Source: Pseudomonadota bacterium
GTDB taxonomy: Bacteria; Pseudomonadota; Alphaproteobacteria; Geminicoccales; Geminicoccaceae
Direction of reading: 5' to 3'
DNA length: 64,000 bases
Assembly (NCBI GenBank): GCA_030549795.1
Contig: JAUQQO010000018.1
Location: forward strand, 62,001 to 126,000
A program made the translations under genes and the position numbers. A model generated the notes under the pieces. That model was not told the DNA's origin and searched no databases. It worked only from the letters and a program-made list of their open reading frames with translations. Shown one piece after another: positions 1-64,000 of this stretch. Each line of letters begins with the position of its first letter. Position 1 is the stretch's first letter.

Positions 1-652
1 CGCGGCCGAAGGTCGGTTTCAAGCCGACGATCCCCGTAAACGCCGCCGGGATGCGGATCGAGCCGCCACCGTCGGAGCCCTGGTGCAGGGCCCCCATGCC
101 GAGCGCGGCGGCGACCGCTGCTCCACCCGAAGAACCGCCCGCTGTGCGGGAGAGGTCCCAAGGGTTGCGGGCGATCTGGCCGAGCGGATTGTCGGTGACA
201 CCCTTCCAGCCGAACTCGGGGGTGGTGGTCTTGCCCAAGAGCACCGCCCCGGCCTCCCGCAGGCGGGCGACAGCGGGAGCATCCTCGCTGTCGGGAGCGG
301 CTCCTTCGGTGGTGCGGCTGCCGCGGCGGGTGACCGAACCGCGCTGGAGCGTGAGATCCTTCACCGTTGCCGGAACGCCGTCGAGCGGCCCCATGGGACA
401 GCCGCGCTGCCAGCGTTCTTCTGACGCGCGGGCGCTTGCGAGCGCTCCTTCCTCGTCGACCCAGGCGAAGGCGCCCACCTGGGGATCGAAGCGGTGGATG
501 CGCGCAAGACAGGCTTGGGTGACCTCAACAGGGGAAAGCGTTCGGCGTCGAAACGCGCAGAGCAGTTCGCAGGCGGACCAGAGTGCAGGATCGCTCAAAG
601 GCAAGGGACTGGGCTCCAGGCTGTGCTCGTCGCCAGCGCCCAACGGTAGCAC
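1..652 (-). CDS. Amidase signature family protein, 5' part (3' end beyond window)
   Basis: The reverse strand encodes an amidase-signature enzyme that runs off the left edge, so only about the first 217 residues are visible. The Ser-cisSer-Lys triad can be placed: the Lys in VPATVKDL, the cis-Ser in the glycine-rich stretch TAGGSSGGAAVAAAL, and the nucleophile region GSDGGGSIRIPAAFTG followed by IVGLKPTFGR. Family members hydrolyse amide bonds; the group includes GatA, acetamidases and aryl-acylamidases, and the substrate cannot be fixed here. I chose the GTG at 652 because an in-frame TGA lies six codons upstream. No strong ribosome binding site is seen, so the start is approximate. It is transcribed away from the next gene. 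Confidence 0.88.
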   Translation of the reverse strand, partial: MLPLGAGDEHSLEPSPLPLSDPALWSACELLCAFRRRTLSPVEVTQACLARIHRFDPQVGAFAWVDEEGALASARASEERWQRGCPMGPLDGVPATVKDLTLQRGSVTRRGSRTTEGAAPDSEDAPAVARLREAGAVLLGKTTTPEFGWKGVTDNPLGQIARNPWDLSRTAGGSSGGAAVAAALGMGALHQGSDGGGSIRIPAAFTGIVGLKPTFGR

Positions 653-774
653 CTGAGGCCGAGAAGGAGGTCAGGCGCTGCGGGCACGCGACGGCGTTAA
701 CGATAGCGCAAGGAAAAGATGGTGAAATGGGGCGAGGGCCGGATCGGCCGGCCCGTGCGATCGGAGTGGCTCCG

Positions 775-1092
775 ATGGCCCAAATCCTCGCTTGGATGGC
801 GCTTTGCACTTTCTTCCTCGGCGCGCAGGCAGCGGCTCAACCCGCCGCGCCGTTCGCCCGCATCCTCTGCCACGACTACAAGGAAATCGCCCGCGAGCTC
901 AAAAGCCGCTACGAAGAGGTCCCGGTCTCACTCGGGTTGCAAAGCAACGGCCATCTCGTGCAAGTCTTCGCTTCGCCGAGAACGGGTAGCTGGACGATCC
1001 TAAGCGTAGCTCCCGACGGCACCGGCTGCGTGCTCGCAGCCGGCCAGAGGTGGGAGATCTTGCCCATACCCTCGATCGACCCACCTGCCTGA
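775..1092 (+). CDS. Small secreted protein of unknown function
   Basis: This is a 105-residue protein that I do not recognise by name. Residues 1-22 (MAQILAWMALCTFFLGAQAAAQ) form a hydrophobic stretch ending in an AQAAAQ-type signal peptidase I site, so export to the periplasm is likely. The mature part has two cysteines (ILCHDY and GTGCVL), which could form a disulfide. The ATG at 775 has GGAG eight bases upstream. An in-frame ATG at 727, preceded by AAGGAAAAG, would add 16 residues with a basic n-region and is a real alternative. The gene stands alone, divergent from the amidase. Confidence 0.6.
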   Translation: MAQILAWMALCTFFLGAQAAAQPAAPFARILCHDYKEIARELKSRYEEVPVSLGLQSNGHLVQVFASPRTGSWTILSVAPDGTGCVLAAGQRWEILPIPSIDPPA

Positions 1093-1576
1093 GGGGTGAT
1101 ATTGAAGCCGCGCTGCGATCTTCCCGTTGCGCGTGAAAACGCCCGTGCCGCGGCCACAAGCCTGGGCAGGCCGGGAACCACTGACCACAAGCGCGCCCGC
1201 CAGCAAGCGCGCGGGGCATGATGATGGATGATTGGGCGGCACCGGCTCGTGCCGGGCCCGAACCGAGGTCCCACAACCGCGCGAAGAATGTCCGCCCTTG
1301 CGCGCCATCCCTCGCGTGTCTGGTTTATTGCTCTCGACGGCTGCCGGCGGGCGGTCGCGCCTTCTGTGAGCGTCGCGCAAAAGCGCCTTTCCCCAAGCCT
1401 CTGAGCCGAAGCTGGAACACGCCGAGTCCCTTAGCGAGCGCCCCATCTTCCCTTTGCCGCCGCGCGAGGGCTAAGAAGTTTTGGCGTCGGGGAATGCGCG
1501 AAAAACGCCTGTGCGGGACGCGCGCCGCCGCTAGCGAAGGCGCGAACAGCCGCACACGGAGGCTGGACGAGGCGCG
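1093..1576. other. Intergenic stretch with no supported gene
   Basis: About 480 bases separate the small secreted protein from the biotin-ligase-like gene. Open frames here have low-complexity Arg/Ala/Ser-rich translations and no family motif. Short GC-rich inverted repeats occur, for example CCGGC-tcgt-GCCGG near 1240, but none has a T-tract. Promoters for the downstream FDH island probably lie here, though no clear -35/-10 pair is visible. Confidence 0.5.
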
Positions 1577-2278
1577 ATGCCGCTTCCTGTATTGCCCAGC
1601 GTCTATTCGCTCGTCGTGACGGGATCCGATCCCTTCGCGCGGGCCAAGGCGCAGGCATGCGAACGGGTCGAGGACGGGCTGCTCGTCCTCGCCGACCGCG
1701 CCGATCGCCTCCTGCTCGCACTTCTTCTTGAACCCGATCGACCCCGCAGCTCGAGCCTGCTCGTGTTCTATGCCCACGCCAATGCCGTGGGGGATGCGCT
1801 GGCCGCACTCCTGCCGCCGCTTCTGCCCGTGACCTTCGGCTGGCCGGCATCCGTGCTCGTCGACGGTGCGAATGTCGGCCGGCTGCGCCTTGCGATCGCC
1901 GATTGCGGCGGGAGCGAGGTTCCCCCCTGGCTCGTGCTCGGGATCGAGCTCGAGCTCGCCGGTGGCCCCGGGGAGCCGGGCGAGCGTCCAGAGCAAGCTG
2001 GGCTTGCCGAACTCGGTGCGCTCGATCTCGATCCCGCGAGACTAACCGAAGCCTGGAGCCGGCACTTCCTCACCTGGCTTGAGCGTTTCGAACGCGAGGG
2101 CTTTGAGCCGGTGCGGCTGGTCTGGAACGCCCGCTGTCACGATCGCGGTCGGCGCATCGAACTCCACCTCGGCGGGCAGATCTACACGGGCGCCGTGGTC
2201 GGCCTGGATGGTGAAGGGGCGCTGCGGATCGGTGCGGGGCGCGTTCCGCTCGAGGCCGCTTTAGCGGAGCTGGCATGA
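1577..2278 (+). CDS. Biotin/lipoate ligase-fold protein (DUF4444-type)
   Basis: This 233-residue protein resembles the biotin/lipoate A/B protein ligase fold. The stretch FGWPASVLVDGANVGRLRLAIA at about residues 85-106 matches the place where BirA-type ligases carry KWPNDVLV, and the C-terminal segment IYTGAVVGLDGEGALRI looks like the small C-terminal domain of such enzymes. The catalytic Lys of the KWPND motif is Gly here, and no GRGR-type biotinoyl-AMP loop is visible, so ligase activity is doubtful. It opens the FDH island, ahead of DUF6352 and DUF6494. From memory, such proteins recur beside these genes in alphaproteobacteria. Start ATG 1577 follows a GACGAGGCG box. Confidence 0.65.
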   Translation: MPLPVLPSVYSLVVTGSDPFARAKAQACERVEDGLLVLADRADRLLLALLLEPDRPRSSSLLVFYAHANAVGDALAALLPPLLPVTFGWPASVLVDGANVGRLRLAIADCGGSEVPPWLVLGIELELAGGPGEPGERPEQAGLAELGALDLDPARLTEAWSRHFLTWLERFEREGFEPVRLVWNARCHDRGRRIELHLGGQIYTGAVVGLDGEGALRIGAGRVPLEAALAELA

Positions 2279-2498
2279 GCACGCCGAAGCTTGAGCTGGC
2301 GCGCGCGAGGAGGCGGCGTAAGCGGTGCGGGACCGGACGCGAGCCACGCGTAGGTGAGCAAAAGCCGGCTGTGCGCGGCGGTGAGCTCGGGCGGGCCGTG
2401 CGGTCGAGCCCGCTGTGCGCACAAGGAGACGGTCAAACGGGCGCGTGCTGCTGTTTCGATCTTCGGTAAAGTGAATGCACAGCGGTGGCGCTTTGCTG

Positions 2499-3509
2499 AT
2501 GCGCGATTTTTGGCCGAGTTCGGGCTGGCATTTGCTCGCGCGCGACGAAGCCGGCCGCCATCGGGTCACGGACGCCTTTCTCGCTGCATGGTTGCAGCGG
2601 CCAGAGCTCGTGCCGCCTGAAGATGCGTGCGCGGCCGAGCGGGCGCTCTATGGGGCGCTTCTCGAGCAGCCGCGGCGGCCGATCACACCGGTTGCGCTGC
2701 TTGCCATTCGGGATCCGGACGCACGCGAGAACTGGGAAGTCTTTACCGCCTTTCGCGACCATTTGCTCGCTCATCCCACGCTTGAGGATGCCTATCTCGC
2801 CGCCTTCGTCGAAGGGACGCGCTTGCCCGCGCTCTTCTTCGATCAGCTCGTGCACGCGCTCATGCGCGGCATCCTCGATGGCTGTGCGGATCCGTTCCGG
2901 CTGCGCGCCGCCGAGTGCCTGTTTCGCGAGCAACGGGCGATGGTGCAGGAGGGCGCGGTGCTCTTGGCCGATGCCGCCACGGTGGAGTTCCACGCGCGCA
3001 CGGGCGGGCTCGGCCGCATCGGGGCGTTGTTGCGCGAGGCGGGGGCACCCTTGCGCTCTGTCGAACTCGAAGTCCTGCGCCCGGAGAACGCCGAGAGCTA
3101 TTGGGAGCGCAGCGAACGCTTCGACTTTGTGCTCGATCTCACCTTCGCACGCGCGGGACTGGATGCGCTCTGCCGCGTGCTTGAGGCCTGGATCGCCCAT
3201 ATGCTGGGCGTGGCCACCCGGATTGCACCCGTTCAGCGCATCCGCGACGAGCGCTGGTCGTGGCACGTGGGGTTGGATGCGGAGGCGAACGCGATTTTGA
3301 ACGAGCTCTGGGAGGGTCGCGAGGTCGAGGAGGAGCGCTTGGCCCGCTTGTTGGCCCTGTTCCGGCTCGAGTTCCGCGATCCGAGCGTGGTGGTGCCGGC
3401 CCTGCGCGGCAAACCGGTCTATCTCGCTCTGGCCATGGACGGGCGCGGTCGCGTACGCTTGAAACCGCAGAACCTGCTCGTCAATCTGCCGCTCGCCGAA
3501 GCAGGCTGA
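2499..3509 (+). CDS. DUF6352 family protein
   Basis: This 336-residue soluble protein begins MRDFWPSSGWHLLARDEAG, the usual opening of the DUF6352 family found beside formate dehydrogenase genes in alphaproteobacteria. Its biochemical role is unknown. No signal peptide, membrane helix or metal-binding cysteine cluster is visible. An in-frame ATG at 2475 would add eight residues (MHSGGALL); I prefer 2499 because it matches the family N terminus. It is followed 24 bases later by DUF6494, which has a good ribosome binding site, so the two are probably co-transcribed. Confidence 0.75.
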   Translation: MRDFWPSSGWHLLARDEAGRHRVTDAFLAAWLQRPELVPPEDACAAERALYGALLEQPRRPITPVALLAIRDPDARENWEVFTAFRDHLLAHPTLEDAYLAAFVEGTRLPALFFDQLVHALMRGILDGCADPFRLRAAECLFREQRAMVQEGAVLLADAATVEFHARTGGLGRIGALLREAGAPLRSVELEVLRPENAESYWERSERFDFVLDLTFARAGLDALCRVLEAWIAHMLGVATRIAPVQRIRDERWSWHVGLDAEANAILNELWEGREVEEERLARLLALFRLEFRDPSVVVPALRGKPVYLALAMDGRGRVRLKPQNLLVNLPLAEAG

Positions 3510-3533
3510 GGAAGCCTTCGCAGGAGGTCCACC

Positions 3534-3740
3534 GTGGACGAAGACATCTTCAATATGAGCGTTCGCAAGTTCCTCAAGAAAGTCGGGGTGACCGGCCAGC
3601 GCGAGATCGAGCAGGCGGTGCGCAAGGCGATCGAAGAAGGGCGGCTTAAGGGCGAGGAGACGATCGGGGCGAAAGTGCGCCTCGAGATCCCGCAAGTCGG
3701 CCTCGATCTCGTGATCGACGGCGCGATCGAGCTCAAATGA
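3534..3740 (+). CDS. DUF6494 family small protein
   Basis: This 68-residue protein (MDEDIFNMSVRKFLKKVGVT...) matches the DUF6494 family. It is charged and soluble and holds an Arg/Lys/Glu-rich helix, REIEQAVRKAIEEGRLKGEE, at residues 23-42. The function is unknown. The start is a GTG at 3534 preceded by the strong box AGGAGG six bases upstream. Its stop overlaps the next gene's start (ATGA at 3737-3740), which suggests translational coupling in the FDH island. Confidence 0.8.
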   Translation: MDEDIFNMSVRKFLKKVGVTGQREIEQAVRKAIEEGRLKGEETIGAKVRLEIPQVGLDLVIDGAIELK

Positions 3741-4045
3741 AAAGCGGTGCGGGAAAGCGGGTGAGTACGCTCGAGCTCACCGGGCGGGGGATCGCGTTAA
3801 TGTTGGCCGTGGGTTGCTTCGCTGCGATCGCATGGTCGCTGCGCGAGGCGCCCGAGACGCCGAGCCGACCCCAGTCGCTCGTCGGCGCCTCGCAGGCCGA
3901 TCTCGTGCGGCCGGCACCCGCCCCTGCCGCGCGCGAGGCCTGCCTTGCGCAAAAGGAGGCCGAGATCGCCGCGCTGCGGGCCCAGGGCGAAAACGCCGAG
4001 CGCCGCATGCGCATCCGTCAGATCGAAGCCCGCCCCTGCGAGTGA
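3737..4045 (+). CDS. Small single-pass membrane protein
   Basis: This 102-residue protein has one transmembrane segment at about residues 15-33 (GRGIALMLAVGCFAAIAWSL). A proline/alanine-rich linker follows, then a charged C-terminal helix (residues 70-100) with coiled-coil character. I do not recognise a named family. It overlaps the DUF6494 stop by four bases and lies 33 bases before the SDR gene, so it belongs to the same transcription unit. A scaffold role at the membrane is possible but not shown. Confidence 0.65.
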   Translation: MKSGAGKRVSTLELTGRGIALMLAVGCFAAIAWSLREAPETPSRPQSLVGASQADLVRPAPAPAAREACLAQKEAEIAALRAQGENAERRMRIRQIEARPCE

Positions 4046-4078
4046 TGCGCCAAAGCGGGTAAGCGAAGAGGAAGAGCC

Positions 4079-4753
4079 ATGCCGAGCGTGCTCGTCACCG
4101 GAGCCTCGCGCGGGATCGGAAAGGCGCTCGCGGCGCGGTTCGCGCGTGCGGGGTGGAAGGTTTTCGCCTGTGCCCGCCGCCCCGAAACGATCGCGCTCTC
4201 TTCAGCCAACCTCGAACGCTACGCCTTGGACGTGGCCGATCCTGCATCCATCGCGCGGCTCGCCCACGATTTGCGCGGACACCCGCTCGATGTGCTGATC
4301 AACAATGCCGGCATCTACGGGCCGCGCGAGATCAGGCTCGGTTCGATCGACTACGAGGCTTTCCGCGCGGTCCTCGAGGTCAACACGCTCGGCCCGGTGC
4401 GGGTCAGCGAAGCGCTGCTTGCGAACTTGCGCGCCGGTGAACGCAAGACCATCGTCACCCTGTCCTCGATCATGGGGTCGATCGCGCTCACCACGAGTCC
4501 CGGCGGGCTCATCTACCGCACCTCCAAGGCGGCGGTGAACATGGCCATGCGCGCACTCGCGATGGAGCTGGCAAGCGAGGGGTTCACCATCGTGCTCGTC
4601 CATCCGGGTTGGGTGCGCACCGATATGGGCGGGCCCAACGCCACGCTCGCGGTAGACGAGAGCGCGGAAGATCTCTTTCGCCTGATCGAGCGGCTGCGGC
4701 CGTCCGCCAACGGCCGCTTCTTCGCCCACGACGGCAGCGAGCTGCCATGGTAG
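4079..4753 (+). CDS. SDR family NAD(P)-dependent oxidoreductase
   Basis: This is a 224-residue classical short-chain dehydrogenase. The Rossmann motif TGASRGIGKAL lies at residues 6-16, NNAG at about 75-78, the catalytic Ser in VTLSSIMGS and the active-site pair in YRTSKAAVNMAM. The length fits the C-factor-like subgroup. The substrate is unknown. It is the last plus-strand gene before the convergent polyferredoxin gene, with 25 bases between the stops and no clear terminator hairpin. Confidence 0.88.
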   Translation: MPSVLVTGASRGIGKALAARFARAGWKVFACARRPETIALSSANLERYALDVADPASIARLAHDLRGHPLDVLINNAGIYGPREIRLGSIDYEAFRAVLEVNTLGPVRVSEALLANLRAGERKTIVTLSSIMGSIALTTSPGGLIYRTSKAAVNMAMRALAMELASEGFTIVLVHPGWVRTDMGGPNATLAVDESAEDLFRLIERLRPSANGRFFAHDGSELPW

Positions 4754-4778
4754 GCCATGGCGCTCAAAGCCTGCTCTA

Positions 4779-6818
4779 TTAGTTCGTCTTGGGCTCCGTG
4801 CCGCTCTCGCCAGCCTGCTCGCGCTCGCGCAGATAGTCTTCGGTCGTGCGCGGCCGGCGCGGTTCACCATAGGCAAAGGGTCGCGGTCCGCGCTCGAACT
4901 CCACGATCACCCGGCAGTCCTCGCACATCCGCAGTCGTTCGATTTGATCGGGTGTCTTGAACATCCAGTGGGTGCCGGCGAGCTTTTGAACGATGCGCTC
5001 GATGGAGCTCTTGGTGCCGAAGGGCTTACCGCAGCGCACACAGCGCGCCGGTTCTTCTTCTTTAAGTGTGATGAACTCGCGCGCACTCGGTTCGAAGCAG
5101 GCGCGCGCTTCCAGACGGATGACCTTCTCGGGGCAGGTGTTCTTGCACAGCCCGCACTGCACGCACGCCTCTTCTTTAAAGCGCAACATCGGCCGGTCGG
5201 GGTCGGCGGCGAGCGCGCCGGTCGGGCAGGCACCGACGCAGCTGTGACAGAGCGTGCAGCCCTCGACGTCGACCACCACCCTTCCCAGGGGAGCGCCCTC
5301 CGGCAGCGGCACCACCGCCGCCGGGGCCGGGGCGAGCTCGTGCAGCCGCTCGAGGACGAGTCGCAAGAGACTGCGTTTGCCGCCCATGGCGAGCAGATCG
5401 CGGTGCGCGAGCGGGGCAACGGGCGCGGCGCGCCAGAGCGTCTCTTCGACGAGGTCCGGATCATCCGTCGCGAGCACGGTAAGCCGCTCGGCGCCGTAGC
5501 CGAGGCCTTCGAGCAATGCCTCCAGCTGCGCGAGGCTGGCGCGCAGACCCGAAAGCTCGGGTTCCTTGCGCGGCGGCAGCAGCACCACCATGCGGCTCGC
5601 GCCGAGCGCAAAGGGGGCGGCGAGCAGCTCGAGGCCGAGCTGCCCGAGTTCGGTTACCGCAAAGGGCAAGGTCTGCGCGGGCAACCCGCGCCCGAACCGC
5701 GCGATCGCCGAGACGATCTCTTCCCCATGGCGGAGTTCGTAGACGAAGAGCTGCGCGTTGCGGCCGCCAGCCTCGTGGTAGGTGCGCAAGAGCACCCGCA
5801 GCCGTTCGAGCAGTGTCGTAGGCGGCGGGGCGGCGTAGGTGGCAGCACCGGTGGGACAGAGCCCGGCGCAGGAGCCACAGCCCGCGCACACGAAGGGATC
5901 GATGGCGACGTGATCGCCGGCGGGGGTGATCGCACCGGTGGGGCAGTGATCGAGACAACGGGTGCAACCCACCCGCCGTGAGCGCGAATGCGCGCACAAA
6001 TCGGCCGTGAAGGTGACGTAGCGGGGTTTTTCGAACTCGCCCACCAGGGCCGTGAGCTCGAAGAGCGCGCGCTCGAGCGCGAGCGGATCGCGCGGGTCGA
6101 CGCGCCGGTATCCGTCGCGTTTCTCCGCAGCCGAAAGGAGCGCTGCCCCGCCCGAGAGATCGAGCACGAGGTCGGTTTCGATCTCGGTTGTGGAGGCGGG
6201 CTCGGCGAAGCGCAGCCGATCGCGTGATGAGGGAAGGACGACCGCAGCGTCTTCCACTGCCGCTACGAAAGCACCGAGATGCCCGCTCAACCGGGTGATC
6301 CGACCGCGCAAGATGGGAAAGCGCACGACAGAGGGCGGAAGAGCGTCGGCGGGATTCTTCAACAGAAGCGTGGGTGCGAGCCGGCCCGCGAGCCGCTCGG
6401 CGGCGGCGAGCGCCGTCGCGCCGGCACCGTAGACGAGGACTCGGCCCGAGGAGCGCAACTCGAGGGCCGGGACGGGTGGCGCGGTGACCGTGGCTTCCGC
6501 CAACAAGGCCGCGATCTTGGGTCCGGCCTGGGCTCCTTCGACCGACCATCCGGCGCGCTCGCGGATGTTCGCGAAGAGGATGCGCTCTGCCGCCTCGCCC
6601 GCGGTTTCGGAGAACAGCGCCGCTTCTTGGGTACAGGCGATGAGAAGCGGTTCCGGATCGCGAGCGAGCGCCCGCACGCGCTCGAGCTCGGCGCGGCACA
6701 GGCGCTCGCTAGGCCTTAACGCGTCCTGCGCGCCTAAGGCCTTGGCGAGGGCTCCCACATCGAGCGGCAGCGTTCCCTCGCAGGTACAAAGAAGGCAACG
6801 TCGGCCAGCGAACCGCAT
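4779..6818 (-). CDS. FDH-linked polyferredoxin, 4Fe-4S binding protein
   Basis: This 679-residue protein has several ferredoxin-type cysteine motifs: CTRCLDHCPTGAI at about 285-297, CAGCGSCAGLCPTGA at about 309-323, CTLCHSCVGACPTGAL at about 519-534 and CVQCGLCKNTCPEKVI at about 551-566. A later set (CVRCGKPF, then CEDCR) near the C terminus could bind zinc or another cluster. The N-terminal third contains LCTCEGTL, recalling HdrA-like proteins. It probably moves electrons to or from FDH in the cytoplasm, but the partner is unproven. It diverges from the DUF3305 gene across about 100 bases, which should hold both promoters. Confidence 0.82.
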   Translation of the reverse strand: MRFAGRRCLLCTCEGTLPLDVGALAKALGAQDALRPSERLCRAELERVRALARDPEPLLIACTQEAALFSETAGEAAERILFANIRERAGWSVEGAQAGPKIAALLAEATVTAPPVPALELRSSGRVLVYGAGATALAAAERLAGRLAPTLLLKNPADALPPSVVRFPILRGRITRLSGHLGAFVAAVEDAAVVLPSSRDRLRFAEPASTTEIETDLVLDLSGGAALLSAAEKRDGYRRVDPRDPLALERALFELTALVGEFEKPRYVTFTADLCAHSRSRRVGCTRCLDHCPTGAITPAGDHVAIDPFVCAGCGSCAGLCPTGAATYAAPPPTTLLERLRVLLRTYHEAGGRNAQLFVYELRHGEEIVSAIARFGRGLPAQTLPFAVTELGQLGLELLAAPFALGASRMVVLLPPRKEPELSGLRASLAQLEALLEGLGYGAERLTVLATDDPDLVEETLWRAAPVAPLAHRDLLAMGGKRSLLRLVLERLHELAPAPAAVVPLPEGAPLGRVVVDVEGCTLCHSCVGACPTGALAADPDRPMLRFKEEACVQCGLCKNTCPEKVIRLEARACFEPSAREFITLKEEEPARCVRCGKPFGTKSSIERIVQKLAGTHWMFKTPDQIERLRMCEDCRVIVEFERGPRPFAYGEPRRPRTTEDYLREREQAGESGTEPKTN

Positions 6819-6920
6819 GGGGTTCCTCTCGCGCCCTCCTGGCTCGAGGCCAGGGTCTACCAGAAGCGCACCCGCTTAGGCTACGATCGAAACAGAGGAA
6901 TTCGAGGGAGGGGCGCAGGG

Positions 6921-7445
6921 ATGCAGGCGGCGCGCGCGGTCCTCGAGCTCGGCATCGTGGTCGAGCGGCGGCGCGGGACGACGCGCTGGGCGGATTGGCT
7001 CTGGCGCCCGGTCGAGGTGGTGGTAGGTCTGCCGCAAACCTCCGAGTGGCGGTTGCTCGTCGAAGGCGAGGGCTGGACGCGCTGGCTCGCGGGCACGCTG
7101 GCGCTTGAGCTGCACCGCAAAGAGACGGCGGATTACCGCCTCGCGCTCTCAGCCGAGCCGCCGCAGCTCTACGTGGTCTTGCGGGCGAGCGCAGACGATG
7201 AGCGGCCCTGGCAGCCGTTCTTGGTCACAGCTTCGCCCTTTGAGGCGCAGATCTACGCGGAACCCGGTGACGCCATCGTCGAGGCGGTGCCGATGCCAGA
7301 GCCGGTGATCGCCTTCGTTCAGGACTTCGTCGATCGTCACCACGTCGATGAGCCCTTTTACAAGCGGCGCCGCAAGGCGGCGGATGCACCGCCGGATGCG
7401 GCGAGTGAGTTCGTGGCCCTAGCGCCCGGGGAGCAGAAGTGGTGA
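6921..7445 (+). CDS. DUF3305 domain-containing protein
   Basis: This 174-residue soluble protein carries the DUF3305 pattern: an N-terminal VVERRRGTTRWADWLWRPVEVVVGLP, then a beta-rich middle with QIYAEPGDAIVEAVPMP. The family sits beside FDH genes in alpha- and betaproteobacteria and its function is not established. ATG 6921 follows GGGAGGGGCGCAGGG. Its stop overlaps the start of DUF3306, so the pair is probably made together. Maturation or assembly of FDH is a reasonable guess from context alone. Confidence 0.82.
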   Translation: MQAARAVLELGIVVERRRGTTRWADWLWRPVEVVVGLPQTSEWRLLVEGEGWTRWLAGTLALELHRKETADYRLALSAEPPQLYVVLRASADDERPWQPFLVTASPFEAQIYAEPGDAIVEAVPMPEPVIAFVQDFVDRHHVDEPFYKRRRKAADAPPDAASEFVALAPGEQKW

Positions 7446-8083
7446 GCCGTGGCGTTGAGGATGAGATCGGCTCCTTCCTCGCGCGCTGGTCGCGCCGCAA
7501 GGCAGCGGCGCGGCGCGGCCGCCCGGAGCCGGAGCCGCAGGACGAGCCGAAGCGAGAGGTGGGCGGGCAGGGGGCGGCCGAGCCATCGTTCGAGCGCGCG
7601 GCACCTGCTTCGGAGCGCTTGAAAGAGCGCACGACCCCTGCGCCGAACGAGCCCGCGTTCGACATCGCGAGCTTGCCCGATCCGGACACGCTCGATGCGT
7701 CGAGTGATTTCAGTCAGTTCATGCGCCCGGGCGTTCCGCTCGATCTTCAGCGGCGGGCGCTGCGTCGGCTGTGGCGGATCAATCCGATCATTTCGACCCC
7801 GAGCGAGATCGACGATTACTACATCGTCAACGACTTTTCGGATGCGAGCACGGTGGTCGCCGATCTCAAAACGCTCTATCGGGTCGGACGGGGCATGATC
7901 GCAGCGCTCGAAGAGGAGCGGGAAGGCACGGGAGAGGAAGGTGCGGACGCGGCGGTGGGGGCGGATGCAGAGCCCACCGAGCGCTCAGCGGGAACACCGC
8001 CGATCGCGCAGGAGCGGTCGCAAGAGGCGGTGCAGGCCGAAACATCCATCGAGATCGATCGCGACCTCTTGTCGCGCGCATAA
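7439..8083 (+). CDS. DUF3306 domain-containing protein
   Basis: This 214-residue protein matches DUF3306. The N terminus FLARWSRRKAAARRG is typical, and the core at about residues 78-165 includes SDFSQFMRPGVPLDLQRRALRRLWR and DDYYIVNDFSDAS. The flanks are acidic, proline/alanine-rich and probably disordered. The start is the first of two adjacent GTG codons (7439 or 7442), overlapping the DUF3305 stop. The function is unknown; it is conserved next to DUF3305 and FDH. Confidence 0.82.
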   Translation: MVSRGVEDEIGSFLARWSRRKAAARRGRPEPEPQDEPKREVGGQGAAEPSFERAAPASERLKERTTPAPNEPAFDIASLPDPDTLDASSDFSQFMRPGVPLDLQRRALRRLWRINPIISTPSEIDDYYIVNDFSDASTVVADLKTLYRVGRGMIAALEEEREGTGEEGADAAVGADAEPTERSAGTPPIAQERSQEAVQAETSIEIDRDLLSRA

Positions 8084-8143
8084 GAGCGGCTTAGAGTTGT
8101 GCGAAGTCAGAACGCCCAGGAGCAGGGTCGGGAGGCGAGGTGC

Positions 8144-8755
8144 ATGGGCGCGGTGGGCGAGTGCGAGCGCGGCGTCGCGATCGACGAGGTCGACGCCCTG
8201 CGCGCCGCCACCTATCGTCTGTTGGCACGTTTTTTGGCGTCACCTCCCGATGCTGCGGCGCTTGCGATCGCGGCGCGGTTGGGCGACGAGGAGAGCGAGT
8301 TCGGGCGGGCGCTCGCGCTGTTCGCCAAAGTGGTGCGGGCGACGACCCCCGAGCAGGCGGCCGAAGAGTATCACGAGCTTTTTATCGGGGTTGGGCGGGG
8401 CGAGCTTCTGCCCTACGCCTCCTTCTACCGGACGGGATTTCTTAACGAAAAGCCGCTAGCGGAACTGCGCGACGATCTCGCGCGGCTCGGGGTCGCGCGG
8501 GCTCCGGGCAATCCGGAGCCCGAAGACCATCTCGCGGCGTTGTGCGAGGTGATGGCCGGGCTCATCGAGGGGCGGTTCGGCGGCGGTGAGGTCGGCGAGC
8601 AGAAAGCGTTTTTCGAGCGCCATCTCGAGCCGTGGGCGGGGCGGTTCTTCGCCGACCTCGAGGTGGCGCGGGCGGCGCGGCTCTACCAGCCGCTCGGCAC
8701 CGTCGGGCGGTTGTTCGTGGACATCGAGCGGGCGGGGTTCGCGCTTTTGTCGTAA
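8144..8755 (+). CDS. TorD/DmsD-type molybdoenzyme chaperone
   Basis: This 203-residue all-helical protein fits the TorD family. Diagnostic stretches are ATYRLLARFLASPPD near the N terminus, EYHELFIGVGRGELLPYASFY with the family's conserved central pattern, and PEDHLAALCEVMAGLI. Family members bind the Tat signal or apo-form of molybdoenzymes in the cytoplasm until the cofactor is inserted. The adjacent client is FdhA, which has a Tat leader. I chose ATG 8144 because GGGAGGCGAGG precedes it; an in-frame GTG at 8099 would add 15 poorly conserved residues. Confidence 0.85.
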   Translation: MGAVGECERGVAIDEVDALRAATYRLLARFLASPPDAAALAIAARLGDEESEFGRALALFAKVVRATTPEQAAEEYHELFIGVGRGELLPYASFYRTGFLNEKPLAELRDDLARLGVARAPGNPEPEDHLAALCEVMAGLIEGRFGGGEVGEQKAFFERHLEPWAGRFFADLEVARAARLYQPLGTVGRLFVDIERAGFALLS

Positions 8756-8807
8756 GCGTCGCGTGTAGTGGCGCGAGCGGTTAAACGGAGTGAAAGGAAG
8801 GCGGACG

Positions 8808-9002
8808 ATGAGCGAGCAGAGGAAGGAAAAGGGGCACGGGCGGCGCGACGTCCTCAAGCTCGCGAGCCTCGGCAGCGTGGCGGCGGCCGCCGTGAGCGTG
8901 GTCGGTGCCGGTGAGGGGCGGGCCGCCGAGCGGCCTGGCCGCGGCAGCGGTTACCGCCTGACCGAGCATGTGAAGACCTATTACGAGACGGCCCGCTTCT
9001 GA
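8808..9002 (+). CDS. Small Tat-signal protein of the FDH operon
   Basis: This 64-residue protein has a twin-arginine leader (GRRDVLKLASLGSVAAAAVSVV at residues 11-32). A short mature tail ends YRLTEHVKTYYETARF. It matches the small formate dehydrogenase region TAT-target proteins found directly upstream of FdhA in many proteobacteria. The role is unknown; escorting or tethering FDH during Tat export has been suggested for such proteins only by context. ATG 8808 has AAGGAAGGCGG just upstream. FdhA follows after 37 bases. Confidence 0.82.
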   Translation: MSEQRKEKGHGRRDVLKLASLGSVAAAAVSVVGAGEGRAAERPGRGSGYRLTEHVKTYYETARF

Positions 9003-9039
9003 GCGCGGTCGCGAACCGGACCCGGGCGAGGAGGCAACC

Positions 9040-11937
9040 ATGCTGAAGAAGAGGAGCAACGGGTCGCCGGTGGCCAGCGCGTTCGGTGCGCTGCAGGCGG
9101 CTCTCGCGGGCGAGACTGTCGACCGGCGCGGCTTCTTGCGCCGCTCCGGTTTGGTGGCGGGCGGTCTTGCCGCCGCCTCGGGCTTGTCGGCGGGAATGGT
9201 GACCCGGGCGGAGGCGCAGGCGCAGGCAGCCAAGGCTCCGATCAAGCAGGTGAAATCGGTCTGCACCCACTGCTCGGTCGGATGCACGGTGATCGCCGAG
9301 GTGCAGAACGGCGTGTGGATCGGCCAGGAGCCGGCGTTCGATGGGCCCTTTAATCTCGGCGGTCACTGCGCCAAGGGTGCCTCGGTGCGGTGGCTCGCGC
9401 ATGGCGATCGCCGCCTGAAGTATCCGATGAAGCTGGTCGATGGGAAATGGACGCGCATTTCCTGGGACCAGGCGATCAACGAGATCGGCGACAAGCTGCT
9501 CGAGATTCGCGAGAAGTCGGGTCCGGACAGCGTCTATTGGCTCGGCTCGGCCAAGCACAGCAACGAGCAGGCCTATCTCTTCCGCAAGTTGGCTGCGTTT
9601 TGGGGGACCAACAACGTCGACCATCAGGCGCGGATTTGTCATTCCTCGACCGTCGCGGGCGTAGCCAATACCTGGGGCTACGGCGCGATGACCAATTCCT
9701 ACAACGACATCCAAAAGTCCAAGCTGATCTTCTTGATCGGCGGCAATCCGGCCGAAGCGCATCCGGTTTCGCTCGTCTTCCTGTTGCGGGCGAAGGAGCA
9801 GAACAACGCGCCGTTGATCGTCGCCGATCCGCGCTTCACCCGCACGGCGGCGCACGCGGACGAGTATATCCGCTTCCGTCCCGGCACCGATGTGGCGCTG
9901 ATCTGGGGCATCCTCTGGCACATCTTCGAGAACGGCTGGGAGGATAAGGAGTTCATCCGCAAACGGGTCTGGGGGATGGACCAGATCCGCGAGCATGTGA
10001 AGCAATGGACTCCGGAAGAGGTCGAGCGGGTGACCGGCGTGCCGGGCGCGCAGCTGCGGCGCGTCGCGATGCTCATGGCGAACAACCGCCCGGGCACGGT
10101 GATCTGGTGCATGGGCGGTACCCAGCACACGATCGGTAACAACAACGTTCGCGCCTACAGCATCCTGCAGTTGGCGCTCGGCAACATGGGCGTTTCGGGC
10201 GGCGGCACCAACATCTTCCGCGGCCACGACAACGTCCAGGGTGCCACCGATATGGGTGTGACGGTGGACAGCCTGCCCGCCTACTATGGTCTTGCGGAAG
10301 GGGCGTGGCGGCACTGGGCGCGGGTATGGGGTGTCGACTACAACTATCTTTTGAATCGCTTCGGTCCCAAAGACGCCGACGAGAAGACTCGCAAGGCGCT
10401 CATGGAGAAAGCGGGCATTCCGGTGTCCCGCTGGTTTGATGGCGTGCTCGAGGCGAAGGAGAACATCGACCAGCCGGACAATGTCCGGGCGATGATCTTC
10501 TGGGGCCATGCGCCGAACTCGCAGACCCGTTTGCCCGACATGAAGCGGGCGATGGAGAAGCTCGATCTGCTCGTGGTCATCGATCCCTATCCGACGGTGA
10601 GCGCGGTGCTGCACGACCGCCGGGATGGGGTGTACCTCTTGCCGGCCGCGACGCAGTTCGAGACCCGGGGCTCGGTGACGGCCTCCAACCGCTCGTTGCA
10701 GTGGCGCGAGAAGGTGTTCGGGCCCTTCTTCGAGGCCAAGCCCGACCACGAGATCATCTACCTGTTCGCGAAGAAGTTCGGCTTCGCGAACGAGATGTTC
10801 AAGAACATCAAGGTCGAGGGGAACGAGCCGGTCGTCGAGGACGTGCTGCGCGAGATCAATCGCGGTGCCTGGTCGATCGGCTACACCGGTCAGTCGCCCG
10901 AGCGGCTCAAGCTGCACATGCAGTACCAGCACACCTTCGATAAGGTGACGCTGCGGGCGGTCGGTGGTCCGTGCCACGGCGAATATTACGGTCTGCCGTG
11001 GCCGTGCTGGGGTACGCCCGAGATGAAGCATCCGGGCACCGCCAACCTCTATGATACCTCCTTGCCGGTGGCGGAGGGCGGCGGTTGCTTCCGGGCGGCG
11101 TTCGGCGTCGAGCGCGACGGCCAGTCGCTGTTGGCCGAGGGCAGTTGGCCCAAGGGCTCGGAGATCCAGGACGGCTACCCCGAGTTCACGATGGAAATGC
11201 TCATGAAGCTCGGGTGGGACAAGGATCTCACCGATGCCGAGCGGGCCGTCATCGAGCAGGTGGGCGGGCCCAAGGCGACTTGGCGCACCGACATCTCGGG
11301 CGGCATCATCCGTGTGGCGATCAAGCACGGCTGCGCGCCGTTCGGGAATGCCAAGGCGCGGGCGGTGGTGTGGAATTTCCCCGATCCCATCCCGTTGCAC
11401 CGTGAGCCCCTGTACGCGCCGGACCGCGAGCTGGTGGCGAAATATCCGACCTACTCGGATCGCAAGCTGCACCGCCTGCCGGTGCTCTACAAGTCGATCC
11501 AGGACAAGGACTTCTCGAAGGATTACCCGATCATTCTGACCTCGGGACGGCTCGTCGAGTACGAGGGCGGCGGCGACGAGACGCGGTCGAATCCGTGGCT
11601 CGCCGAGCTGCAGCAGCACATGTTCATCGAGATCAACCCGTTCGATGCGAACAGCCTCGGCGTGCGGGATGGCGCCTGGGTCTGGGTGGAAGGCCCCGAG
11701 AAGGGTCGGGTGAAGGTCAGGGCTATGGTCACCGAACGGGTCGGGCGCGGCGTGGCGTTCATGCCGTTCCACTTCGGCGGCTGGTTCCAGGGTAAGGACC
11801 TGCGGTCGAAGTACCCGAGCGGCAATGATCCGTACGTGCTCGGCGAGTCGACCAATACGGCGCAGACCTATGGCTACGACTCGGTGACCCAGATCCAGGA
11901 AACCAAGACCACGCTCTGCCGGATCTGGCCGGCCTGA
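9040..11937 (+). CDS. fdhA: Formate dehydrogenase catalytic alpha subunit (Mo/W-bisMGD), Cys form
   Basis: This 965-residue molybdoenzyme oxidises formate to CO2. It has a Tat leader (VDRRGFLRRSGLVAGGLAAAS, residues 28-48), a 4Fe-4S site at Cys75, Cys78, Cys82 and Cys110, and an active-site ARICHSSTVAG in which Cys200 (codon TGT) replaces the selenocysteine of E. coli FdnG, followed by His201. C-terminal bisMGD-binding segments include TSGRLVEYEGGGDETRS and FHFGGW. The Tat leader and the membrane cytochrome subunit point to a periplasm-facing, respiratory enzyme. It is followed by fdhB after 16 bases. FdhD and MobA, needed for maturation, are encoded at 24943-26550. Confidence 0.95.
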   Translation: MLKKRSNGSPVASAFGALQAALAGETVDRRGFLRRSGLVAGGLAAASGLSAGMVTRAEAQAQAAKAPIKQVKSVCTHCSVGCTVIAEVQNGVWIGQEPAFDGPFNLGGHCAKGASVRWLAHGDRRLKYPMKLVDGKWTRISWDQAINEIGDKLLEIREKSGPDSVYWLGSAKHSNEQAYLFRKLAAFWGTNNVDHQARICHSSTVAGVANTWGYGAMTNSYNDIQKSKLIFLIGGNPAEAHPVSLVFLLRAKEQNNAPLIVADPRFTRTAAHADEYIRFRPGTDVALIWGILWHIFENGWEDKEFIRKRVWGMDQIREHVKQWTPEEVERVTGVPGAQLRRVAMLMANNRPGTVIWCMGGTQHTIGNNNVRAYSILQLALGNMGVSGGGTNIFRGHDNVQGATDMGVTVDSLPAYYGLAEGAWRHWARVWGVDYNYLLNRFGPKDADEKTRKALMEKAGIPVSRWFDGVLEAKENIDQPDNVRAMIFWGHAPNSQTRLPDMKRAMEKLDLLVVIDPYPTVSAVLHDRRDGVYLLPAATQFETRGSVTASNRSLQWREKVFGPFFEAKPDHEIIYLFAKKFGFANEMFKNIKVEGNEPVVEDVLREINRGAWSIGYTGQSPERLKLHMQYQHTFDKVTLRAVGGPCHGEYYGLPWPCWGTPEMKHPGTANLYDTSLPVAEGGGCFRAAFGVERDGQSLLAEGSWPKGSEIQDGYPEFTMEMLMKLGWDKDLTDAERAVIEQVGGPKATWRTDISGGIIRVAIKHGCAPFGNAKARAVVWNFPDPIPLHREPLYAPDRELVAKYPTYSDRKLHRLPVLYKSIQDKDFSKDYPIILTSGRLVEYEGGGDETRSNPWLAELQQHMFIEINPFDANSLGVRDGAWVWVEGPEKGRVKVRAMVTERVGRGVAFMPFHFGGWFQGKDLRSKYPSGNDPYVLGESTNTAQTYGYDSVTQIQETKTTLCRIWPA

Positions 11938-11953
11938 GGCGGGAGGCTCGACC

Positions 11954-12550
11954 ATGGCGCGGATGAAGTTCCTCTGTGACAGCGAGCGCTGCATCGAGTG
12001 CAACGCCTGCGTCACCGCCTGTAAGAACGAGCATGAGATCCCCTGGGGCATCAACCGTCGGCGGGTGGTCACGCTCAACGACGGCAAGCCGGGGGAGCGG
12101 TCGATCTCGGTGGCCTGCATGCACTGCTCGGATGCGCCGTGCATGGCGGTCTGCCCGGTCGACTGCTTCTACCAGACCGAAGAGGGCGTGGTCCTGCACA
12201 GCAAGGACCTGTGCATCGGCTGCGGCTACTGCTTCTACGCCTGCCCCTTCGGCGCACCGCAGTTCCCGCAGGCGGGCAACTTCGGCTCGCGCGGCAAGAT
12301 GGACAAATGCACCTTCTGCGCCGGCGGGCCGGAGGAAGACCATTCGGACGCGGAATTCCGCAAGTACGGTCGCAACCGGCTCGCGGAGGGCAAACTGCCG
12401 ATCTGCGCCGAGATGTGCTCGACCAAGGCGCTTCTTGCCGGCGACGGGGATGTCATTTCCAACATCTACCGCGAGCGCGTCGTGCAGCGCGGCTTCGGCT
12501 CCGGTGCTTGGGGCTGGGGCACCGCTTATCAGCAGAAAGGCGGCGCGTAA
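11954..12550 (+). CDS. fdhB: Formate dehydrogenase iron-sulfur (beta) subunit
   Basis: This 198-residue electron-transfer subunit has four ferredoxin-like cysteine groups: CIECNACVTACKNEHEIPWG (about 13-32), CMHCSDAPCMAVCPVDC (about 56-72), CIGCGYCFYACPFG (about 86-99) and CTFCAGG (about 119) paired with CAEMCSTKAL (about 152). It would carry electrons from FdhA to the cytochrome b subunit. No C-terminal membrane anchor of the FdnH type is present. ATG 11954 follows GGCGGGAGG. Confidence 0.95.
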   Translation: MARMKFLCDSERCIECNACVTACKNEHEIPWGINRRRVVTLNDGKPGERSISVACMHCSDAPCMAVCPVDCFYQTEEGVVLHSKDLCIGCGYCFYACPFGAPQFPQAGNFGSRGKMDKCTFCAGGPEEDHSDAEFRKYGRNRLAEGKLPICAEMCSTKALLAGDGDVISNIYRERVVQRGFGSGAWGWGTAYQQKGGA

Positions 12551-12640
12551 GGCGCCGATTTGAGAGCGGACGACGAGGCGACGGCCGGGGCCGACCCCGG
12601 CCGTCTGCACGCAGAGCACGGTTCGTCGAAAGGAAGGGAA

Positions 12641-12850
12641 ATGGTCGTCGTCCTGCGGGTGATCATTGCGGCACTCGTGCTCGCGGGGGGTTTTGTGGTC
12701 TTTCAGGCGTGGAGCGAGGGGCGGCTTGGGTTGCCGACGACTGCTCTCGAGATACCCGCGAAGGGTGCCTATCGCGGCCCGCCGGATGCCGGCCTTCCAG
12801 CGGAACGCAGAGAGGAACTCCACGATCGCGCCCAACGGATGAGGTTCTGA
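12641..12850 (+). CDS. Small membrane protein between fdhB and fdhC
   Basis: This 69-residue protein has one transmembrane helix at residues 4-23 (VLRVIIAALVLAGGFVVFQA) and a soluble C-terminal tail ending RREELHDRAQRMRF. ATG 12641 has AAGGAAGGG directly upstream. Its TGA shares a base with the fdhC start (TGATG, 12848-12852). The position inside the operon suggests a small accessory of the FDH complex; I know no named family. Confidence 0.7.
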   Translation: MVVVLRVIIAALVLAGGFVVFQAWSEGRLGLPTTALEIPAKGAYRGPPDAGLPAERREELHDRAQRMRF

Positions 12851-13920
12851 TGAGCATCGCCTGGCTCGGTCGCGCACGGCTGGTCGCCATCCTCCTCGCC
12901 ATCGCGTGCGTGCTGTCGGCCGCCGCCTCGGACGGGCGGGCGCAGCCGGCGGCCAGCGAGGCGGGGCTGCCCGCTACCCTGCTCCCGGAGGGCAGCCGGT
13001 CGGACACCTGGCGCGCCATTCGCCAAGGACAACAGGGTTATGTGGCCGCGCCCAACATGCTCGGCGGCCAGCTGATTCAATCCGAGGGCGAAATCTGGCG
13101 TCAGGTGCGGCTCGGCGCCTACAAGCAGTGGGCGGGGTGGATCCTGCTCGCCACCGTGGGCCTCGTCGCGCTCTTCTTCGCTCTGCGCGGACGCGTGCCG
13201 CTCGAAGGCGGTCCCTCGGGGCGGACGGTCGAGCGCTTCAACGGCCTCGAACGCTTCGCGCACTGGCTGACCGCCACCACCTTCATCGTGCTCGCGATCA
13301 CCGGTCTTAATTTGATGTTCGGGCGCAGCCTCATCCTGCCGCTCGTCGGCAAAGAGGTCTTCGCCACGCTCACGCAGTGGGGAAAACTCCTCCACAATTA
13401 TCTCGCATTCGGATTTATGCTCGGCATCGCGTTGATGTTCGTCTTGTGGGTGCGATACAATCTACCTAACCGCTATGATCTGATTTGGATCGCGAAGGGC
13501 GGCGGGCTGATCGGACGCGCGCATCCGCCCGCGAAACGGTTCAATGCCGGACAGAAATTCGTCTTCTGGTCGGTCATCCTTCTCGGCGGCAGCCTGAGCC
13601 TCTCGGGCCTCCAGCTGATGTTTCCCTTCACGTTTCACTTCTTCGATTCCACCTTCGCCACGCTCAATAGCTGGTTCGGCACCCAGTTGCCGACCGGGCT
13701 GTCGCCAATGGCGGAACAGCAGCTCGCGACCCTCTGGCACGGCTTCGTCGCCGTCATCCTGATCGCGATCATCATCGGCCATATCTACATCGGTTCGCTC
13801 GGCATGGAGGGCGCCTTCGCCGCCATGGGCTCCGGACGCGTCGACTACAACTGGGCCAAGCAACACCACAACCTTTGGGTCGAAGAGCTCGAGAAGCGGG
13901 GCACCGTGCCGGCCGAATAA
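12850..13920 (+). CDS. fdhC: Formate dehydrogenase cytochrome b556 (gamma) subunit
   Basis: This 356-residue membrane protein has an N-terminal signal-like hydrophobic segment and a periplasmic-looking region of about 70 residues. At least four transmembrane helices follow (about 97-115, 135-155, 180-198 and 225-245, with another near 300-320). Likely heme-ligand histidines lie in RFAHWLTA and LLHNYLAF and in the last helix (IIIGHIYIGSLGMEGAF). This is the quinone-reactive FdnI/FdoI-type subunit. The longer open frame to the left overlaps fdhB in another frame and is not real. Start ATG 12850 is coupled to the upstream small gene. Confidence 0.92.
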   Translation: MSIAWLGRARLVAILLAIACVLSAAASDGRAQPAASEAGLPATLLPEGSRSDTWRAIRQGQQGYVAAPNMLGGQLIQSEGEIWRQVRLGAYKQWAGWILLATVGLVALFFALRGRVPLEGGPSGRTVERFNGLERFAHWLTATTFIVLAITGLNLMFGRSLILPLVGKEVFATLTQWGKLLHNYLAFGFMLGIALMFVLWVRYNLPNRYDLIWIAKGGGLIGRAHPPAKRFNAGQKFVFWSVILLGGSLSLSGLQLMFPFTFHFFDSTFATLNSWFGTQLPTGLSPMAEQQLATLWHGFVAVILIAIIIGHIYIGSLGMEGAFAAMGSGRVDYNWAKQHHNLWVEELEKRGTVPAE

Positions 13921-13934
13921 CGCAGCGCTCATCG

Positions 13935-15269
13935 ATGTGGAAAACGAGCGGCGCTCTTCTCGTGAGCGGGTTCCTCCTTTCCGCTGCAGCAGCGAGCGAG
14001 GAACTCGTCGGCCATGGGGGAGCGGTGCGGTCCCTCGCCGCGAGCCGCACCGGCCTTCTGCTCTCGGGCTCGTTCGATACGAGCATCATGCTCTGGCGTC
14101 CGGGCGAAAGGAAGGCACCTGCCCGCTTCACGCTGCTCGAGGGACCGGTCAACGCCGTGGCCATCAGCACAGACGGCCGGCGTGCTGCCGCTGGTGGTGA
14201 TGATGGGCGGCTCGTGGTCCTGGACCTGGAAAGCGGCCAGATCCTCTGGCGCCGCGAGTTCGAGGCCAAGGTCCTTACCCTCGCCCTATCCGAACGGGCA
14301 GGGCTGATCGCGGCCGGAACCGCCGATGGTGCGCTGCACGTTCTCACGCTCGAGGACGGCGCGCCGCGGGCGACGGCGTCGTTGGGCACCGCTCGGCCGA
14401 CGGCGCTGTTGTTCGACGAGCAAAAGGGCGCCATCTGGGTCGCGACGCACACGGGCGCGCTCGTTCACGTCGAGCCGGCGCGCGGAGCCGTGAGCGAGCG
14501 CCTGCCCGCCTCGGGCTTCGCCATCGCCGACATGGTGCAACTACCCGACGGGATACTCGCTCTCGGCTGCATCGACGGTACCGTGCGCCTGCGCCGCCTA
14601 CCCGACCTCGAACCCGTGGGGGAACTCGCGGGACACGAGGCTCCGATCACGGCGCTCGCGCTCGAGCCGGATGGCCGGCGTCTTGCGAGCGGCGACATCA
14701 AGGGACGGATCGTCCTTTGGTCGCTAGCCGAGCGTCGCCCCGAGCGGGTGCTCGAGCCGCACCGCGGGCCGGTGTGGGACCTCGTGTTCAGCGGACCGGA
14801 ATCGACGCTCTGGTCGGCCGGGAACGATGCCATCGTGCGCCGTTGGCGCGAAGGGGAACCGCCGCCGAGGCCGGCTGCGGCGGAGGAGCCCGGGGCGTCT
14901 GCGCGCGCGCGCGATGACGCCGCCACCGAGGCTCCCGATCGCGGGGCGCGCCTGTTTCGCGCCTGTGTCGCCTGCCACACGGTGACGGCCGACAGCGGCA
15001 ATCGCGCTGGCCCCACGCTCTTCGGCATTTTCGGCCGACGCGCCGGATCGGTGCCCGGTTATCCCTATTCGGAAGCGCTCGCGAAGAGCGGCATCGTGTG
15101 GACGGAAGAGACGATCGAGCAATTGTTCGCGCTCGGGCCGGATGTCCTCACCCCCGGCTCGAAGATGCCGCTTCAGCGCATGCCCGACGCGCAAGATCGG
15201 GCAGCTCTGATCGCCTACCTCAAACGGGTCACCACTCCCGCAGCTCGCAGTTCGGAGAACGGCGGATGA
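13935..15269 (+). CDS. WD40 repeat-cytochrome c fusion protein
   Basis: This 444-residue protein begins with a signal peptide (MWKTSGALLVSGFLLSAAAASE). A WD40-type propeller spans about residues 27-330, with repeats such as GHGGAVRSLAASRTGLLLSG and GHEAPITALALEPDGRRLASG. The C-terminal class I cytochrome c domain has heme motif CVACH at 344-348 and a likely Met ligand in PGSKMPLQ near 410. The domain resembles cytochrome c2/c550 (GPTLFGIFGRRAGSVPGYPYS). It lies 14 bases after fdhC, so it may be a periplasmic electron carrier or docking subunit for FDH; this is inferred from context. Confidence 0.85.
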   Translation: MWKTSGALLVSGFLLSAAAASEELVGHGGAVRSLAASRTGLLLSGSFDTSIMLWRPGERKAPARFTLLEGPVNAVAISTDGRRAAAGGDDGRLVVLDLESGQILWRREFEAKVLTLALSERAGLIAAGTADGALHVLTLEDGAPRATASLGTARPTALLFDEQKGAIWVATHTGALVHVEPARGAVSERLPASGFAIADMVQLPDGILALGCIDGTVRLRRLPDLEPVGELAGHEAPITALALEPDGRRLASGDIKGRIVLWSLAERRPERVLEPHRGPVWDLVFSGPESTLWSAGNDAIVRRWREGEPPPRPAAAEEPGASARARDDAATEAPDRGARLFRACVACHTVTADSGNRAGPTLFGIFGRRAGSVPGYPYSEALAKSGIVWTEETIEQLFALGPDVLTPGSKMPLQRMPDAQDRAALIAYLKRVTTPAARSSENGG

Positions 15270-15424
15270 GAGCCTTCCTCGCGGCGATCGCCGTCGCCGT
15301 CGTGCTCGCCATTACCGCGCACTGGTTCCTCACCACGCAGCTCGGCTGGAGCACGACCCAGCGCTTTGCCGCACCCGAAACCGTGCGTGTCGAGCCCGAC
15401 GCCGCGGCGCGCCGGGGTTTTTGA
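15266..15424 (+). CDS. Tiny single-pass membrane protein
   Basis: This 52-residue protein has one hydrophobic helix at residues 3-20 (AFLAAIAVAVVLAITAHWFL) and a short polar tail ending AAARRGF. Its ATG overlaps the stop of the WD40-cytochrome gene (ATGA, 15266-15269), so it closes the FDH operon. No family is recognised. It could also be an uncleaved signal-anchored peptide. Confidence 0.6.
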   Translation: MRAFLAAIAVAVVLAITAHWFLTTQLGWSTTQRFAAPETVRVEPDAAARRGF

Positions 15425-15463
15425 GCAAAGCTCCCAACGCCGCGCACATCGAGACGCGTCCCG

Positions 15464-16621
15464 TCAGCGCAACAGAGCCCGCAAAAGAGCATCCAGACGC
15501 TCGCGCCCGGCCGGTGTCGCCACCAGCCGATCGTCGCGGGCCTCCACAAGACCGGCATCGCGGGCACGCCGCAGCGCTCGTCCATCGATGATCCGATCGA
15601 GCGCGCCCTTGGCCAGCGCTTCTAACCGCGCGATCGGAACGCCTTCGCGCAGCCGAAGGCCCATCATTAGCGCCTCGATCGCCTGCTCGCGGGGCACAAG
15701 CGCTTCTGCCGCCTCGATCCCGTGGCCACAGCGCTCGACCTGAGCGAGCCAGCGTTCGGGAACGCGCAGGGTCGAAGTGGCCAGCCTTTGACCGTCCACG
15801 AGCACCCGGCCGTGCGCACCCGGGCCGATTCCGACATATTCGCCATAGCGCCAATAGACGAGATTGTGCCGGCACTCCTCGCCCACCCGGGCGTGGTTGG
15901 AGATCTCGTAGGCGGGAAGTCCGGCCGCGGCGGTGAGCTCCTGGGTGCGCTCGAACAGTTCGGCCTGCACCTCCTCCTCGGGGAGCACGAGAAGGCCGGC
16001 TTGCGCTTGTGCGAAAAAGCGCGTCCCCGGTTCGAGGGTGAGCTGGTAGAGCGAGAGGTGCCCGGTACCGATGGCGAGCGCTTCGTTGAGCTCCGCCTCC
16101 CATTGCGCCACCGTTTGACCGGGCCGGGCGTAGATGAGGTCGAAAGAGACGCGCGGGAAGGTCGCAAGCGCCACTTCCAGCGCCGCGCAGGCCTCGGCGC
16201 GCGAATGCTCGCGCCCAAGCGCTCGCAGCGCGGCATCATCCAGCGCCTGCACCCCGATCGACACGCGGTTCACCCCGGCTGCGCGATAGGCGGCGAAGCG
16301 CCCGCGCTCCACCGAGGTCGGGTTGGCCTCGAGCGTGACCTCGAGGTCGTTTTCTGGTGGCCAGAGCGCGCAGGCACGCGCGAGCACCGCCGCGACCGTC
16401 TCGGGTGCCATCAAGGAGGGCGTGCCGCCGCCGAAGAAAACCGAAACGAGCCGCCGCGGGCCCAGGCGTGCGCCCCAGTGCTCGAGCTCGGCGAGCAAGG
16501 CCCGCCGCCAGCGCTCTTGATCGATCGCCCGGCGCACGTGGCTGTTGAAATCACAGTAAGGGCACTTGGCCTTACAAAAGGGCCAATGGACGTAGAGCGC
16601 GAGCTCGGCGGTGGTCATCAC
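15464..16621 (-). CDS. hemW: HemW-type radical SAM protein (heme chaperone)
   Basis: This 385-residue protein has the radical SAM motif at Cys16, Cys20 and Cys23 (FCKAKCPYCDFNSH), then FFGGGTPSLM, EANP and VNRVSIGVQALDD, the usual HemN/HemW signatures. The motif CxxxCxxC without the HemN-specific N-terminal extension, and the length of 385, fit HemW, a heme-binding chaperone, rather than oxygen-independent coproporphyrinogen oxidase. It is divergent from the alpha-hydroxyacid oxidase. It lies just after the FDH cytochrome genes, which need heme. Confidence 0.9.
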   Translation of the reverse strand: MMTTAELALYVHWPFCKAKCPYCDFNSHVRRAIDQERWRRALLAELEHWGARLGPRRLVSVFFGGGTPSLMAPETVAAVLARACALWPPENDLEVTLEANPTSVERGRFAAYRAAGVNRVSIGVQALDDAALRALGREHSRAEACAALEVALATFPRVSFDLIYARPGQTVAQWEAELNEALAIGTGHLSLYQLTLEPGTRFFAQAQAGLLVLPEEEVQAELFERTQELTAAAGLPAYEISNHARVGEECRHNLVYWRYGEYVGIGPGAHGRVLVDGQRLATSTLRVPERWLAQVERCGHGIEAAEALVPREQAIEALMMGLRLREGVPIARLEALAKGALDRIIDGRALRRARDAGLVEARDDRLVATPAGRERLDALLRALLR

Positions 16622-16774
16622 TCCTCACATAGGAAGCCCGCGCCTAGTGAGAAGAGCACGCAACAGCCGAGCGCCGAGCTCTCTCTCCGCTCACCCTCTT
16701 GCGCGCTCTTCTCTCCTCTCTACTGCTTCACCCTTGAGCCATCGCCTCGACCCTCACTTGGGGAGCGGAAGTTC

Positions 16775-17854
16775 ATGGCTGAGCTCGCCGAGGTCACCAC
16801 GCTCCAGGAGCTCGTCCAGCGGGCGCGCAGGCGGCTATCGCAAGGCGCCTTCGACTATCTCGTGGGCGGGAGCGAGACCGAGACCTCTCTCTTACGCAAC
16901 CGGGCGGCGATCGAAGCTTGGGCGTTCCGACCGCGCGTTTGTGTGGACGTGCGCTCGGTCGATCCATCCACCATGGCTTTTGGACGCCGCATTCGGATTC
17001 CGGTCTTTTTGGCTCCCATAGGCTCGATCGAGACCTTCGATCCCTCGGGTGGGGCGGGTGCTGCGCAGGCAGCGGCAGGTTTCGGCGTGCCCCTCATGCT
17101 CAGCAGCGTGTGCGCTCCCGGGCTCGAAGCGGTGGCTGAGGCCGCGCCGGAAGCCCTGCGCATCTTCCAGCTCTACGTGCGCGGCGATGAGGAATGGATC
17201 GCCGATGTCGTCGCCCGCGCCGAGGCCAAAGGTTATGCCGCCTTCGCGATTACCGTGGATACCGCCTGGTACGCGCGGCGCGAGCGCGATCTTTTGAACC
17301 GATTTGAGAAACCTTGGCGCCAGAACGTGGGTGGACTCGACATCCAGCGCGCTTTCGACTGGAAGGCGGTCGAGCGCTTCAAGGCGCGCCATCGCATCCC
17401 CTTGATCCTCAAGGGTATCATGACCGCGGAAGACGCTCGTGAAGCCTGCCGCCTCAAGGTCGACGGCATCGTCGTCTCCAACCACGGTGGCCGCCAGCTC
17501 GACCACACGCAGGGCACGCTCGACGTCTTGCCCGAGATCGTGGAGGCCGTGGCCGGGCGTTGTCTTGTGATGGTGGACGGCGGCTTCTACCGCGGCACCG
17601 ATATCCTCAAGGCGATCGCGCTCGGGGCGCACCTCGTCGGCCTCGGTCGCATGCTCGCGATCGGCATGGCCGCTGGCGGGCCGGCAGGTGTGGTGAGGAT
17701 GCTCGAACTTCTGGAAGACGAGATGATGATCGCCATGGGGCTTCTCGGCGTCCGCCGGCTCGAGGAGCTCGGGCCCCATCATCTCGCGCGCGCTCAACCT
17801 GTGCGCGCGCCGAGCTTTTGGTCTGCCTTTCCGCTCATCGCCCAGGGTTATTGA
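16775..17854 (+). CDS. FMN-dependent alpha-hydroxyacid oxidase/dehydrogenase
   Basis: This 359-residue TIM-barrel flavoprotein is of the lactate/glycolate oxidase family. Visible family elements are FRPRVCVDV, PIGSIETF, QLYVRGD, ITVDT, LILKGIMTAEDA (the flavin-binding Lys), VSNHGGRQLDHTQGTLDVLPEI with the catalytic His-Gly-Gly-Arg, and the phosphate-binding MVDGGFYRGTDILKA...GAHLVGLGR. The substrate is a 2-hydroxy acid but cannot be named. ATG 16775 follows GGGAGCGG. A cupin and a VOC gene follow on the same strand and may form an operon. Confidence 0.88.
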   Translation: MAELAEVTTLQELVQRARRRLSQGAFDYLVGGSETETSLLRNRAAIEAWAFRPRVCVDVRSVDPSTMAFGRRIRIPVFLAPIGSIETFDPSGGAGAAQAAAGFGVPLMLSSVCAPGLEAVAEAAPEALRIFQLYVRGDEEWIADVVARAEAKGYAAFAITVDTAWYARRERDLLNRFEKPWRQNVGGLDIQRAFDWKAVERFKARHRIPLILKGIMTAEDAREACRLKVDGIVVSNHGGRQLDHTQGTLDVLPEIVEAVAGRCLVMVDGGFYRGTDILKAIALGAHLVGLGRMLAIGMAAGGPAGVVRMLELLEDEMMIAMGLLGVRRLEELGPHHLARAQPVRAPSFWSAFPLIAQGY

Positions 17855-17903
17855 GGGGCGGAGCCGAGGACGGACCGCGCTTGCGATCAGGGAGGAGGCT
17901 AGG

Positions 17904-18293
17904 ATGGTCGCCCGCACACCGAACTATCCCGCACACGAAGGGTTGGCTGCGCTCGCGTCGCGCTACGTCGAGGTCGCCAAGCTGCCGTGGCAGCCGACGC
18001 GTTTTGCGGGCATCGAAATGAAGATCCTCTTGCAGGACGAAGAGAGCGGCCTGCTCACCGCCTTATTCCGCTGGGCGCCGGGAGCGCGTCTGCCTCTTCA
18101 TGAGCATGTCGCGATCGAGCAGAGTTTCGTGCTCGAGGGCTCGTTTCGCGACGAACAAGGTGTTTGCCGCGCCGGGGACTATGTCTGGCGCCCGGCGGGG
18201 AGCCGGCACGAGGCCTGGTCGGAGGAAGGCTGTCTTCTTCTCGCCTTCTTTTTGAAGCCGAACCGCTTCCTCGATACGGAGGGCGGACGATGA
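17904..18293 (+). CDS. Cupin domain protein
   Basis: This 129-residue single cupin has motif 1 residues in RLPLHEHVAIEQSFVLEGSF (His, His, Glu as likely metal ligands) and motif 2 in GDYVWRPAGSRHEAWSEEG (His). It resembles ChrR-like cupins and small dioxygenases. The function is unknown. ATG 17904 follows GGGAGGAGG and its TGA overlaps the VOC gene start (ATGA at 18290-18293), so the two proteins are probably made together. Confidence 0.8.
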   Translation: MVARTPNYPAHEGLAALASRYVEVAKLPWQPTRFAGIEMKILLQDEESGLLTALFRWAPGARLPLHEHVAIEQSFVLEGSFRDEQGVCRAGDYVWRPAGSRHEAWSEEGCLLLAFFLKPNRFLDTEGGR

Positions 18294-18739
18294 GCCGTCC
18301 CGAGATCCGGAGCTTCAACCACACGAGCTTCACGGTCGCCGATCTCGATGCGAGTTTGCGCTTTTTCGTCGGTGTTCTCGGCTTTTCCCTTCGCGACCGC
18401 AGCCCGCGCGATCCGCGGCTGATCGGCGCCGTCACCGGGCTCGCGCATGCCGAGGTCGAAATCGCTTATCTCGACGGCTACGGGCACACGCTCGAGCTGA
18501 TCGCCTACCGCACCCCCGAAGACCGTGGTCGCGCTCTCTATCGGCCCTGCGATGCCGGTGCAGCCCACATCGCCCTCGATGTGATCGCCTTCGACCGGCT
18601 GTTGGCCGAAGTCGAGGCGCACGGTTTTCGCCGCATGGGTGAGGTCATCGTGGTGCCGGCAGGACCCAACAAGGGCCGCCGCGCAGTCTACACGCGCGGG
18701 CCGGACGGCATCATTCTCGAGCTCATCGAAGCCGCCTAG
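18290..18739 (+). CDS. VOC (glyoxalase/dioxygenase superfamily) protein
   Basis: This 149-residue vicinal-oxygen-chelate protein has two paired beta-alpha-beta-beta-beta modules. FNHTSFTVADLDASLRFFVGVLGFS carries the first metal His, and AAHIALDVIAFDRLLAEVEAHGFR carries another. The C-terminal Glu lies in PDGIILELIEAA. It could be a lyase, isomerase or dioxygenase; the substrate is unknown. Its stop TAG overlaps the stop of the convergent M28 gene inside the palindrome CTAG (18736-18739). Confidence 0.82.
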   Translation: MSRPEIRSFNHTSFTVADLDASLRFFVGVLGFSLRDRSPRDPRLIGAVTGLAHAEVEIAYLDGYGHTLELIAYRTPEDRGRALYRPCDAGAAHIALDVIAFDRLLAEVEAHGFRRMGEVIVVPAGPNKGRRAVYTRGPDGIILELIEAA

Positions 18740-19644
18740 CGCGCTTTTCTCATCGCTTCCTCCTCGGCGAGGCTGCGCAGCGCGGCATCGAGCGCATCCA
18801 AAACCCCCGCCATGAAGGTGTAGTCGAGCGTATCAGGCAAATCGCTCGCCCGGTGGTAGTTGGGATTGCGCAAGAACGCGGTGTCGGTGACCATCACCGC
18901 GGGCCAGCCGCGGTCCCAAAAGGAGGCGTGATCGGAAAGCCGGCTGATCGGCAACAACCACCCGCGCAGCGGCACGATGAGGGATTCGACGCGTACGGTC
19001 GCAGCCGCTCGCATCGCCCGCACCAGCCGTTCGGTGAAGCTTCGCGACCGTCCATCGCCGATCACGCCGATGAAATCGCCCGTCTTGGGATAGCCCCGAT
19101 TGGCGAGTACGGCGGGGTACGGCTGGCTGGGGGCGGTAAACCCCACCATCTCGAGCACGATCGCCCCGAGCACCTGCTCGCCGCGCCTTTTGGTCTCGCG
19201 GCAGAAGCGCCGGCTGCCCTGCCAGGGCGTGCCGAAGGCCGGCGGCTCTTCGAGGGTGAAGGCGACGAAGCGCAGCGGGAGAAGCGAGCCGGCGAAGCGC
19301 CGGGCGAGCTCGAGCAGCACCGCTACCGCCGAGGCGTTGTCGTCGGCCCCGGGCGTACCACGCACCGTGTCATAGTGCGCACCGACGAGGTACCAGCCGC
19401 GTGCGTCTCGGCTGGCTGCCGGTGCGCCCACGAGATTGGCGACTTCGCGCCCAAAGAAGCGATACGAGCGCCGCTCGACCACAAGGCCCGCCGCTTCGAA
19501 TTCACTTCGAATATAGGCCTCGGCGCGCGCGAGCCCGGCGCCGTCCCAAAAGGGGCGCGGGCCGATCTCGCCTGCGAGCGCGTACGCGTGCCGGCGCAGC
19601 CGCTCTTCGCTCCCTGTGGCCGGTTCGCCCGATGCTGCGCTCAC
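18736..19644 (-). CDS. M28 family zinc peptidase
   Basis: This 302-residue aminopeptidase-type protein has zinc-site elements in order: VGAHYDTVRGTPGADDNASAVAVLLELAR (His and Asp ligands), FTLEEPPAF (general-base Glu-Glu) and ISRLSDHASFWDRGWPAVMVTDT (His ligand). It has no signal peptide, so it is probably cytoplasmic. I place the start at GTG 19644, which overlaps the upstream stop as GTGA. A slightly longer ATG start at 19665 is possible. Coupling to the proline-racemase-family gene suggests peptide or imino-acid catabolism. Confidence 0.85.
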   Translation of the reverse strand: MSAASGEPATGSEERLRRHAYALAGEIGPRPFWDGAGLARAEAYIRSEFEAAGLVVERRSYRFFGREVANLVGAPAASRDARGWYLVGAHYDTVRGTPGADDNASAVAVLLELARRFAGSLLPLRFVAFTLEEPPAFGTPWQGSRRFCRETKRRGEQVLGAIVLEMVGFTAPSQPYPAVLANRGYPKTGDFIGVIGDGRSRSFTERLVRAMRAAATVRVESLIVPLRGWLLPISRLSDHASFWDRGWPAVMVTDTAFLRNPNYHRASDLPDTLDYTFMAGVLDALDAALRSLAEEEAMRKAR

Positions 19645-20672
19645 GGTTCGACGAGCCCGCCCCACAGATCCGAGAGCCGGATCCCCTCGGGAAAAGGATC
19701 TTCGGGATCGAGCCCGATCTGTTCGATCGAATAGAGCCAGGCGCGGCCCGAAATGCGCGGCAGCACGCCCGGGCGGCCGCCCACCTTTACGGCATCAAGC
19801 ACGCAGGCAGTAAATGCGGTGCCGATCGCCGAGCGGAAGACGCGCTCTTCCCCAACACGGGCGCGACCGCGCGCGCATTCGAGCGCAAGCCGCGCCGAGG
19901 TACCGGTGCCGCAGGGGCTGCGGTCGAGGCGGCCGGGCAACAGCACGGTGGCGTTGCGCGGCCCATCGTGGCCATCGGAGTACCACATGAGATAGGCGAT
20001 GCCGGAGATCGCCGGATACTCGGGGTGGATCGGATGCCAGCGCCGGCGCGCTTCTTCGAGGATGCGTACTCCGAGAGCGCACAGCTGGCGCGCCGAGCCG
20101 GGCTCGATCGCAAGGCCGAGCGGAGCGGGATCGACGAGCGCGTAGAACACGCCACCAAAGGCGATGGCGAGCTCGATGCGGCCGACATCTTCGAGCTCGA
20201 GCGAAAGCCCGTCGGCCTCGACATAGGCAGCCGGCATATCGAGCGTCACGCGACGCGCGCGGCCATTTCCACACGCGACGCGGGCGCGCACGAGCCCGGC
20301 TGCGGTATCGAGGGCGACCGAAAGTTCGGGCTCGCGCGCCGGCACCATTCCGAGCTCGACGAGAGCCGTAGCGGTGCAGATCGCATTCGAGCCCGACATG
20401 GCGTGCGCCTGATCGGGTTGCAGGATGACAAATCCGACATCCGCTTCCGGCAGGCAAGGAGGCACGAGCAGGTTGGTCGACATCGCCGGCCATCCGCGCG
20501 GCTCGCTCGTGAGGAACCGGCGCAGACGGGCTCCCTCCTGCGTTTGGTTGAGCCAGGTGAGCCGCTCCTGCATCGTGCGCCCGGGCAGCGGTAAGAGACC
20601 GCCCGTTATGATGCGGCCGATTTCGCCCTCAGCATGGACCCCGACACAGGTCAAACATCGGCTCCAGCGCAC
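19641..20672 (-). CDS. Proline racemase family enzyme, Ser/Cys variant (hydroxyproline epimerase or dehydratase)
   Basis: This 343-residue protein has the two half-sites of the family. The first catalytic position is Ser93 (HAMSGSNAICTATAL), where proline racemase has Cys. The second is Cys254 in DRSPCGTGTSARL. Proline racemases and most 4-hydroxyproline epimerases use two Cys; replacement of one points to action on hydroxyprolines, as an epimerase or dehydratase, and the exact reaction cannot be read. GTG 20672 has GGAG upstream. It is coupled to the M28 peptidase, consistent with use of collagen- or plant-derived peptides. Confidence 0.85.
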   Translation of the reverse strand: MRWSRCLTCVGVHAEGEIGRIITGGLLPLPGRTMQERLTWLNQTQEGARLRRFLTSEPRGWPAMSTNLLVPPCLPEADVGFVILQPDQAHAMSGSNAICTATALVELGMVPAREPELSVALDTAAGLVRARVACGNGRARRVTLDMPAAYVEADGLSLELEDVGRIELAIAFGGVFYALVDPAPLGLAIEPGSARQLCALGVRILEEARRRWHPIHPEYPAISGIAYLMWYSDGHDGPRNATVLLPGRLDRSPCGTGTSARLALECARGRARVGEERVFRSAIGTAFTACVLDAVKVGGRPGVLPRISGRAWLYSIEQIGLDPEDPFPEGIRLSDLWGGLVEP

Positions 20673-20887
20673 GCTTTTCGTCTCCGTTGCTGCCTTTTTG
20701 CTCGCGCTTTCGACGTTGCACTCACCCTGTCCTTGGCCGCGAGGCCGAGCTTGCCCCGCCTTGGGGTCTTGCTCAACGACGTTGCGCACCCGCGAGCATA
20801 GAAAACGGAGCCGAGGGGCGGGAAGTTGCTGATCTGCGCTGCGGGAGCGGGCCGGCGCTGTTGCACGCTTGCGCCCATCCCGTGACC

Positions 20888-22768
20888 TTAGCGCGTCGGA
20901 TCTTCACGCGGTGCGAAAATTTCGGGTCGGTCGGGATAGATCGTACGGAGCCTATGTGACAGCTCGGCAACTTCCGCGTCCGTGTTGGGCCGGATCCGGC
21001 GGAAAAGCGTTACCTCGAGGCCGTTTTCGAAGCCGGTGAGGGTGCCGATCGGCTCGAAGGCGGCACCGATACCCGTTGCGGCGGTGAGATCCTCCCACGG
21101 CAGGTGCAGGACGAAGGACGCTTTCTGCCATCCTCCCGGTGGGGTACCGCCGACCACGAGTTCAGCTCTCAAAAGCCGGTTGGGAAAGCCATCCGTCTTG
21201 TCGAGCACATGGGAGCTCAACAGCCGATGCGCCGAGCGAAAGACGAGCGGCGGGCGCACGGCGAAGGGACGAAAGTGCCCTTCGTTCAAGGTCCAGGACC
21301 CGGAAAGAACATAGAATTTCGCCGATCCGTCCATGTGTTCGAGCGCTTGATCCACCGCCGCATAGAGCTTTGCCATCGCATCGAGATCGTGGCGAACGAG
21401 CGGCGGATAGAGCGGGTCCGGGAAGAGGTGCGCGGCATGCTCCCAAAGCGACGTCGCCTTACCCTTCGGAGCGAAGACGACCCAAGCCTGCCCGAGGGCA
21501 AAGACGGCGAGCCCACCGATCACGACCAGGTGTGCCGATCGCCGCCTGAGCCGGGCGAGGATCTCGAGCAAGGCCAGGCTTGTGAGCAGGAGCGCAGCCG
21601 GCATGAAGAGATAAAAGTGGTGGAATGCGAATGTCTGCGTGCGGTTGAAAAGAAGGAAGATGATGATGGCTTGTGCGATGAGCGCGCAAGCGAGCCGTCT
21701 GCTCGTTTTTCGCCTGAGCGTGACAGCACAGGCCATCGCCACCGCGAAAAGCGTCGCATCGCCCACCGTCGCGCGCATAAGCGCTAGGTGCTCGAGTGCG
21801 GATCCATGAAAGCGAAATGCCGAATAAAGATCCGCATAGTCGATCGTGAGCGCGCGCCAGAGAAAGGGGGGCGCGACCAGGGCGAGCACCGAGCCTGCCG
21901 CCGCTGCTGTCACCAGCGGTTTCGCCATGGCGGCGATCAGGCTGCGTCGTGACGGCGCACCGCCGGCCAACCCGTGGGCGAGCGCTTCACCGGCGATTAC
22001 CATGATAAAAGACACTAAGAAAAACGCATTGTATCGTCGAAACAAGACTGCACTCGCAAGGATGATTCCAACCGCAACAAATCGTTTTAAGGAGATATTT
22101 TCAAAGGGTGTCCTGAAGTACGCAGCGATGGCGAGAAGATTCAGGGCTACCGCACCGACGTCGAGGAGGCCGCGCAAGATCGGCGCCCAAAAGAGAGGGA
22201 TCGCGGAGACGATCAGAGGCGGCACGAGCAGCGCGCCTGCCGCAGGTGCCCTCTTCGCCGTCTGCAAAGCGCACAGCGCATAGTAAAGCGACCAAACGAC
22301 AAAGCTCACGTACAGGAGGATGATCGCTGCCACATAAGCTGCCCGCTCTGCGCCGATCACAAGCAGAAGTGGAAGAAGAGGCAGCAGTGGCAAATCCGAA
22401 TAATCCTCGAACCAAATCGATTGGATAACGCTTATGACGAGTCGGTATATTGCATCGATCGGGTCGACTTCAATCCATACCTGTTCGGACGTTTCAGAGC
22501 CGAGTGGAAATGCGGTGCTTGTCGCTTGTGGTTGCGCAATAGCTCTTTCTTTCGCGACGAAAAGGGAGCGGATGGCAGCCAACGCAGAAAGCGCTTTGGT
22601 CCAATAAGTCGCATAGTCCCAAGTGTAGATCGTCCGCTCGCAGGAAACGTAAAGAAGCGCTGCTCCGGCTGCGCAGGCTGCAAAGCCGAATGCGAGCAGA
22701 ACGAACCGAAATTGCCCCCGCCAAGCGCGGGCGCTCGTCGACAGGCTTTGCGGTCCGCACGGCGGCAC
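20888..22768 (-). CDS. Multi-pass membrane protein, GT-C glycosyltransferase-like
   Basis: This 626-residue protein has about ten or more hydrophobic helices up to residue 420, then a soluble C-terminal part of about 190 residues. The layout recalls GT-C type (ArnT/PMT-like) transferases, including an early Asp in the first loop (YTWDYATYW), but no diagnostic motif decides it. The stretch 22000-22420 is clearly richer in A/T than its neighbours, suggesting foreign origin for part of the gene. The start is uncertain: GTG 22768 is the outermost choice and no good ribosome binding site is seen. Confidence 0.6.
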   Translation of the reverse strand: MPPCGPQSLSTSARAWRGQFRFVLLAFGFAACAAGAALLYVSCERTIYTWDYATYWTKALSALAAIRSLFVAKERAIAQPQATSTAFPLGSETSEQVWIEVDPIDAIYRLVISVIQSIWFEDYSDLPLLPLLPLLLVIGAERAAYVAAIILLYVSFVVWSLYYALCALQTAKRAPAAGALLVPPLIVSAIPLFWAPILRGLLDVGAVALNLLAIAAYFRTPFENISLKRFVAVGIILASAVLFRRYNAFFLVSFIMVIAGEALAHGLAGGAPSRRSLIAAMAKPLVTAAAAGSVLALVAPPFLWRALTIDYADLYSAFRFHGSALEHLALMRATVGDATLFAVAMACAVTLRRKTSRRLACALIAQAIIIFLLFNRTQTFAFHHFYLFMPAALLLTSLALLEILARLRRRSAHLVVIGGLAVFALGQAWVVFAPKGKATSLWEHAAHLFPDPLYPPLVRHDLDAMAKLYAAVDQALEHMDGSAKFYVLSGSWTLNEGHFRPFAVRPPLVFRSAHRLLSSHVLDKTDGFPNRLLRAELVVGGTPPGGWQKASFVLHLPWEDLTAATGIGAAFEPIGTLTGFENGLEVTLFRRIRPNTDAEVAELSHRLRTIYPDRPEIFAPREDPTR

Positions 22769-22893
22769 GCGGAAAATCCGTTAGCGTGTGTACACGCGGT
22801 CGACCCTCTTGCGCGCAGCGAGCGCGCGCAGCCGAAAGGCTCTCGCGCCGGCGCGCGGTTGCAGAGGTAAAGGAGCAAGAAGGCGCTGATGCC

Positions 22894-24870
22894 TCAACAG
22901 GGCTGGTGGGGGGCTAAGGCGGGAGAGTTCGGCCCGTCCATCCGCGTCTTCGATCCCCCGCATGGGATCTTGGGCTGTGCCGAGCGAGCATCCGCGCCGC
23001 GCAGGATCCAATCGAGCAACGTGGCAAAACCGTTTTCTTCACCCGAGGTCGAAACGCCCGGGCGTCCCTCCGCCCTAAGAGGGCTCTCGTCCGCTGCCAG
23101 TGCCGCTGCCAACACCGTGCGTGCGATCTGTGCCGGCAACCCGCCGCCGGTCATCCCCTGCATCGGTCGGTTGTCGTCGTTGCCGAGCCAAACCGCGACC
23201 ACATAGCCGTTCGCCATCGCCACGAACCAGGCATCGCGGAAGTCCTGGCTCGTTCCGCTCTTGCCGTAGACGGGGCGGTCGGCGAGCCGTGCCGCACGGC
23301 CGGTGCCGCGTTCGATCACCGCTGCGAACAGCCGCCGCATCGCGGCAGCGTGCTCGCGTTCGATGACGCGCTGGGCGCTGGCTTTGAAGCGATAGAGGGT
23401 GCGGCCGCGGTCGTCTTGAACCGCGCGCACCGCATGCACGATCGGGCGCAGCCCGTCGTTGCTGAACGGGAGGTAGGCCGAGGCGAGCTCGAGCGGACTC
23501 ACTTCGGCGGTGCCGAGGGCCAGCGACGGTACCGCCGGCAGGGGGGAGACGATGCCGAGCCGGCGCGCCGTCGCCACCACCGCAGCTGGTCCCACGGCTT
23601 GGATCAAGCGCGCCGCAGCGGCATTGAGGGACTGCGCGAAGGCCTCCTCGAGATCGACTCGGCCGCGGTAGCGGCCGTCGAAGTTCTCCGGCCGCCAGTT
23701 GCCGATCGCGATCGGCTTGTCCTCGATTCCGCTCTCGGGCCGCCAGCCGCTCTCGAGCGCAGCCAAATAGAGAAACGGCTTGAACGCCGAGCCGGGTTGC
23801 CGGCGGGCTTCGACGGCGCGGTTGAATCGGCTCGATCGATAACTCTTGCCGCCTACCATGGCGCGCACGGCACCCGAGCCGTCGAGTACCACAACCGCTC
23901 CCTCTTCGGCCCCGCGCTTGCGGCCCTCGCCCGCGAGTGCCGTGCGTAGCGCCTCTTCCGCCACCCGCTGCAGCCCTCGATCGAGCGTGGTGCGGACCAC
24001 GATATCGCGGCCGTGTTTGCCCAACTGTTCGGCGAGATCATCCAGCACCCAATCGAGGAAATGGCCGGCGAAGTCGGTCTGCGTTTCAGGCGCTGGTGTC
24101 GCCGGCTGGGCCCGCGCCGCGGCGGCGCGCTCGGGCGTGATCATGCCGAGTTCCTCCATACGCCGCAGCACCATGGCCGCCCGGGTGCGGGCGCGGGCGA
24201 GATCGTGGGTGGGCGCAAAGCGCGAGGGCGCGCGCAACAGACCTGCGAGCATCGCCGCTTCGGCGAGCGACAGATCTTTGGCCGATTTGCCGAAATAGCG
24301 CCGCGCCGCCGCCTCGAAGCCGTAGGCGCCGGCACCCAAATAGACCCGGTTGAGGTAGAGCGTGAGGATCTCGTCTTTACTTAAGCGCGCTTCGAGCCAA
24401 AGCGCGAGTGCCAGCTCTTGCAGCTTGCGCTTGAGACTTCGCTCCGGCGTCAAGAACAGGTTCTTGGCCAATTGTTGGGTGATGGTGCTGCCGCCGGCTT
24501 TGACCTCGCCGGCTGCGAGATTGGAAAGCGCCGCGCGCACGACACCGATGGGATCGACCCCGAAGTGGCGATAAAAGCGGTGGTCTTCGATGGCGAGCAC
24601 GGCCTGGACGAGATGGGGGGCGAACTCGTGCAGCGCAACGAAGCGCGCGCCTTCCGGCCCACGACGGGCGAGCACGGCGTCGTCTGCCGAAAGGAGCGTG
24701 ACGGTGCGCTGTTCGCTGTCGGCAAACAGCGTGTCGGTGTCCGGCAACTCCGGGGCGAGCAGGAAAAAGAGCCCGGCCCACGCAAAGAGGAAAAGCGCGA
24801 GCACGCTCAAAAGGGTGCGCGCAGCGCGCATAAAGAGTTTCGGATGAGGGGCGCCTCGCGCGCGGGCCAT
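22894..24870 (-). CDS. Class A penicillin-binding protein (PBP1 family)
   Basis: This 658-residue bifunctional peptidoglycan synthase is anchored by one N-terminal helix (about residues 17-38). The glycosyltransferase domain shows the catalytic Glu in AIEDHRFYRHFGVDP, then KAGGSTITQQLAKNLFL and LNRVYLGAGAYGFEAAA. The transpeptidase domain shows the SxxK Ser-Lys in GSAFKPFLYLAAL, SLN in AQSLNAAAARL, and KSGTSQDFRDAWFVA. It is shorter than E. coli PBP1a and lacks its large insert. It is divergent from fdhD across only about 70 bases. Confidence 0.92.
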   Translation of the reverse strand: MARARGAPHPKLFMRAARTLLSVLALFLFAWAGLFFLLAPELPDTDTLFADSEQRTVTLLSADDAVLARRGPEGARFVALHEFAPHLVQAVLAIEDHRFYRHFGVDPIGVVRAALSNLAAGEVKAGGSTITQQLAKNLFLTPERSLKRKLQELALALWLEARLSKDEILTLYLNRVYLGAGAYGFEAAARRYFGKSAKDLSLAEAAMLAGLLRAPSRFAPTHDLARARTRAAMVLRRMEELGMITPERAAAARAQPATPAPETQTDFAGHFLDWVLDDLAEQLGKHGRDIVVRTTLDRGLQRVAEEALRTALAGEGRKRGAEEGAVVVLDGSGAVRAMVGGKSYRSSRFNRAVEARRQPGSAFKPFLYLAALESGWRPESGIEDKPIAIGNWRPENFDGRYRGRVDLEEAFAQSLNAAAARLIQAVGPAAVVATARRLGIVSPLPAVPSLALGTAEVSPLELASAYLPFSNDGLRPIVHAVRAVQDDRGRTLYRFKASAQRVIEREHAAAMRRLFAAVIERGTGRAARLADRPVYGKSGTSQDFRDAWFVAMANGYVVAVWLGNDDNRPMQGMTGGGLPAQIARTVLAAALAADESPLRAEGRPGVSTSGEENGFATLLDWILRGADARSAQPKIPCGGSKTRMDGPNSPALAPHQPC

Positions 24871-24942
24871 GGGTAGAAGCTTGCAGGTCCGAGGTTCAGC
24901 CTTAGTTTAGCCGATAGCGAGTCCGCGAATCGAGCGTGTACA

Positions 24943-25824
24943 ATGGCCTACCCGCTCTTGCTTCCCGATCCGACCAATCCCGCTTTGACCCAGCCGGTCG
25001 TTGGTCTCGATCACGAAGGACGGCGCGTGGAGGCGCGGATCGTGCACGAGCGGCCGCTTACCATCTTTCTCAACGGCCGCGAGATCGTCACGGTGATGAC
25101 GATCGGCGACCATCCCGAAGAGCTGGCGATCGGCTATCTCTTGAACCAGAACATGCTGCGGCCCGACGATGTCGTGACCGCGATCGAGCACGATCCCGAG
25201 CTCGAAGTTGTGGTGGTGCGCACCGCACGCGAGACAGATTTCGAACATAAGCTCCAGAAAAAAATCAAAACTTCGGGTTGTGCACAGGGCACGGTGTTCG
25301 GAGATCTCATGGAGCGTTTCGACGAGATCCGTCTTCCGCGCGATGCCGTGCTCAAGACTTCATGGCTCTACGCGCTCACGAAGAAGATCAACATGACACC
25401 CTCGCTTTACCTCGAGGCCGGGGCCATCCACGGCTGCGTCTTGTGCCAGCGCGATGAAATCCTCGTGTACATGGAAGACGTCGGGCGGCACAATGCGGTC
25501 GACAAGATTGCCGGTTTCATGTGGAAACACGGCATCAAACCGCACGACAAAATCTTCTATACGACGGGAAGACTCACCTCCGAAATGGTCATCAAGACGG
25601 TGCAGATGGAGATCCCGATCTTGATCTCGCGCTCGGGTTTTACGGCCTGGGGGGTCGAGCTCGCCCGCCGCGCCGGCTTAACGCTCATCGGTCGCGCGCG
25701 CGGCAGGCGCTTTCTCGCGCTTTCTGGCGAAGAGCGAATCGTCTTCGATGCCGACCCGCGGCGGATCGAGGAAGAGGATCCGCGCTTCCAGCGCAAGGGC
25801 GCGCGCGATGACGGCGAGGGCTAG
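24943..25824 (+). CDS. fdhD: Formate dehydrogenase accessory sulfurtransferase FdhD
   Basis: This 293-residue protein moves sulfur from a cysteine desulfurase to the molybdenum cofactor of FDH. Family elements visible are the N-terminal ERPLTIFLNGREIVTVMTIGDHPEELAIGYLL, the Cys pair in IHGCVLCQ, and VGRHNAVDKIAGF followed by TGRLTSEMVIK. It serves the FdhA encoded about 13 kb upstream. ATG 24943 has no obvious Shine-Dalgarno. MobA follows on the same strand after about 100 bases. Confidence 0.93.
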   Translation: MAYPLLLPDPTNPALTQPVVGLDHEGRRVEARIVHERPLTIFLNGREIVTVMTIGDHPEELAIGYLLNQNMLRPDDVVTAIEHDPELEVVVVRTARETDFEHKLQKKIKTSGCAQGTVFGDLMERFDEIRLPRDAVLKTSWLYALTKKINMTPSLYLEAGAIHGCVLCQRDEILVYMEDVGRHNAVDKIAGFMWKHGIKPHDKIFYTTGRLTSEMVIKTVQMEIPILISRSGFTAWGVELARRAGLTLIGRARGRRFLALSGEERIVFDADPRRIEEEDPRFQRKGARDDGEG

Positions 25825-25926
25825 GCGCGCGTACCGACGCGCGCGCGGCGGCACCGGTCGCGAGCAGCTTGGACACGCGCCGGCTCGGCTCAAAAGTTAC
25901 CCGATGTGCATCGGCTGTCCGCGCCC

Positions 25927-26550
25927 ATGAGCCCTCCGGTTCTCGGCGTGATCCTCGCGGGCGGCCTCGCCCGCCGCATGGGCGGCGGCGACAAGGCGCT
26001 CTTGCCGCTCGGGTCGGGTACGCTGCTCGATGCCGTGATCGCGCGCGCCCGCCCGCAGGTGCACGCTCTGGTCCTCAACGCCAACGGCGACCCGGCGCGC
26101 TTTGCTCGCTTCGGTCTCGAGGTGGTGGCCGACCCGATCGCGGGCTTCCCGGGGCCGCTTGCGGGCGTGCTCGCCGGGCTGGAGGCGGCAGCACAGCGCG
26201 ATCCGCCGCTGCCGTGGGTGGTCAGCCTGGCTGCCGACACGCCGTTCTTCCCTACTGATCTCGTCGAGCGGCTGTTCGCGGCGGTCGCGCGCGAGGGGGC
26301 CGAGCTCGCCTGCGCCGCCTCGGGGGGCCGGACGCACCCGGTCTTCGGTCTGTGGCCGGTTCGTCTCGCGAGCGCTCTCAAACACGCTCTTTTGGAAGAG
26401 GGCCTGCGCAAAATCGACCTCTGGACGGCGCGCTACCGCCTTGCGGTGGTGGATTGGCCGAGCGAGCCCTTCGATCCCTTCTTCAACGTCAACACGCCCG
26501 CCGAGCTCGCCGAAGCCGAACGGCTCGCGGCTCTCTACCCACGCAGCTGA
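25927..26550 (+). CDS. mobA: Molybdenum cofactor guanylyltransferase MobA
   Basis: This 207-residue nucleotidyltransferase joins GMP to molybdopterin to make the MGD cofactor used by FdhA. The N-terminal motif [23 protein letters not shown] (residues 6-28) contains the GTP-binding loop and Lys; AADTPFFP provides the metal-binding Asp. The C-terminal [17 protein letters not shown] is typical. I chose ATG 25927 ([13 protein letters not shown]) over an in-frame GTG at 25906. A candidate bidirectional terminator separates it from the convergent transketolase gene. Confidence 0.93.
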
Positions 26551-26588
26551 ACGGCGCAGAACGTTACCTTCTGTTCCACAGCGACGCG

Positions 26589-26619
26589 AACCGGCATCCC
26601 GCCGAGCGCGGCGCCGGTT
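26589..26619. terminator. Candidate bidirectional terminator hairpin
   Basis: AACCGGC (26589-26595) pairs with GCCGGTT (26613-26619), leaving a 17-base GC-rich loop. It sits in the 70-base gap between the convergent stops of mobA and the transketolase C-half. No T-tract follows, so intrinsic termination is unproven. Confidence 0.4.
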
Positions 26620-26620
26620 G

Positions 26621-27640
26621 TTAGGGCGTGACCTCGCGCATCAGTGCGCGCACCGCCGCGACGATCCCATCGGCGGTGAGGCCGTAGCGCGCCTGCAGCG
26701 TCGGCACCGTTCCGCATTCGATAAAGCGCATGGGAATGCCGACCCGCCGCAACGGACGATGGATTCCGGCCGCGAAGAGGGCCTCGACCACCTTGCTGCC
26801 GAGCCCACCCTCGATGAGGTGATTCTCGGCGGTGATCAGCACCTGAACGCGACGCGCGAAGTCCGTCACCGTTGCGGCGTCGAATGGGACGAGACAGGGG
26901 ACGTGCAGCACGCCCACAGAAAGCCCCTGACGCGCGAGCTCTTCGGCGGCATCGAGGGCGCGCTCGGTCATAAGGCCGGTTGCGATGATGCCGATCTCGC
27001 CCGGCTCGCGCAGGATCTGGGCGCGGCCAAAAGCGAAGCGGTAACCGTACCGGTCCAGGACGATCGGCACCTTGCCGCGCAGAATGCGCATGTACAGCGG
27101 CCGCGGCTCGGCTACGAAGGCCTCCACCACCTGTGCGATCTCGCAGGCATCGCAGGGATCGACGACGGTAAGACCGGGGATGGCGCTCATAAGTGCCAGA
27201 TCTTCGATGCCCTGATGGGTTGCGCCATAGCCCGTGGTGAGGCCCGGAAGCGCCGCGGCGATAGCAACGGGAAGCGCGCTCTTGGCGATCTGGATGGCGA
27301 TGAAGTCGTAAGCGCGGCGGGTGGCGAAGACGGCATAAGTGGTCGCAAAGGGCAGAAAGCCGGTTTTGGCGAGCCCCGCCGCGGCGCCGATGAGCGCCTG
27401 TTCGGCCATGCCGACGTTGAAGAAGCGATCGGGAAAGGCTTCGGCGAACGGTAAAAGGTCGGTGTACTTGGCGAGATCGGCTGTGAGCCCGACAAGCCGC
27501 GCCTCGCGCGCCGCTGCCGCGACCAGCGCCTTGCCGAAAGGCGCGCTCACGAACGGTCGGCCTTCGACCTCCTCGCTTTCGCCCATGCCCTTTGTGAAGG
27601 CCGGCTGTAGGTGTCCGGCGCGCGGTTGAACCTCGCTCAT
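26621..27640 (-). CDS. Transketolase C-terminal half (pyrimidine-binding and C domains)
   Basis: This 339-residue protein corresponds to the Pyr and C-terminal domains of transketolase. It has the ThDP-activating Glu in VGMAEQALIGAAAGLA, then FATTYAVFATRRAYDFI and GATHQGIEDLALMSAIPGLTVVDPCD, as in split transketolases. It needs the N-terminal half, encoded about 3.6 kb away at 31223-32107 on the same strand. The genes between them encode a TTQ amine dehydrogenase and its helpers. It starts 72 bases after the cytochrome c gene, so co-transcription is likely. Confidence 0.88.
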   Translation of the reverse strand: MSEVQPRAGHLQPAFTKGMGESEEVEGRPFVSAPFGKALVAAAAREARLVGLTADLAKYTDLLPFAEAFPDRFFNVGMAEQALIGAAAGLAKTGFLPFATTYAVFATRRAYDFIAIQIAKSALPVAIAAALPGLTTGYGATHQGIEDLALMSAIPGLTVVDPCDACEIAQVVEAFVAEPRPLYMRILRGKVPIVLDRYGYRFAFGRAQILREPGEIGIIATGLMTERALDAAEELARQGLSVGVLHVPCLVPFDAATVTDFARRVQVLITAENHLIEGGLGSKVVEALFAAGIHRPLRRVGIPMRFIECGTVPTLQARYGLTADGIVAAVRALMREVTP

Positions 27641-27712
27641 CGGCGCCTCCTGCGATCGGCTTCCCTTTTAGCAGGATCCGGGCGTTCCACCCAGGCGCCG
27701 AGCCGGCGCGCT

Positions 27713-28219
27713 TTAGCTGCGCGGTTCGGGGCTCTTGCCGATGCCGTCGTCGTCAGGTGCGAGCAGCCCGCGCGCCCGCAGCTCGGCGAGCATGCGCTCG
27801 CGCAGGCCCTTGCGGTCCTCGAGCGGGCGGCGGCGCGCAGCCGCCACCTCCTCGACCGTGAAGGGGGCGAAGTCCGGTGCCCGCTGCTCGCGGCCGTAGG
27901 TCTCGAGCACCCAATTCAGAACCGCCGTCAGCCGCGCGTCGTCGAGCACGCTGCGCGCCACCCCCGGCACCCTCATCAAGTAATCGCGTCCCTCCGGCAA
28001 ATGGGTAAAGAGACCGACGAAGCCGTCGAGGCGGGGGACGTGCCCGGGAGTCCCTTCGCCGGCGAGCCCGTGGCAGCCCTTGCACTTCAAGGCGTAATCG
28101 AGCCTTGCCCCGGTGTGGACCTCGACCGGTCGTCCGGGCGCGTAGTCCACCGCCCGCGCCGGACCGAGGCTCACGAGGAACAGGGCCAGGGTCGCGACGA
28201 GCGCGCGCACCGCGATCAC
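27713..28219 (-). CDS. c-type cytochrome of the amine dehydrogenase cluster
   Basis: This 168-residue protein has an N-terminal signal peptide (VRALVATLALFLVSLGPARA) and one heme motif CKGCH in YALKCKGCHGLAGEGTPG. The distal ligand could be the Met in YLMRVPGVARS. It starts at GTG 28219, overlapping the mauA stop (GTGA). It is a natural candidate for the electron acceptor of the amine dehydrogenase, in the place where mauC (amicyanin) occurs in classical mau clusters. The acceptor role is inferred from position. Confidence 0.82.
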   Translation of the reverse strand: MIAVRALVATLALFLVSLGPARAVDYAPGRPVEVHTGARLDYALKCKGCHGLAGEGTPGHVPRLDGFVGLFTHLPEGRDYLMRVPGVARSVLDDARLTAVLNWVLETYGREQRAPDFAPFTVEEVAAARRRPLEDRKGLRERMLAELRARGLLAPDDDGIGKSPEPRS

Positions 28220-28746
28220 GCCTTGCCGATCAGAACCTGGCTCGAGCAGTGGTAGACCATCGAGGGGGCGCCGAAGCACCACACGATGTCGTTGTTGAGC
28301 TCGGGCCGATAAGAAGGCATCTCGCCCTCGGTTCCGAGGCAGAAGCACATGCCGCAGCTGTCCTTGCCGCAGCAGTCCTGATAGGCGATGAGATACGCCT
28401 GCCCGTCGTCGGGATTGATACAGGTGCCGATCCAGCTCGTCGGCGAAGCGTAGGTGCCGGGTGGGCAGACGTTGACGGTACCGCCGCAGCAGGAGCACAA
28501 GTAACCATCAGAGGCGCAGTGGCGCCAATAGTTGCACTTCGTGGGATCGGTAGTCTGAGCGGTCTTGGCGAATTCGCTCGCGTGCGCGAGTTTGGCACGC
28601 GTCTTGTCGACGGGGAGAAGCGGCAGGACCGCGCCACCCACGAGCGCGGTCCCCAAGCGCGCCAGGATCCCGCGCCGCGAACTGCGCTGCGCGATGCGGC
28701 GGGCGGTGTGTTCCATCATGCGGTCGAAAGCGTCGAGGATGGTCAC
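28216..28746 (-). CDS. mauA: TTQ amine dehydrogenase light (beta) chain
   Basis: This 176-residue subunit carries the tryptophan tryptophylquinone cofactor. A Tat-like leader (SSRRGILARLGTALVGGAVLP, residues 22-42) precedes a cysteine-rich domain. The two cofactor tryptophans are Trp105 (SPTSWIGTC) and Trp156 (NDIVWCF). The acidic residues needed for TTQ formation and catalysis are Asp80 (CASDGYLC) and Asp124 (YQDCCG). There are 14 Cys after the leader, two more than in Paracoccus MauA: Cys87 (CSCCGG) and Cys131 (CCGKDSCG), a pattern I recall from aromatic amine dehydrogenase. The substrate (methylamine or a larger amine) is therefore open. GTG 28746 overlaps the mauD stop. Confidence 0.93.
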   Translation of the reverse strand: MTILDAFDRMMEHTARRIAQRSSRRGILARLGTALVGGAVLPLLPVDKTRAKLAHASEFAKTAQTTDPTKCNYWRHCASDGYLCSCCGGTVNVCPPGTYASPTSWIGTCINPDDGQAYLIAYQDCCGKDSCGMCFCLGTEGEMPSYRPELNNDIVWCFGAPSMVYHCSSQVLIGKA

Positions 28747-29396
28747 GGGTTCGTTCCTCCTTGAGCGGCAGGGGAAGTCGCAGCACCGTTGGGTCGCACG
28801 GCGCGTCGGGTCCCCGCGAGATAGTCCTGAATGGAGCTGAAGCCGGTCTCCTGCGCGACGAGCAGGCTCTCGAGATGCTCGCGCGAGTTCACGATCCCCT
28901 TCGCGCGCACCACACCCTCTGCATCGATCAGCACTGCGTAGGGCAATTTGCCGATCCCAAAGCGCATGCCGACGATGGGGGAAATAGCGAAGGGAAGATC
29001 TTCAACGCCATGTTCGCGCGCCATGGCACGATGCGCTTCGCGCTCGCCGTCACCCATGAGCACGAGCTCGACCGATTTGCGCTCGCTTCTCGCGAACGAC
29101 CGTACCGCACCCATGAGCTTTTTGCACATTGGGCAAATCGGCGAGACGAAGAGCAACAGCTGGCTTTTGCCATCCGCGCGCACGCCGCCCACGTGTAGCT
29201 TGCGCCCCTCGAGGTCGAGCAGGTCGAACTCGGGCGCCTTCTCGCCGATTTCCACGGCTGTGGGGGTGGCCATTGCGCCGAGCGGTGCTACCCGTTCGTG
29301 CAGCACCCCGACTTGTCGGGCGAGGGCGAGCACCGTCAGGCTCAAGACCGCAACCACGATCCACAAGAGAATATCGGAGACGACGAGCGGGTCCAA
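28743..29396 (-). CDS. mauD: Thioredoxin-like maturation protein MauD
   Basis: This 217-residue protein has an N-terminal membrane anchor (residues 7-26) and a thioredoxin-fold domain with a CPMC active site in LFVSPICPMCKKLMGAV. MauD is needed for correct disulfide formation in the light chain, which would have up to seven disulfides here. It starts six bases after mauE and its stop overlaps the mauA start (GTGA), so it is coupled to its client. Confidence 0.92.
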   Translation of the reverse strand: MDPLVVSDILLWIVVAVLSLTVLALARQVGVLHERVAPLGAMATPTAVEIGEKAPEFDLLDLEGRKLHVGGVRADGKSQLLLFVSPICPMCKKLMGAVRSFARSERKSVELVLMGDGEREAHRAMAREHGVEDLPFAISPIVGMRFGIGKLPYAVLIDAEGVVRAKGIVNSREHLESLLVAQETGFSSIQDYLAGTRRAVRPNGAATSPAAQGGTNP

Positions 29397-29401
29397 AGTC
29401 C

Positions 29402-29959
29402 CTACCTCCCGGACTTGAGGCGCCCGAGCGGAGCCAAGCCGGCAAGCCGGCTGAACGCCGCATAGAGTGCGAGAAGGGCTAATGAGCCGAAGACGATCGG
29501 AACGAGCTCCAAAAGGTGCGGAACATCGCTGGCCGGGCGCGTAACGAGAAGGGCCGCCAGAGCGGCGAGCAAAAGGTTACGGACCACGAGCGACCAGCTG
29601 ATCCGCTCCTTCTGTCGACCGATAAAACAACCGCAGTCGATTTCGGTGCGGCCGCGCAGGATGTTGATCGTCATGGCGAGCGCGAAGAGGAGGAGAAGGG
29701 CGAGCGCGAGCACCGCACCATAAGGGCGGGAGGGTGGGAGGAGCACCGCCACTCCGGCTGCGATCTCCCCCCAGGGAAGAGTGCGCGCAAAGGGCTCCGT
29801 CCAGCGCTCGGGCAGGATCCGATAGTCCGCAACGATGCCGATGACTTCGTCCATCGCGCGCAGTTTGCTCACCGCGCTCGGCAGGAAGATCCCTGCGAGG
29901 ACGAGCGCTCCCACCCAATGGAAAGCAGGTGCTTGCAGCGCGTCCACGCGTCCCCTCAC
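29402..29959 (-). CDS. mauE: Membrane maturation protein MauE
   Basis: This 185-residue integral membrane protein has four or five helices and a DoxX/MauE-like N terminus (FHWVGALVLAGIFLPSAVSKL). The conserved Cys-x-Cys sits in RTEIDCGCFIGRQK near residue 110 and probably passes oxidising equivalents to MauD. GTG 29959 overlaps the mauB stop as GTGA. The gene order B-E-D-A is that of known mau and aau clusters. Confidence 0.9.
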   Translation of the reverse strand: MRGRVDALQAPAFHWVGALVLAGIFLPSAVSKLRAMDEVIGIVADYRILPERWTEPFARTLPWGEIAAGVAVLLPPSRPYGAVLALALLLLFALAMTINILRGRTEIDCGCFIGRQKERISWSLVVRNLLLAALAALLVTRPASDVPHLLELVPIVFGSLALLALYAAFSRLAGLAPLGRLKSGR

Positions 29960-31149
29960 TCACCGAAGGTGTAAAGGAGCCAGGGCGAGATGCCGAGAGC
30001 GCTGCGCTCGGCCTTCTTCTGCCAGGTGGTGGTATCGTACGACATCAAGATCGCGGTCTCGGTGAGCGCGAACAGCAACGGTTTCTCGTCCTGGCTTACG
30101 GCGATGGTCGGGCTGTGATGGTCGAGCGGCAGACGATGGACGCGTTTTTTCGCGGCGACATCGAACACCCAAACCTCATCGCCAGCTTGCTTATGAGTCC
30201 ACTTGCCGCCCTTGTGCATGGTCACGAACAGGCGGTTGGAGGCGGCATGGAACGCGGCGAGCTGCCAGCCGCCGGGCCGCCATTCTTCATCCCCGGGGCC
30301 CTGCAGTTTCCAGCGCTCGCCCACTTTCGGCATGCCGTCGAGCGTTACCGGATAGACCCAGCCATCATAAGAGATGAAGAACGCCCGCTTGGACGGCCGG
30401 TGCACAGCGGCATGCTCGAAGACCGGATCGTTCTGCGAATCGAACCAGGGCTCGGAGAGCTCGGTCTTGGTGAGTTTGCCGGAAGCGTCGAAGGTCAGAT
30501 GCACGAAGCGTCCGTCGGGGCAGATCGACGCGACGCTGTTGGTGCCGGTTGCAAAGGCGAGCGAACAACCCTGCGTATCGAGCTCGCCCAGATATTTCAT
30601 CTCGTTCACATCGACCACGCTCAAGGAGAAGGCGGGGTCCATGTTGAACGAGAACAGATAGCGACCATCGTGGGAGAGCGTAGCATTGTGTTTTTTCGGC
30701 ACGACCAAGAAGCGGCCGTTGGGCAGGATCACCTCGCCTAACGGATCAAGGGTCTTGGTGTCCCATGCGGTGACGACGTCGGTGCGCGTGCCGCGCGAGC
30801 CCCGTGACCAATAAGTCTCGGCGATCCAAAACCGGCTCTTGTCGTGGCTGAGTACCGCATTGGGCAGATAGCCACCATTGACCATGCCCTTGATCGAGAG
30901 ATCGTCGCCGTCGAGGATCCACATTTTGGAGGCGACGAGGTAGGGGAACACGGGTTCGAGGACGTAGATCCAGCGCGGGCTGGGTTCGGGCAACACGGCA
31001 GTCGGATGGTCTTCTTGGGTCGGCAGCGCCGCCTGCGGCGGCATCTGAGCCGGGATCGGAGTCGCCGGTTGTGCCCACGCCTCAACGAGAGCCCCGCTCA
31101 ACCAAGCCCCGATCGACAACAGGGCGAAACGCATCGCGTACACTCGCAT
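29956..31149 (-). CDS. mauB: TTQ amine dehydrogenase heavy (alpha) chain
   Basis: This 397-residue periplasmic subunit has a signal peptide (MRVYAMRFALLSIGAWLSGALVEAWAQ) and a seven-bladed propeller of YVTN/MADH heavy-chain type. Recognisable stretches are YVLEPVFPYLVASKMWILDGDDL, MVNGGYLPNAVLSHDKSRFWIAETYWSRGSRG and the C-terminal RLFVTMHKGGKWTHKQAGDEVWVFD. I chose ATG 31149 because GAGGGGGGCC lies directly upstream; 31164 and 31131 are alternatives. It heads the B-E-D-A set and lies 73 bases downstream of the transketolase N-half. Confidence 0.93.
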   Translation of the reverse strand: MRVYAMRFALLSIGAWLSGALVEAWAQPATPIPAQMPPQAALPTQEDHPTAVLPEPSPRWIYVLEPVFPYLVASKMWILDGDDLSIKGMVNGGYLPNAVLSHDKSRFWIAETYWSRGSRGTRTDVVTAWDTKTLDPLGEVILPNGRFLVVPKKHNATLSHDGRYLFSFNMDPAFSLSVVDVNEMKYLGELDTQGCSLAFATGTNSVASICPDGRFVHLTFDASGKLTKTELSEPWFDSQNDPVFEHAAVHRPSKRAFFISYDGWVYPVTLDGMPKVGERWKLQGPGDEEWRPGGWQLAAFHAASNRLFVTMHKGGKWTHKQAGDEVWVFDVAAKKRVHRLPLDHHSPTIAVSQDEKPLLFALTETAILMSYDTTTWQKKAERSALGISPWLLYTFGE

Positions 31150-31222
31150 AGGCCCCCCTCGCATTGTCGGCCCGCGCCCTCACTATTAAGCATGACGCGT
31201 GCCAGTTGGTATTATCCGGCTG

Positions 31223-32107
31223 CTACGACCCGTCGAACGCCTCCGGATAGCTTGTTCCGCGCACGGACTGAGCGTAAGTTGCCTCGAGTTCGTCCAAAAT
31301 GACCGCCCACTCGTCCGGCTCGACGCGGATGAAATGCGCCTTCTCCCGGCGCTCGAGGCGCGGCACGCCCTTGCCCGGCAGAGTTCGACAGATGATCGCC
31401 TTGGGGCGGCCGTCGCGGGCGCGGGCGCGCGTAAGCGCCGAAACGATCGCCGCCATGTCGTTGCCGTCGATCTCTTGCGTGTCGAAGCCGAAGGCGCGCC
31501 ACTTCTCGGCCAAGGGTTCGAGGGTGACGACGATCGTCCCGTCCGCTTGGATCCCGTTAGCATCGACGATCGCCACCAGCTGATCGAGGCCGAAGGTGAC
31601 GGCGGCGAGTGCCGCCTCCCAGGTCGAGCCCTCCTGGCACTCGCCATCGGAGAGCTCGCAAAAGACGCGCGCCTCCGATCCGGCAAGGCGCAGACCCAAG
31701 GCCATGCCGATGGCAACCGGCAGGCCGTGGCCCAACGAGCCACCCGTCACTTCCACCCCGGGCGAGCTGTCGAGCGCGCTCATATCGAGCCGGCTGTCAT
31801 CGGTCGCAAAGGTCGACAGCTCCTCGCGCGCGAGCGCCCCCGCTTCGGCGAGCGTCGCCCACAAGAGCATCGCGTAATGGCCGGTGGAAAGGACGAAACG
31901 GTCGCGCTCCGGCCAATTGAGATCGCGCGGATCCCAGCGCAGCTCGTGGAAAAAGAGCGCCGCCATGACATCGGCGAAGCCGAGGGCTTGCCCGAGATAG
32001 CCCTGGCCCTTGCCGGTGGCGAGGAGGATGCAGCTGCGTCGGATCGCATGCGCAGACGCGCGCAACCGCTCGAGATCAGCGGATGGCGGCGGATGGTTGC
32101 GCAGCAT
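31223..32107 (-). CDS. Transketolase N-terminal half (ThDP pyrophosphate-binding domain)
   Basis: This 294-residue protein matches the N-terminal half of split transketolases. It has GKGQGYLGQALGFADVMAAL near the N terminus, DRFVLSTGHYAMLLWATLAEAG, the glycine-rich SLGHGLPVAIGMALGLRL, and the ThDP-metal motif SDGECQEGSTWEAALAA...VDANGIQ (GDG-N motif with Ser for the first Gly). It would pair with the C-half at 26621-27640. ATG 32107 was chosen because residues upstream of it do not look like the family. It lies upstream of mauB on the same strand. Confidence 0.85.
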   Translation of the reverse strand: MLRNHPPPSADLERLRASAHAIRRSCILLATGKGQGYLGQALGFADVMAALFFHELRWDPRDLNWPERDRFVLSTGHYAMLLWATLAEAGALAREELSTFATDDSRLDMSALDSSPGVEVTGGSLGHGLPVAIGMALGLRLAGSEARVFCELSDGECQEGSTWEAALAAVTFGLDQLVAIVDANGIQADGTIVVTLEPLAEKWRAFGFDTQEIDGNDMAAIVSALTRARARDGRPKAIICRTLPGKGVPRLERREKAHFIRVEPDEWAVILDELEATYAQSVRGTSYPEAFDGS

Positions 32108-32251
32108 CGCTCGACCACCTCCCAAGCACCGAGGCTGCGCCAGCGCGCGCGAGCGGTCAACGGCTCTTGGCGGATGGCTGCGCAACCCAACGCGAACCGG
32201 CTGCTTTTTGAGCCACCTGCTCGCATCCGCGCATCGACCGCGCTTCACGCG

Positions 32252-33088
32252 TCAGCGGTCCAGCCATTGCATGCGGATCTTCTCGCCAATCAGACAATCG
32301 ATCCGCTTTTCCGGCGCACGGGCTGCCGCCGGGATCACCTCCGCGGTGCGGCCTGCCACTTCGAGCCACAGCTTCTGGCGGATGGCGGGGACGAACTGTT
32401 CTTTCTCCCGCACTGGAATGACGAAAGAACCGGGCCCGCCCGTCACGCAGTCTTCGTAGTAGATGTCGAGATCGGGGATGCTGCCGAAGCCGGGATGGGG
32501 GTCTTTGAGCATGATCGGCAGGCCGTTGATCACGATGCCGCGCGCGAGCACGGCATCGCGCACCGGCTCGATCATCGGCCCGGCGTTGTTGGGTCCATCG
32601 CCGGAGACGTCGATCACCCGCCGAAGGCCTTGGTAGGGACTCTTATCGAAGAGGTCCGCTGCGAACAAAAGCGCCGCTGAGATCGACGTCCAGCGTTCGC
32701 GGCTGAGCGGAGCTTCGGCGAGTTCGGCTGCGAAGGCCTGCGCGCTTTGCGGCCCATCGATGAGCCGCCAGGGCACCACCACCTGCTGCCAGGAGGGTCC
32801 CGACCATTCGACGTAGGTGACCGCGATGCGCCCAAAACCACCGGCGCGGATCGCGTGGATCACTTCCGGTGCGGTGATCGCTTCGAGATAGCCCCGGCGC
32901 TGCAGTTCCTGCTCGTCGAGATCCATCGAGCGCGACACATCGACGGCGAGCACGAGCTCGAGGTCGACCGGTATGGCCTGCGCCCGAGCCGTCCCGCAGC
33001 CGCCTATGAGGACCGCGATCGCGACCAACCACCCGACTACCGCCGCGCTCGGCATGGCGCGTCGTTCCAAAAAGACCTTCTTGCCCAC
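32252..33088 (-). CDS. DUF1194 VWA-like lipoprotein
   Basis: This protein of about 278 residues has a von Willebrand A-like fold. The start VDLELVLAVDVSRSMDLDEQELQR holds the MIDAS-type DxSxS pattern, and RVIDVSGDGPNNAGP carries the later Asp. The signal segment ends LIGGC, a lipobox, so it is probably a lipoprotein. I chose GTG 33088 because the later ATG (33055) would leave the signal peptide without basic residues. The role is unknown. It is divergent from the formate-THF ligase gene. Confidence 0.75.
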   Translation of the reverse strand: MGKKVFLERRAMPSAAVVGWLVAIAVLIGGCGTARAQAIPVDLELVLAVDVSRSMDLDEQELQRRGYLEAITAPEVIHAIRAGGFGRIAVTYVEWSGPSWQQVVVPWRLIDGPQSAQAFAAELAEAPLSRERWTSISAALLFAADLFDKSPYQGLRRVIDVSGDGPNNAGPMIEPVRDAVLARGIVINGLPIMLKDPHPGFGSIPDLDIYYEDCVTGGPGSFVIPVREKEQFVPAIRQKLWLEVAGRTAEVIPAAARAPEKRIDCLIGEKIRMQWLDR

Positions 33089-33246
33089 ACTGCGATGGCG
33101 CGCTCGTGCCGTCAACGGCGGCGGCATCGGCCCGGCCCGATCTTGAGGCGCAACGCGCTCGCGCTGCCCACACATGACACCACCGCGCGACGTCCTTAGC
33201 CTGCAGCAGGCGTGCACGGCTGCCCGTCGCTTCGGAGATCGCGCTT

Positions 33247-34968
33247 ATGGCGCTCGGCTTTTCGTTCGAGGGGCCCATCCCCCAGGCATCGCCGCGGCCG
33301 ATCGCGGAGGTCGCTGAGGAGCTCGGCGTTCCCGCTTCTGCGCTCCTTCCTTACGGTCGCGATGTCGCCAAGGTCGACCTCGCGTGGTTGCGCGAACAGG
33401 GAGCACAGCTGCGCGGGCGACTCGTGCTCGTGACCGCGATCACGCCCACGCCCGCTGGCGAGGGCAAGACGACGACCGCGATCGGGCTCACGGATGCGCT
33501 GCGCCGGCTCGGTCGGCGCGCTGTGGTCTGTTTGCGCGAGCCTTCCTTGGGTCCCACGCTCGGCGCCAAGGGGGGTGCCACCGGTGCCGGGCGGGCGCGC
33601 CTGGTGCCGAGCGCGCGCATCGATCTGCACTTCACCGGCGACTTCAACGCCATCGCGAGCGCTCACAACCTGCTCGCAGCGTTGATCGACAACCATCTGC
33701 ACTGGGGCAACGAGCTCGCCCTCGATCCCCGCCAGGTGAGCTGGCGGCGGGTGATCGACCTCGATGATCGCGCCTTGCGGTCGATCATCGTCGGTCTCGG
33801 CGGGACGGCGAACGGCGTGCCGCGCGAAACCGGCTTCGACATCACCGCCGCTTCCGAGGTCATGGCGATCTTTTGCCTGGCGCGAGATCTCGCCGATCTC
33901 GAAGCCCGGCTCGAGCGGATCGTGATCGGCGCGGATCGCCACGGCAGGCCCGTACGCGCTGCGGCGCTCGGCGCACCGGCGCCTATGACCGCGCTTTTAG
34001 CGGAGGCCTTCGCCCCCAACCTCGTCCAGACGCTCGAGGGTTCGCCGGCGTTCGTCCACGGCGGGCCGTTCGCCAACATCGCCCACGGCTGCAACAGCGC
34101 GATCGCCACCCGCAGCGCGCTCGCGCTCGCCGAGATCGTGGTCACCGAGGCTGGTTTTGGGGCCGATCTTGGAGCCGAGAAATTCGTGAACATCAAGGCG
34201 CGGGAAAGCGGCCTCTTTCCCGATCTCGCGGTGCTCGTGGTGAGCGTGCGGGCTTTACGCTACCACGGCGGCGCGACGCGCGACGCTCTCGAGCGGCCAG
34301 ATCCCGAGGCGGTGGCGCGCGGGCTCGCCAATCTCGAACGCCACCTCGCCATCCTTTCCCGCTTGCGCGTGCCGACGGTGGTGGCGATCAACCGATTCCC
34401 CCATGACAGCGACGCCGAACATGCGCTCGTGCGGGAACGCTGCGCGCGCCTGAGCGTGCCGAGCGCCCTTTGTACGCACCATGACGAGGGCGGAGCTGGG
34501 GCGCTCGAGCTCGCTGAACGAGTGCTCGCCGCGCTGTTCGGCGATCGTGCCGATGCGGCCGGCGGGGCGGATGGGTCGTCCGCGTGCGAGGACCGAACGC
34601 GTCTTCTCTATCCCGACGACATGCCCTTGCGCGAGAAGATCGCCTTGGTCGCCCGTGAGATCTACGGAGCCGCCGATGTCTTGTTCGAGAAAGCCGCTGC
34701 GCAGTCCTTGGATCGCTTCGAAGCCTGGGGTTTCGGTCGGCTTTCGGTGTGTATGGCCAAAACCCCTTTGAGCCTTTCGGCTGATGCGAGCCTGCGCGGA
34801 GCGCCACGGGATTTCACCTTTCCCGTCCGCGCGGTTCGTCTTGCCGCCGGGGCGGGCTTCGTCGTGGTCCTCGCGGGCGAAGTGACCACCATGCCGGGTC
34901 TGCCGCGGCGACCGGCGGCACTCGATCTGCGCCTCGATGCGCGCGGGCAAATCCAGGGATTGCGCTGA
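33247..34968 (+). CDS. fhs: Formate-tetrahydrofolate ligase
   Basis: This 573-residue enzyme makes 10-formyl-THF from formate, THF and ATP. The P-loop TPTPAGEGKTTTAIGL is at about residues 69-84, followed by REPSLGPTLGAKGGATGAG, FTGDFNAIASAHNLLAALIDNH, DITAASEVMAIFCLA, and EAGFGADLGAEKFVNIKAR. The length is slightly above the usual 555-560. Formate could come from the amine dehydrogenase/aldehyde route or the medium, and FDH competes for it. It is monocistronic here. Confidence 0.95.
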   Translation: MALGFSFEGPIPQASPRPIAEVAEELGVPASALLPYGRDVAKVDLAWLREQGAQLRGRLVLVTAITPTPAGEGKTTTAIGLTDALRRLGRRAVVCLREPSLGPTLGAKGGATGAGRARLVPSARIDLHFTGDFNAIASAHNLLAALIDNHLHWGNELALDPRQVSWRRVIDLDDRALRSIIVGLGGTANGVPRETGFDITAASEVMAIFCLARDLADLEARLERIVIGADRHGRPVRAAALGAPAPMTALLAEAFAPNLVQTLEGSPAFVHGGPFANIAHGCNSAIATRSALALAEIVVTEAGFGADLGAEKFVNIKARESGLFPDLAVLVVSVRALRYHGGATRDALERPDPEAVARGLANLERHLAILSRLRVPTVVAINRFPHDSDAEHALVRERCARLSVPSALCTHHDEGGAGALELAERVLAALFGDRADAAGGADGSSACEDRTRLLYPDDMPLREKIALVAREIYGAADVLFEKAAAQSLDRFEAWGFGRLSVCMAKTPLSLSADASLRGAPRDFTFPVRAVRLAAGAGFVVVLAGEVTTMPGLPRRPAALDLRLDARGQIQGLR

Positions 34969-35080
34969 AGATTGCGCGATCCGAGCCGCACCTGCGCACG
35001 GCCGAGCGGGGTCGAAGTCGACCAACGCCCGGCTCATCTCCGCGCTCCTCGGGTTCGGCCTTAGGGGTCGCAAATCCGCA

Positions 35081-35175
35081 TAACCGATGGCCTACGCGCC
35101 GCGCGGCGCGCGGCCGGGCTCGATTGGTGTCGGATTCGGGTCCTCTGATCTGAGGGTGCCCTGCGCCATCGGTTA
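35081..35175. repeat. 11-bp inverted repeat flanking the fhs-folE gap
   Basis: TAACCGATGGC (35081-35091) is matched by GCCATCGGTTA (35165-35175), a perfect inverted repeat with a 73-base spacer. The right copy includes the stop codon of folE. It lies in the 204-base gap between the convergent fhs and folE genes. It could act in RNA 3' ends or be a coincidence. Confidence 0.35.
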
Positions 35176-35826
35176 GCGCTGCAACTCCAAAGGCGTCTTG
35201 CCGATGATCGCGAGGAACTCGCGGCGGGTTTCCGGATTGGTGCGGAATTCGCCCAACAGTCGGCTCGTGACCATGACCGAGCCCGGCTTGTAGACACCCC
35301 GGGTCGTCATGCAGTGATGGGTGGCTTCGATCACCACCCCGACTCCGCGTGGCTGTAAGATTTCTTGGATGGTGTCGGCGATCTGTGCCGTCATCCGCTC
35401 TTGGATCTGCAGGCGCTTGGCGAAGGCATCGACGAGGCGGGCGAGTTTGGAGATCCCCACCACCCGGCGTACCGGCAGATAGGCCACATGCGCACGGCCG
35501 ATGATGGGCGCCATGTGGTGTTCGCAGTGGCTCTCAAAGGCAATGTCTTTGAGAACCACCATCTCATCGTAACCCTCGACCTCTTCGAAGGTCTTTCGCA
35601 AGATTTCAGCGGGATCGACGAAGTAGCCTCTAAAGTGTTCGCGGAAGGCTTCGACCACGCGATGCGGGGTGTCCTTAAGCCCTTCGCGCTCGGGATCTTC
35701 TCCAATCCAACGCAGGAGTGTGCGGACCGCTTCTTCCGCCTCTGCGCGCGAAGGTCGATGAGCTGCAACAGAGCGCTCGGCGAGTGAGCCACGAGCGCGG
35801 TCGCGCACTGCAGGGGCCACGGTCAC
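35173..35826 (-). CDS. folE: GTP cyclohydrolase I
   Basis: This 217-residue enzyme is the first step of folate synthesis, turning GTP into dihydroneopterin triphosphate. Zinc ligands are visible in [11 protein letters not shown] (Cys, His) and [10 protein letters not shown] (Cys). Substrate elements are [33 protein letters not shown] and the C-terminal [22 protein letters not shown] chose GTG 35826 because CGGAGGG lies just upstream; an ATG at 35862 would add 12 residues. It is convergent with fhs, and both serve folate-linked C1 metabolism. Confidence 0.94.
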
Positions 35827-36274
35827 GTTGTCCCTCCGTTGGTCCGGGTTCTGAGCTCCCACTGCCCCTTATACTCCCTCTTCGAGCCGCTGGTTCAGCG
35901 ATCTCGCGAATCTTTTGTACTCGGTAGGCTGCCGCCGCCGCGAGGAGGCAATCGCCCCAGGCGATCGCAGGGCTTTAAGCTCAGGCTTCGCGCGCATGCC
36001 CTTTGCACCACGAGTGCCCGTGCACCCACCGAGCCACAGCAAGACGGTGTGAGCAGCTGCACCGGCATTGGTGGTTTGTTAACTGAAACGCGCATAGCTT
36101 GGCGCCGTGTTGTGCGTCACGGGGCTTCCCTTTCGCGGCCGATGGTGGCCAGCGGTTGTCGGGCGCTTGCGGGTGCCGACCGCCCGCCGGCTATGCCAGA
36201 GCATCGATCGCCCCAAAAGGGCCGGGCGCGAGGAGGGGTATGTCGGCGCTGGCTGTGGAGCGGTGGAGGAGGTC
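35827..36274. other. Divergent intergenic region, no supported gene
   Basis: This gap of about 450 bases separates folE (leftward) from the TPR-SPOR gene (rightward) and must contain both promoters. The only frames open here give Arg/Pro-rich nonsense. A less GC-rich patch near 36070-36100 (GGTTTGTTAACTGAAACG) is a possible promoter site but has no convincing hexamer pair. Confidence 0.45.
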
Positions 36275-37309
36275 ATGCCGGGCTCTCGCTGGATCGCAGC
36301 ACTGATCCTGAGCCTCTCGATCCTCTGCGGTGCGCGCGCCCAAGAGGCGGACGAGCTCTACCGCCGCGGTCAGGCTCTGCTCGACGCGGGCAAGCTCGCC
36401 GAGGCGGCGCGCGCCTTCGAGCGGGTGCTCGCGCTCGCCGAGCGCGCGCTCGGACCCGATGACCCGCGCCTTGCCGTCGATCTCAACAACTTAGGCGAGG
36501 TGTACCGTCGGCTCGGCCGGCTGGAGGAAGCGGCGCATTTGCTCGAGCGCGCGATCCGGCTCGACGAGGCAGCGGGCGGAAACGGTGCCGCGCTTGCGAT
36601 CAGCCTCAACAATTTGGGCCTCGTGCGCCGCGCTCAGGGCCGCTTGGCTGAGAGCGAAGCCTTGTTCCAACGGGCGATCGGGCTGCTCGAGCCTAGGGTT
36701 GGCCCCGATCACCCCGATCTTGCCCGGGTGCTCGTCAATCTCGCCCAGCTCGAGCTCGAGCGGGGGGACAGCGAACGCGCGCGCGAGCGGCTCGAGCGCG
36801 CGGTGCGGATCGCCCGTGCCCGCCTCGGCACCGAGCACAGCTTCACCCGCGGCATCGAGACCGTGCTCGCGCGCCTTGAGGGTGGCACGAGCCCGACGCG
36901 CGCCCGAGCTGCCGCTCTCGCCCCAGCAGCGGCACCGGCGGCACGTGCGCCAACCCCACCGGAGCGCCCGGCTGCGGTCACGACCAGCGGTGTGAACGAC
37001 TCCGGCATGGCAACGCCCGTGGCAGCGCCGACCATGGAGCCCGCCGCGGTGGCCGCCGGCGGGCCGTTTCGCCTCCATCTCGGCTCGATCCGCGACGCCG
37101 GGCGCCTTGAGGAGGAGTGGCAACGGCTCAAGTCGCGCCATCCGCGTCTCGCGCAACTCGCCCTCCAGCCGCCCCAACGCGTCGAGATTCCGGGCAAGGG
37201 GAGCTTCTGGCGCGTGATCGCTGGGCCTTTGCCCACGCGCGCGGAAGCTGCCGCCCTTTGCGGTGCGATCACAGCCGCGGGCGATCCGTGTACGGTCTTG
37301 GGCCCTTAA
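36275..37309 (+). CDS. Exported TPR-SPOR protein
   Basis: This 344-residue protein has a signal peptide (SRWIAALILSLSILCGARAQ). Three or four tetratricopeptide repeats follow at about residues 25-195 (for example LAVDLNNLGEVYRRLGRLEEAAHLLERAI), then an Ala/Pro-rich linker (205-265) and a C-terminal SPOR domain (FRLHLGSIRDAGRLEEEWQRLK...FWRVIAGPLPTRAEAAALC). SPOR domains bind denuded peptidoglycan, so the protein probably works in the periplasm at the wall. ATG 36275 has GGAGGAGG upstream, which rules out the longer frame from 36107. Confidence 0.82.
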   Translation: MPGSRWIAALILSLSILCGARAQEADELYRRGQALLDAGKLAEAARAFERVLALAERALGPDDPRLAVDLNNLGEVYRRLGRLEEAAHLLERAIRLDEAAGGNGAALAISLNNLGLVRRAQGRLAESEALFQRAIGLLEPRVGPDHPDLARVLVNLAQLELERGDSERARERLERAVRIARARLGTEHSFTRGIETVLARLEGGTSPTRARAAALAPAAAPAARAPTPPERPAAVTTSGVNDSGMATPVAAPTMEPAAVAAGGPFRLHLGSIRDAGRLEEEWQRLKSRHPRLAQLALQPPQRVEIPGKGSFWRVIAGPLPTRAEAAALCGAITAAGDPCTVLGP

Positions 37310-37934
37310 CGGCGCAAACCCGAGAGCCTTTCGCCGCGGGCAGCCTTGCTCGCGCTCCACCTATGGGCGTCGCCCTTCGGGTGCGGCCCCTCGTTGGCTG
37401 CACTTGCGGCAGAGAACACTTCTGCCGGCACTCGGCTTTCGCTGTTGCCGCAGCAAGGTTCGGCCGGCCTACTGCGGCCGGCCGTCGACCTCGTCCTTAA
37501 AGCGTTTCCACCTTTGCGCGAAAAAGAGGCAAGAAGGTAAACAAAAGAGCGTTGATCGCGCGCAGGATCGATCGTGGCCACGGGCGGCTTTGGCCGAGCG
37601 CCCCCGTTTCAAGCACCGCTTCGAAAGGTTCAATATTGGCGCCGCGCGCCTTTAACGCCACCGGCTAAGGCGCGAGCCCAGCGCCCCGAACGCAACGAGC
37701 CACACCGAGGCGCCGATGCCGAACACAGCGCGCATCCAGCCACAACCGGGCGCGGCGCACAGTGCTTGGGCGATCGCTGCGTTCGTGTTGCGGCGTCGGA
37801 TCCTCGACCGCTGAAAGCGCGCGCACCGCTGAACGGCTCTAGCTTGCCGCGAGCAGGTGTGAACGCGCAGGCCGAGCGAAGGCCGATCCGCGACCGCCGG
37901 CGACGGCGGAGCCGATAAAAGGCGTGGGCTCCGC
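37310..37934. other. Intergenic stretch with a GC hairpin, no supported gene
   Basis: About 625 bases lie between the TPR-SPOR stop and the phasin-like stop. No frame gives a family-like protein. A perfect 8-bp hairpin, CGGCCGGC (37461-37468) with GCCGGCCG (37477-37484), stands about 150 bases past the TPR-SPOR stop. It has no T-tract. The rest shows no repeats, tRNA-like folds or clear promoter. Confidence 0.45.
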
Positions 37935-38501
37935 TCAGGCCTCGGCTTCGCTCTTGCGTCCGCGCCGCGGGCGCGTTGCGGCGGGCGTTTCGCTCTTATC
38001 CGCCGCCTCCTCGACCACCGTCACTTCCTCGACCCGAGCGGGCGCAGGCTCGGTGGTCGTCGCCTCAAGCGCGGCTGCCTGCGGCTTCGATGTCGGAACC
38101 GCCGCCATCGTTTCGGGTGCGGAAGGGACGCCGGGCTGGCCCGCGGCGCCGTTCGGCCGCAGCCAGGCGCGGCGCGTTTCGTCGAGCAGCGCGAGCAGGC
38201 TCTCGCTCATGATGCGCTGCAACGCCGCGGTTTCGCGACCGGCCCGCTCGAGGAAGGCGCCGAGCCCGGCAGTGCGCTCGCGCAGCGAAGCGGGAGCGAG
38301 TGCCGCGCCAGCGGGCAGCATGCAGCTCGTCAACTCGTTGAGGGCGAGCCGGGCGAGGGCGGCTTGGTGCTCGGAACAACCGCGCGCCGCGTCGGCAACG
38401 ATCCGCGTGCTGCGGGCGAGCGATTCCAAAAGCCGTCGCTGGGTTTCGAGCAGAGCGGCGAAGTCGGGAATTCGGGTGAAGGCGAGGCGGTCGGCGAACA
38501 T
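37935..38501 (-). CDS. Phasin-like protein
   Basis: This 188-residue protein has a helical, coiled-coil-prone N-terminal region (residues 1-120, with FAALLETQRRLLESLARSTRIVADAARG). The C-terminal tail is Ala/Pro/Glu-rich and ends in a basic patch (RPRRGRKSEAEA). This layout fits phasins, which coat polyhydroxyalkanoate granules and often carry such AAK/PKR-type tails. No PHA synthase is present in the window, so the call rests on sequence style. It is divergent from the sugar transferase gene. Confidence 0.6.
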   Translation of the reverse strand: MFADRLAFTRIPDFAALLETQRRLLESLARSTRIVADAARGCSEHQAALARLALNELTSCMLPAGAALAPASLRERTAGLGAFLERAGRETAALQRIMSESLLALLDETRRAWLRPNGAAGQPGVPSAPETMAAVPTSKPQAAALEATTTEPAPARVEEVTVVEEAADKSETPAATRPRRGRKSEAEA

Positions 38502-38661
38502 GAGCGCTCCTCAGTCCATGCTGCAGTGCAGCAAAACTAGCCGAGGGAGCGGCGCTCGACAATGCTTGCGTTATCGGCGAGCTATCGATTTGCTGATCTC
38601 CTTTTGGTAGAAGACCGCCCACGGTACCCCGGCACCGCGCAGCGACGGCGCGCGTCATGTG

Positions 38662-38693
38662 CGACGGTGCCGGGATCGCAGACGGCACCGTCG
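38662..38693. promoter_or_regulatory. 10-bp inverted repeat abutting the sugar transferase start
   Basis: CGACGGTGCC (38662-38671) and GGCACCGTCG (38684-38693) form a perfect inverted repeat with a 12-base spacer. The right arm ends at the base before ATG 38694. It could be an operator or, in RNA, a hairpin that hides the start region. Confidence 0.5.
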
Positions 38694-40169
38694 ATGAGGG
38701 GGCCTGAGGATCACAGTCCAGCAGCGGGGATCGCTGAAGCGTTCGACCAGCCGGTCCAAGGAAAAGGCGGCGATTGGCTCGCACCGGAACTGATCGCCGG
38801 GGTGATGCGCGCCATCGACGCGCTGGTGGTCCTGGGAAGCGGTATGGTGGTAAGTCTCTTCGCTTCTTTTGTGCCCCTTGCGCGCTCCTTGATGGCCTGG
38901 GCGCTGCTTTTGGGGCTTTTGCTCGCGCTCGCCTTCTCGCAGCTCTTCGGTGCGTACAGCGACCGTGTGCGCCTTAAGATGGCGGCGCAGGGCTCGCGCG
39001 TGCTCGCCGCCTGGGGCACGACCATCGCACTTTTACTCCTTCTCGTGCAGCTGACCGACACCCGAGCCGTGGTCCCCGAACGCTGGCTCATCGCCTGGGG
39101 AGTGGCGGGGGCGGTGGGGATCGTGGTGGCGCGGCTCGGTGCTGCGCGCGTCGTGCGGAACCTTCGGCGACAGGGGCGGCTTGCGCGCAACCTCGTGGTG
39201 GTCGGGGCGGGCGAGCTCGGCCAACGTTTCGTACGGGAAGTCCACGGGCGCGATCCGAGCGTGCGGCTGATCGGTCTTTTCGACGACCGCCGCGAGCGCG
39301 TACCGCAGTTCGTGGGCGGCTTTCCGGTTCTGGGCACGCTCGATGACCTGCTCGTCTTCGCGCGCCGCCACCGGGTGGATGAAGTGGTGATCGCCCTTCC
39401 CTGGAGTGCCGAGGGGCGGATTCTCGAATGTCTTAAAAAACTGCGGGGTTTGCCCTGCGATGTTCGGCTCGCGAGCGATCTCATCGGCTTCCATCTGCCC
39501 GCGCACGGGATGGTGGCGGTGGCGGGTGTCCCGACCTTTACCCTCCTCGAGCGGCCGCTCGGGCCCGGCGCGCGCCTTATCAAGGCGCTCGAAGATCGCC
39601 TTTTGGCCGCGCTCGCGCTGCTTCTCTTCGCTCCGCTGCTTTTCGCGATCGCCATTGCGATCAAAGTGAGCTCGCCGGGTCCCGTGCTCTACCGACAAAA
39701 GCGCAGCGGCTTCAATGGCGAGGTCTTCGAGCTCTTGAAGTTCCGCACCATGCGGGCGGATGCCTGTGATATCGGCACCGAGCCCACACTTGGACATACG
39801 CGCAAAGACGATCCGCGCATCACCCCGCTTGGGCGCTTTTTGCGGCGCACGAGCTTGGATGAGCTGCCGCAGCTCTTCAACGTGCTCAAAGGCGACATGT
39901 CGCTCGTGGGGCCGCGGCCGCACGCGGTCGCCCATGATGCGCGCTATGCCGCCCTCATCGACGGGTATCTCGCGCGCCACCGCGTCAAGCCGGGGATCAC
40001 CGGGCTCGCCCAGATTAACGGCTGCCGCGGCGAGATCCGCTCGCTCGCCGATATGGAGCGGCGGCTTAAGCTCGATCTCGAGTACATCCAACACTGGTCG
40101 CTGTGGCTCGACCTCGAGATCCTGCTGCGCACCCTCGTACACGGGTTCCGCGATCCGCGTGCCTATTGA
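38694..40169 (+). CDS. Exopolysaccharide polyprenyl glycosylphosphotransferase (sugar transferase)
   Basis: This 491-residue membrane enzyme starts polysaccharide assembly by moving a sugar-phosphate to undecaprenyl phosphate. It has four or five N-terminal helices (about 35-140), a CoA-binding-like Rossmann domain (NLVVVGAGELGQRFVREV), another helix (about 290-315) and the catalytic bacterial sugar transferase domain: KVSSPGPVLYRQKRSGFNGEVFELLKFRTMR, TSLDELPQLFNVLKGDMSLVGPRP and KPGITGLAQINGCRGE. The domain order is that of WcaJ/ExoY-type proteins. ATG 38694 lacks a clear ribosome binding site and sits against an inverted repeat. Confidence 0.92.
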   Translation: MRGPEDHSPAAGIAEAFDQPVQGKGGDWLAPELIAGVMRAIDALVVLGSGMVVSLFASFVPLARSLMAWALLLGLLLALAFSQLFGAYSDRVRLKMAAQGSRVLAAWGTTIALLLLLVQLTDTRAVVPERWLIAWGVAGAVGIVVARLGAARVVRNLRRQGRLARNLVVVGAGELGQRFVREVHGRDPSVRLIGLFDDRRERVPQFVGGFPVLGTLDDLLVFARRHRVDEVVIALPWSAEGRILECLKKLRGLPCDVRLASDLIGFHLPAHGMVAVAGVPTFTLLERPLGPGARLIKALEDRLLAALALLLFAPLLFAIAIAIKVSSPGPVLYRQKRSGFNGEVFELLKFRTMRADACDIGTEPTLGHTRKDDPRITPLGRFLRRTSLDELPQLFNVLKGDMSLVGPRPHAVAHDARYAALIDGYLARHRVKPGITGLAQINGCRGEIRSLADMERRLKLDLEYIQHWSLWLDLEILLRTLVHGFRDPRAY

Positions 40170-40234
40170 CCGCACCCCAGCGCGCGCCACTTCATCTTCG
40201 CGAGCGAGTACGCAGCCCGATCGAGCCGCCTTCC

Positions 40235-40732
40235 ATGCCCGTTTCGCGCGAGCGCTTTATTGCCGCTATGCGCCTGCACGCCGCGGCTGTGACCCTCGTC
40301 GCATCCTCCTTTAAAGGGCACAAGGCCGGGCTTACGGCCACCGCCGTCTGTTCGGTTTCGGCCGACCCGCCCCAGCTGCTCGTCTGCGTCCATCGCTCTG
40401 CCGAGGCCAATGCGGTGATCCGCGCGAGCCGCTGCTTCAGCGTCAACGTCCTCGCCGCCCATCAGCGTCGCCTCGCTGATCGCTTCGCCGGCCGGCTCGG
40501 GCACACGGGGGCGGCGCGCTTCGCTGAAGGCCGCTGGGGGAGCCTCGTCACCGGTGCGCCGGTGCTCGAAGAGGCGCGCGCGGTCTTCGATTGCCTTTTG
40601 AGCACCAGTCTCGAAGCCGGCACCCACACCATCTTCATCGGCTCGGTCGAAGCGGTTCGCGTCAATCCCGCCCTCGAGCCGCTCGTCTACCACGAGGGCG
40701 CCTACGGCCTGGTTGCCGAGCTGCCGGTTTGA
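40235..40732 (+). CDS. Flavin reductase family protein
   Basis: This 165-residue protein has the flavin reductase/FMN-binding split-barrel pattern: AVTLVASSFKGHKAGLTATAVCSVSADPPQLLVCVHRSAEAN, then FSVNVLAAHQRRLADRFAG and HTIFIGSVEAV. Such proteins give reduced flavin to two-component monooxygenases or act as FMN oxidoreductases. No monooxygenase partner is adjacent. ATG 40235 (MPVSRERFIAAMR) fits the family start; no strong ribosome binding site is seen. Confidence 0.85.
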   Translation: MPVSRERFIAAMRLHAAAVTLVASSFKGHKAGLTATAVCSVSADPPQLLVCVHRSAEANAVIRASRCFSVNVLAAHQRRLADRFAGRLGHTGAARFAEGRWGSLVTGAPVLEEARAVFDCLLSTSLEAGTHTIFIGSVEAVRVNPALEPLVYHEGAYGLVAELPV

Positions 40733-40759
40733 TCGGCTTAAAGCGCAGCCCTCTGTTCC

Positions 40760-41800
40760 TCACTGCTGCGCGAGCACCCGGCGCACCGCATCAACAGCCC
40801 TTTCGATCTGCGGTGCGGTGATGTCGAGATGGGTGACGGCGCGCACCCGCTGGCGCCCCATCGCCCCCATGCGCACGCCCGCGCGAGCGAGCTCGGCCAC
40901 CAGACGCTGCGCGTCCCAGCCCGGTTTTTCGACGGTGAAGAAGACCATGTTCGTCTCCACCTCGGGCGGGTCGAGCCGGATGCCCGGGATCTCGGCGAGC
41001 CCGCGCGCGAGGCGCTGGGCGTTCTCGTGGTCCTCGGCCAGCCGCTCGATGTGGTGGCGCAAGGCATAGCGGCAGGCCGCTGCGAGGATGCCCGCTTGGC
41101 GCATGGCGCCGCCGAGCATTTGCTTGTATCGCCAGGCTTCCTCGATGAAGGCGCGGGAGCCGGCGAGCACCGCGCCAACCGGAGCTCCAAGACCCTTGGA
41201 GAAATCGATCCAGCAAGAATCGAAGGGCGCGCAAAAGCGCGCTGCGGGAACCCCGGTCGCCACGACCGCGTTCAAAAGCCGCGCCCCGTCCAAGTGCAGA
41301 GCAAGGCCGTGGCTTCGCGCCGTGGTAGCGACCTCCTCGATCCGGGCGAGCGGCCAGATGGTGCCGCCGGCCAAATTGGCAGTCTGCTCGATCGACACCA
41401 GCCGCGTGCGCGGAGCGTGGCGATTGGTGCGCACCCGCTCGGCCACTTGCGCGGCTGTGAAAATCCCGCGTTCTCCGTCGAGAGGGGTGAGGACCACCCC
41501 GGCCCAGGCCGCGGGCCCGCCCGCCTCGGCGTGGATCGGGTGCGCAGTACGGTCAAGGAGCACCTCTTCGCCGCGCGCACAGTGCACGCAAAAGGCGATC
41601 TGGTTGCACATCGTGCCCGAGGGCAGGAACACGGCCGCTTCCTTGCCCAGAAGTTCCGCCACCTCGGCGCACAGCGCGTTGACCTCGGGATCTAAGAACG
41701 CCTGCTCGTCGTCGACCTCGGCCTCCGCCATCGCGCGCCGCATACCCGCCGTCGGCTTGGTGCGGGTGTCGCTGTAAAGATCGATGGTGAGCGCCGTCAC
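40760..41800 (-). CDS. Low-specificity threonine aldolase family enzyme
   Basis: This 346-residue PLP enzyme cleaves threonine or similar beta-hydroxy amino acids to glycine and an aldehyde. Family elements are IDLYSDTRTKPTAGMRRAMAEA at the N terminus, FLPSGTMCNQIA, HLDGARLLNA with the PLP-contacting Asp, and the Schiff-base Lys in DFSKGLGAPVGAVLAG. It stands alone and is convergent with the flavin reductase gene. Glycine production would link it to C1 metabolism. Confidence 0.9.
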   Translation of the reverse strand: MTALTIDLYSDTRTKPTAGMRRAMAEAEVDDEQAFLDPEVNALCAEVAELLGKEAAVFLPSGTMCNQIAFCVHCARGEEVLLDRTAHPIHAEAGGPAAWAGVVLTPLDGERGIFTAAQVAERVRTNRHAPRTRLVSIEQTANLAGGTIWPLARIEEVATTARSHGLALHLDGARLLNAVVATGVPAARFCAPFDSCWIDFSKGLGAPVGAVLAGSRAFIEEAWRYKQMLGGAMRQAGILAAACRYALRHHIERLAEDHENAQRLARGLAEIPGIRLDPPEVETNMVFFTVEKPGWDAQRLVAELARAGVRMGAMGRQRVRAVTHLDITAPQIERAVDAVRRVLAQQ

Positions 41801-42226
41801 CGTCGCGGTCTCCTCAATCCTTCGAAGCGCGTTGAGCGTGCCCGCTGCAACCGCCGATGGCCGTTGAGCCCCGGCGCATCATGCCGCAGCTCCGATCGCT
41901 GCGGGAGAACACCGATCAAAGGACCGATCGTGATCCTTTTTTGACCGGCCCGCACGCCAGAACCAACTGGCTGTGCTCGAACACAACGCTCACAGCCTTG
42001 TGATACCCGCATTAGCTGTGGTCAGCTGGAAGCCGATCCCCCATGACTGCGCACCGGTTTTCGAGAAGAGAACAAATGGCTGGTGCGCTGGCTCGAAAGT
42101 GCCACCCATTGAGCCTGCTCTTTCATCTGCGGCACGCGATCTTCGCAGAAAAGCGTGAACATCCGGTTGGGCGCTGCGGTGGGCTTAGCCGTGCGAGCAC
42201 GAGCGTGGCTGCGTCTTGAGCCGGGT
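41801..42226. other. Intergenic stretch downstream of the sugar ABC operon
   Basis: About 425 bases lie between the threonine aldolase start and the ABC ATPase stop. No protein-like frame is present. AAAGGA (41918-41923) and TCCTTT (41934-41939) form a weak hairpin next to a run of six T (AAAAAA on the minus strand). It is too weak to call a terminator. The aldolase promoter should lie near 41800-41900. Confidence 0.4.
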
Positions 42227-43021
42227 TCACGCCGCTTGCGCGGTCATCACGAGATGGGCGAGGCGGTCGGCGTCGAGGCCGGCCAAAGCGCATTGCGCGG
42301 CAAGGCGGCCCTTTTTGAGCACGAGGGCGCGGTCGGCCACCGCCACCACGTCCTGCATGTCGTGGCTCACGAGAATGACCGCGACGCCCTCGGCCTTGAG
42401 CCCTCGGATGAGCGCCCGCACCTCTTCTGTCTCGCGCACTCCAAGCGCCGCGGTGGGTTCGTCCATGATCACGAGCCGAGCGTTCCACAAAAGCGCGCGG
42501 GCGATCGCCACCGCCTGACGCTGACCGCCCGAGAGTTCCCCGACCGGTCGATCGACATCCGGCACCGTGATCGCGAGCCGTGCGAGCGCGGCCTTCGCCT
42601 CTTGGCGCATGCGCGCCACGTCCAACACCGGCAAGCCGAACAGCCAGCTGCGACGCACCCGCTCGGCGCCGAGAAAGAGATTGTGCCAGACCGGTAGCCG
42701 CGGGGCGAGGGCGAGATGCTGGTGGATCGTGGCGATCCCGGCTGCGAGCGCATCGCGCGGACCGCGCGGCGCATAGAGGTGTCCGCGCCAGTACATCCTG
42801 CCCGCGCTCGGGCGGTGGACGCCGGCGATGAGCTTAACGAGGCTGGACTTGCCGGCGCCGTTGTCGCCCACGAGCCCCACCACCTCGCCCGCGCGCAACG
42901 CGAAGGACACATCGCGCACCGCCTGCACGGGACCATAGGCGAGTGAGACCCGGTCCAGTTCGAGAAGCGGTGCGGTGTGCGCGGCTTCAGCCTGCCGAGG
43001 GGCGAAATTTACCAGGGCCAT
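42227..43021 (-). CDS. Sugar ABC transporter ATP-binding protein (ribose/fructose type, single domain)
   Basis: This 264-residue ATPase has Walker A VGDNGAGKSSLVK, a Q-loop in IHQHLALAPRL, the signature ELSGGQRQAVAIARAL, Walker B LVIMDEPTAALG and the switch His in VSHDMQD. It has one ABC domain, like FrcA, whereas RbsA-type proteins have two. It overlaps the end of the substrate-binding protein gene by 13 bases. It is the last gene of a six-gene minus-strand unit. Confidence 0.92.
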   Translation of the reverse strand: MALVNFAPRQAEAAHTAPLLELDRVSLAYGPVQAVRDVSFALRAGEVVGLVGDNGAGKSSLVKLIAGVHRPSAGRMYWRGHLYAPRGPRDALAAGIATIHQHLALAPRLPVWHNLFLGAERVRRSWLFGLPVLDVARMRQEAKAALARLAITVPDVDRPVGELSGGQRQAVAIARALLWNARLVIMDEPTAALGVRETEEVRALIRGLKAEGVAVILVSHDMQDVVAVADRALVLKKGRLAAQCALAGLDADRLAHLVMTAQAA

Positions 43022-43953
43022 TCGCCTTCTGGTGGGACGTTGTTGGCATCCACGAGCACCGCGTCCATGAACAGATAGGGGCCGGGTGTGATGTCGTTCT
43101 TGGGCGTTCCGGCCAGGATGTCGTCCAGCGCATCCACCGCCGCTTCGCCCATGAGTTCGAAGGGAATGGCGACGGTAGCGGTAAAAAGACTGTTGGGATC
43201 GCGGATGCGCCGGAAGGCTTCCTGGCCGCCGTCGACCCCGGTCAAGAACACTTGCCCCTTTTTATAGCCCTGCGCTTGCAAGATGTCGTCGATGACGAAC
43301 GCCTGGCCGTCGAAACTCGTCCAGATCGCCTTGAAATTGCCGGCATGGCGCAGGATCAGAGCTTCCATTCCGGCTTTGACGTCCTCGCGCCAGCTCTGGG
43401 TGCGCGCCATGGCATGGGTGCCGAGGACTTTGACCCCGGTGTTCTCCTCGAGGATGATGTCCATCACGCGGCCGCGCACCTTGGTGCCGCTGTGGCCTTC
43501 GTAGCGGCACATCAGAATATTGCCCTGATAGTTGAGCAACCCCAAGAGGTAGACGCCGATTTTAGCGCCCACTTCATATTCGTTGACGGTTATGTCGAAG
43601 AGCGTGTGCGGGCTCGTCCCCGACATCACGGTCACGACCGGGATCTTCTTGGCAGCTGCGGCTTCGAGCTGAGCGGCGACCTGTTGCGGCTTGCCCATCG
43701 CGAGCACGATGGCATCGACGCCCTTTTGCACGAGATTTTCGATCTGCGCTGCGTGATCGGGCAACGAACCGGCCGAGTTCAACAGCGTCACTTCCCAGCC
43801 GCGGTCCTCTGCCGCCGCTTTGGCGGCGTTTGCGACCCGCGCGTGGGTCTCAGCCGACATCTGAAACGCGACGATCCCGAGCTTGACCGCATGGGCGGGC
43901 ACAGAGCCGATGAGGCAGGACGCGAGGGCGGCAACGACAACCAGCGCACGCAA
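43009..43953 (-). CDS. Sugar ABC transporter substrate-binding protein
   Basis: This 314-residue periplasmic binding protein of the ribose/galactose class has signal peptide LRALVVVAALASCLIGSVPAHA. A type I two-lobe fold follows, with AAEDRGWEVTLLNSAGSLPDHAAQIENLVQKGVDAIVLA and GNILMCRYEGHSGTKVRGRVMD. The sugar cannot be identified. A TTG at 43953 is the best start: GGGAGG lies eight bases upstream and the signal peptide begins at once. The frame is open much further upstream, but that part overlaps the permease gene. Confidence 0.88.
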   Translation of the reverse strand: MRALVVVAALASCLIGSVPAHAVKLGIVAFQMSAETHARVANAAKAAAEDRGWEVTLLNSAGSLPDHAAQIENLVQKGVDAIVLAMGKPQQVAAQLEAAAAKKIPVVTVMSGTSPHTLFDITVNEYEVGAKIGVYLLGLLNYQGNILMCRYEGHSGTKVRGRVMDIILEENTGVKVLGTHAMARTQSWREDVKAGMEALILRHAGNFKAIWTSFDGQAFVIDDILQAQGYKKGQVFLTGVDGGQEAFRRIRDPNSLFTATVAIPFELMGEAAVDALDDILAGTPKNDITPGPYLFMDAVLVDANNVPPEGEWPW

Positions 43954-44036
43954 GGGGAAGCCTCCCGAAGATGAACGGCCGGTAAGATGATGGGCGCGCG
44001 GGCAACAATCAACGCGAAGCGCAGCCTCTTCAGGCC

Positions 44037-44987
44037 TTAAGCGCGCGCGCCACCGAACGCCGCGTCTTCGAGAAAGCGCGCCGCGAAGCCGACGGAAGCG
44101 AGCATGATGAGCCCGAGCGCGATGTCCTGCACGTAATAGGGAAAGCCCAACAACGTCAGGCCGTTGGCAAGACCGACGATGACAAGGGTGCCAAGGAGCG
44201 TGCCGAAGAGGTTGGGACGTCCGGGTTCGATCGTCGTCATGCCCAAGAGCACCGCCGCGATCGCCCGCATCAAGAACTCGCTTGCGATCGTAGGCGAGGA
44301 TGAGGCGAGCGCGGCGGTCAAAACGAGCCCGCACAGGCCGGCACAGGCCGATGAGAGGATCAGACCCAAGGCTTTCATGCGCGAAACCGCGATGCCGGCA
44401 AGACGCGCCGCCTCGGGGGCTTCACCGCTTGCGGTGAGCGCCGAGCCGGTGCGGGTGCGCTTGATGAGGAACCAAGAGGCGGCGAAGAGGAGCAAAAGCC
44501 AGAGGACGGGTAGGGGAAGCGGACCCAGGCTGGCGCGTCCGAGAGCAACGAAGGCCTGCGGAAAGCGCCCGACATAAGCCACCCCGCCGGTGATCAAGAA
44601 GGCAAAGCCGGTGGCGATGGCACCGGTAGCGAGCGTGGCGACGAGCGAGGGGATCTTGAAGAGGGTGACAGCCGAGGCGTTCAGCGCCCCGCAGGCGAGC
44701 GCTGCTAAGAGTCCGCAGAGAGCCGCAAGCGGCCAGGGTTGCTCGGCGAAGATCAGAGCCGCGCAAATGACCGAAGCGAGGGTTGCGGTCTGACCCACGG
44801 AAAGATCCAGTTCCCCCGCAATGAGCGCTAGGGTGAAGCCTATCGCCACGATCGCGAGATAGCTCGCTTGCTTGGCGATATTGAGAAGGTTCATGGCTGC
44901 TGTGAAATTGGGCGCGGTCACCGCCAGTGCGAGGAAGAGGACGACCGCGGCGATCACCGTCGCGAAGCGAGAGAGCCAGGCGCGCAT
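44037..44987 (-). CDS. Sugar ABC transporter permease (ribose type)
   Basis: This 316-residue inner-membrane protein has eight to ten helices and the RbsC-family motif LALIAGELDLSVGQTATLASVICA, plus GRPNLFGTLLGTLVIVGLANGL near the C terminus. It begins at ATG 44987, which shares a base with the kinase stop (TGATG). Together with the neighbouring binding protein and ATPase it forms one importer. Confidence 0.92.
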   Translation of the reverse strand: MRAWLSRFATVIAAVVLFLALAVTAPNFTAAMNLLNIAKQASYLAIVAIGFTLALIAGELDLSVGQTATLASVICAALIFAEQPWPLAALCGLLAALACGALNASAVTLFKIPSLVATLATGAIATGFAFLITGGVAYVGRFPQAFVALGRASLGPLPLPVLWLLLLFAASWFLIKRTRTGSALTASGEAPEAARLAGIAVSRMKALGLILSSACAGLCGLVLTAALASSSPTIASEFLMRAIAAVLLGMTTIEPGRPNLFGTLLGTLVIVGLANGLTLLGFPYYVQDIALGLIMLASVGFAARFLEDAAFGGARA

Positions 44988-46459
44988 CAGAGTTGAGCTT
45001 CCGCAAGGGTTCGCGCCAATTCGGCGCGAAAGCGTGCAAAACGCTCGGCCCGAAGCGCTACCGCCGTCGCATCGGGCTCGATGCGCCGCGGTGCTTGCGC
45101 CGCTTCGAGCGCTGCCTGCGCCGCGTCCAGATCGGGAACGAGGCCGAGCGCGCGCAGCGCGAGGCCGGCGGCACCGAGAAGCGCCCCCTCGCGCCCGGGA
45201 AAGCACAAGACCGGGCGCGCGAGCGCTTCGGCGAGGAGGCGCGGAAAGCAGGGGATGAGGGCGAGGCCACCGGTAAGCCGCAGCATCGGCGCGCGCACAA
45301 GCGTCGCGGTTTCGGCCTGCTCGATCACCATGCGCACCCAAAAGGCGAGACCTTCGAGGAGCGCAAACGCGAGGCTCGCCGGGCTCACATCCGCCCCGAG
45401 GTCGCAAAAGCGAGCCCGCAACGCCGGAGCATGCACCGGAAGCCGCTCCCCTTCCGGCCAGGGCAGGCACAAGGGGGCCGCTTGGGCCACCTCCTCGCGC
45501 GCGAGCATGGCGATGAGCTCGGCAACCGACCGTCCAAGGAGGCGGGCGAGCCAAAAAAGCGCCGTCCCGCCGGTGCGGCTGGGGCCGCCCAGATGCCACA
45601 GCCCCGCGCCCCAGGGCGGGCATAAAAGACCGGGTGCGGTGTGCGGGCGATCGAGGATCAGGCCTGCCACGAGCGTGCTGCCGGCGCTCGCGTACGCGCG
45701 GCCCGGCTGCAGCGCATGGGTGGCGAGCGTCGCGCACCAGGCATCCATGGGAGCCACCACGACCGGCACGCCTTCGCGCAGCCCGAGCACACGGGCGCCT
45801 CGTCGCCCGAGCCCGCCCAGGACGGAAGCGAGCGGACGCGAAGGCGGCACGAGCTCGAGCGGCAGGCCAAAGCGCGCCGCGAGCGCGTGCACTGCCGGAT
45901 GGGCGAAGCGCGCAGCGCGCACAGGATCCAAGCCCACCGTGCCCGTAAGCCGCAAGGCGAGGAAATCGGCCGGCTCGAGAAGCCAGCGGGCGCGCGCGAG
46001 CAGCTCCGGGGCGCACTGCGCGAACCAAAGAAGACGCGCGATGGGATGCGAGGCGTCGATCGGCCCGAGCGCAGCAGCCTCGGCATGGCTTGTAAGCTCG
46101 CGCGCTTGCGGTTCGGCGCGCCGGTCGCGCAGCATGAGCGCCGGGCCGAGCGGAGCATCGTCGGCATCGACGAGCACCGAGCAGCGCGTGGCCCCGGTAA
46201 GCGCGATCGCGACCACCTGTTCTTCCCGATGGCGCACAAGCGCGCGCGCTTGTGTGCAGAATGCGCGCCACCAGGTTTCGGGGTCCTGCTCGGCCCGTCC
46301 CGGGGCGGCTTCCCGATCGGCAAGCGGATGGGCGCTTGCCGCCAAAAGGCCCCCCTGTGCGTTCACAAGGCCGAGCTTCAAGGCGCTGCCGCCGAGATCG
46401 GCGGCAAGCACGAGCACGTCCTGCGGCACGATTGCTTCCGTCGATCGGACGGCGCCCAC
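44987..46459 (-). CDS. FGGY family carbohydrate kinase
   Basis: This 490-residue sugar kinase opens with VLVLAADLGGSALKLGLVNAQG, the first phosphate-binding loop. It continues with EQDPETWWRAFC, VAIALTGATRCSVLVD, and the C-terminal LRLTGGLALIPCFPRLLAEALARPVLC. This is the xylulokinase/ribulokinase/gluconokinase group; the substrate should be the sugar imported by the adjacent transporter. GTG 46459 overlaps the upstream stop (TAGTG). Confidence 0.9.
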   Translation of the reverse strand: MGAVRSTEAIVPQDVLVLAADLGGSALKLGLVNAQGGLLAASAHPLADREAAPGRAEQDPETWWRAFCTQARALVRHREEQVVAIALTGATRCSVLVDADDAPLGPALMLRDRRAEPQARELTSHAEAAALGPIDASHPIARLLWFAQCAPELLARARWLLEPADFLALRLTGTVGLDPVRAARFAHPAVHALAARFGLPLELVPPSRPLASVLGGLGRRGARVLGLREGVPVVVAPMDAWCATLATHALQPGRAYASAGSTLVAGLILDRPHTAPGLLCPPWGAGLWHLGGPSRTGGTALFWLARLLGRSVAELIAMLAREEVAQAAPLCLPWPEGERLPVHAPALRARFCDLGADVSPASLAFALLEGLAFWVRMVIEQAETATLVRAPMLRLTGGLALIPCFPRLLAEALARPVLCFPGREGALLGAAGLALRALGLVPDLDAAQAALEAAQAPRRIEPDATAVALRAERFARFRAELARTLAEAQL

Positions 46460-47928
46460 TAGCCGTTCGGGCGAAGATCCGACAAGTGCAAGCGGCGCAC
46501 CTCGAGCCGCCCGAAGCGCTCGAGCAGTTCGCCCACGCTTGCCCCCGCCGCTTGGATCCGGGCAAGGAAGGCCTCATCGCCTGCGCGCGTGATCAACAGC
46601 TGCGGTTTGCGGCGCAGGAGAAAAGCGCGCAGGGCACCCTCGGGCAGATACCAGGAGACGATGCGGTAATCCTCGCGCCTTAGGGGATGGAAGAGCGGCA
46701 CGTAGGTCGGCAGCCAGCCGGCGCGGGTGAACACGAGTGCCGCCTCAGGCGCGCGAACGCGATCGAGCCAGCCCGCGAGCGCGATCACATCACTCGGATA
46801 GCTGCGGGCGAGGTAGAGCTCGGGACGCGTGAGCCAAGTGACGAGCGCGGTGGTGCTCACGAGCACGAGAACCGCAAGCGCCCGCAGCCAAACCAGGGAC
46901 ACAAGGCGCGCAAGCGCCTGCGCCGCGAAGGGAAGGGCGAGGACGACCGCGCTCAAGCCGTAGCGATCGACAAGGCTCGGCCCGCGTTCGCGCGCGAGCA
47001 AAAAGAGCACCAAAAGATCGAGGGCGAGCAGCGCGAGCCAAAGCCCGAGGTCGCGGTCGATGCGCCTGTTCTCGGCGCCGGTTAGGACGCGGATAAGACC
47101 CATGGCGGCGAGCGCCAGCGTAACTGGCCCCAAAAGCACGCTCAGCGTAGATCCGACCAGCGCGAGCGCGCGCGCTGAGCTGACCGAATAGCCGCCCACA
47201 CTTTCCCCGCTCGCTACTACTTTGGCGAAGGCAGCGAGAAGCCCCGCTGGACTACCGAGGGCAGCGAAGAGCCAGAAGGCCGCAACGACCGAGAGCGAAA
47301 GGAACAACGATGCGGCTTGGATGACGCTGCGCGTCGCAAGCCAGCGGTGCAGGGTTAAAAGGGGCACGAGCGCCCAGGCCTCGTAGCGAAGGCCGCAAGC
47401 GATATTGCCGGAAAGCGCGATCGCGCAAAGCCGCATGCTGTGAGCGTCGCGCTCCGGTGCCGCAAGCGCAAACCGCAGCGCAAAGAGCGTAAAGAAGAGT
47501 GCCGGCGCGTCGATCAGCGAGCTCGCCGAAAGCGCGATGTGAATCGGCAACAAGGCGAGAAGGGCCGCCGCCACAAGTCCCGCCTGCGGCGTGAAAAGAT
47601 GCGCGGTCAGATTGCCAATGAGCGGCACGGTGGCTGTGCCGGTAAGCAACGAGAGTACGCGCGCCGCCCATTTCGGGTCGGGTATAAGAAAGCTCGTAAG
47701 ACCCACCAGCACCTCGCCCAATGGCAACCAGCTGCCGTCGCGCACGAGCCGCGGCTCGAGCCGCCATTGCCAGCCGAGGGCGGCGCGCGTCGGCCCATCA
47801 CCGGGGATGTCCACCGTGGCGAGTGCGATTGCGAGTCTGAGCGCTCCGGCCAGAAGCGTAAGGGCAGCGAGGAGCCACGCTGCGGGCGCGTGCGGCAATG
47901 CGGCGCGGATCAGCGCTGCGGTGCGCAC
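46459..47928 (-). CDS. Membrane glycosyltransferase, GT39/ArnT-like
   Basis: This 489-residue protein has about ten transmembrane helices. The first periplasmic loop carries the acidic motif ATVDIPGDGPTRAALGWQW, as in dolichyl/polyprenyl-phosphate sugar transferases. Later family-like stretches are LIDAPALFFTLFALRFALA and GLRYEAWALVPLL. The C-terminal 100 residues are soluble. Such enzymes use a polyprenyl-phosphate sugar. The window also encodes a polyprenyl-phosphate-arabinose pathway (49181-52733), a tempting but unproven donor. It overlaps the ogt end by 19 bases. Confidence 0.75.
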   Translation of the reverse strand: MRTAALIRAALPHAPAAWLLAALTLLAGALRLAIALATVDIPGDGPTRAALGWQWRLEPRLVRDGSWLPLGEVLVGLTSFLIPDPKWAARVLSLLTGTATVPLIGNLTAHLFTPQAGLVAAALLALLPIHIALSASSLIDAPALFFTLFALRFALAAPERDAHSMRLCAIALSGNIACGLRYEAWALVPLLTLHRWLATRSVIQAASLFLSLSVVAAFWLFAALGSPAGLLAAFAKVVASGESVGGYSVSSARALALVGSTLSVLLGPVTLALAAMGLIRVLTGAENRRIDRDLGLWLALLALDLLVLFLLARERGPSLVDRYGLSAVVLALPFAAQALARLVSLVWLRALAVLVLVSTTALVTWLTRPELYLARSYPSDVIALAGWLDRVRAPEAALVFTRAGWLPTYVPLFHPLRREDYRIVSWYLPEGALRAFLLRRKPQLLITRAGDEAFLARIQAAGASVGELLERFGRLEVRRLHLSDLRPNG

Positions 47929-48536
47929 CCGGCAACGCCCTCGAACGCGAGCATCGCGCGCTTGCGCTCAAGACCCCAGCCGAAGCCGCCCAGTGAGCCA
48001 TCGGCGCAGATGACGCGATGGCAGGGAACGAGCCAGCCTACGGGGTTGCGCGCGCAGGCGCGGCCGACGGCACGCTGGGCGCCGGGTGCGCCGATGGCAA
48101 CCGCGATGTCCCCATAGCTGCGCACCTCACCGTCAGGGATCGCGAGCAGGGCTTGCCAGACCCGAAGCTCGAAGGGCGAACCTTTAAGCAAAAGCGGCAC
48201 GCTCCGCCGCGCGCGCACATCGGCGAAGGCCATCTCGGCAAGGGCGGCGGTGGCTGTCTGGTTCTCGACCAATGCCGCACCGGGCCAATCGGCACGCGCT
48301 TGCTCAAGCGCCTGCTCGATTCCTCCCACCTCCACGAAACTGAGCCGGCAGAGGCCAAAAGGGCTCGAAAGGAACAGCGCCTCGCCAAAGGGCGTGGGGT
48401 GGATGCCGAAAACGAGATCAAACTTTTCCTTTCGCTCGAGGTAGCGGGCATGGGTGAGGGTCGTGATCCGCCGCGTTCGGGCGCCTGCGCCCTCATGCGC
48501 GCAGGCGGTGCTTGTGGAAGCAGCGAAAAGGCTCAT
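47910..48536 (-). CDS. ogt: Methylated-DNA-protein cysteine methyltransferase (Ogt type)
   Basis: This 208-residue DNA repair protein removes O6-alkyl groups from guanine. The methyl-acceptor Cys is in NPVGWLVPCHRVICADGSLGGF, and the DNA-binding helix-turn-helix is FELRVWQALLAIPDGEVRSYGDIAVAIG...RAVGRA. The AdaA-type N-terminal zinc domain is absent; the first 40 residues are a variable extension. It is the first gene of a unit that continues into glycosyltransferase, kinase and sugar ABC genes. Confidence 0.92.
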   Translation of the reverse strand: MSLFAASTSTACAHEGAGARTRRITTLTHARYLERKEKFDLVFGIHPTPFGEALFLSSPFGLCRLSFVEVGGIEQALEQARADWPGAALVENQTATAALAEMAFADVRARRSVPLLLKGSPFELRVWQALLAIPDGEVRSYGDIAVAIGAPGAQRAVGRACARNPVGWLVPCHRVICADGSLGGFGWGLERKRAMLAFEGVAGCAPQR

Positions 48537-48700
48537 TTGCGACCTCGCTCGCGTTTAAAGCGCGCGCATCCAAGCTGCCGCTTTGCGCCTTTCTCGGCTA
48601 GCCCTTGCGGAGCTGCTGTGCCGCCACACGCGAGGGTCTCTTGTGCGGCTGTCCACGTTCGCTCAGCCTCAAGGCCATCGAGAAGCGGGGCGAACGAGCG

Positions 48701-49162
48701 ATGCGCGATCTGTGGTTTGAAGACTTCGCGGTGGGTCAGGTGTTCACGACCCGCGGCTGCACGCTTTCCGAGGCCCAGATCCTCGACTTCGCATGGCAAT
48801 ACGACCCCCAGCCGTTCCACATCGACCTGCGCGCGGCGGCGCAAAGCCCTTATGGGGGTCTGATCGCTTCCGGTTTTCAGACTCTGCTCGTGGCCTTTCG
48901 GCTCTTCTACCAAGAAAAGGTGATCAACGCCGCCTCGCTCGGCTCGCCGGGTATGGACGAGATCCGCTGGCTCGCTCCTGTGCGTCCCGGCGATACCATC
49001 ACGGTGCGGGCGGAAGTGCTGGAGGTACGGCCGTCGCGCTCGAAGCCCGACCGCGGTACGGCGGTCATCGCCTATACGGTCACAAATCAGCACAACGAGC
49101 CGGTGATGACCTTCCGCTGTACGCACATCCTGCGGCGGCGGCCGGAGCCGATCGCGGTCTAA
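48701..49162 (+). CDS. MaoC family dehydratase
   Basis: This 153-residue hot-dog-fold protein has the hydratase 2 motif in FAWQYDPQPFHIDLRAA, with the catalytic Asp and His, followed by PYGGLIASGFQTLL and VRPGDTITVRAEVLEVRPSRSKPDRG. It would hydrate or dehydrate 2-enoyl-CoA-type substrates. ATG 48701 is chosen by match to the family N terminus (MRDLWFEDFAVGQ). It is convergent with the DprE2-like gene, with 18 bases between the stops. Confidence 0.88.
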   Translation: MRDLWFEDFAVGQVFTTRGCTLSEAQILDFAWQYDPQPFHIDLRAAAQSPYGGLIASGFQTLLVAFRLFYQEKVINAASLGSPGMDEIRWLAPVRPGDTITVRAEVLEVRPSRSKPDRGTAVIAYTVTNQHNEPVMTFRCTHILRRRPEPIAV

Positions 49163-49180
49163 GCGGGCGGAGCGAGGCGC

Positions 49181-49939
49181 TTAGATGTTCAAGCGGTGGA
49201 AGAGCGGCTGCGGCAGGTGGCGGATGACGAGCATGATCCAGCGCCAAAACCAGGGCGTGTAGAGCACCGTGCGGCGTCGGCCCACCGCGCGTAGGATATC
49301 GGCGGCAACGCGCTCGGGTGTTGCCCACAAGAAGCCTTCCTTGCTCATGTGCGCCGTCATGGGCGTGTCCACGGGGCCGGGGCGGATGTCGAGCACCTGC
49401 ACCTGGCTCTTGGCCAAGCGGTGGCGCAGGCCCTCGAGGAAGGTCTGAAGCCCGCCTTTGGCGGCACCGTACACGTAATTACTGGCGCGGCCACGATCGC
49501 CCGCAACCGAGGTAATGACGGCAAGACATCCCCGGCCCGCTTGCTCGAAGCGTTCGGCGAGCGCGGTTAAGAGGACAGCCGGGCTGACAATGTTGGTGAG
49601 GAGAGTTCGCCGCACCGCTTCGGGATCGCGCGCGATCGCTTTTTGATCGCCGAGCGTGCCGAAGGCGACGAGCGCGACCTCGGGCACCCCGAGCGCTGCT
49701 TCCATGGCCGCGAGCATAGGCGCCAGGATCGACGGATCGTCGAAATCGGCAACGAAGCTCTTGACCCCGCGGGCCCCGCGCAGGGTGAGATCGGCGGCGA
49801 TGCGCTCGAGCCGTTCACGGTCGCGGGCGACCAAGAACAGCTGTGCGTTCTGTGCCGCCCAAAGGCGAAGCGTCGCTTCGGCGATGGCCGAGGTGGCACC
49901 GAAGACGGCGATCTTGAGCGCGCGCGATGGCGTGGTCAT
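49181..49939 (-). CDS. DprE2-like SDR (keto-ribose to arabinose reductase)
   Basis: This 252-residue short-chain dehydrogenase has KIAVFGATSAIAEATLRLWA (NADH loop), ITSVAGDRGRASNYVYGAAKGGLQTFLEGL with the Ser, Tyr and Lys, and a hydrophobic C terminus as in mycobacterial DprE2. Its ATG overlaps the stop of the DprE1-like gene (ATGA). The pair would convert polyprenyl-phosphoryl ribose into polyprenyl-phosphoryl-D-arabinofuranose, DprE2 doing the second, reducing step. Confidence 0.85.
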   Translation of the reverse strand: MTTPSRALKIAVFGATSAIAEATLRLWAAQNAQLFLVARDRERLERIAADLTLRGARGVKSFVADFDDPSILAPMLAAMEAALGVPEVALVAFGTLGDQKAIARDPEAVRRTLLTNIVSPAVLLTALAERFEQAGRGCLAVITSVAGDRGRASNYVYGAAKGGLQTFLEGLRHRLAKSQVQVLDIRPGPVDTPMTAHMSKEGFLWATPERVAADILRAVGRRRTVLYTPWFWRWIMLVIRHLPQPLFHRLNI

Positions 49940-51321
49940 GCCGGGCGTTCCGTTGCCGGTGCCGTTTCTTCCTCGCCCACCCGCCGCCAGAAAGCAGACG
50001 AAAAGGCGGGATCTTTGAGTTCGGCGAACCGCTTCCACAACGGATAGCCGGCGCGGAAGACCTGCGCCGGCACGCGCCCGTCTTTGGCCGGATAGAGCCG
50101 TCCGCCGGCAGCGAGGACGATGTCGTCGAGAGCGTCCATAAGCGCGAGCGTTGGTTGGCCGCGGTTGGGAAAATCGAGCGCGAGCGTCACCCCGTGCATG
50201 GGAAAAGAAAGGAGCCCGGGCGCCGGGCGGTCGCCCAAGGTCTTGAGTACAGCGAGAAAGGAACCCTGCTTGGTGCGCGCGATCGTCTCGAGGAGCCGAG
50301 CGATGGTGGAAAAGGCCCCATCAGGCGGCACGACGCACTGGTATTGGAAGAACCCGCGAGGCCCATAGAGGCGGTTCCACTCTGCCAGCCCATCTAAGGG
50401 ATAAAGCACCCGATCGAAGGGCATCACGCCCACTCTTCGCCCACGCCGCCCGAGCCTGTGGTAAAAGAGCGTGTTGAACAGGCGCAGGGTGAGCGGATTT
50501 AAGGGCGAAATCGGCGGGTCGAAAGGAACGGTGACGCGCGGCGGGCGCGGGGCGGGCGGAGGCGGCCGGCGGTCGTTGAGGTGGCGGGCGCGGCTGAAAA
50601 TGCCGCGCCCCAAGCTGCGGCCGCGGGCAAGACAGTCGATCCAGGCAACCGTGTAGGTCCAACCCCGCGAGTCCTCCGCGAGCCGAAAAAAGCCCTCGAG
50701 GTCCTCAAAGCGCAGGTCTTCGTTCTCGAGCCAAAGAGACGGCACCGAGACGAGCTGCAGGCGCGCTTCGAGGATGAGACCGGTAAGCCCGAGACCGCCA
50801 ATTGTGGCGCGGAAGAGATCGGCGTTCTCATCATGCGCGCAGCGCACAATCGTGCCGTCGGAACGTAAAAGCAGAAGATCGATGAGGTGATGGCCGAAGC
50901 TGCCTGCCGTTTCGTGGTTCTTACCGTGGACATCGTTGGCGATCGCCCCGCCGACGGTCACAAAGCGCGTACCGGGGGTGACGGGCAAGAACCACACGCC
51001 GCCGTCGGGTGCCGGGCGGCCGACCACGGTAACCAACAGATCGGCGAGACTTACGCCTGCCTCGCAGTGCACGATCCCCCGCTCGGCATCGAAGCTCAAC
51101 AACCGATCGAGTCCCCGCGTTTCGAGGAGGAGGCCGTCGGGGTTGAGGCAGCAATCGCCATAGGAGCGGCCGAGCCCATAGGGCAGAAGCGAGCGATGGC
51201 CGCGCGCGGCGAGCGCGGCGCGGGCTTCTGCGACGCCGCGCGGCCGGCTGACCGAATGGGTGCAACGGTGCACGCGTCCCCAAGCGAGGTGTCGCGTGCT
51301 GGGTGCGAAGGGGCTCACCAT
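49936..51321 (-). CDS. DprE1-like FAD-dependent polyprenylphosphoryl-ribose 2-oxidase
   Basis: This 461-residue PCMH-type FAD oxidase has LPYGLGRSYGDCCLNPDGLLL and VGGAIANDVHGKNHETAGSFGHHL as flavin-binding elements. The likely catalytic Lys413 is in GRLYPAKDGRV, matching YTAKDSR of mycobacterial DprE1. At the position of mycobacterial Cys387 (CVDFP) there is Ala381 (ALDFP). It would oxidise C2 of polyprenyl-phosphoryl ribose. The ATG at 51321 overlaps the UbiA-type gene's stop by seven bases, so the three genes are coupled. Confidence 0.88.
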   Translation of the reverse strand: MVSPFAPSTRHLAWGRVHRCTHSVSRPRGVAEARAALAARGHRSLLPYGLGRSYGDCCLNPDGLLLETRGLDRLLSFDAERGIVHCEAGVSLADLLVTVVGRPAPDGGVWFLPVTPGTRFVTVGGAIANDVHGKNHETAGSFGHHLIDLLLLRSDGTIVRCAHDENADLFRATIGGLGLTGLILEARLQLVSVPSLWLENEDLRFEDLEGFFRLAEDSRGWTYTVAWIDCLARGRSLGRGIFSRARHLNDRRPPPPAPRPPRVTVPFDPPISPLNPLTLRLFNTLFYHRLGRRGRRVGVMPFDRVLYPLDGLAEWNRLYGPRGFFQYQCVVPPDGAFSTIARLLETIARTKQGSFLAVLKTLGDRPAPGLLSFPMHGVTLALDFPNRGQPTLALMDALDDIVLAAGGRLYPAKDGRVPAQVFRAGYPLWKRFAELKDPAFSSAFWRRVGEEETAPATERPA

Positions 51322-52733
51322 GCCAGGATCAGCGTGCCTAAGACCATGACCGCCATGGCGTGCGAGAGGGGATCGCGGAGCGCAAACAGCACCGGATCTT
51401 CGTCCATTTTGCCGTGCACGGCGAGCCGCCAGGCGCGCAACAGCCAAGTGAGCAGGATGGGAAAGGCGAGCCACAGCCAACCCGGTTGGGTGTAGAGCGC
51501 GCGGGGGAACTGCTCATTGACGAGATAGACAACGAAAATGACGGTGGACGCGATGCCCGAAGCCACCCCGAGGCTCACCAACAGCGGGAGATCTAAAGTG
51601 CTGTAGCCGCGATCGACAAGGATCGTACCGCCGCTTTTGGCGAGGCGGTCGAGTTCGGCGTAACGCTTGAGCGCCGCCAAGCTCAAGAACAAGAACATCG
51701 AAAAGGTGAGAAGCCAATAGGAAAGCGGGGCGGTGATGGCAAAAGCACCCGCGATGACGCGCAGCGTAAAGAGACCACCCAAACCGACCACATCGACGAT
51801 CGCCACGCGTTTGAGCCAGAACGAATAGGAAAGTGTTAAGCCGAGATAGGCGCCGAGCGCGAGCGCAAAGCGCGTGGGCAACAGCGCAGCCAAGGCCAAA
51901 GCGCCCAAAAGCAGGATCGGCACTGCCGCGATCCCGGCCATGAGCGGCAAGGCACCCGAAGCGAAGGGGCGGTTGCGCTTGATCGGATGGCGACGATCGG
52001 CCTCGAGATCCAAAAGATCGTTGACGAAATAGCCAGCGGAGGCAGTAAGACCCATGGCAAGAAAGGCAACAAGTGCTCGGATCCAATCAAAAGCGGAGGC
52101 AAGCGGCCCGGCGAGCACGACGGGCAGCAACAGGAGCAGGTTCTTGGCCCATTGGTGCAACCGTAGCGCCTGAAGCCAGCAGCCGATGCCAGCGCTCGCG
52201 AGCGATGGGAGGGCTTCGATCGGCAGTGCACCAACCCAAGCTGGCGATTTCTTTCCCGAAACGACGAGCTCTTGCGGAGGCGGCTCCTCAGGCACGCGCG
52301 TGCCTGCGCGCGTCACGAGTGCGAAGTGCGCCGCTGCGCGTTCGCTGCGCTCGTGCTCAACGTTCGGCTGGTCGCACACGCTCTCGAAGATCTTGAGCCG
52401 ATCAGCGATGGCAAGGCCCAAGTCACGATCGCGCGCGTACAAGATCAACCGTCGTCCCTGACGATGCTGCGCGCACAAATAATCAACGAGCTGCGGTTCG
52501 AGCGGCAAGAGATCGGGATCGAGATCGACACCACTAGAGCGCGCATGAGCCACGATTGGCGCGCGCTTGGGAAAAACGAGCCAGCGTAGCAGTGCAAGTG
52601 GCGCCCGGCGCAAAAGGGCGAGCGCTGCTTCGAGGCGCACATCCGTGCGCAGCAAGCCCTCTTCGAGGGAGACGACGAGCGGCGCTTGCGCCCTAGCCGC
52701 GGTCCCGTGTGCCATCGGCGTTGTTGCACTCAT
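51315..52733 (-). CDS. UbiA-type polyprenyl-phosphate phosphoribosyltransferase with degenerate HAD domain
   Basis: This 472-residue fusion has an N-terminal HAD-like part (about 15-160) and a C-terminal UbiA membrane domain with eight or nine helices. The prenyl-diphosphate motif is FVNDLLDLEADRRHP near 240. Followed by DprE1 and DprE2, it fits the enzyme that makes polyprenyl-phosphoryl-5-phosphoribose from PRPP. In related fusions the HAD part begins VDLDGTL; here it reads VSLEEGL, so the nucleophile Asp is lost, and later HAD motifs are also not visible. The HAD part is probably structural. Confidence 0.82.
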   Translation of the reverse strand: MSATTPMAHGTAARAQAPLVVSLEEGLLRTDVRLEAALALLRRAPLALLRWLVFPKRAPIVAHARSSGVDLDPDLLPLEPQLVDYLCAQHRQGRRLILYARDRDLGLAIADRLKIFESVCDQPNVEHERSERAAAHFALVTRAGTRVPEEPPPQELVVSGKKSPAWVGALPIEALPSLASAGIGCWLQALRLHQWAKNLLLLLPVVLAGPLASAFDWIRALVAFLAMGLTASAGYFVNDLLDLEADRRHPIKRNRPFASGALPLMAGIAAVPILLLGALALAALLPTRFALALGAYLGLTLSYSFWLKRVAIVDVVGLGGLFTLRVIAGAFAITAPLSYWLLTFSMFLFLSLAALKRYAELDRLAKSGGTILVDRGYSTLDLPLLVSLGVASGIASTVIFVVYLVNEQFPRALYTQPGWLWLAFPILLTWLLRAWRLAVHGKMDEDPVLFALRDPLSHAMAVMVLGTLILAW

Positions 52734-52846
52734 CCCGGGGGCCTATGCCACGCCGTCGCATGCGCGCGGAGGCTTTTGTTGACCCCCAGTGATGCGCAGC
52801 TCGTGTGAGCGAGGCAAGCGCGAGGACGGATCGCGGTCTTCAGGCT

Positions 52847-54010
52847 CTAAGAAAGCGCGCGCACGGCCTGAGCGAGGGGATCGCGCGGGCGAACCATGCG
52901 GCGATGGGGAATCCCCGCCTCCAGGAAAGTATCGCCTTCCACTTCGAAGCCATGGCTTCGATAAAGGGCGAGCGCATGGGCCTGAGCGTGAAGGATGACG
53001 GGGCCGAGGCCGCAGCCGTCGATGCGCGCGAGCGCGAAGCGCAGCAGAGCCCGGGCGATGCCTTGCCCGCGCCGATCGGCGCGCACGGCCAAGCGCTCGA
53101 GTTTTACCGTGCCGAGAGGGTCGAGGCGGCGCCAGCGCAGAGTGCCCACGACCTCTCCATCGAGCCGCGCGAGAAGGTGCTCGGCTTCTGCGTCACGGCC
53201 ATCCAGCTCCTCTTCGTGCGGCACGCCTTGCTCTTCGACGAAGACGGCGCGTCTTAGCGCCAGCACCGCATCGCGATCGGCCAGCGCGCGCACCACCGCG
53301 ATCTGCGGACCTTCGCGTGGGCGCGCGAAGGCGCAGGCGCGCATCGGTTGGCGAAAGGCGCGCCCCTCGGCGCTCGCCGTGCCCAAGCGCGCGAAGGCCT
53401 GGGCGATTTCGTCCTCAACGCGCGCAAGCCGCGCCGCACGGCTGGGATCGGCGGCCAAAAGCGCGGCTAAAAGCTCCTCGAGCGAGCGGCGCAGCACGAG
53501 CTGCACATAGGTGGTGCAGGACAGCGGTGCGAAGCCGAGATCGCTTGCCCGCGCAAGGACTTGTTGCGCGAGCGCGCGAATCGCGGTTTCGTCCTCGAGT
53601 GGACGGACGAGCGCGAAATATTCATCTTCGGCTAAGGGCTCGAGCACCAGCAAGCGGCCGTCCGGCCGCAAGCACCGTTGCGCTTCCGCGAGGGCCTCGA
53701 CCATCGCATCGGCTGGCAGGTGGTGGAAGGCATTGTGCCAGAGGATCCCATCGAGGCAGCTGTCGGCGAAGGGCAGGGCTTCACCCCGCCCGGCGACGAG
53801 GTCCGCAGCGCCCAGCCGCGTGCGCGCGCGGGCGAGCGCCGAAAGCGCGCTCTCGAGCCCGATCGCGCAAGCGCCTTGGCGCCGCATCCAGCCCACAAGG
53901 ATCCCTTCCCCGCAGCCGGCTTCGAGCACGCGCCGACCGGAAAGGGGCAGGAGTTCCGCGATCACCTCCGTGGTGCGCCGCACCGGGTAGGACAAGGGGC
54001 GATCCCACAT
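52847..54010 (-). CDS. Class I SAM methyltransferase-GNAT acetyltransferase fusion
   Basis: This 387-residue protein joins two enzymes. Residues 1-240 form a methyltransferase with the SAM loop GRRVLEAGCGEGILVGWM, then AADLVAGRGEALPFADSCLDGILWHNAFHHL. Residues 250-387 form a GNAT domain with VKLERLAVRADRRGQGIARALLRFA (acetyl-CoA loop) and ALALYRSHGFEVEGDTFLE. The frame is continuous, so this is a true fusion in this sequence. Substrates are unknown. ATG 54010 was chosen; the frame stays open upstream but that stretch lies opposite the next gene. Confidence 0.83.
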   Translation of the reverse strand: MWDRPLSYPVRRTTEVIAELLPLSGRRVLEAGCGEGILVGWMRRQGACAIGLESALSALARARTRLGAADLVAGRGEALPFADSCLDGILWHNAFHHLPADAMVEALAEAQRCLRPDGRLLVLEPLAEDEYFALVRPLEDETAIRALAQQVLARASDLGFAPLSCTTYVQLVLRRSLEELLAALLAADPSRAARLARVEDEIAQAFARLGTASAEGRAFRQPMRACAFARPREGPQIAVVRALADRDAVLALRRAVFVEEQGVPHEEELDGRDAEAEHLLARLDGEVVGTLRWRRLDPLGTVKLERLAVRADRRGQGIARALLRFALARIDGCGLGPVILHAQAHALALYRSHGFEVEGDTFLEAGIPHRRMVRPRDPLAQAVRALS

Positions 54011-54083
54011 GGACAAGGACGCGCGAGCAGCTAGCCTTTCTGTTTCGATGCCGGCAAGTGGCAGCGGCGCCGAGAGGGCTCTT

Positions 54084-54317
54084 ATGCGCGCGGATCGGTT
54101 GGTGGTCGCGGTTTGGCTGGGATTGCTCCTGGCAAGCCTCGGGGTGGCGGTGTGGTTGTGGCGCGAACTCGAGGGGGTGGCGATTGCGCCCGAGGGCTGG
54201 CTCGCGCTCGCGGCCGGAGCGCTTTTAACCCTTGCGGTGGGCGTGGGCCTCGTGCGGCTTATGTTCATAAGCCACAAGCGCGGTTTCGACGCGCGCGCCC
54301 ATCACGAGGGCGAATAG
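54084..54317 (+). CDS. Small two-helix membrane protein
   Basis: This 77-residue protein has two hydrophobic helices, about residues 5-25 (LVVAVWLGLLLASLGVAVWLW) and 33-55, and a charged C-terminal tail. ATG 54084 has GAGAGGG nine bases upstream; an in-frame start at 54009 would overlap the divergent methyltransferase gene. It ends 10 bases before the FG-GAP gene, so they are probably co-transcribed. No family is recognised. Confidence 0.62.
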   Translation: MRADRLVVAVWLGLLLASLGVAVWLWRELEGVAIAPEGWLALAAGALLTLAVGVGLVRLMFISHKRGFDARAHHEGE

Positions 54318-54327
54318 GCAAGCGGGC

Positions 54328-55695
54328 GTGCTCGAGCGTCTCCGTGACCTCTTCGAGGAAGCCCAGATCCCGCAGGCGAGTGCGCTTGCGGTCGCCGATC
54401 TCGGCCCCGAGCGTGGATCCGCCTTGATCGTGGGTGTGCGCGCCGGGCCCAACCGCCTGCTGGTTGCGCGCCAAGGCAAGCTCCTCGCCGAGCCCTTAAC
54501 CGAGCTCGCCGATCCCTTCGGCTCGGCGCGGGCGATCGCAGCGGGCGATCTCGACGGAGACGGAATCGAAGAGATCTGGATCGCCAACGGCGATCCCGAT
54601 CGCCCCAAAGCACCCCACGCAGATCGTTTGTTCGACGCTTATCCAGGCGGATTTCGCGATCTTTTGGCCGAACATCCCACGCTCTGCGGCCCGCTTGCGC
54701 CTTCGAGCTTGGCCGCCTTGGCATTCGACCGCACAGGCGAGGGGCGGTTCGGTTTTCTCGTAGCCGGTGCAAAGCAGCCGATCCGGCTCATCGAGCAGGG
54801 CGAAGACGGGTTCTTAAGCGACTGTGCAGCGTATTTAGGACTGGATGAGATCCTCGATGCACGGATCGTCGCTCAGGGGCCGGGAAGCGGGCGCGGCCTC
54901 GAGTTCTTCATAGGCGCCGGCTGCGGGCCGAGCGCCTGGTTCGTTCCCGACGGAGCGGGCCGCTTTGTGGAATGCAGCGAGGCCCTCGATTTGCGCGCGG
55001 TGGATCTCGATCTCGTCGACGCCGCGTTTTTGGATGCCGACGGCACCGGCACGGTGGCTCTGTTTTGTGTGCGTCGGCGGGGAGCACAGCTTCTTTGGCT
55101 GCGCGATACGACCGGCGCGCTGCGCAACGTCGCTCCGGCGTGTCTTGCTCGCGTCTCGGCAGCGCGCGCGCTCGTGATCGCCGATCTCGACAACGACGGC
55201 TTTGAAGAGATCTTCATCGCCAACGCGGGCGAACCCAACCGGCTGTTGGGCTTTCGCGAGCGCGGCTGGCGGCCGCTCGATCCGGGCGAGGCTCTCGAGC
55301 CCACCACTGTGCCCACCGCTGCGCTCGCCGCCGATCTCGACGAGGACGGGCGGCTCGAGCTCGTGATCGCGCGCGCGGCTGGAGCGGGCGGCGGGCTCGC
55401 CTGCTACCGCGTCGCGGATAGCGACAACAACTGGATCCGCATCGCCCCGCGCACGCGCAACGGGGCGCCCGCGCGCGGCGCGCTCGTGCGGCTTGCCGCA
55501 CAGGGGCGCATCCAGTGGCGGATCGTGGGCGGCAGCCGCGGCAACGGCGAGCCGGTGGCCCACTTCGGGCTGGGCGAGTGTACCCGCATCGAATGGGTGG
55601 ATGTGCGCTGGCCGGACGGTGCGGTGAAGCGCTTGCGCGCGCCCGAGCCCCGGCGCACGCTCGTGGTCGACCATCCGCGCGCCCGTGTGGGCTGA
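54328..55695 (+). CDS. FG-GAP/VCBS repeat protein with ASPIC/UnbV C terminus
   Basis: This 455-residue protein has repeated calcium-loop-like motifs: DLDGDGIEEIWIANGD, DLDNDGFEEIFIANAG and DLDEDGRLELVIA. A C-terminal ASPIC/UnbV module follows (NNWIRIAPRTRNGAPARGALVRL...HFGLGECTRIEWVDVRWPDG). It resembles CRTAC1-type proteins but has no signal peptide, so the location is unclear. GTG 54328 (MLERLRDLFEEAQIP) matches the start seen in such proteins. The function is unknown. It is convergent with htpG. Confidence 0.82.
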   Translation: MLERLRDLFEEAQIPQASALAVADLGPERGSALIVGVRAGPNRLLVARQGKLLAEPLTELADPFGSARAIAAGDLDGDGIEEIWIANGDPDRPKAPHADRLFDAYPGGFRDLLAEHPTLCGPLAPSSLAALAFDRTGEGRFGFLVAGAKQPIRLIEQGEDGFLSDCAAYLGLDEILDARIVAQGPGSGRGLEFFIGAGCGPSAWFVPDGAGRFVECSEALDLRAVDLDLVDAAFLDADGTGTVALFCVRRRGAQLLWLRDTTGALRNVAPACLARVSAARALVIADLDNDGFEEIFIANAGEPNRLLGFRERGWRPLDPGEALEPTTVPTAALAADLDEDGRLELVIARAAGAGGGLACYRVADSDNNWIRIAPRTRNGAPARGALVRLAAQGRIQWRIVGGSRGNGEPVAHFGLGECTRIEWVDVRWPDGAVKRLRAPEPRRTLVVDHPRARVG

Positions 55696-55711
55696 GCCGA
55701 AGCCGCACCGC

Positions 55712-57655
55712 TTAGGCGGCGGCGGGAAGCCCGCGCGCCAAGAAGGTGCTCATCCGCCGCGAGAAGGCGCCGGGATCGGGAATGGGCTCGCCCTGTACGA
55801 TGCGCGCTTGGTCCAACAAGAGCCGGGCGAGTTCGGCCAAGTCCTGCTCTTGACCGGGGTCTTTGGCCATCGCCGCCATACGGCGGATGAGTTCGTGGCG
55901 GCCGTTGATCTCCAAGATCGGCCGCGCCAGGCGCTCGAGCTGATGGTGCTGGCGCAAGATGCGCTCGAGCCGGAAATCGAGCCCGTGCTCGTCGGCCACG
56001 AGACAGACTGCGCTCTCCCGCAGCCGGCGCGACAGCCGCACCTCCTTGACCTCGTCTTTAAGAAGCGCGCCGAGCTTGGCCAACAGCCGCTTGAGGTCCT
56101 CGTCGTAGAGCTCGTCGGGCGTTTCGATCTTGCCCTCCTCGGCGATGCGCGAGAGATCGACCTCGCCTTTGGTGAGCGAGACGAACTTCTTGCCCTGATA
56201 GTCCTTGACTTCGTTGAGCCAGAATTCGTCGACCGGATCGTCCAACAGCAGCACTTCGCAGCCCTTGGCGAGCGCCGCTTCGAGCTGCGGGCTCGTGCGC
56301 AGCGCATCCGCGTTTTCGCCCGTGATGTAGAAGATCTGGTCCTGGCCCGGGCGCATGCGTGCGACGTATTCGGCGAGGCTCACCCAGCCCGGACCGCGCG
56401 TGCTCTTAAAGCGCGCGAGCTCCAAAAGACGCTCGCGATTGTCGGGATCCTCGAACAGTCCCTCCTTGAGTACGGCGCCGAACTCGGCCCACCAGTCGAG
56501 ATAGCTCTGATTTTTCTTGGCTGCGCCGTTGGGCGTGCCGGCTTCGGGTGTGCTTTCCTCGCTTGCCTTGCGCGCGAGCTCGTCCAGGATGCGCTTGGTG
56601 AGCTGCCGGCGCATCTTTTGCACCACCACACCGTGCTGGAGGGTCTCGCGGCTGACGTTGAGTTGCAGGTCTTCGCTGTCCACCACACCGGAAACGAAGC
56701 GCAGATAGCGCGGCAGCAGTTCCTCGAGCTGGTCGGTGATGAACACCCGTCGCACGTACAGGCGCACGCCGTGCCGGCGTCGCGGATCGTAGAGATCGAA
56801 GGGCCGGTGCGCCGGAAGGAAGAGAAGAGCCGTATAAGAGAGCGCCCCTTCGGCGGTGAAGTGAATGCGGGCGAAGGGATCGTCGAAGGTATGGGCGACG
56901 TGATGGTAGAACTCGCGATATTGATCTTCCGTGATCTCGGAGCGGGGCCGCGCCCAGAGTGCGCTTGCCGTGTTGATCTGATGCGGCTCGTGCGCCTTGG
57001 TGCGGGTTTCACCCGGCTTGGGCTTGGCCTCGAGGATGATCGGGAAGGCAATGTGGTCGCTGTAGGTACGGACGATCTCTTCGATCCGCGCCGCGTCCAA
57101 GAACTCCTTGGCGTCGTCTTTGAGGTGCAGGATGACGGCGGTGCCGCGCGGCAAGGGTTCCTCATCCTCGCGGATGGTATAGCCAGTGCGACCATCCGAA
57201 GCCCAGATCCAGCCCTTGTCCTGACCGGCACGCGTTGAGCGCACGATCACTTTGTCGGCGACCATGAAAACCGAATAAAAGCCGACGCCGAACTGGCCGA
57301 TGAGCTTGAGGTCCTTGGCCTGATCGCCTGTGAGTTGCTCTAAAAAGCGCGCCGTGCCCGAGCGCGCGATGGTGCCGAGGTTGCTCGCGAGCTCATCGCG
57401 GTCCATCCCGATCCCGTTGTCCTTCACCGTCAAGATGTTGGTGTTGGGATCGGCGAGGATGCGGATCTCGAGCTTGGGGTCCGAGCCCAACAGTTCCGGC
57501 TTGCTCAGCGATTCGTAGCGTAGCTTGTCGCAGGCGTCAGAGGCGTTGGAGATCAATTCACGCAAGAAGATGGCGCGCTCCTTGTAGAGCGCGTTGACGA
57601 CGATATCGAGGACCCTGCCGACTTCGGCCTCGAACGGCTGTACGACTCCGTCCAT
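55712..57655 (-). CDS. htpG: Molecular chaperone HtpG (Hsp90)
   Basis: This 647-residue ATP-dependent chaperone shows the N-terminal GHKL ATPase: ALYKERAIFLRELISNASDACDKLRY, VKDNGIGMDRDEL and GQFGVGFYSVFMVADKV. The middle domain has YVRRVFITDQLEELLPRYLRFVSGVVDSEDLQLNVSRE with the catalytic Arg. The C-terminal dimerisation domain is present, with no MEEVD tail, as usual in bacteria. ATG 57655 (MDGVVQPFEAEV) has GGAG upstream. The 289-base divergent gap to the helicase gene should contain its promoter; no heat-shock consensus was recognised. Confidence 0.95.
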   Translation of the reverse strand: MDGVVQPFEAEVGRVLDIVVNALYKERAIFLRELISNASDACDKLRYESLSKPELLGSDPKLEIRILADPNTNILTVKDNGIGMDRDELASNLGTIARSGTARFLEQLTGDQAKDLKLIGQFGVGFYSVFMVADKVIVRSTRAGQDKGWIWASDGRTGYTIREDEEPLPRGTAVILHLKDDAKEFLDAARIEEIVRTYSDHIAFPIILEAKPKPGETRTKAHEPHQINTASALWARPRSEITEDQYREFYHHVAHTFDDPFARIHFTAEGALSYTALLFLPAHRPFDLYDPRRRHGVRLYVRRVFITDQLEELLPRYLRFVSGVVDSEDLQLNVSRETLQHGVVVQKMRRQLTKRILDELARKASEESTPEAGTPNGAAKKNQSYLDWWAEFGAVLKEGLFEDPDNRERLLELARFKSTRGPGWVSLAEYVARMRPGQDQIFYITGENADALRTSPQLEAALAKGCEVLLLDDPVDEFWLNEVKDYQGKKFVSLTKGEVDLSRIAEEGKIETPDELYDEDLKRLLAKLGALLKDEVKEVRLSRRLRESAVCLVADEHGLDFRLERILRQHHQLERLARPILEINGRHELIRRMAAMAKDPGQEQDLAELARLLLDQARIVQGEPIPDPGAFSRRMSTFLARGLPAAA

Positions 57656-57944
57656 GGCGCTCGGGCTCCGCAACGGCTGGCTGATCCGGTTGACTGGCCC
57701 GCCATTTGGGCGTGCTCAAGGCGGGCTTCAAGCGCCGCCCCGGCTTCTCGGCACAAAGGCGCGAAACCGGCCCGAAGGATCGCGCGCGGGCGGACAAGGA
57801 GGTGGGCGCAGCGGTGCTTTTGGCTTTGATCGCGCGCAATTGCTTCGTTGGGGCGCGTGCTCGGTCTGCGTAGAGCCCGCTTAGCGGCCTTGCTGCGCGC
57901 AGCTGACGCTTGCCAAGCCCGTTCGGCTTAGCGATGTAAAGGCC

Positions 57945-60458
57945 ATGGCAGTGGGTCGGCCCTCCCCTGGTCGGGTGGTGGCGGTCTTGGGACCGACCAA
58001 CACCGGCAAGACTCACTTCGCTGTCGAGCGGATGCTCGCCCACCGCTCGGGCATGATCGGCTTTCCGCTGCGCCTGCTCGCGCGCGAGATCTACGATCGC
58101 ATCAAGGCCCTGCGCGGATCGGCGGCGGTGGCGCTCGTCACCGGCGAGGAGCGGATCGGCAGCCCGACCGCGCCCTATATCGTCGCCACGGTCGAGGCGA
58201 TGCCGATCGAGCGCGCGGTGGAGTTTTTGGCCGTCGACGAGATCCAACTGTGCGCCGACCTCGAGCGCGGCCATGTGTTCACCGACCGCCTTTTGCACGC
58301 CCGCGGTCTTTACGAGACCATGTTCTTGGGGGCGGAGACCATCCGTCCGATCCTCAAGCGGCTGGTCCCGGAAGCCGAGATCGTCACCCGCCCGCGCTTC
58401 TCGCTCCTCGTCCACGACGGGCATCGAAAACTCAACCGGCTGCCGCGGCGCAGCGCCATCGTCGCCTTCAGCGCCGCCGAGGTCTACGCCATCGCCGAGC
58501 TCGTGCGGCGCCAAAAGGGCGGGGCGGCGGTGGTCATGGGGGCGCTCTCCCCGCGCACGCGCAACGCCCAAGTCGCCCTCTACCAATCGGGCGAGGTCGA
58601 TCATCTCGTGGCCACCGATGCCATCGGCATGGGCCTCAACATGGACCTCGCCCATGTCGCCTTCGCGCGGCTCAGCAAGTTCGACGGGCGGCAGGTGCGG
58701 CGCCTTGAAGTGCAGGAGATCGCCCAGATCGCCGGCCGCGCCGGAAGGCACATGGCCAATGGCACCTTTGGTACCACCGACGGTGCCGAACCTTTCGATG
58801 AGCGCACGGTCGAAGCGATCGAGAGTCACAGTTTCCCGCCCTTGAAGGCCATCCGCTGGCGCTCTTCCGATCTCGACTTCTCGAGCTTGGATGCACTGCT
58901 TGCGAGCCTCGATGCGCCGCCTCCCGCTGAGTGTCTTGTTCCGGTTAAGGACGCCTTGGACCATCGCTCGCTCGCGCTGCTCGCCCGCCGACCCGAGATC
59001 CGCGCCCGCGCCGATCGACCCGAGCGGGTGCGCCTTCTCTGGCAGGTCTGTCAGATCCCCGACTTCCGCAAGACCTTGAACGAGGCGCATCTGCACCTCT
59101 TGGCCACGGTGTTCGAGCATCTCTCGGGGCCGCGCGGCCGGCTGCCCGCGGATTGGTTCGCCGCCATGGTGAGCCGTCTTGAGCGCACCGATGGCGACAT
59201 CGACACCCTCATCCAGCGCCTCGCGCATGTGCGCACCCTCACCTATTTGAGCTTCCGTGCCGATTGGCTGGACGAGGCGGCGCATTTCCAAGAGCGCACG
59301 CGCGCGCTTGAGGACCGGCTCTCGGATGCGCTGCATGAGCGCTTGACGCAGCGCTTTATCGACCGCCGCACCACGCAGATTTTGCGCTCGATGCGCGAGC
59401 GCGGCGAGCTCGTCGCTTCGGTCGACGAGGACGGTGCGGTTCTTGTGGACGGGGAGCCGATCGGGCGCATCGAGGGGCTGCGCTTTGCGCCTGAGCGGGG
59501 CGGTGACGAGCCGGCCCGCCGCTTGCTCGTTGCCGCCGCGCGACGGGCGGCCGGGGTGGAGCTCGGCCGTCGGGTGAGCGCGCTCGAGCGCGCGAGCGAC
59601 AGCGAGTTCGACTTCGATGCCGAGGACCGCATTTGTTGGCGCGGCGCTGCGGTTGCGCGGCTCGAGCCCGGTCCCGATCCCTTGCGACCCAAGATCACCC
59701 CGCTCGTCGGAGAGGAGGCGGGCGCGCTCGCGGCGCGAGCGGCGCGTCGGCTCACCGGCTGGTTCGAGAGCTGGCGCGGGCGTCGCCTGGGTGCGCTGTT
59801 GGCACTGCGCTCGGCGGCCGAGAGCGCCGCGCTCGGTGGTGCGGCGCGCGCCATCCTCTGGCGGCTGCTCGAAGGGTTCGGCAGTGCGCCGCGCGGCGAG
59901 GTCGAGGAGCTCATTGCCGCACTCGCTTGTGAGGATCGCGCGGCGCTCGCGCGCTTGGGCGTACGCTTCGGCTGCTTCTGGCTCTATCTGCCGCAGCTGT
60001 TGCGGGCCGGAGCGATCGAAGCGCGCAGCCGTCTCCTCCGCCTCAGCCGCGCACCCGGACTTTTGACGCCGCCGCCCGGTGCTACGGTTTTGCGCGGCAA
60101 ACATCGCCCCACCCGACCCGACATCGCCGCCGCGCTCGGTTTCGCCCCGCTGCCCGGCGTCGCCTTGCGCCAAGATTTGCTCGAGCGGCTGGCCGCCGCC
60201 CTGCGCGCCCGGGCACGCACGAGCAAGGCGTTCGCCTTGCCGGTCGAGCTCGCGGCGAGCGCCGGGTTGACACGCGCGGAGCTCGAGGCCTGCTTGCCTG
60301 CCCTCGGCTTCGTCCCGGCCCCGCGCGCGGGAGAGGAATCCTTGTGGATGCGTGCCCGCACCAAGCGCCGCGCGGGCAAGGACCCGGCGCCGCGGACGAC
60401 CCGGCCGCCCGCCGATTCCCCCTTCGCCGCGCTTGCGGGGCTCGAGGTGCGCTGGTGA
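57945..60458 (+). CDS. SUV3-like RNA/DNA helicase
   Basis: This 837-residue superfamily 2 helicase is of the mitochondrial SUV3 type common in alphaproteobacteria. Walker A is LGPTNTGKTHFAVERML (residues 15-31), motif II is AVDEIQLCAD (DEIQ box), and motifs V-VI are ATDAIGMGLNMDL and QIAGRAGRHMANGTFG. The C-terminal third is specific to the family. It probably acts in RNA turnover. It is coupled by GTGA to a small S4 RNA-binding protein, which supports an RNA role. Confidence 0.9.
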   Translation: MAVGRPSPGRVVAVLGPTNTGKTHFAVERMLAHRSGMIGFPLRLLAREIYDRIKALRGSAAVALVTGEERIGSPTAPYIVATVEAMPIERAVEFLAVDEIQLCADLERGHVFTDRLLHARGLYETMFLGAETIRPILKRLVPEAEIVTRPRFSLLVHDGHRKLNRLPRRSAIVAFSAAEVYAIAELVRRQKGGAAVVMGALSPRTRNAQVALYQSGEVDHLVATDAIGMGLNMDLAHVAFARLSKFDGRQVRRLEVQEIAQIAGRAGRHMANGTFGTTDGAEPFDERTVEAIESHSFPPLKAIRWRSSDLDFSSLDALLASLDAPPPAECLVPVKDALDHRSLALLARRPEIRARADRPERVRLLWQVCQIPDFRKTLNEAHLHLLATVFEHLSGPRGRLPADWFAAMVSRLERTDGDIDTLIQRLAHVRTLTYLSFRADWLDEAAHFQERTRALEDRLSDALHERLTQRFIDRRTTQILRSMRERGELVASVDEDGAVLVDGEPIGRIEGLRFAPERGGDEPARRLLVAAARRAAGVELGRRVSALERASDSEFDFDAEDRICWRGAAVARLEPGPDPLRPKITPLVGEEAGALAARAARRLTGWFESWRGRRLGALLALRSAAESAALGGAARAILWRLLEGFGSAPRGEVEELIAALACEDRAALARLGVRFGCFWLYLPQLLRAGAIEARSRLLRLSRAPGLLTPPPGATVLRGKHRPTRPDIAAALGFAPLPGVALRQDLLERLAAALRARARTSKAFALPVELAASAGLTRAELEACLPALGFVPAPRAGEESLWMRARTKRRAGKDPAPRTTRPPADSPFAALAGLEVRW

Positions 60459-60739
60459 GCGAAAAGCGCGAACGACCCGGGCTGCGCCTCGACAAGTGGC
60501 TCTGGCACGCGCGCTTTGTACGCAAACGCGAGCTCGTAGCGGCGCTGGTGGCGGAACGGCGCATCCGCCTCAACGGCCAGCCGGTGAGCAAGACCCACCA
60601 GCTCGTGCGCCCGGGCGATGTGCTCGTCGTCACCGAGCGCGCGCGGATCCGCATCATTCGGGTCAAAGAGCTGGGCGAGCGCCGAGAGGGAGCAAAAGAG
60701 GCGTCGGCACTCTACGAAGTGGTGGCGAGCGAACCCTAA
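60455..60739 (+). CDS. S4 domain RNA-binding protein (Hsp15-like)
   Basis: This 94-residue protein is almost entirely an S4 domain: LRLDKWLWHARFVRKRELVAALVAERRIRLNGQPVSKTHQLVRPGDVLVV. It resembles Hsp15, which rescues stalled 50S subunits carrying nascent chain. GTG 60455 overlaps the helicase stop. Its TAA overlaps the stop of the convergent yggS gene by four bases (60736-60739), so the 3' ends are interlocked. Confidence 0.88.
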   Translation: MSEKRERPGLRLDKWLWHARFVRKRELVAALVAERRIRLNGQPVSKTHQLVRPGDVLVVTERARIRIIRVKELGERREGAKEASALYEVVASEP

Positions 60740-61437
60740 GGTGGGGCGGCGCGCGGCGGCCGCTCGCCGAAGATGGCGGTGCCGACCCGCACGATGGTGG
60801 CGCCAAAGGCAATCGCGGTCTCGAAATCGGCGCTCATGCCGATGCTCACCTCCTTGAGCCCGAAGCGGGCGGCGAGCTTGGCCAAAAGCGCCGCATAGGG
60901 CGCCACGTCTTCCTCAGCCGGCGGGATGGCCATGAGCCCCACCACCGGCAACCGCAGCTCCTCGCGGCAGAAGGTCAAGAACGCTGCGAGCTCGCCCGGG
61001 GGCAGACCAGCCTTTTGCGGTTCTTCGGCGAGGTTGACCTCGACGAGCAGGCGGCGGGTGCGCGCCTGCGGCCGGCTCAGCTCCTTAGCGAGCAGCTGGG
61101 CGAGCTTGGGGCGATCGAGGGTTTGGATGACATCGAACAGTTCGACTGCGGCGCGCGCCTTGTTGCTCTGGAGAGCTCCGACGAGGTGCAGCTCGACATC
61201 GGGATAGCGCGCCCGAAGCGCCGGCCAGCGGGATTGCGCCTCCTGCACATAGTTCTCCCCGAAGATCCGCTGGCCGGCGGCGAGCGCCGCCTCGATGCGC
61301 TCGAGCGGCTGCGCCTTGCTCACCGCCACCAAGGTGACGCTGTTCGGGTCGCGGCCGGCTGCCTCGGCTGCCGCTTTTACCCGACGCCGCACGTCCAAAA
61401 GGCGCGCTTGAACCTCTTGATCCTCGCCTTGTTCCAC
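60736..61437 (-). CDS. yggS: YggS family PLP homeostasis protein
   Basis: This 233-residue PLP-binding TIM-barrel protein has the PLP Lys in [19 protein letters not shown], then [43 protein letters not shown] and [27 protein letters not shown]. It is cytosolic and buffers vitamin B6 levels; no enzyme activity is known. It is divergent from the JmjC gene across about 60 bases. Confidence 0.94.
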
Positions 61438-61498
61438 GCTCGTCCCCGGCTATGCTGGGCCCGGCCGATGAGCCTGCGTGCGCGCTGGGAGGTGTCAA

Positions 61499-62680
61499 GT
61501 GACGTTCGACGAGATCATGGCGCCCTTGGGGGCCCAGCGTTTCATCGACGAGTATCTCGGCAAGGCGCCGTTGCACCTCGAGGGGCCGCCCGAGAAGTGG
61601 GCGGCGATCATGAACTGGGACGTGCTCAATCGCTTGTTGGGCGCCTCCACCATTTGGGCGCACGCTTCGCTGCCGCTCGTGCTCGACAAAGAGCCGATCC
61701 CGGCTTCCGCCTACTGCAGCCCCGCCCCGGGTCGCGACGGGGGCACGGTGCTGCGGCCCGATCCCGCGAAGGTCAAAGAATTCTTGCGCCGCGGGGCGAC
61801 GCTCGTGGCCAACGACATCGACCAGCTGACCCCGGAACTCCGCGCCTTTTGTCGGGCGATGGAAGAGGCGCTGGGCGGCAAGGTGCAGGCCAATCTCTAT
61901 CTCTCGAGCAAGCGCCGGCAGGGCTTTGCGGTGCACTTCGACACGCACGACGTGTTCGCCGTTCACTGCATGGGCGAAAAGACCTGGATGGTGTTCGAGG
62001 GGAGGGCAGAAGATCCGATCGCACATCCGATGTTCAAGAACCTTCCTCCTCAACACCATGAGCGTGCAAAGGGCAAGCTGTGGAAAGAGGTGCGGCTGAA
62101 GCCTGGCGACTTGCTCTATCTCCCTCGGGGGCAATACCACTATGCGCTGGCTGAGGATGGTGCCTGCTGCCACATTGCCTTCGGGGTGACCTATCCGATT
62201 GGCCTCGATGTCGTGAGCTATCTCTTCGAACGCATGGTGGCCGAACCCTTGGGGCGGGCCAATCTGCCGCGCGAGCCGGGGGCGCTCGCGCGCCGCTTGG
62301 CGGCGCTCGGCGACCGTCTGGCGGCGATCTGTTCGGATGCCCGCACGCTTGCCGACATCCAGAACTTCATCGCGGGCTATCGTTATCCGCGCGAAGATTA
62401 CGATCTTCCCGCTCTCATCGAGCAGGCACCCGATCGCTTCGCCCGCTGCTTCGATGACTTCAAACTCCTCGAGCGCGACGGCAAGGTGTTGCTTGTGCGC
62501 ACCTCGACCCGCGAAGGCGTTGAGGTCCCGCAGCCGATCAAGGACGTTGTGGCCTGGGTGGTCGGCCGTGCGAGCTTCGATCGGGGTGAGCTCGCGCGCG
62601 CCTTTCCCGATCGCGCCCCGGCACAATTGGATACGGTGTTGGCGCAGCTCGAGAAAATGCGCGTGATCGCTGCGGCATGA
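61499..62680 (+). CDS. JmjC (cupin-type) oxygenase, ribosomal oxygenase-like
   Basis: This 393-residue Fe(II)/2-oxoglutarate-dependent enzyme has metal ligands His146 and Asp148 (VHFDTHDVFAVHCMGEKTWMVFEG) and His214 (LKPGDLLYLPRGQYHYALAE). The C-terminal 150 residues are helical with a winged-helix-like end (VVAWVVGRASFDRGELARAF). The layout recalls ROX/YcfD-type oxygenases, which hydroxylate ribosomal proteins, but the substrate here is unknown. GTG 61499 has GGGAGGTG upstream. Confidence 0.83.
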   Translation: MTFDEIMAPLGAQRFIDEYLGKAPLHLEGPPEKWAAIMNWDVLNRLLGASTIWAHASLPLVLDKEPIPASAYCSPAPGRDGGTVLRPDPAKVKEFLRRGATLVANDIDQLTPELRAFCRAMEEALGGKVQANLYLSSKRRQGFAVHFDTHDVFAVHCMGEKTWMVFEGRAEDPIAHPMFKNLPPQHHERAKGKLWKEVRLKPGDLLYLPRGQYHYALAEDGACCHIAFGVTYPIGLDVVSYLFERMVAEPLGRANLPREPGALARRLAALGDRLAAICSDARTLADIQNFIAGYRYPREDYDLPALIEQAPDRFARCFDDFKLLERDGKVLLVRTSTREGVEVPQPIKDVVAWVVGRASFDRGELARAFPDRAPAQLDTVLAQLEKMRVIAAA

Positions 62681-62688
62681 ACGAAAAA

Positions 62689-62723
62689 CGGGCGTGATCT
62701 GCCTTATTTTTCGGCAGTCACCC
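62689..62723. terminator. Imperfect hairpin after the JmjC gene
   Basis: CGGGCGTGATCTGCC (62689-62703) pairs with GGCAGTCACCCG (62712-62723) with two single-base bulges and a T-rich loop. It starts nine bases after the stop at 62680. No T-tract follows, so it may stabilise the mRNA end rather than terminate. Confidence 0.45.
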
Positions 62724-62851
62724 GATTAGTGCGTTGCGTTGAAGTAACAGTTTCGCCGCGGTTTTGTCGCGCGCGTTGTTACTGGGCTTGTCTGCGCGCG
62801 CGTGCGGCGCATCCCTCGCTGCGTGGCAAAGCAAGCGCGGAGATCGGCTTG

Positions 62852-63919
62852 ATGTCCCCAACGACCCATCGTCCAGCTCGCCAGGCTCGCTTGTTCATGC
62901 CCGGCGCGCTCGTGGTAGTTTCCGCGTTCGGTCTGGGCGGTCCGGCTCTGGCCCAGCAGGCGCCCAAAGTCACGCCAGCTGGCAAGCTCGAACTGAGCGT
63001 CGGCGGCTTTTCGCGCTTCCTTTGGGCGCTGGGCGATATCAAGAACAAGACCGGCGCTCAAAATGCGAGTTCGGACTTTCGCAACGATACGGAAGTGCAC
63101 ATCATCGCGCGCGGCAAAGACGAGAGCACCGGCATCGAATATGGTGCGACGATCGAGTTCGAGGCGGATACGAGCCGCAACGAGAATACAGACGAGACAT
63201 GGATCTTTATCAAAGGTGTCTTCGGTGAGCTGCGCTTCGGGGACGATGACGGAGCTGCCGACAACATGAAGGTTGGCGGCTTTTCGGTTGCCGTGGGAAC
63301 CGGTGGCATCGACGGTACGGTGATCGACACGCCGGCCGTCGTGGGGCCGAGCAACAGCGACGATGCCACCAAGATCGTCTACTACACGCCGCAGCTCGGC
63401 GGTTTGCAGTTGGGCGTGAGTTACACGCCGAGCTCGGAGAGCGTCGGTGACACGCTTGCCGGCACCAAAACCGGAGGCTTCAAGGACTGGGTGGAAGCCG
63501 GGGTCACCTGGGCGGGGGAGTTCGGCGGTGTGGGTATCACGGCCGCCGTTGTGGGCGGGCTCGCCGAAGCCGATTTCTCGGGTCGCAACAACGACCTCAA
63601 GACGCTCTTCGCAGGGGTGCAGATCGACGCCTTCGGTGTTTCCGTGGCGGGTGGTCTGGGCAGCGAGGAAGTACTCGGGGTTGATCGCGATTGGTTCAAC
63701 CTAGGGGCGAAGACGGAAGTGGGCCCGGTGGCGCTCTCCGTGACGTACGGCCGGGCCAAGCTCAAACCCGGGCCCGATCCCGAGAATCTCGTACTGGGTG
63801 CCGAGCTCGGCATCGCGCCGGGTCTTTCGCTCTCGGGCGAAGTGTCCTTCTTCGATGAAGACCGCGGTGGCAAAGACGACGGTGTGCTGGGCCTTGTGCG
63901 CCTTGGCATCGACTTCTAG
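62852..63919 (+). CDS. Gram-negative porin
   Basis: This 355-residue outer-membrane porin has a signal peptide of about 35 residues (basic start, then LFMPGALVVVSAFGLGGPALA). Alternating beta-strands fill the mature part, with KLELSVGGFSRFLWALGD at the start, GVFGELRFGDDDGAADNMKVG as the typical loop 3 region, and a terminal Phe (GLVRLGIDF) used for barrel insertion. ATG 62852 has GGAG upstream; a longer frame from 62729 would spoil the signal peptide. A strong hairpin follows the stop. Confidence 0.9.
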   Translation: MSPTTHRPARQARLFMPGALVVVSAFGLGGPALAQQAPKVTPAGKLELSVGGFSRFLWALGDIKNKTGAQNASSDFRNDTEVHIIARGKDESTGIEYGATIEFEADTSRNENTDETWIFIKGVFGELRFGDDDGAADNMKVGGFSVAVGTGGIDGTVIDTPAVVGPSNSDDATKIVYYTPQLGGLQLGVSYTPSSESVGDTLAGTKTGGFKDWVEAGVTWAGEFGGVGITAAVVGGLAEADFSGRNNDLKTLFAGVQIDAFGVSVAGGLGSEEVLGVDRDWFNLGAKTEVGPVALSVTYGRAKLKPGPDPENLVLGAELGIAPGLSLSGEVSFFDEDRGGKDDGVLGLVRLGIDF

Positions 63920-63934
63920 CGCGCCGCGGGTGAG

Positions 63935-63970
63935 CTGCGGCCTTGTTGCACGGTCGACACAAGGCCGCGG
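63935..63970 (+). terminator. Strong hairpin downstream of the porin gene
   Basis: GCGGCCTTGT (63937-63946) pairs perfectly with ACAAGGCCGC (63959-63968) around a 12-base loop, and one mismatch allows the stem to extend to 14 pairs. It begins 17 bases after the porin stop. There is no clear T-tract, so it may also protect the mRNA end. Confidence 0.6.
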
Positions 63971-64000
63971 CTGCGGTCACCGTGCACGGGCGCTGCGGCT

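Follow-up and report, generated by a model that had tools for sequence, protein, structure and literature searches.

Gene Content and Organization of the Locus

The window, by which we mean the whole stretch of 64,000 nucleotides analyzed here, contained 7 genes on the minus strand at positions 26621 to 32107, which open reading frames and Pfam and NCBIfam profiles placed in the order TKN, mauB, mauE, mauD, mauA, cytochrome c, and TKC. The 2 outer genes encode the halves of a split transketolase-like ketolase. The ThDP-binding half of 294 amino acids is encoded by TKN (31223 to 32107, with an ATG at 32107) and matched Pfam Transketolase_N at 3.5e-41 in a scan that used a longer frame of 341 amino acids, and the pyrimidine-binding and C-terminal half of 339 amino acids is encoded by TKC (26621 to 27640; Transket_pyr, 4.6e-32; Transketolase_C, 2.4e-25). 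The best PDB sequence matches were the N-chain of 6yak for TKN (1.3e-61) and 6yaj for TKC (4.4e-64), and together with the Pfam matches these assign the ThDP and pyrimidine domains to 2 complementary chains.

Between the halves are genes for a tryptophan tryptophylquinone (TTQ) amine dehydrogenase and a cytochrome. The mauB-like gene (29956 to 31164) encodes a heavy subunit of 402 amino acids (Pfam Me-amine-dh_H, 7.9e-55) and is followed by genes for a mauE-like membrane protein (29402 to 29959, with a GTG start at 29959 or 29947; Pfam MauE, 4.6e-31), a mauD-like thiol-disulfide protein (28743 to 29396; NCBIfam MauD, 204 bits against a cut-off of 188.6), and the mauA-like light subunit (28216 to 28746; NCBIfam TTQ_MADH_Lt). 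By eye, an RSSRRG motif in the mauA product resembles a Tat signal. The monoheme cytochrome c gene (27713 to 28219, with a GTG start at 28219 or 28210) had a weak match to Pfam Cytochrom_C (1.2e-4) and a CKGCHG motif; many relatives also have a cytochrome-related gene after mauA. Directly upstream of TKN, and considered here as a neighbor only, is a gene on the same strand for a DUF1194 protein (32252 to 33088; Pfam DUF1194, 6.5e-78).

The intergenic distances from TKN through TKC were 58, -4, 5, -4, -4, and 72 bases. The original prediction, namely 7 genes in this order on one strand, separated by at most 74 bases and with several GTGA overlaps, was thus borne out, with a largest gap of 72 bases and 3 gaps of -4. 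No sigma-70-like promoter was found in the interval 26500 to 33400, and the 6 terminator-like sites there were no excess over shuffled sequences (4.7 +/- 2.3).

Conservation of the Locus within the Genus

The 7-gene order was present in all 6 genomes of the genus, the window genome and 5 others, versus none of 25 other Geminicoccaceae genomes. A search for the same order, as had been proposed, recovered it in 5 of 5 other genomes of the genus, and the arrangement is therefore more than chance. These 5 genomes are labeled both G020 to G024 and L014 to L018, and were counted once. Among 47 related mau loci, both ketolase halves were found at 5, all of which were those of the genus.

The matched reading frames of the 7 genes were free of stops in the 6 genomes, and their mean pN/pS values ranged from 0.13 to 0.42, with 0.20 for TKN and 0.22 for TKC over 15 pairs. 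One exception to the spacing was found in L014, where a xylose-isomerase-like TIM-barrel gene on the opposite strand separates the cytochrome gene from TKC by a gap of 1081 bases, so that co-transcription has not been kept at this locus. This gene was missed by the codon-usage gene caller applied to the GC-rich DNA and was recovered from the DNA and its frames.

The TKN and TKC copies of the genus formed a single clade in both trees, with support values of 100/99 and 100/100. These trees used the full-length transketolase of the window genome as outgroup and omitted tktA, L083, L084, L089, L161, and L077. The branching order within the genus differed between them, the window sequence grouping with L014 in the TKN tree only.

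At L015 to L018, TRAP transporter and SDR genes lie between the DUF1194 gene and TKN. An orthologue of this SDR (at least 82%) was found in 4 genomes of the genus, and none was found genome-wide in the window genome or in G022, where the best-scoring match was 38% identical; the TRAP genes were likewise missing in these 2 genomes, as judged at the locus. In L018, stops or frame breaks were observed in the SDR, DctP, DctM, and radical-SAM genes, and the 7 genes were free of such breaks. The number of SDR and TRAP losses is uncertain because the 2 trees conflict inside the genus.

Active-Site Residues of the Ketolase Halves

In E. coli numbering, His26 and His100 are replaced by Tyr26 and Ser100 in TKN, and Ser385, His461, and Asp469 by Tyr385, Leu461, and Tyr469 in TKC, the position of D469 adjoining a one-residue gap in the alignment. 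The residues of the ThDP site and of catalysis, H66, G114, D155, N185, H261, E411, and H473, were all kept. R520 was the sole tested sugar or phosphate contact that was retained, and R358 was replaced in one alignment and fell in a gap in another, where even the solved split enzyme has a gap. The altered site suggests a ketolase that handles non-phosphorylated aldehydes or ketones. Judged by sequence, the halves belong to a natural transketolase subfamily that combines substitutions made by engineers in separate variants to obtain activity on non-phosphorylated aldehydes. A full-length transketolase with all of the classical residues is encoded on contig C9 of the same genome.

Two Amine Dehydrogenases in One Genome

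The window light chain contains the TTQ residues W57 and W108 together with D32, D76, and Y119, a Ser at position 122, and 14 Cys; W57, W108, D32, and D76 were found in all 79 aligned rows, which include the reference and some duplicate loci. In the heavy chain, a Tyr beside a one-residue insertion occupies the position of F55 in methylamine dehydrogenase. A second mau cluster on contig C46 carries the methylamine dehydrogenase signature F55, I107, T122, and 12 Cys, along with a MauG-like gene scoring 269 bits, below the cut-off of 444. No mauG was seen in the window locus. Position 107 is a poor marker alone: Val occurs there in the window as well as in the methylotroph loci L033, L034, L040, and others, and L015 and L018 have Ile.

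On the NCBIfam heavy-chain model TTQ_MADH_Hv (cut-off 454), the window chain scored 196 bits and the C46 copy 393 bits, and this cut-off alone is not decisive since the C46 copy misses it too. Both light chains exceeded the TTQ_MADH_Lt cut-off of 196.85, at 219.6 bits for the window and 304.5 bits for C46. In G023, a second mauA was not found, and the single CCP_MauG-family protein, which may or may not serve TTQ maturation there, scored 189 bits on the MauG model (cut-off 444), the C46 MauG-like protein itself reaching only 269. Because the C46 cluster carries the methylamine signature, the window dehydrogenase is probably not the methylamine dehydrogenase of this genome. Speculative candidate amines are ethanolamine, which would yield glycolaldehyde, aminoacetone, which would yield methylglyoxal, and aralkylamines; with regard to methylglyoxal, a glyoxalase-like gene occurs close to several of the related mau loci. 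By eye, the mauB, mauA, and cytochrome products have export-type N-termini and the ketolase halves do not, and the dehydrogenase and the ketolase are probably located in different compartments.

Ketolase Relatives outside the Genus

Outside the genus, all 27 pairs with the Tyr26/Ser100 pattern had TKN next to TKC and an SDR match at the same locus. This count was drawn from 45 loci, L071 to L100 and L154 to L170 without L155 (the window's own) and L161 (which coincides with L076), and includes L077, which is cut short at position 26 and entered the count through Ser100. No mau match was found at those loci within flanks of 1.5 to 7 kb, some of which were ended by a contig edge. Given this adjacency in 27 of 27 cases, the inserted element appears to be the mau genes. 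The active-site changes predate the association with mau genes and are no proof of it, because relatives without mau genes have them.

Members of the subfamily were identified in Alphaproteobacteria, and one plasmid record each from Variovorax, Pantoea, and Cnuibacter also contained it. Plasmid-borne sets of SDR, split transketolase, and TRAP genes in Rhizobium, Sulfitobacter, Paracoccus, and Salipiger show the same residue pattern, with an SDR in the locus, and differ from the window in having adjacent TKN and TKC and no TTQ genes in the stretches examined. In 2 of the nearest relatives of the ketolase, the cassette also contains sugar-acid-dehydratase-like genes, TIM-barrel genes are located near 2 other members, and the Salipiger pair lies alongside a dihydroxyacetone kinase gene. 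A literature search for the subfamily, or for TTQ plus transketolase, gave no report of the arrangement and no substrate for the subfamily, as judged from the search results alone.

Origin and Possible Function of the Arrangement

We propose, with a probability of roughly 0.42, that a mau operon was inserted between the genes of a split ketolase acting on non-phosphorylated substrates, for which the likeliest acceptor is an amine-derived aldehyde. In the ancestor of this genus of the Geminicoccaceae, an operon of mauBEDA and a cytochrome c gene would have entered between the genes, until then neighbors, for a split ThDP ketolase, itself derived from a cassette of SDR, split-ketolase, and transporter genes, and the 7 genes may now be co-transcribed. 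In the periplasm, the dehydrogenase would act on a primary amine, which is probably other than methylamine, releasing ammonium together with an aldehyde and passing electrons to the cytochrome c. In the cytoplasm, the TKN and TKC products would assemble, as in the solved alpha2beta2 enzyme of Carboxydothermus hydrogenoformans, and carry a ketol unit of 2 carbons from one non-phosphorylated substrate to another, the acceptor most likely being the amine-derived aldehyde or a product thereof. A narrower version, that a ketolase recruited from a sugar-acid pathway, as a counterpart in nature of the laboratory-evolved transketolases, builds ketoses from the TTQ-made aldehydes with a keto-sugar acid, hydroxypyruvate, or a free ketose as donor, seems doubtful to us; if true, it would constitute an unrecorded route from amine oxidation to C-C bond formation, with one operon nested in split genes.

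There is a considerable chance, somewhat short of even, that the TTQ operon came to lie between TKN and TKC without joining their pathway, under one or separate promoters, and that the ketolase continues to function in the catabolism of sugars or sugar acids via another dehydrogenase and transporter of the cell. A single shared event accounts for all 6 genomes, and in relatives each occurs alone, the halves apart from mau genes in 27 of 27 pairs and the mau operon apart from the halves. The isomerase-like TIM-barrel gene inside the L014 locus, like those near the 2 other members, would indicate that a sugar context has been kept, and the window genome contains 27 SDR matches that could substitute for the lost gene. 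However, at the 2 loci of the genus where the SDR and TRAP genes are missing and at the third where they are broken, the halves have stayed intact on either side of the mau genes. Integrity of the 7 genes in the face of these losses favors a link between the ketolase and amine oxidation, which is plausible on the genomic data. The functional link of the original prediction therefore retains support from the conserved bracket and from halves that persist without their usual neighbors; its methylamine, formaldehyde, and sugar-phosphate details do not.

Those details, in which formaldehyde from methylamine would be condensed with a sugar phosphate such as xylulose-5-phosphate by halves acting as a dihydroxyacetone synthase, are now very unlikely and were rejected as the main reading. 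The window does encode an FDH3 subunit beta and, by eye, fhs and fdhD, a methylamine dehydrogenase-like cluster is present elsewhere in the genome, a dihydroxyacetone kinase gene adjoins the Salipiger pair, and one report describes an engineered transketolase scheme in which 5-keto-gluconate is the donor and formaldehyde the acceptor (PMC12016104). Against this, the phosphate and hydroxyl contacts are largely replaced in the halves, 5 of them as judged on E. coli transketolase positions, and the methylamine signature belongs to the C46 enzyme, with its MauG-like gene, the window enzyme differing at the substrate-site positions checked. Moreover, 3 of the 6 genomes, including the window's, encode Fae, which offers another sink for formaldehyde, and G023 keeps the locus without a second mauA. 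That the halves are a split but otherwise ordinary transketolase serving the pentose phosphate pathway, here by chance, is scarcely credible and was rejected: their best NCBIfam matches were to a transketolase model, but at 218.6 and 238 bits, under the 488 cut-off, they lack at least 5 of the classical residues, and a full-length copy with all of these residues exists on C9.

If the ketolase does use an amine-derived aldehyde, as we propose, it would provide a bacterial carboligation route from amines, which to our knowledge is not among the known pathways. Even without such a link, the subfamily offers a ready test of whether the engineered positions have the same significance in natural enzymes, and its sequences may serve as biocatalysts.

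Comparison with Known Systems

The window locus has the mauBEDA order and intact TTQ residues in common with methylamine dehydrogenase (MADH) operons, but differs from them in the lack of mauG in the locus, the Tyr plus insertion at F55, Ser122, and the 14 Cys. In the aromatic amine dehydrogenase (AADH) operon of Alcaligenes faecalis, aauBEDA is followed by a gene for a small heme protein and the cluster contains no mauG; we know of no ketolase genes in this operon. The window chains matched AADH in the PDB search, but MADH scored higher, with 166 versus 139 bits for the heavy chain and 151 versus 144 bits for the light chain, the latter compared as mature chains.

The split transketolase of C. 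hydrogenoformans (6yak/6yaj), the best PDB match of both halves, shows the same division of domains between 2 chains, but keeps His26, His100, Ser385, His461, and Asp469, which the window halves do not. It is reported to be active as an alpha2beta2 tetramer, with glycolaldehyde and phenylacetaldehyde among its acceptors (PMC7661550).

The closest counterparts of the altered residues are laboratory variants of E. coli transketolase. The S385Y/D469T/R520Q variant was shifted to non-phosphorylated and aromatic aldehydes (PMC5073344), D469Y had 8 times the wild-type specific activity with propanal (PMC3657141), H100L plus D469T in a stabilized enzyme made pyruvate usable as donor (PMC10787763), and R358I/H461S/R520Q increased the activity with 5-keto-gluconate by 55% (PMC12016104). 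Across these 4 reports, changes were made at the positions altered in the window, 26, 100, 385, 461, and 469, with identical residues for H26Y, S385Y, and D469Y. R520 was altered in 2 of the 3 multiple variants described there, whereas the window halves, which are natural, encoded by 2 genes, and combine all 5 changes, keep R520.

Organization and Distribution of the Seven-Gene Locus

Reading frames and Pfam and NCBIfam matches confirmed the predicted order of the seven genes on the minus strand at 26621-32107 of the window: the ThDP-binding half of a split transketolase-like ketolase (TKN), mauB, mauE, mauD, mauA, a cytochrome c gene and the pyrimidine-binding plus C-terminal half (TKC), with gaps of 58, -4, 5, -4, -4 and 72 bases. 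A scan of this stretch found no promoter-like site and no terminator-like sites above shuffled sequences, both weak evidence in GC-rich DNA. Formate genes were located nearby (8144-12550 and 24943-34968), including, by eye, fdhD (24943-25824), mobA (25906-26550) and a formate-THF ligase gene (33247-34968); an FDH3 subunit beta scored above its cut-off, and Fdh-alpha-like and TorD-like proteins below theirs.

The same order was found in other genomes. Searching genome contigs for matches to the mauA product yielded 47 loci, 5 of which (L014-L018) contained TKN and TKC matches, each in the window order, although some of the other contigs stop within the 10-kb flanks, so that the halves are not certain to be missing from every one. 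Four of the five were labelled Geminicoccaceae and one "uncultured Alphaproteobacteria", and their genomes are the five that make up a genus together with the window genome. Among 31 Geminicoccaceae genomes, the window-type TKN was present in all 6 genomes of this genus (>620 bits) and in none of the 25 others, where the best scores were about 337 bits. All 28 TKN matches from this search were made into loci, and no mau match was found near the non-genus loci within flanks of up to 1.5 kb.

A Ketolase Subfamily with Altered Substrate-Site Residues

The nearest solved relative of both halves was the split transketolase of C. hydrogenoformans (PMC7661550). In an alignment with E. coli TktA, the ThDP-site and catalytic residues were retained, as was Arg520, and the halves carried the replacements His26 to Tyr, His100 to Ser, Ser385 to Tyr, Phe434 to Tyr, His461 to Leu and Asp469 to Tyr, the last next to a one-residue gap. 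The replaced positions are established sugar and phosphate contacts. Arg358 was also replaced, but fell in a gap in a later alignment, solved split enzyme included, and was therefore not relied on. The window genome also encodes a full-length transketolase with all the classical residues at the compared positions.

The Tyr26/Ser100 pattern was identified in 27 of 45 loci examined, one of them truncated at residue 26. In all 27, the halves were adjacent, with no more than 53 bases between match ends, and the locus contained an SDR match longer than 80 residues, not always as the next gene. Tyr385 was present in 26, Tyr469 in 25 and Leu461 in 22, and 22 were window-like at all of positions 385, 434, 461 and 469. 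Across 385 genomes of the class, with up to 6 candidates scored per genome, 18 genomes matched at E ≤ 1e-75, of which 13 had the Tyr/Ser type, three of these from the genus (G010 was typed via its locus L076).

The six genus copies formed a single clade in both the TKN and TKC trees (49 rows; support 100/99 and 100/100). Among the nearest non-genus rows, genomes G086 and G260 had the order SDR-TKN-TKC with no mau match. Around the halves of these two we observed TRAP genes of the DctPQM type, together with enolase-superfamily proteins whose closest resemblance was to galactonate/gluconate dehydratases, below curated cut-offs (in one case 300 bits against 311), from which we guess at a role in sugar-acid catabolism. 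A glycerol-dehydrogenase-like gene was found near other members; the Variovorax protein also resembled glycolaldehyde reductase, and both of its scores (284 and 235 bits) fell short of the cut-off. In Salipiger, the gene immediately before the halves (L100, 5098-6840) is an annotated dihydroxyacetone kinase gene, located beside a TIM-barrel gene.

Probable Insertion of the mau Genes and Loss of Neighbors

Since the halves are adjacent elsewhere in the subfamily, parsimony makes a single insertion of the mau genes between them, in an ancestor of the six genomes, the most likely history. Intact SDR and TRAP genes adjoin TKN in L015, L016 and L017, and none were found in the locus stretch of the window or L014. 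For the SDR, a genome-wide search of these two genomes also found no orthologue (best-scoring match 38% identical); for the TRAP genes, the absence refers to the locus stretch. In L018 (1726-6622), the SDR has a missing part and a frame change, DctP is broken by a frame change as well as a stop, DctM contains a single stop, two stops interrupt the radical-SAM gene, and all seven genes are free of stops and frame breaks. Assembly error is a possible source, but among the genes compared the breaks are limited to this block and one DUF29 gene, and the transport and oxidation half of the cassette is apparently decaying. L018 grouped with L015 in both trees, whereas the window grouped with L014 in the TKN tree only and branched apart from the other five in the TKC tree. 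The genes were probably lost on two or more separate occasions; a gain instead is conceivable. Mean pN/pS values of 0.13 to 0.42, calculated as simple proportions uncorrected for saturation, suggest purifying selection on all seven genes.

The Amine Dehydrogenase

The residues of the TTQ cofactor aligned intact in the window enzyme. A second mauBEDA cluster, on contig C46 of the same genome (L061, 7143-12119), is followed by weakly MauJ-like (20.7 bits, cut-off 28) and MauG-like (269 bits, cut-off 444) genes. Its products match Paracoccus methylamine dehydrogenase (MADH) in F55, I107, T122 and 12 cysteines and carry the MADH signature. The window enzyme has Tyr plus an insertion, Val and Ser at these points and 14 cysteines, and its light chain scores 219.6 bits on the MADH light-chain model, above the cut-off of 196.85. 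F55 and I107 determine the amine size accepted. Position 107 is not a clean marker, since L015 and L018 have Ile there and several methylotroph loci have Val. The single-contig genome G023 (loci L016, L116 and L143) has one mauA only, retains the seven-gene locus and encodes one CCP_MauG-family protein, with a low score on the MauG model.

Two small genes, glyoxalase-like (L021, L026, L028, L029 and L030) and RHH_4 (L020, L021, L026, L027 and L029), were seen near related mau loci; each was defined by clustering, with one member checked by Pfam. Their presence may offer a clue to what this group of dehydrogenases oxidizes.

A Possible Functional Link and Comparison with Engineered Transketolases

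In a linked pathway, the amine would be oxidized in the periplasm to an aldehyde and ammonium, with electrons passing to the cytochrome, and the TKN-TKC enzyme would move a two-carbon unit between nonphosphorylated substrates in the cytoplasm, the acceptor perhaps being the amine-derived aldehyde. Three observations temper this proposal. In L014, a xylose-isomerase-like TIM-barrel gene (11060-11917, minus strand), matched in 1 of the 6 genus genomes, lies between the cytochrome and TKC genes on the opposite strand, which means that strict co-transcription is not maintained; mau operons related to this one also occur without the halves; and the N-termini, judged by eye, place the ketolase and the dehydrogenase probably in different compartments. 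On these grounds we give a functional link a tentative probability of about 0.4, and it is a serious possibility, short of even odds, that the mau genes were inserted between the halves with no shared pathway. No report of the arrangement or the subfamily was evident in the literature searched, whose coverage excluded most subscription papers, so the novelty of both is provisional.

Because the residue changes predate the mau association, they indicate compatibility with the functional link rather than proof of it. In published engineering work, E. coli transketolase S385Y/D469T/R520Q shifted acceptor preference from phosphorylated to nonphosphorylated and aromatic aldehydes (PMC5073344), D469Y was 8 times as active as the wild type on propanal and yielded the R product, as did H26Y (PMC3657141), H100L with D469T accepted pyruvate as donor (PMC10787763), and R358I/H461S/R520Q raised activity on 5-keto-gluconate, in a study that also presents a scheme with formaldehyde as acceptor (PMC12016104). 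The natural halves share the identical residue with these engineered enzymes at positions 26, 385 and 469, carry different replacements at 100 and 461, and, unlike the R520Q variants, keep R520.
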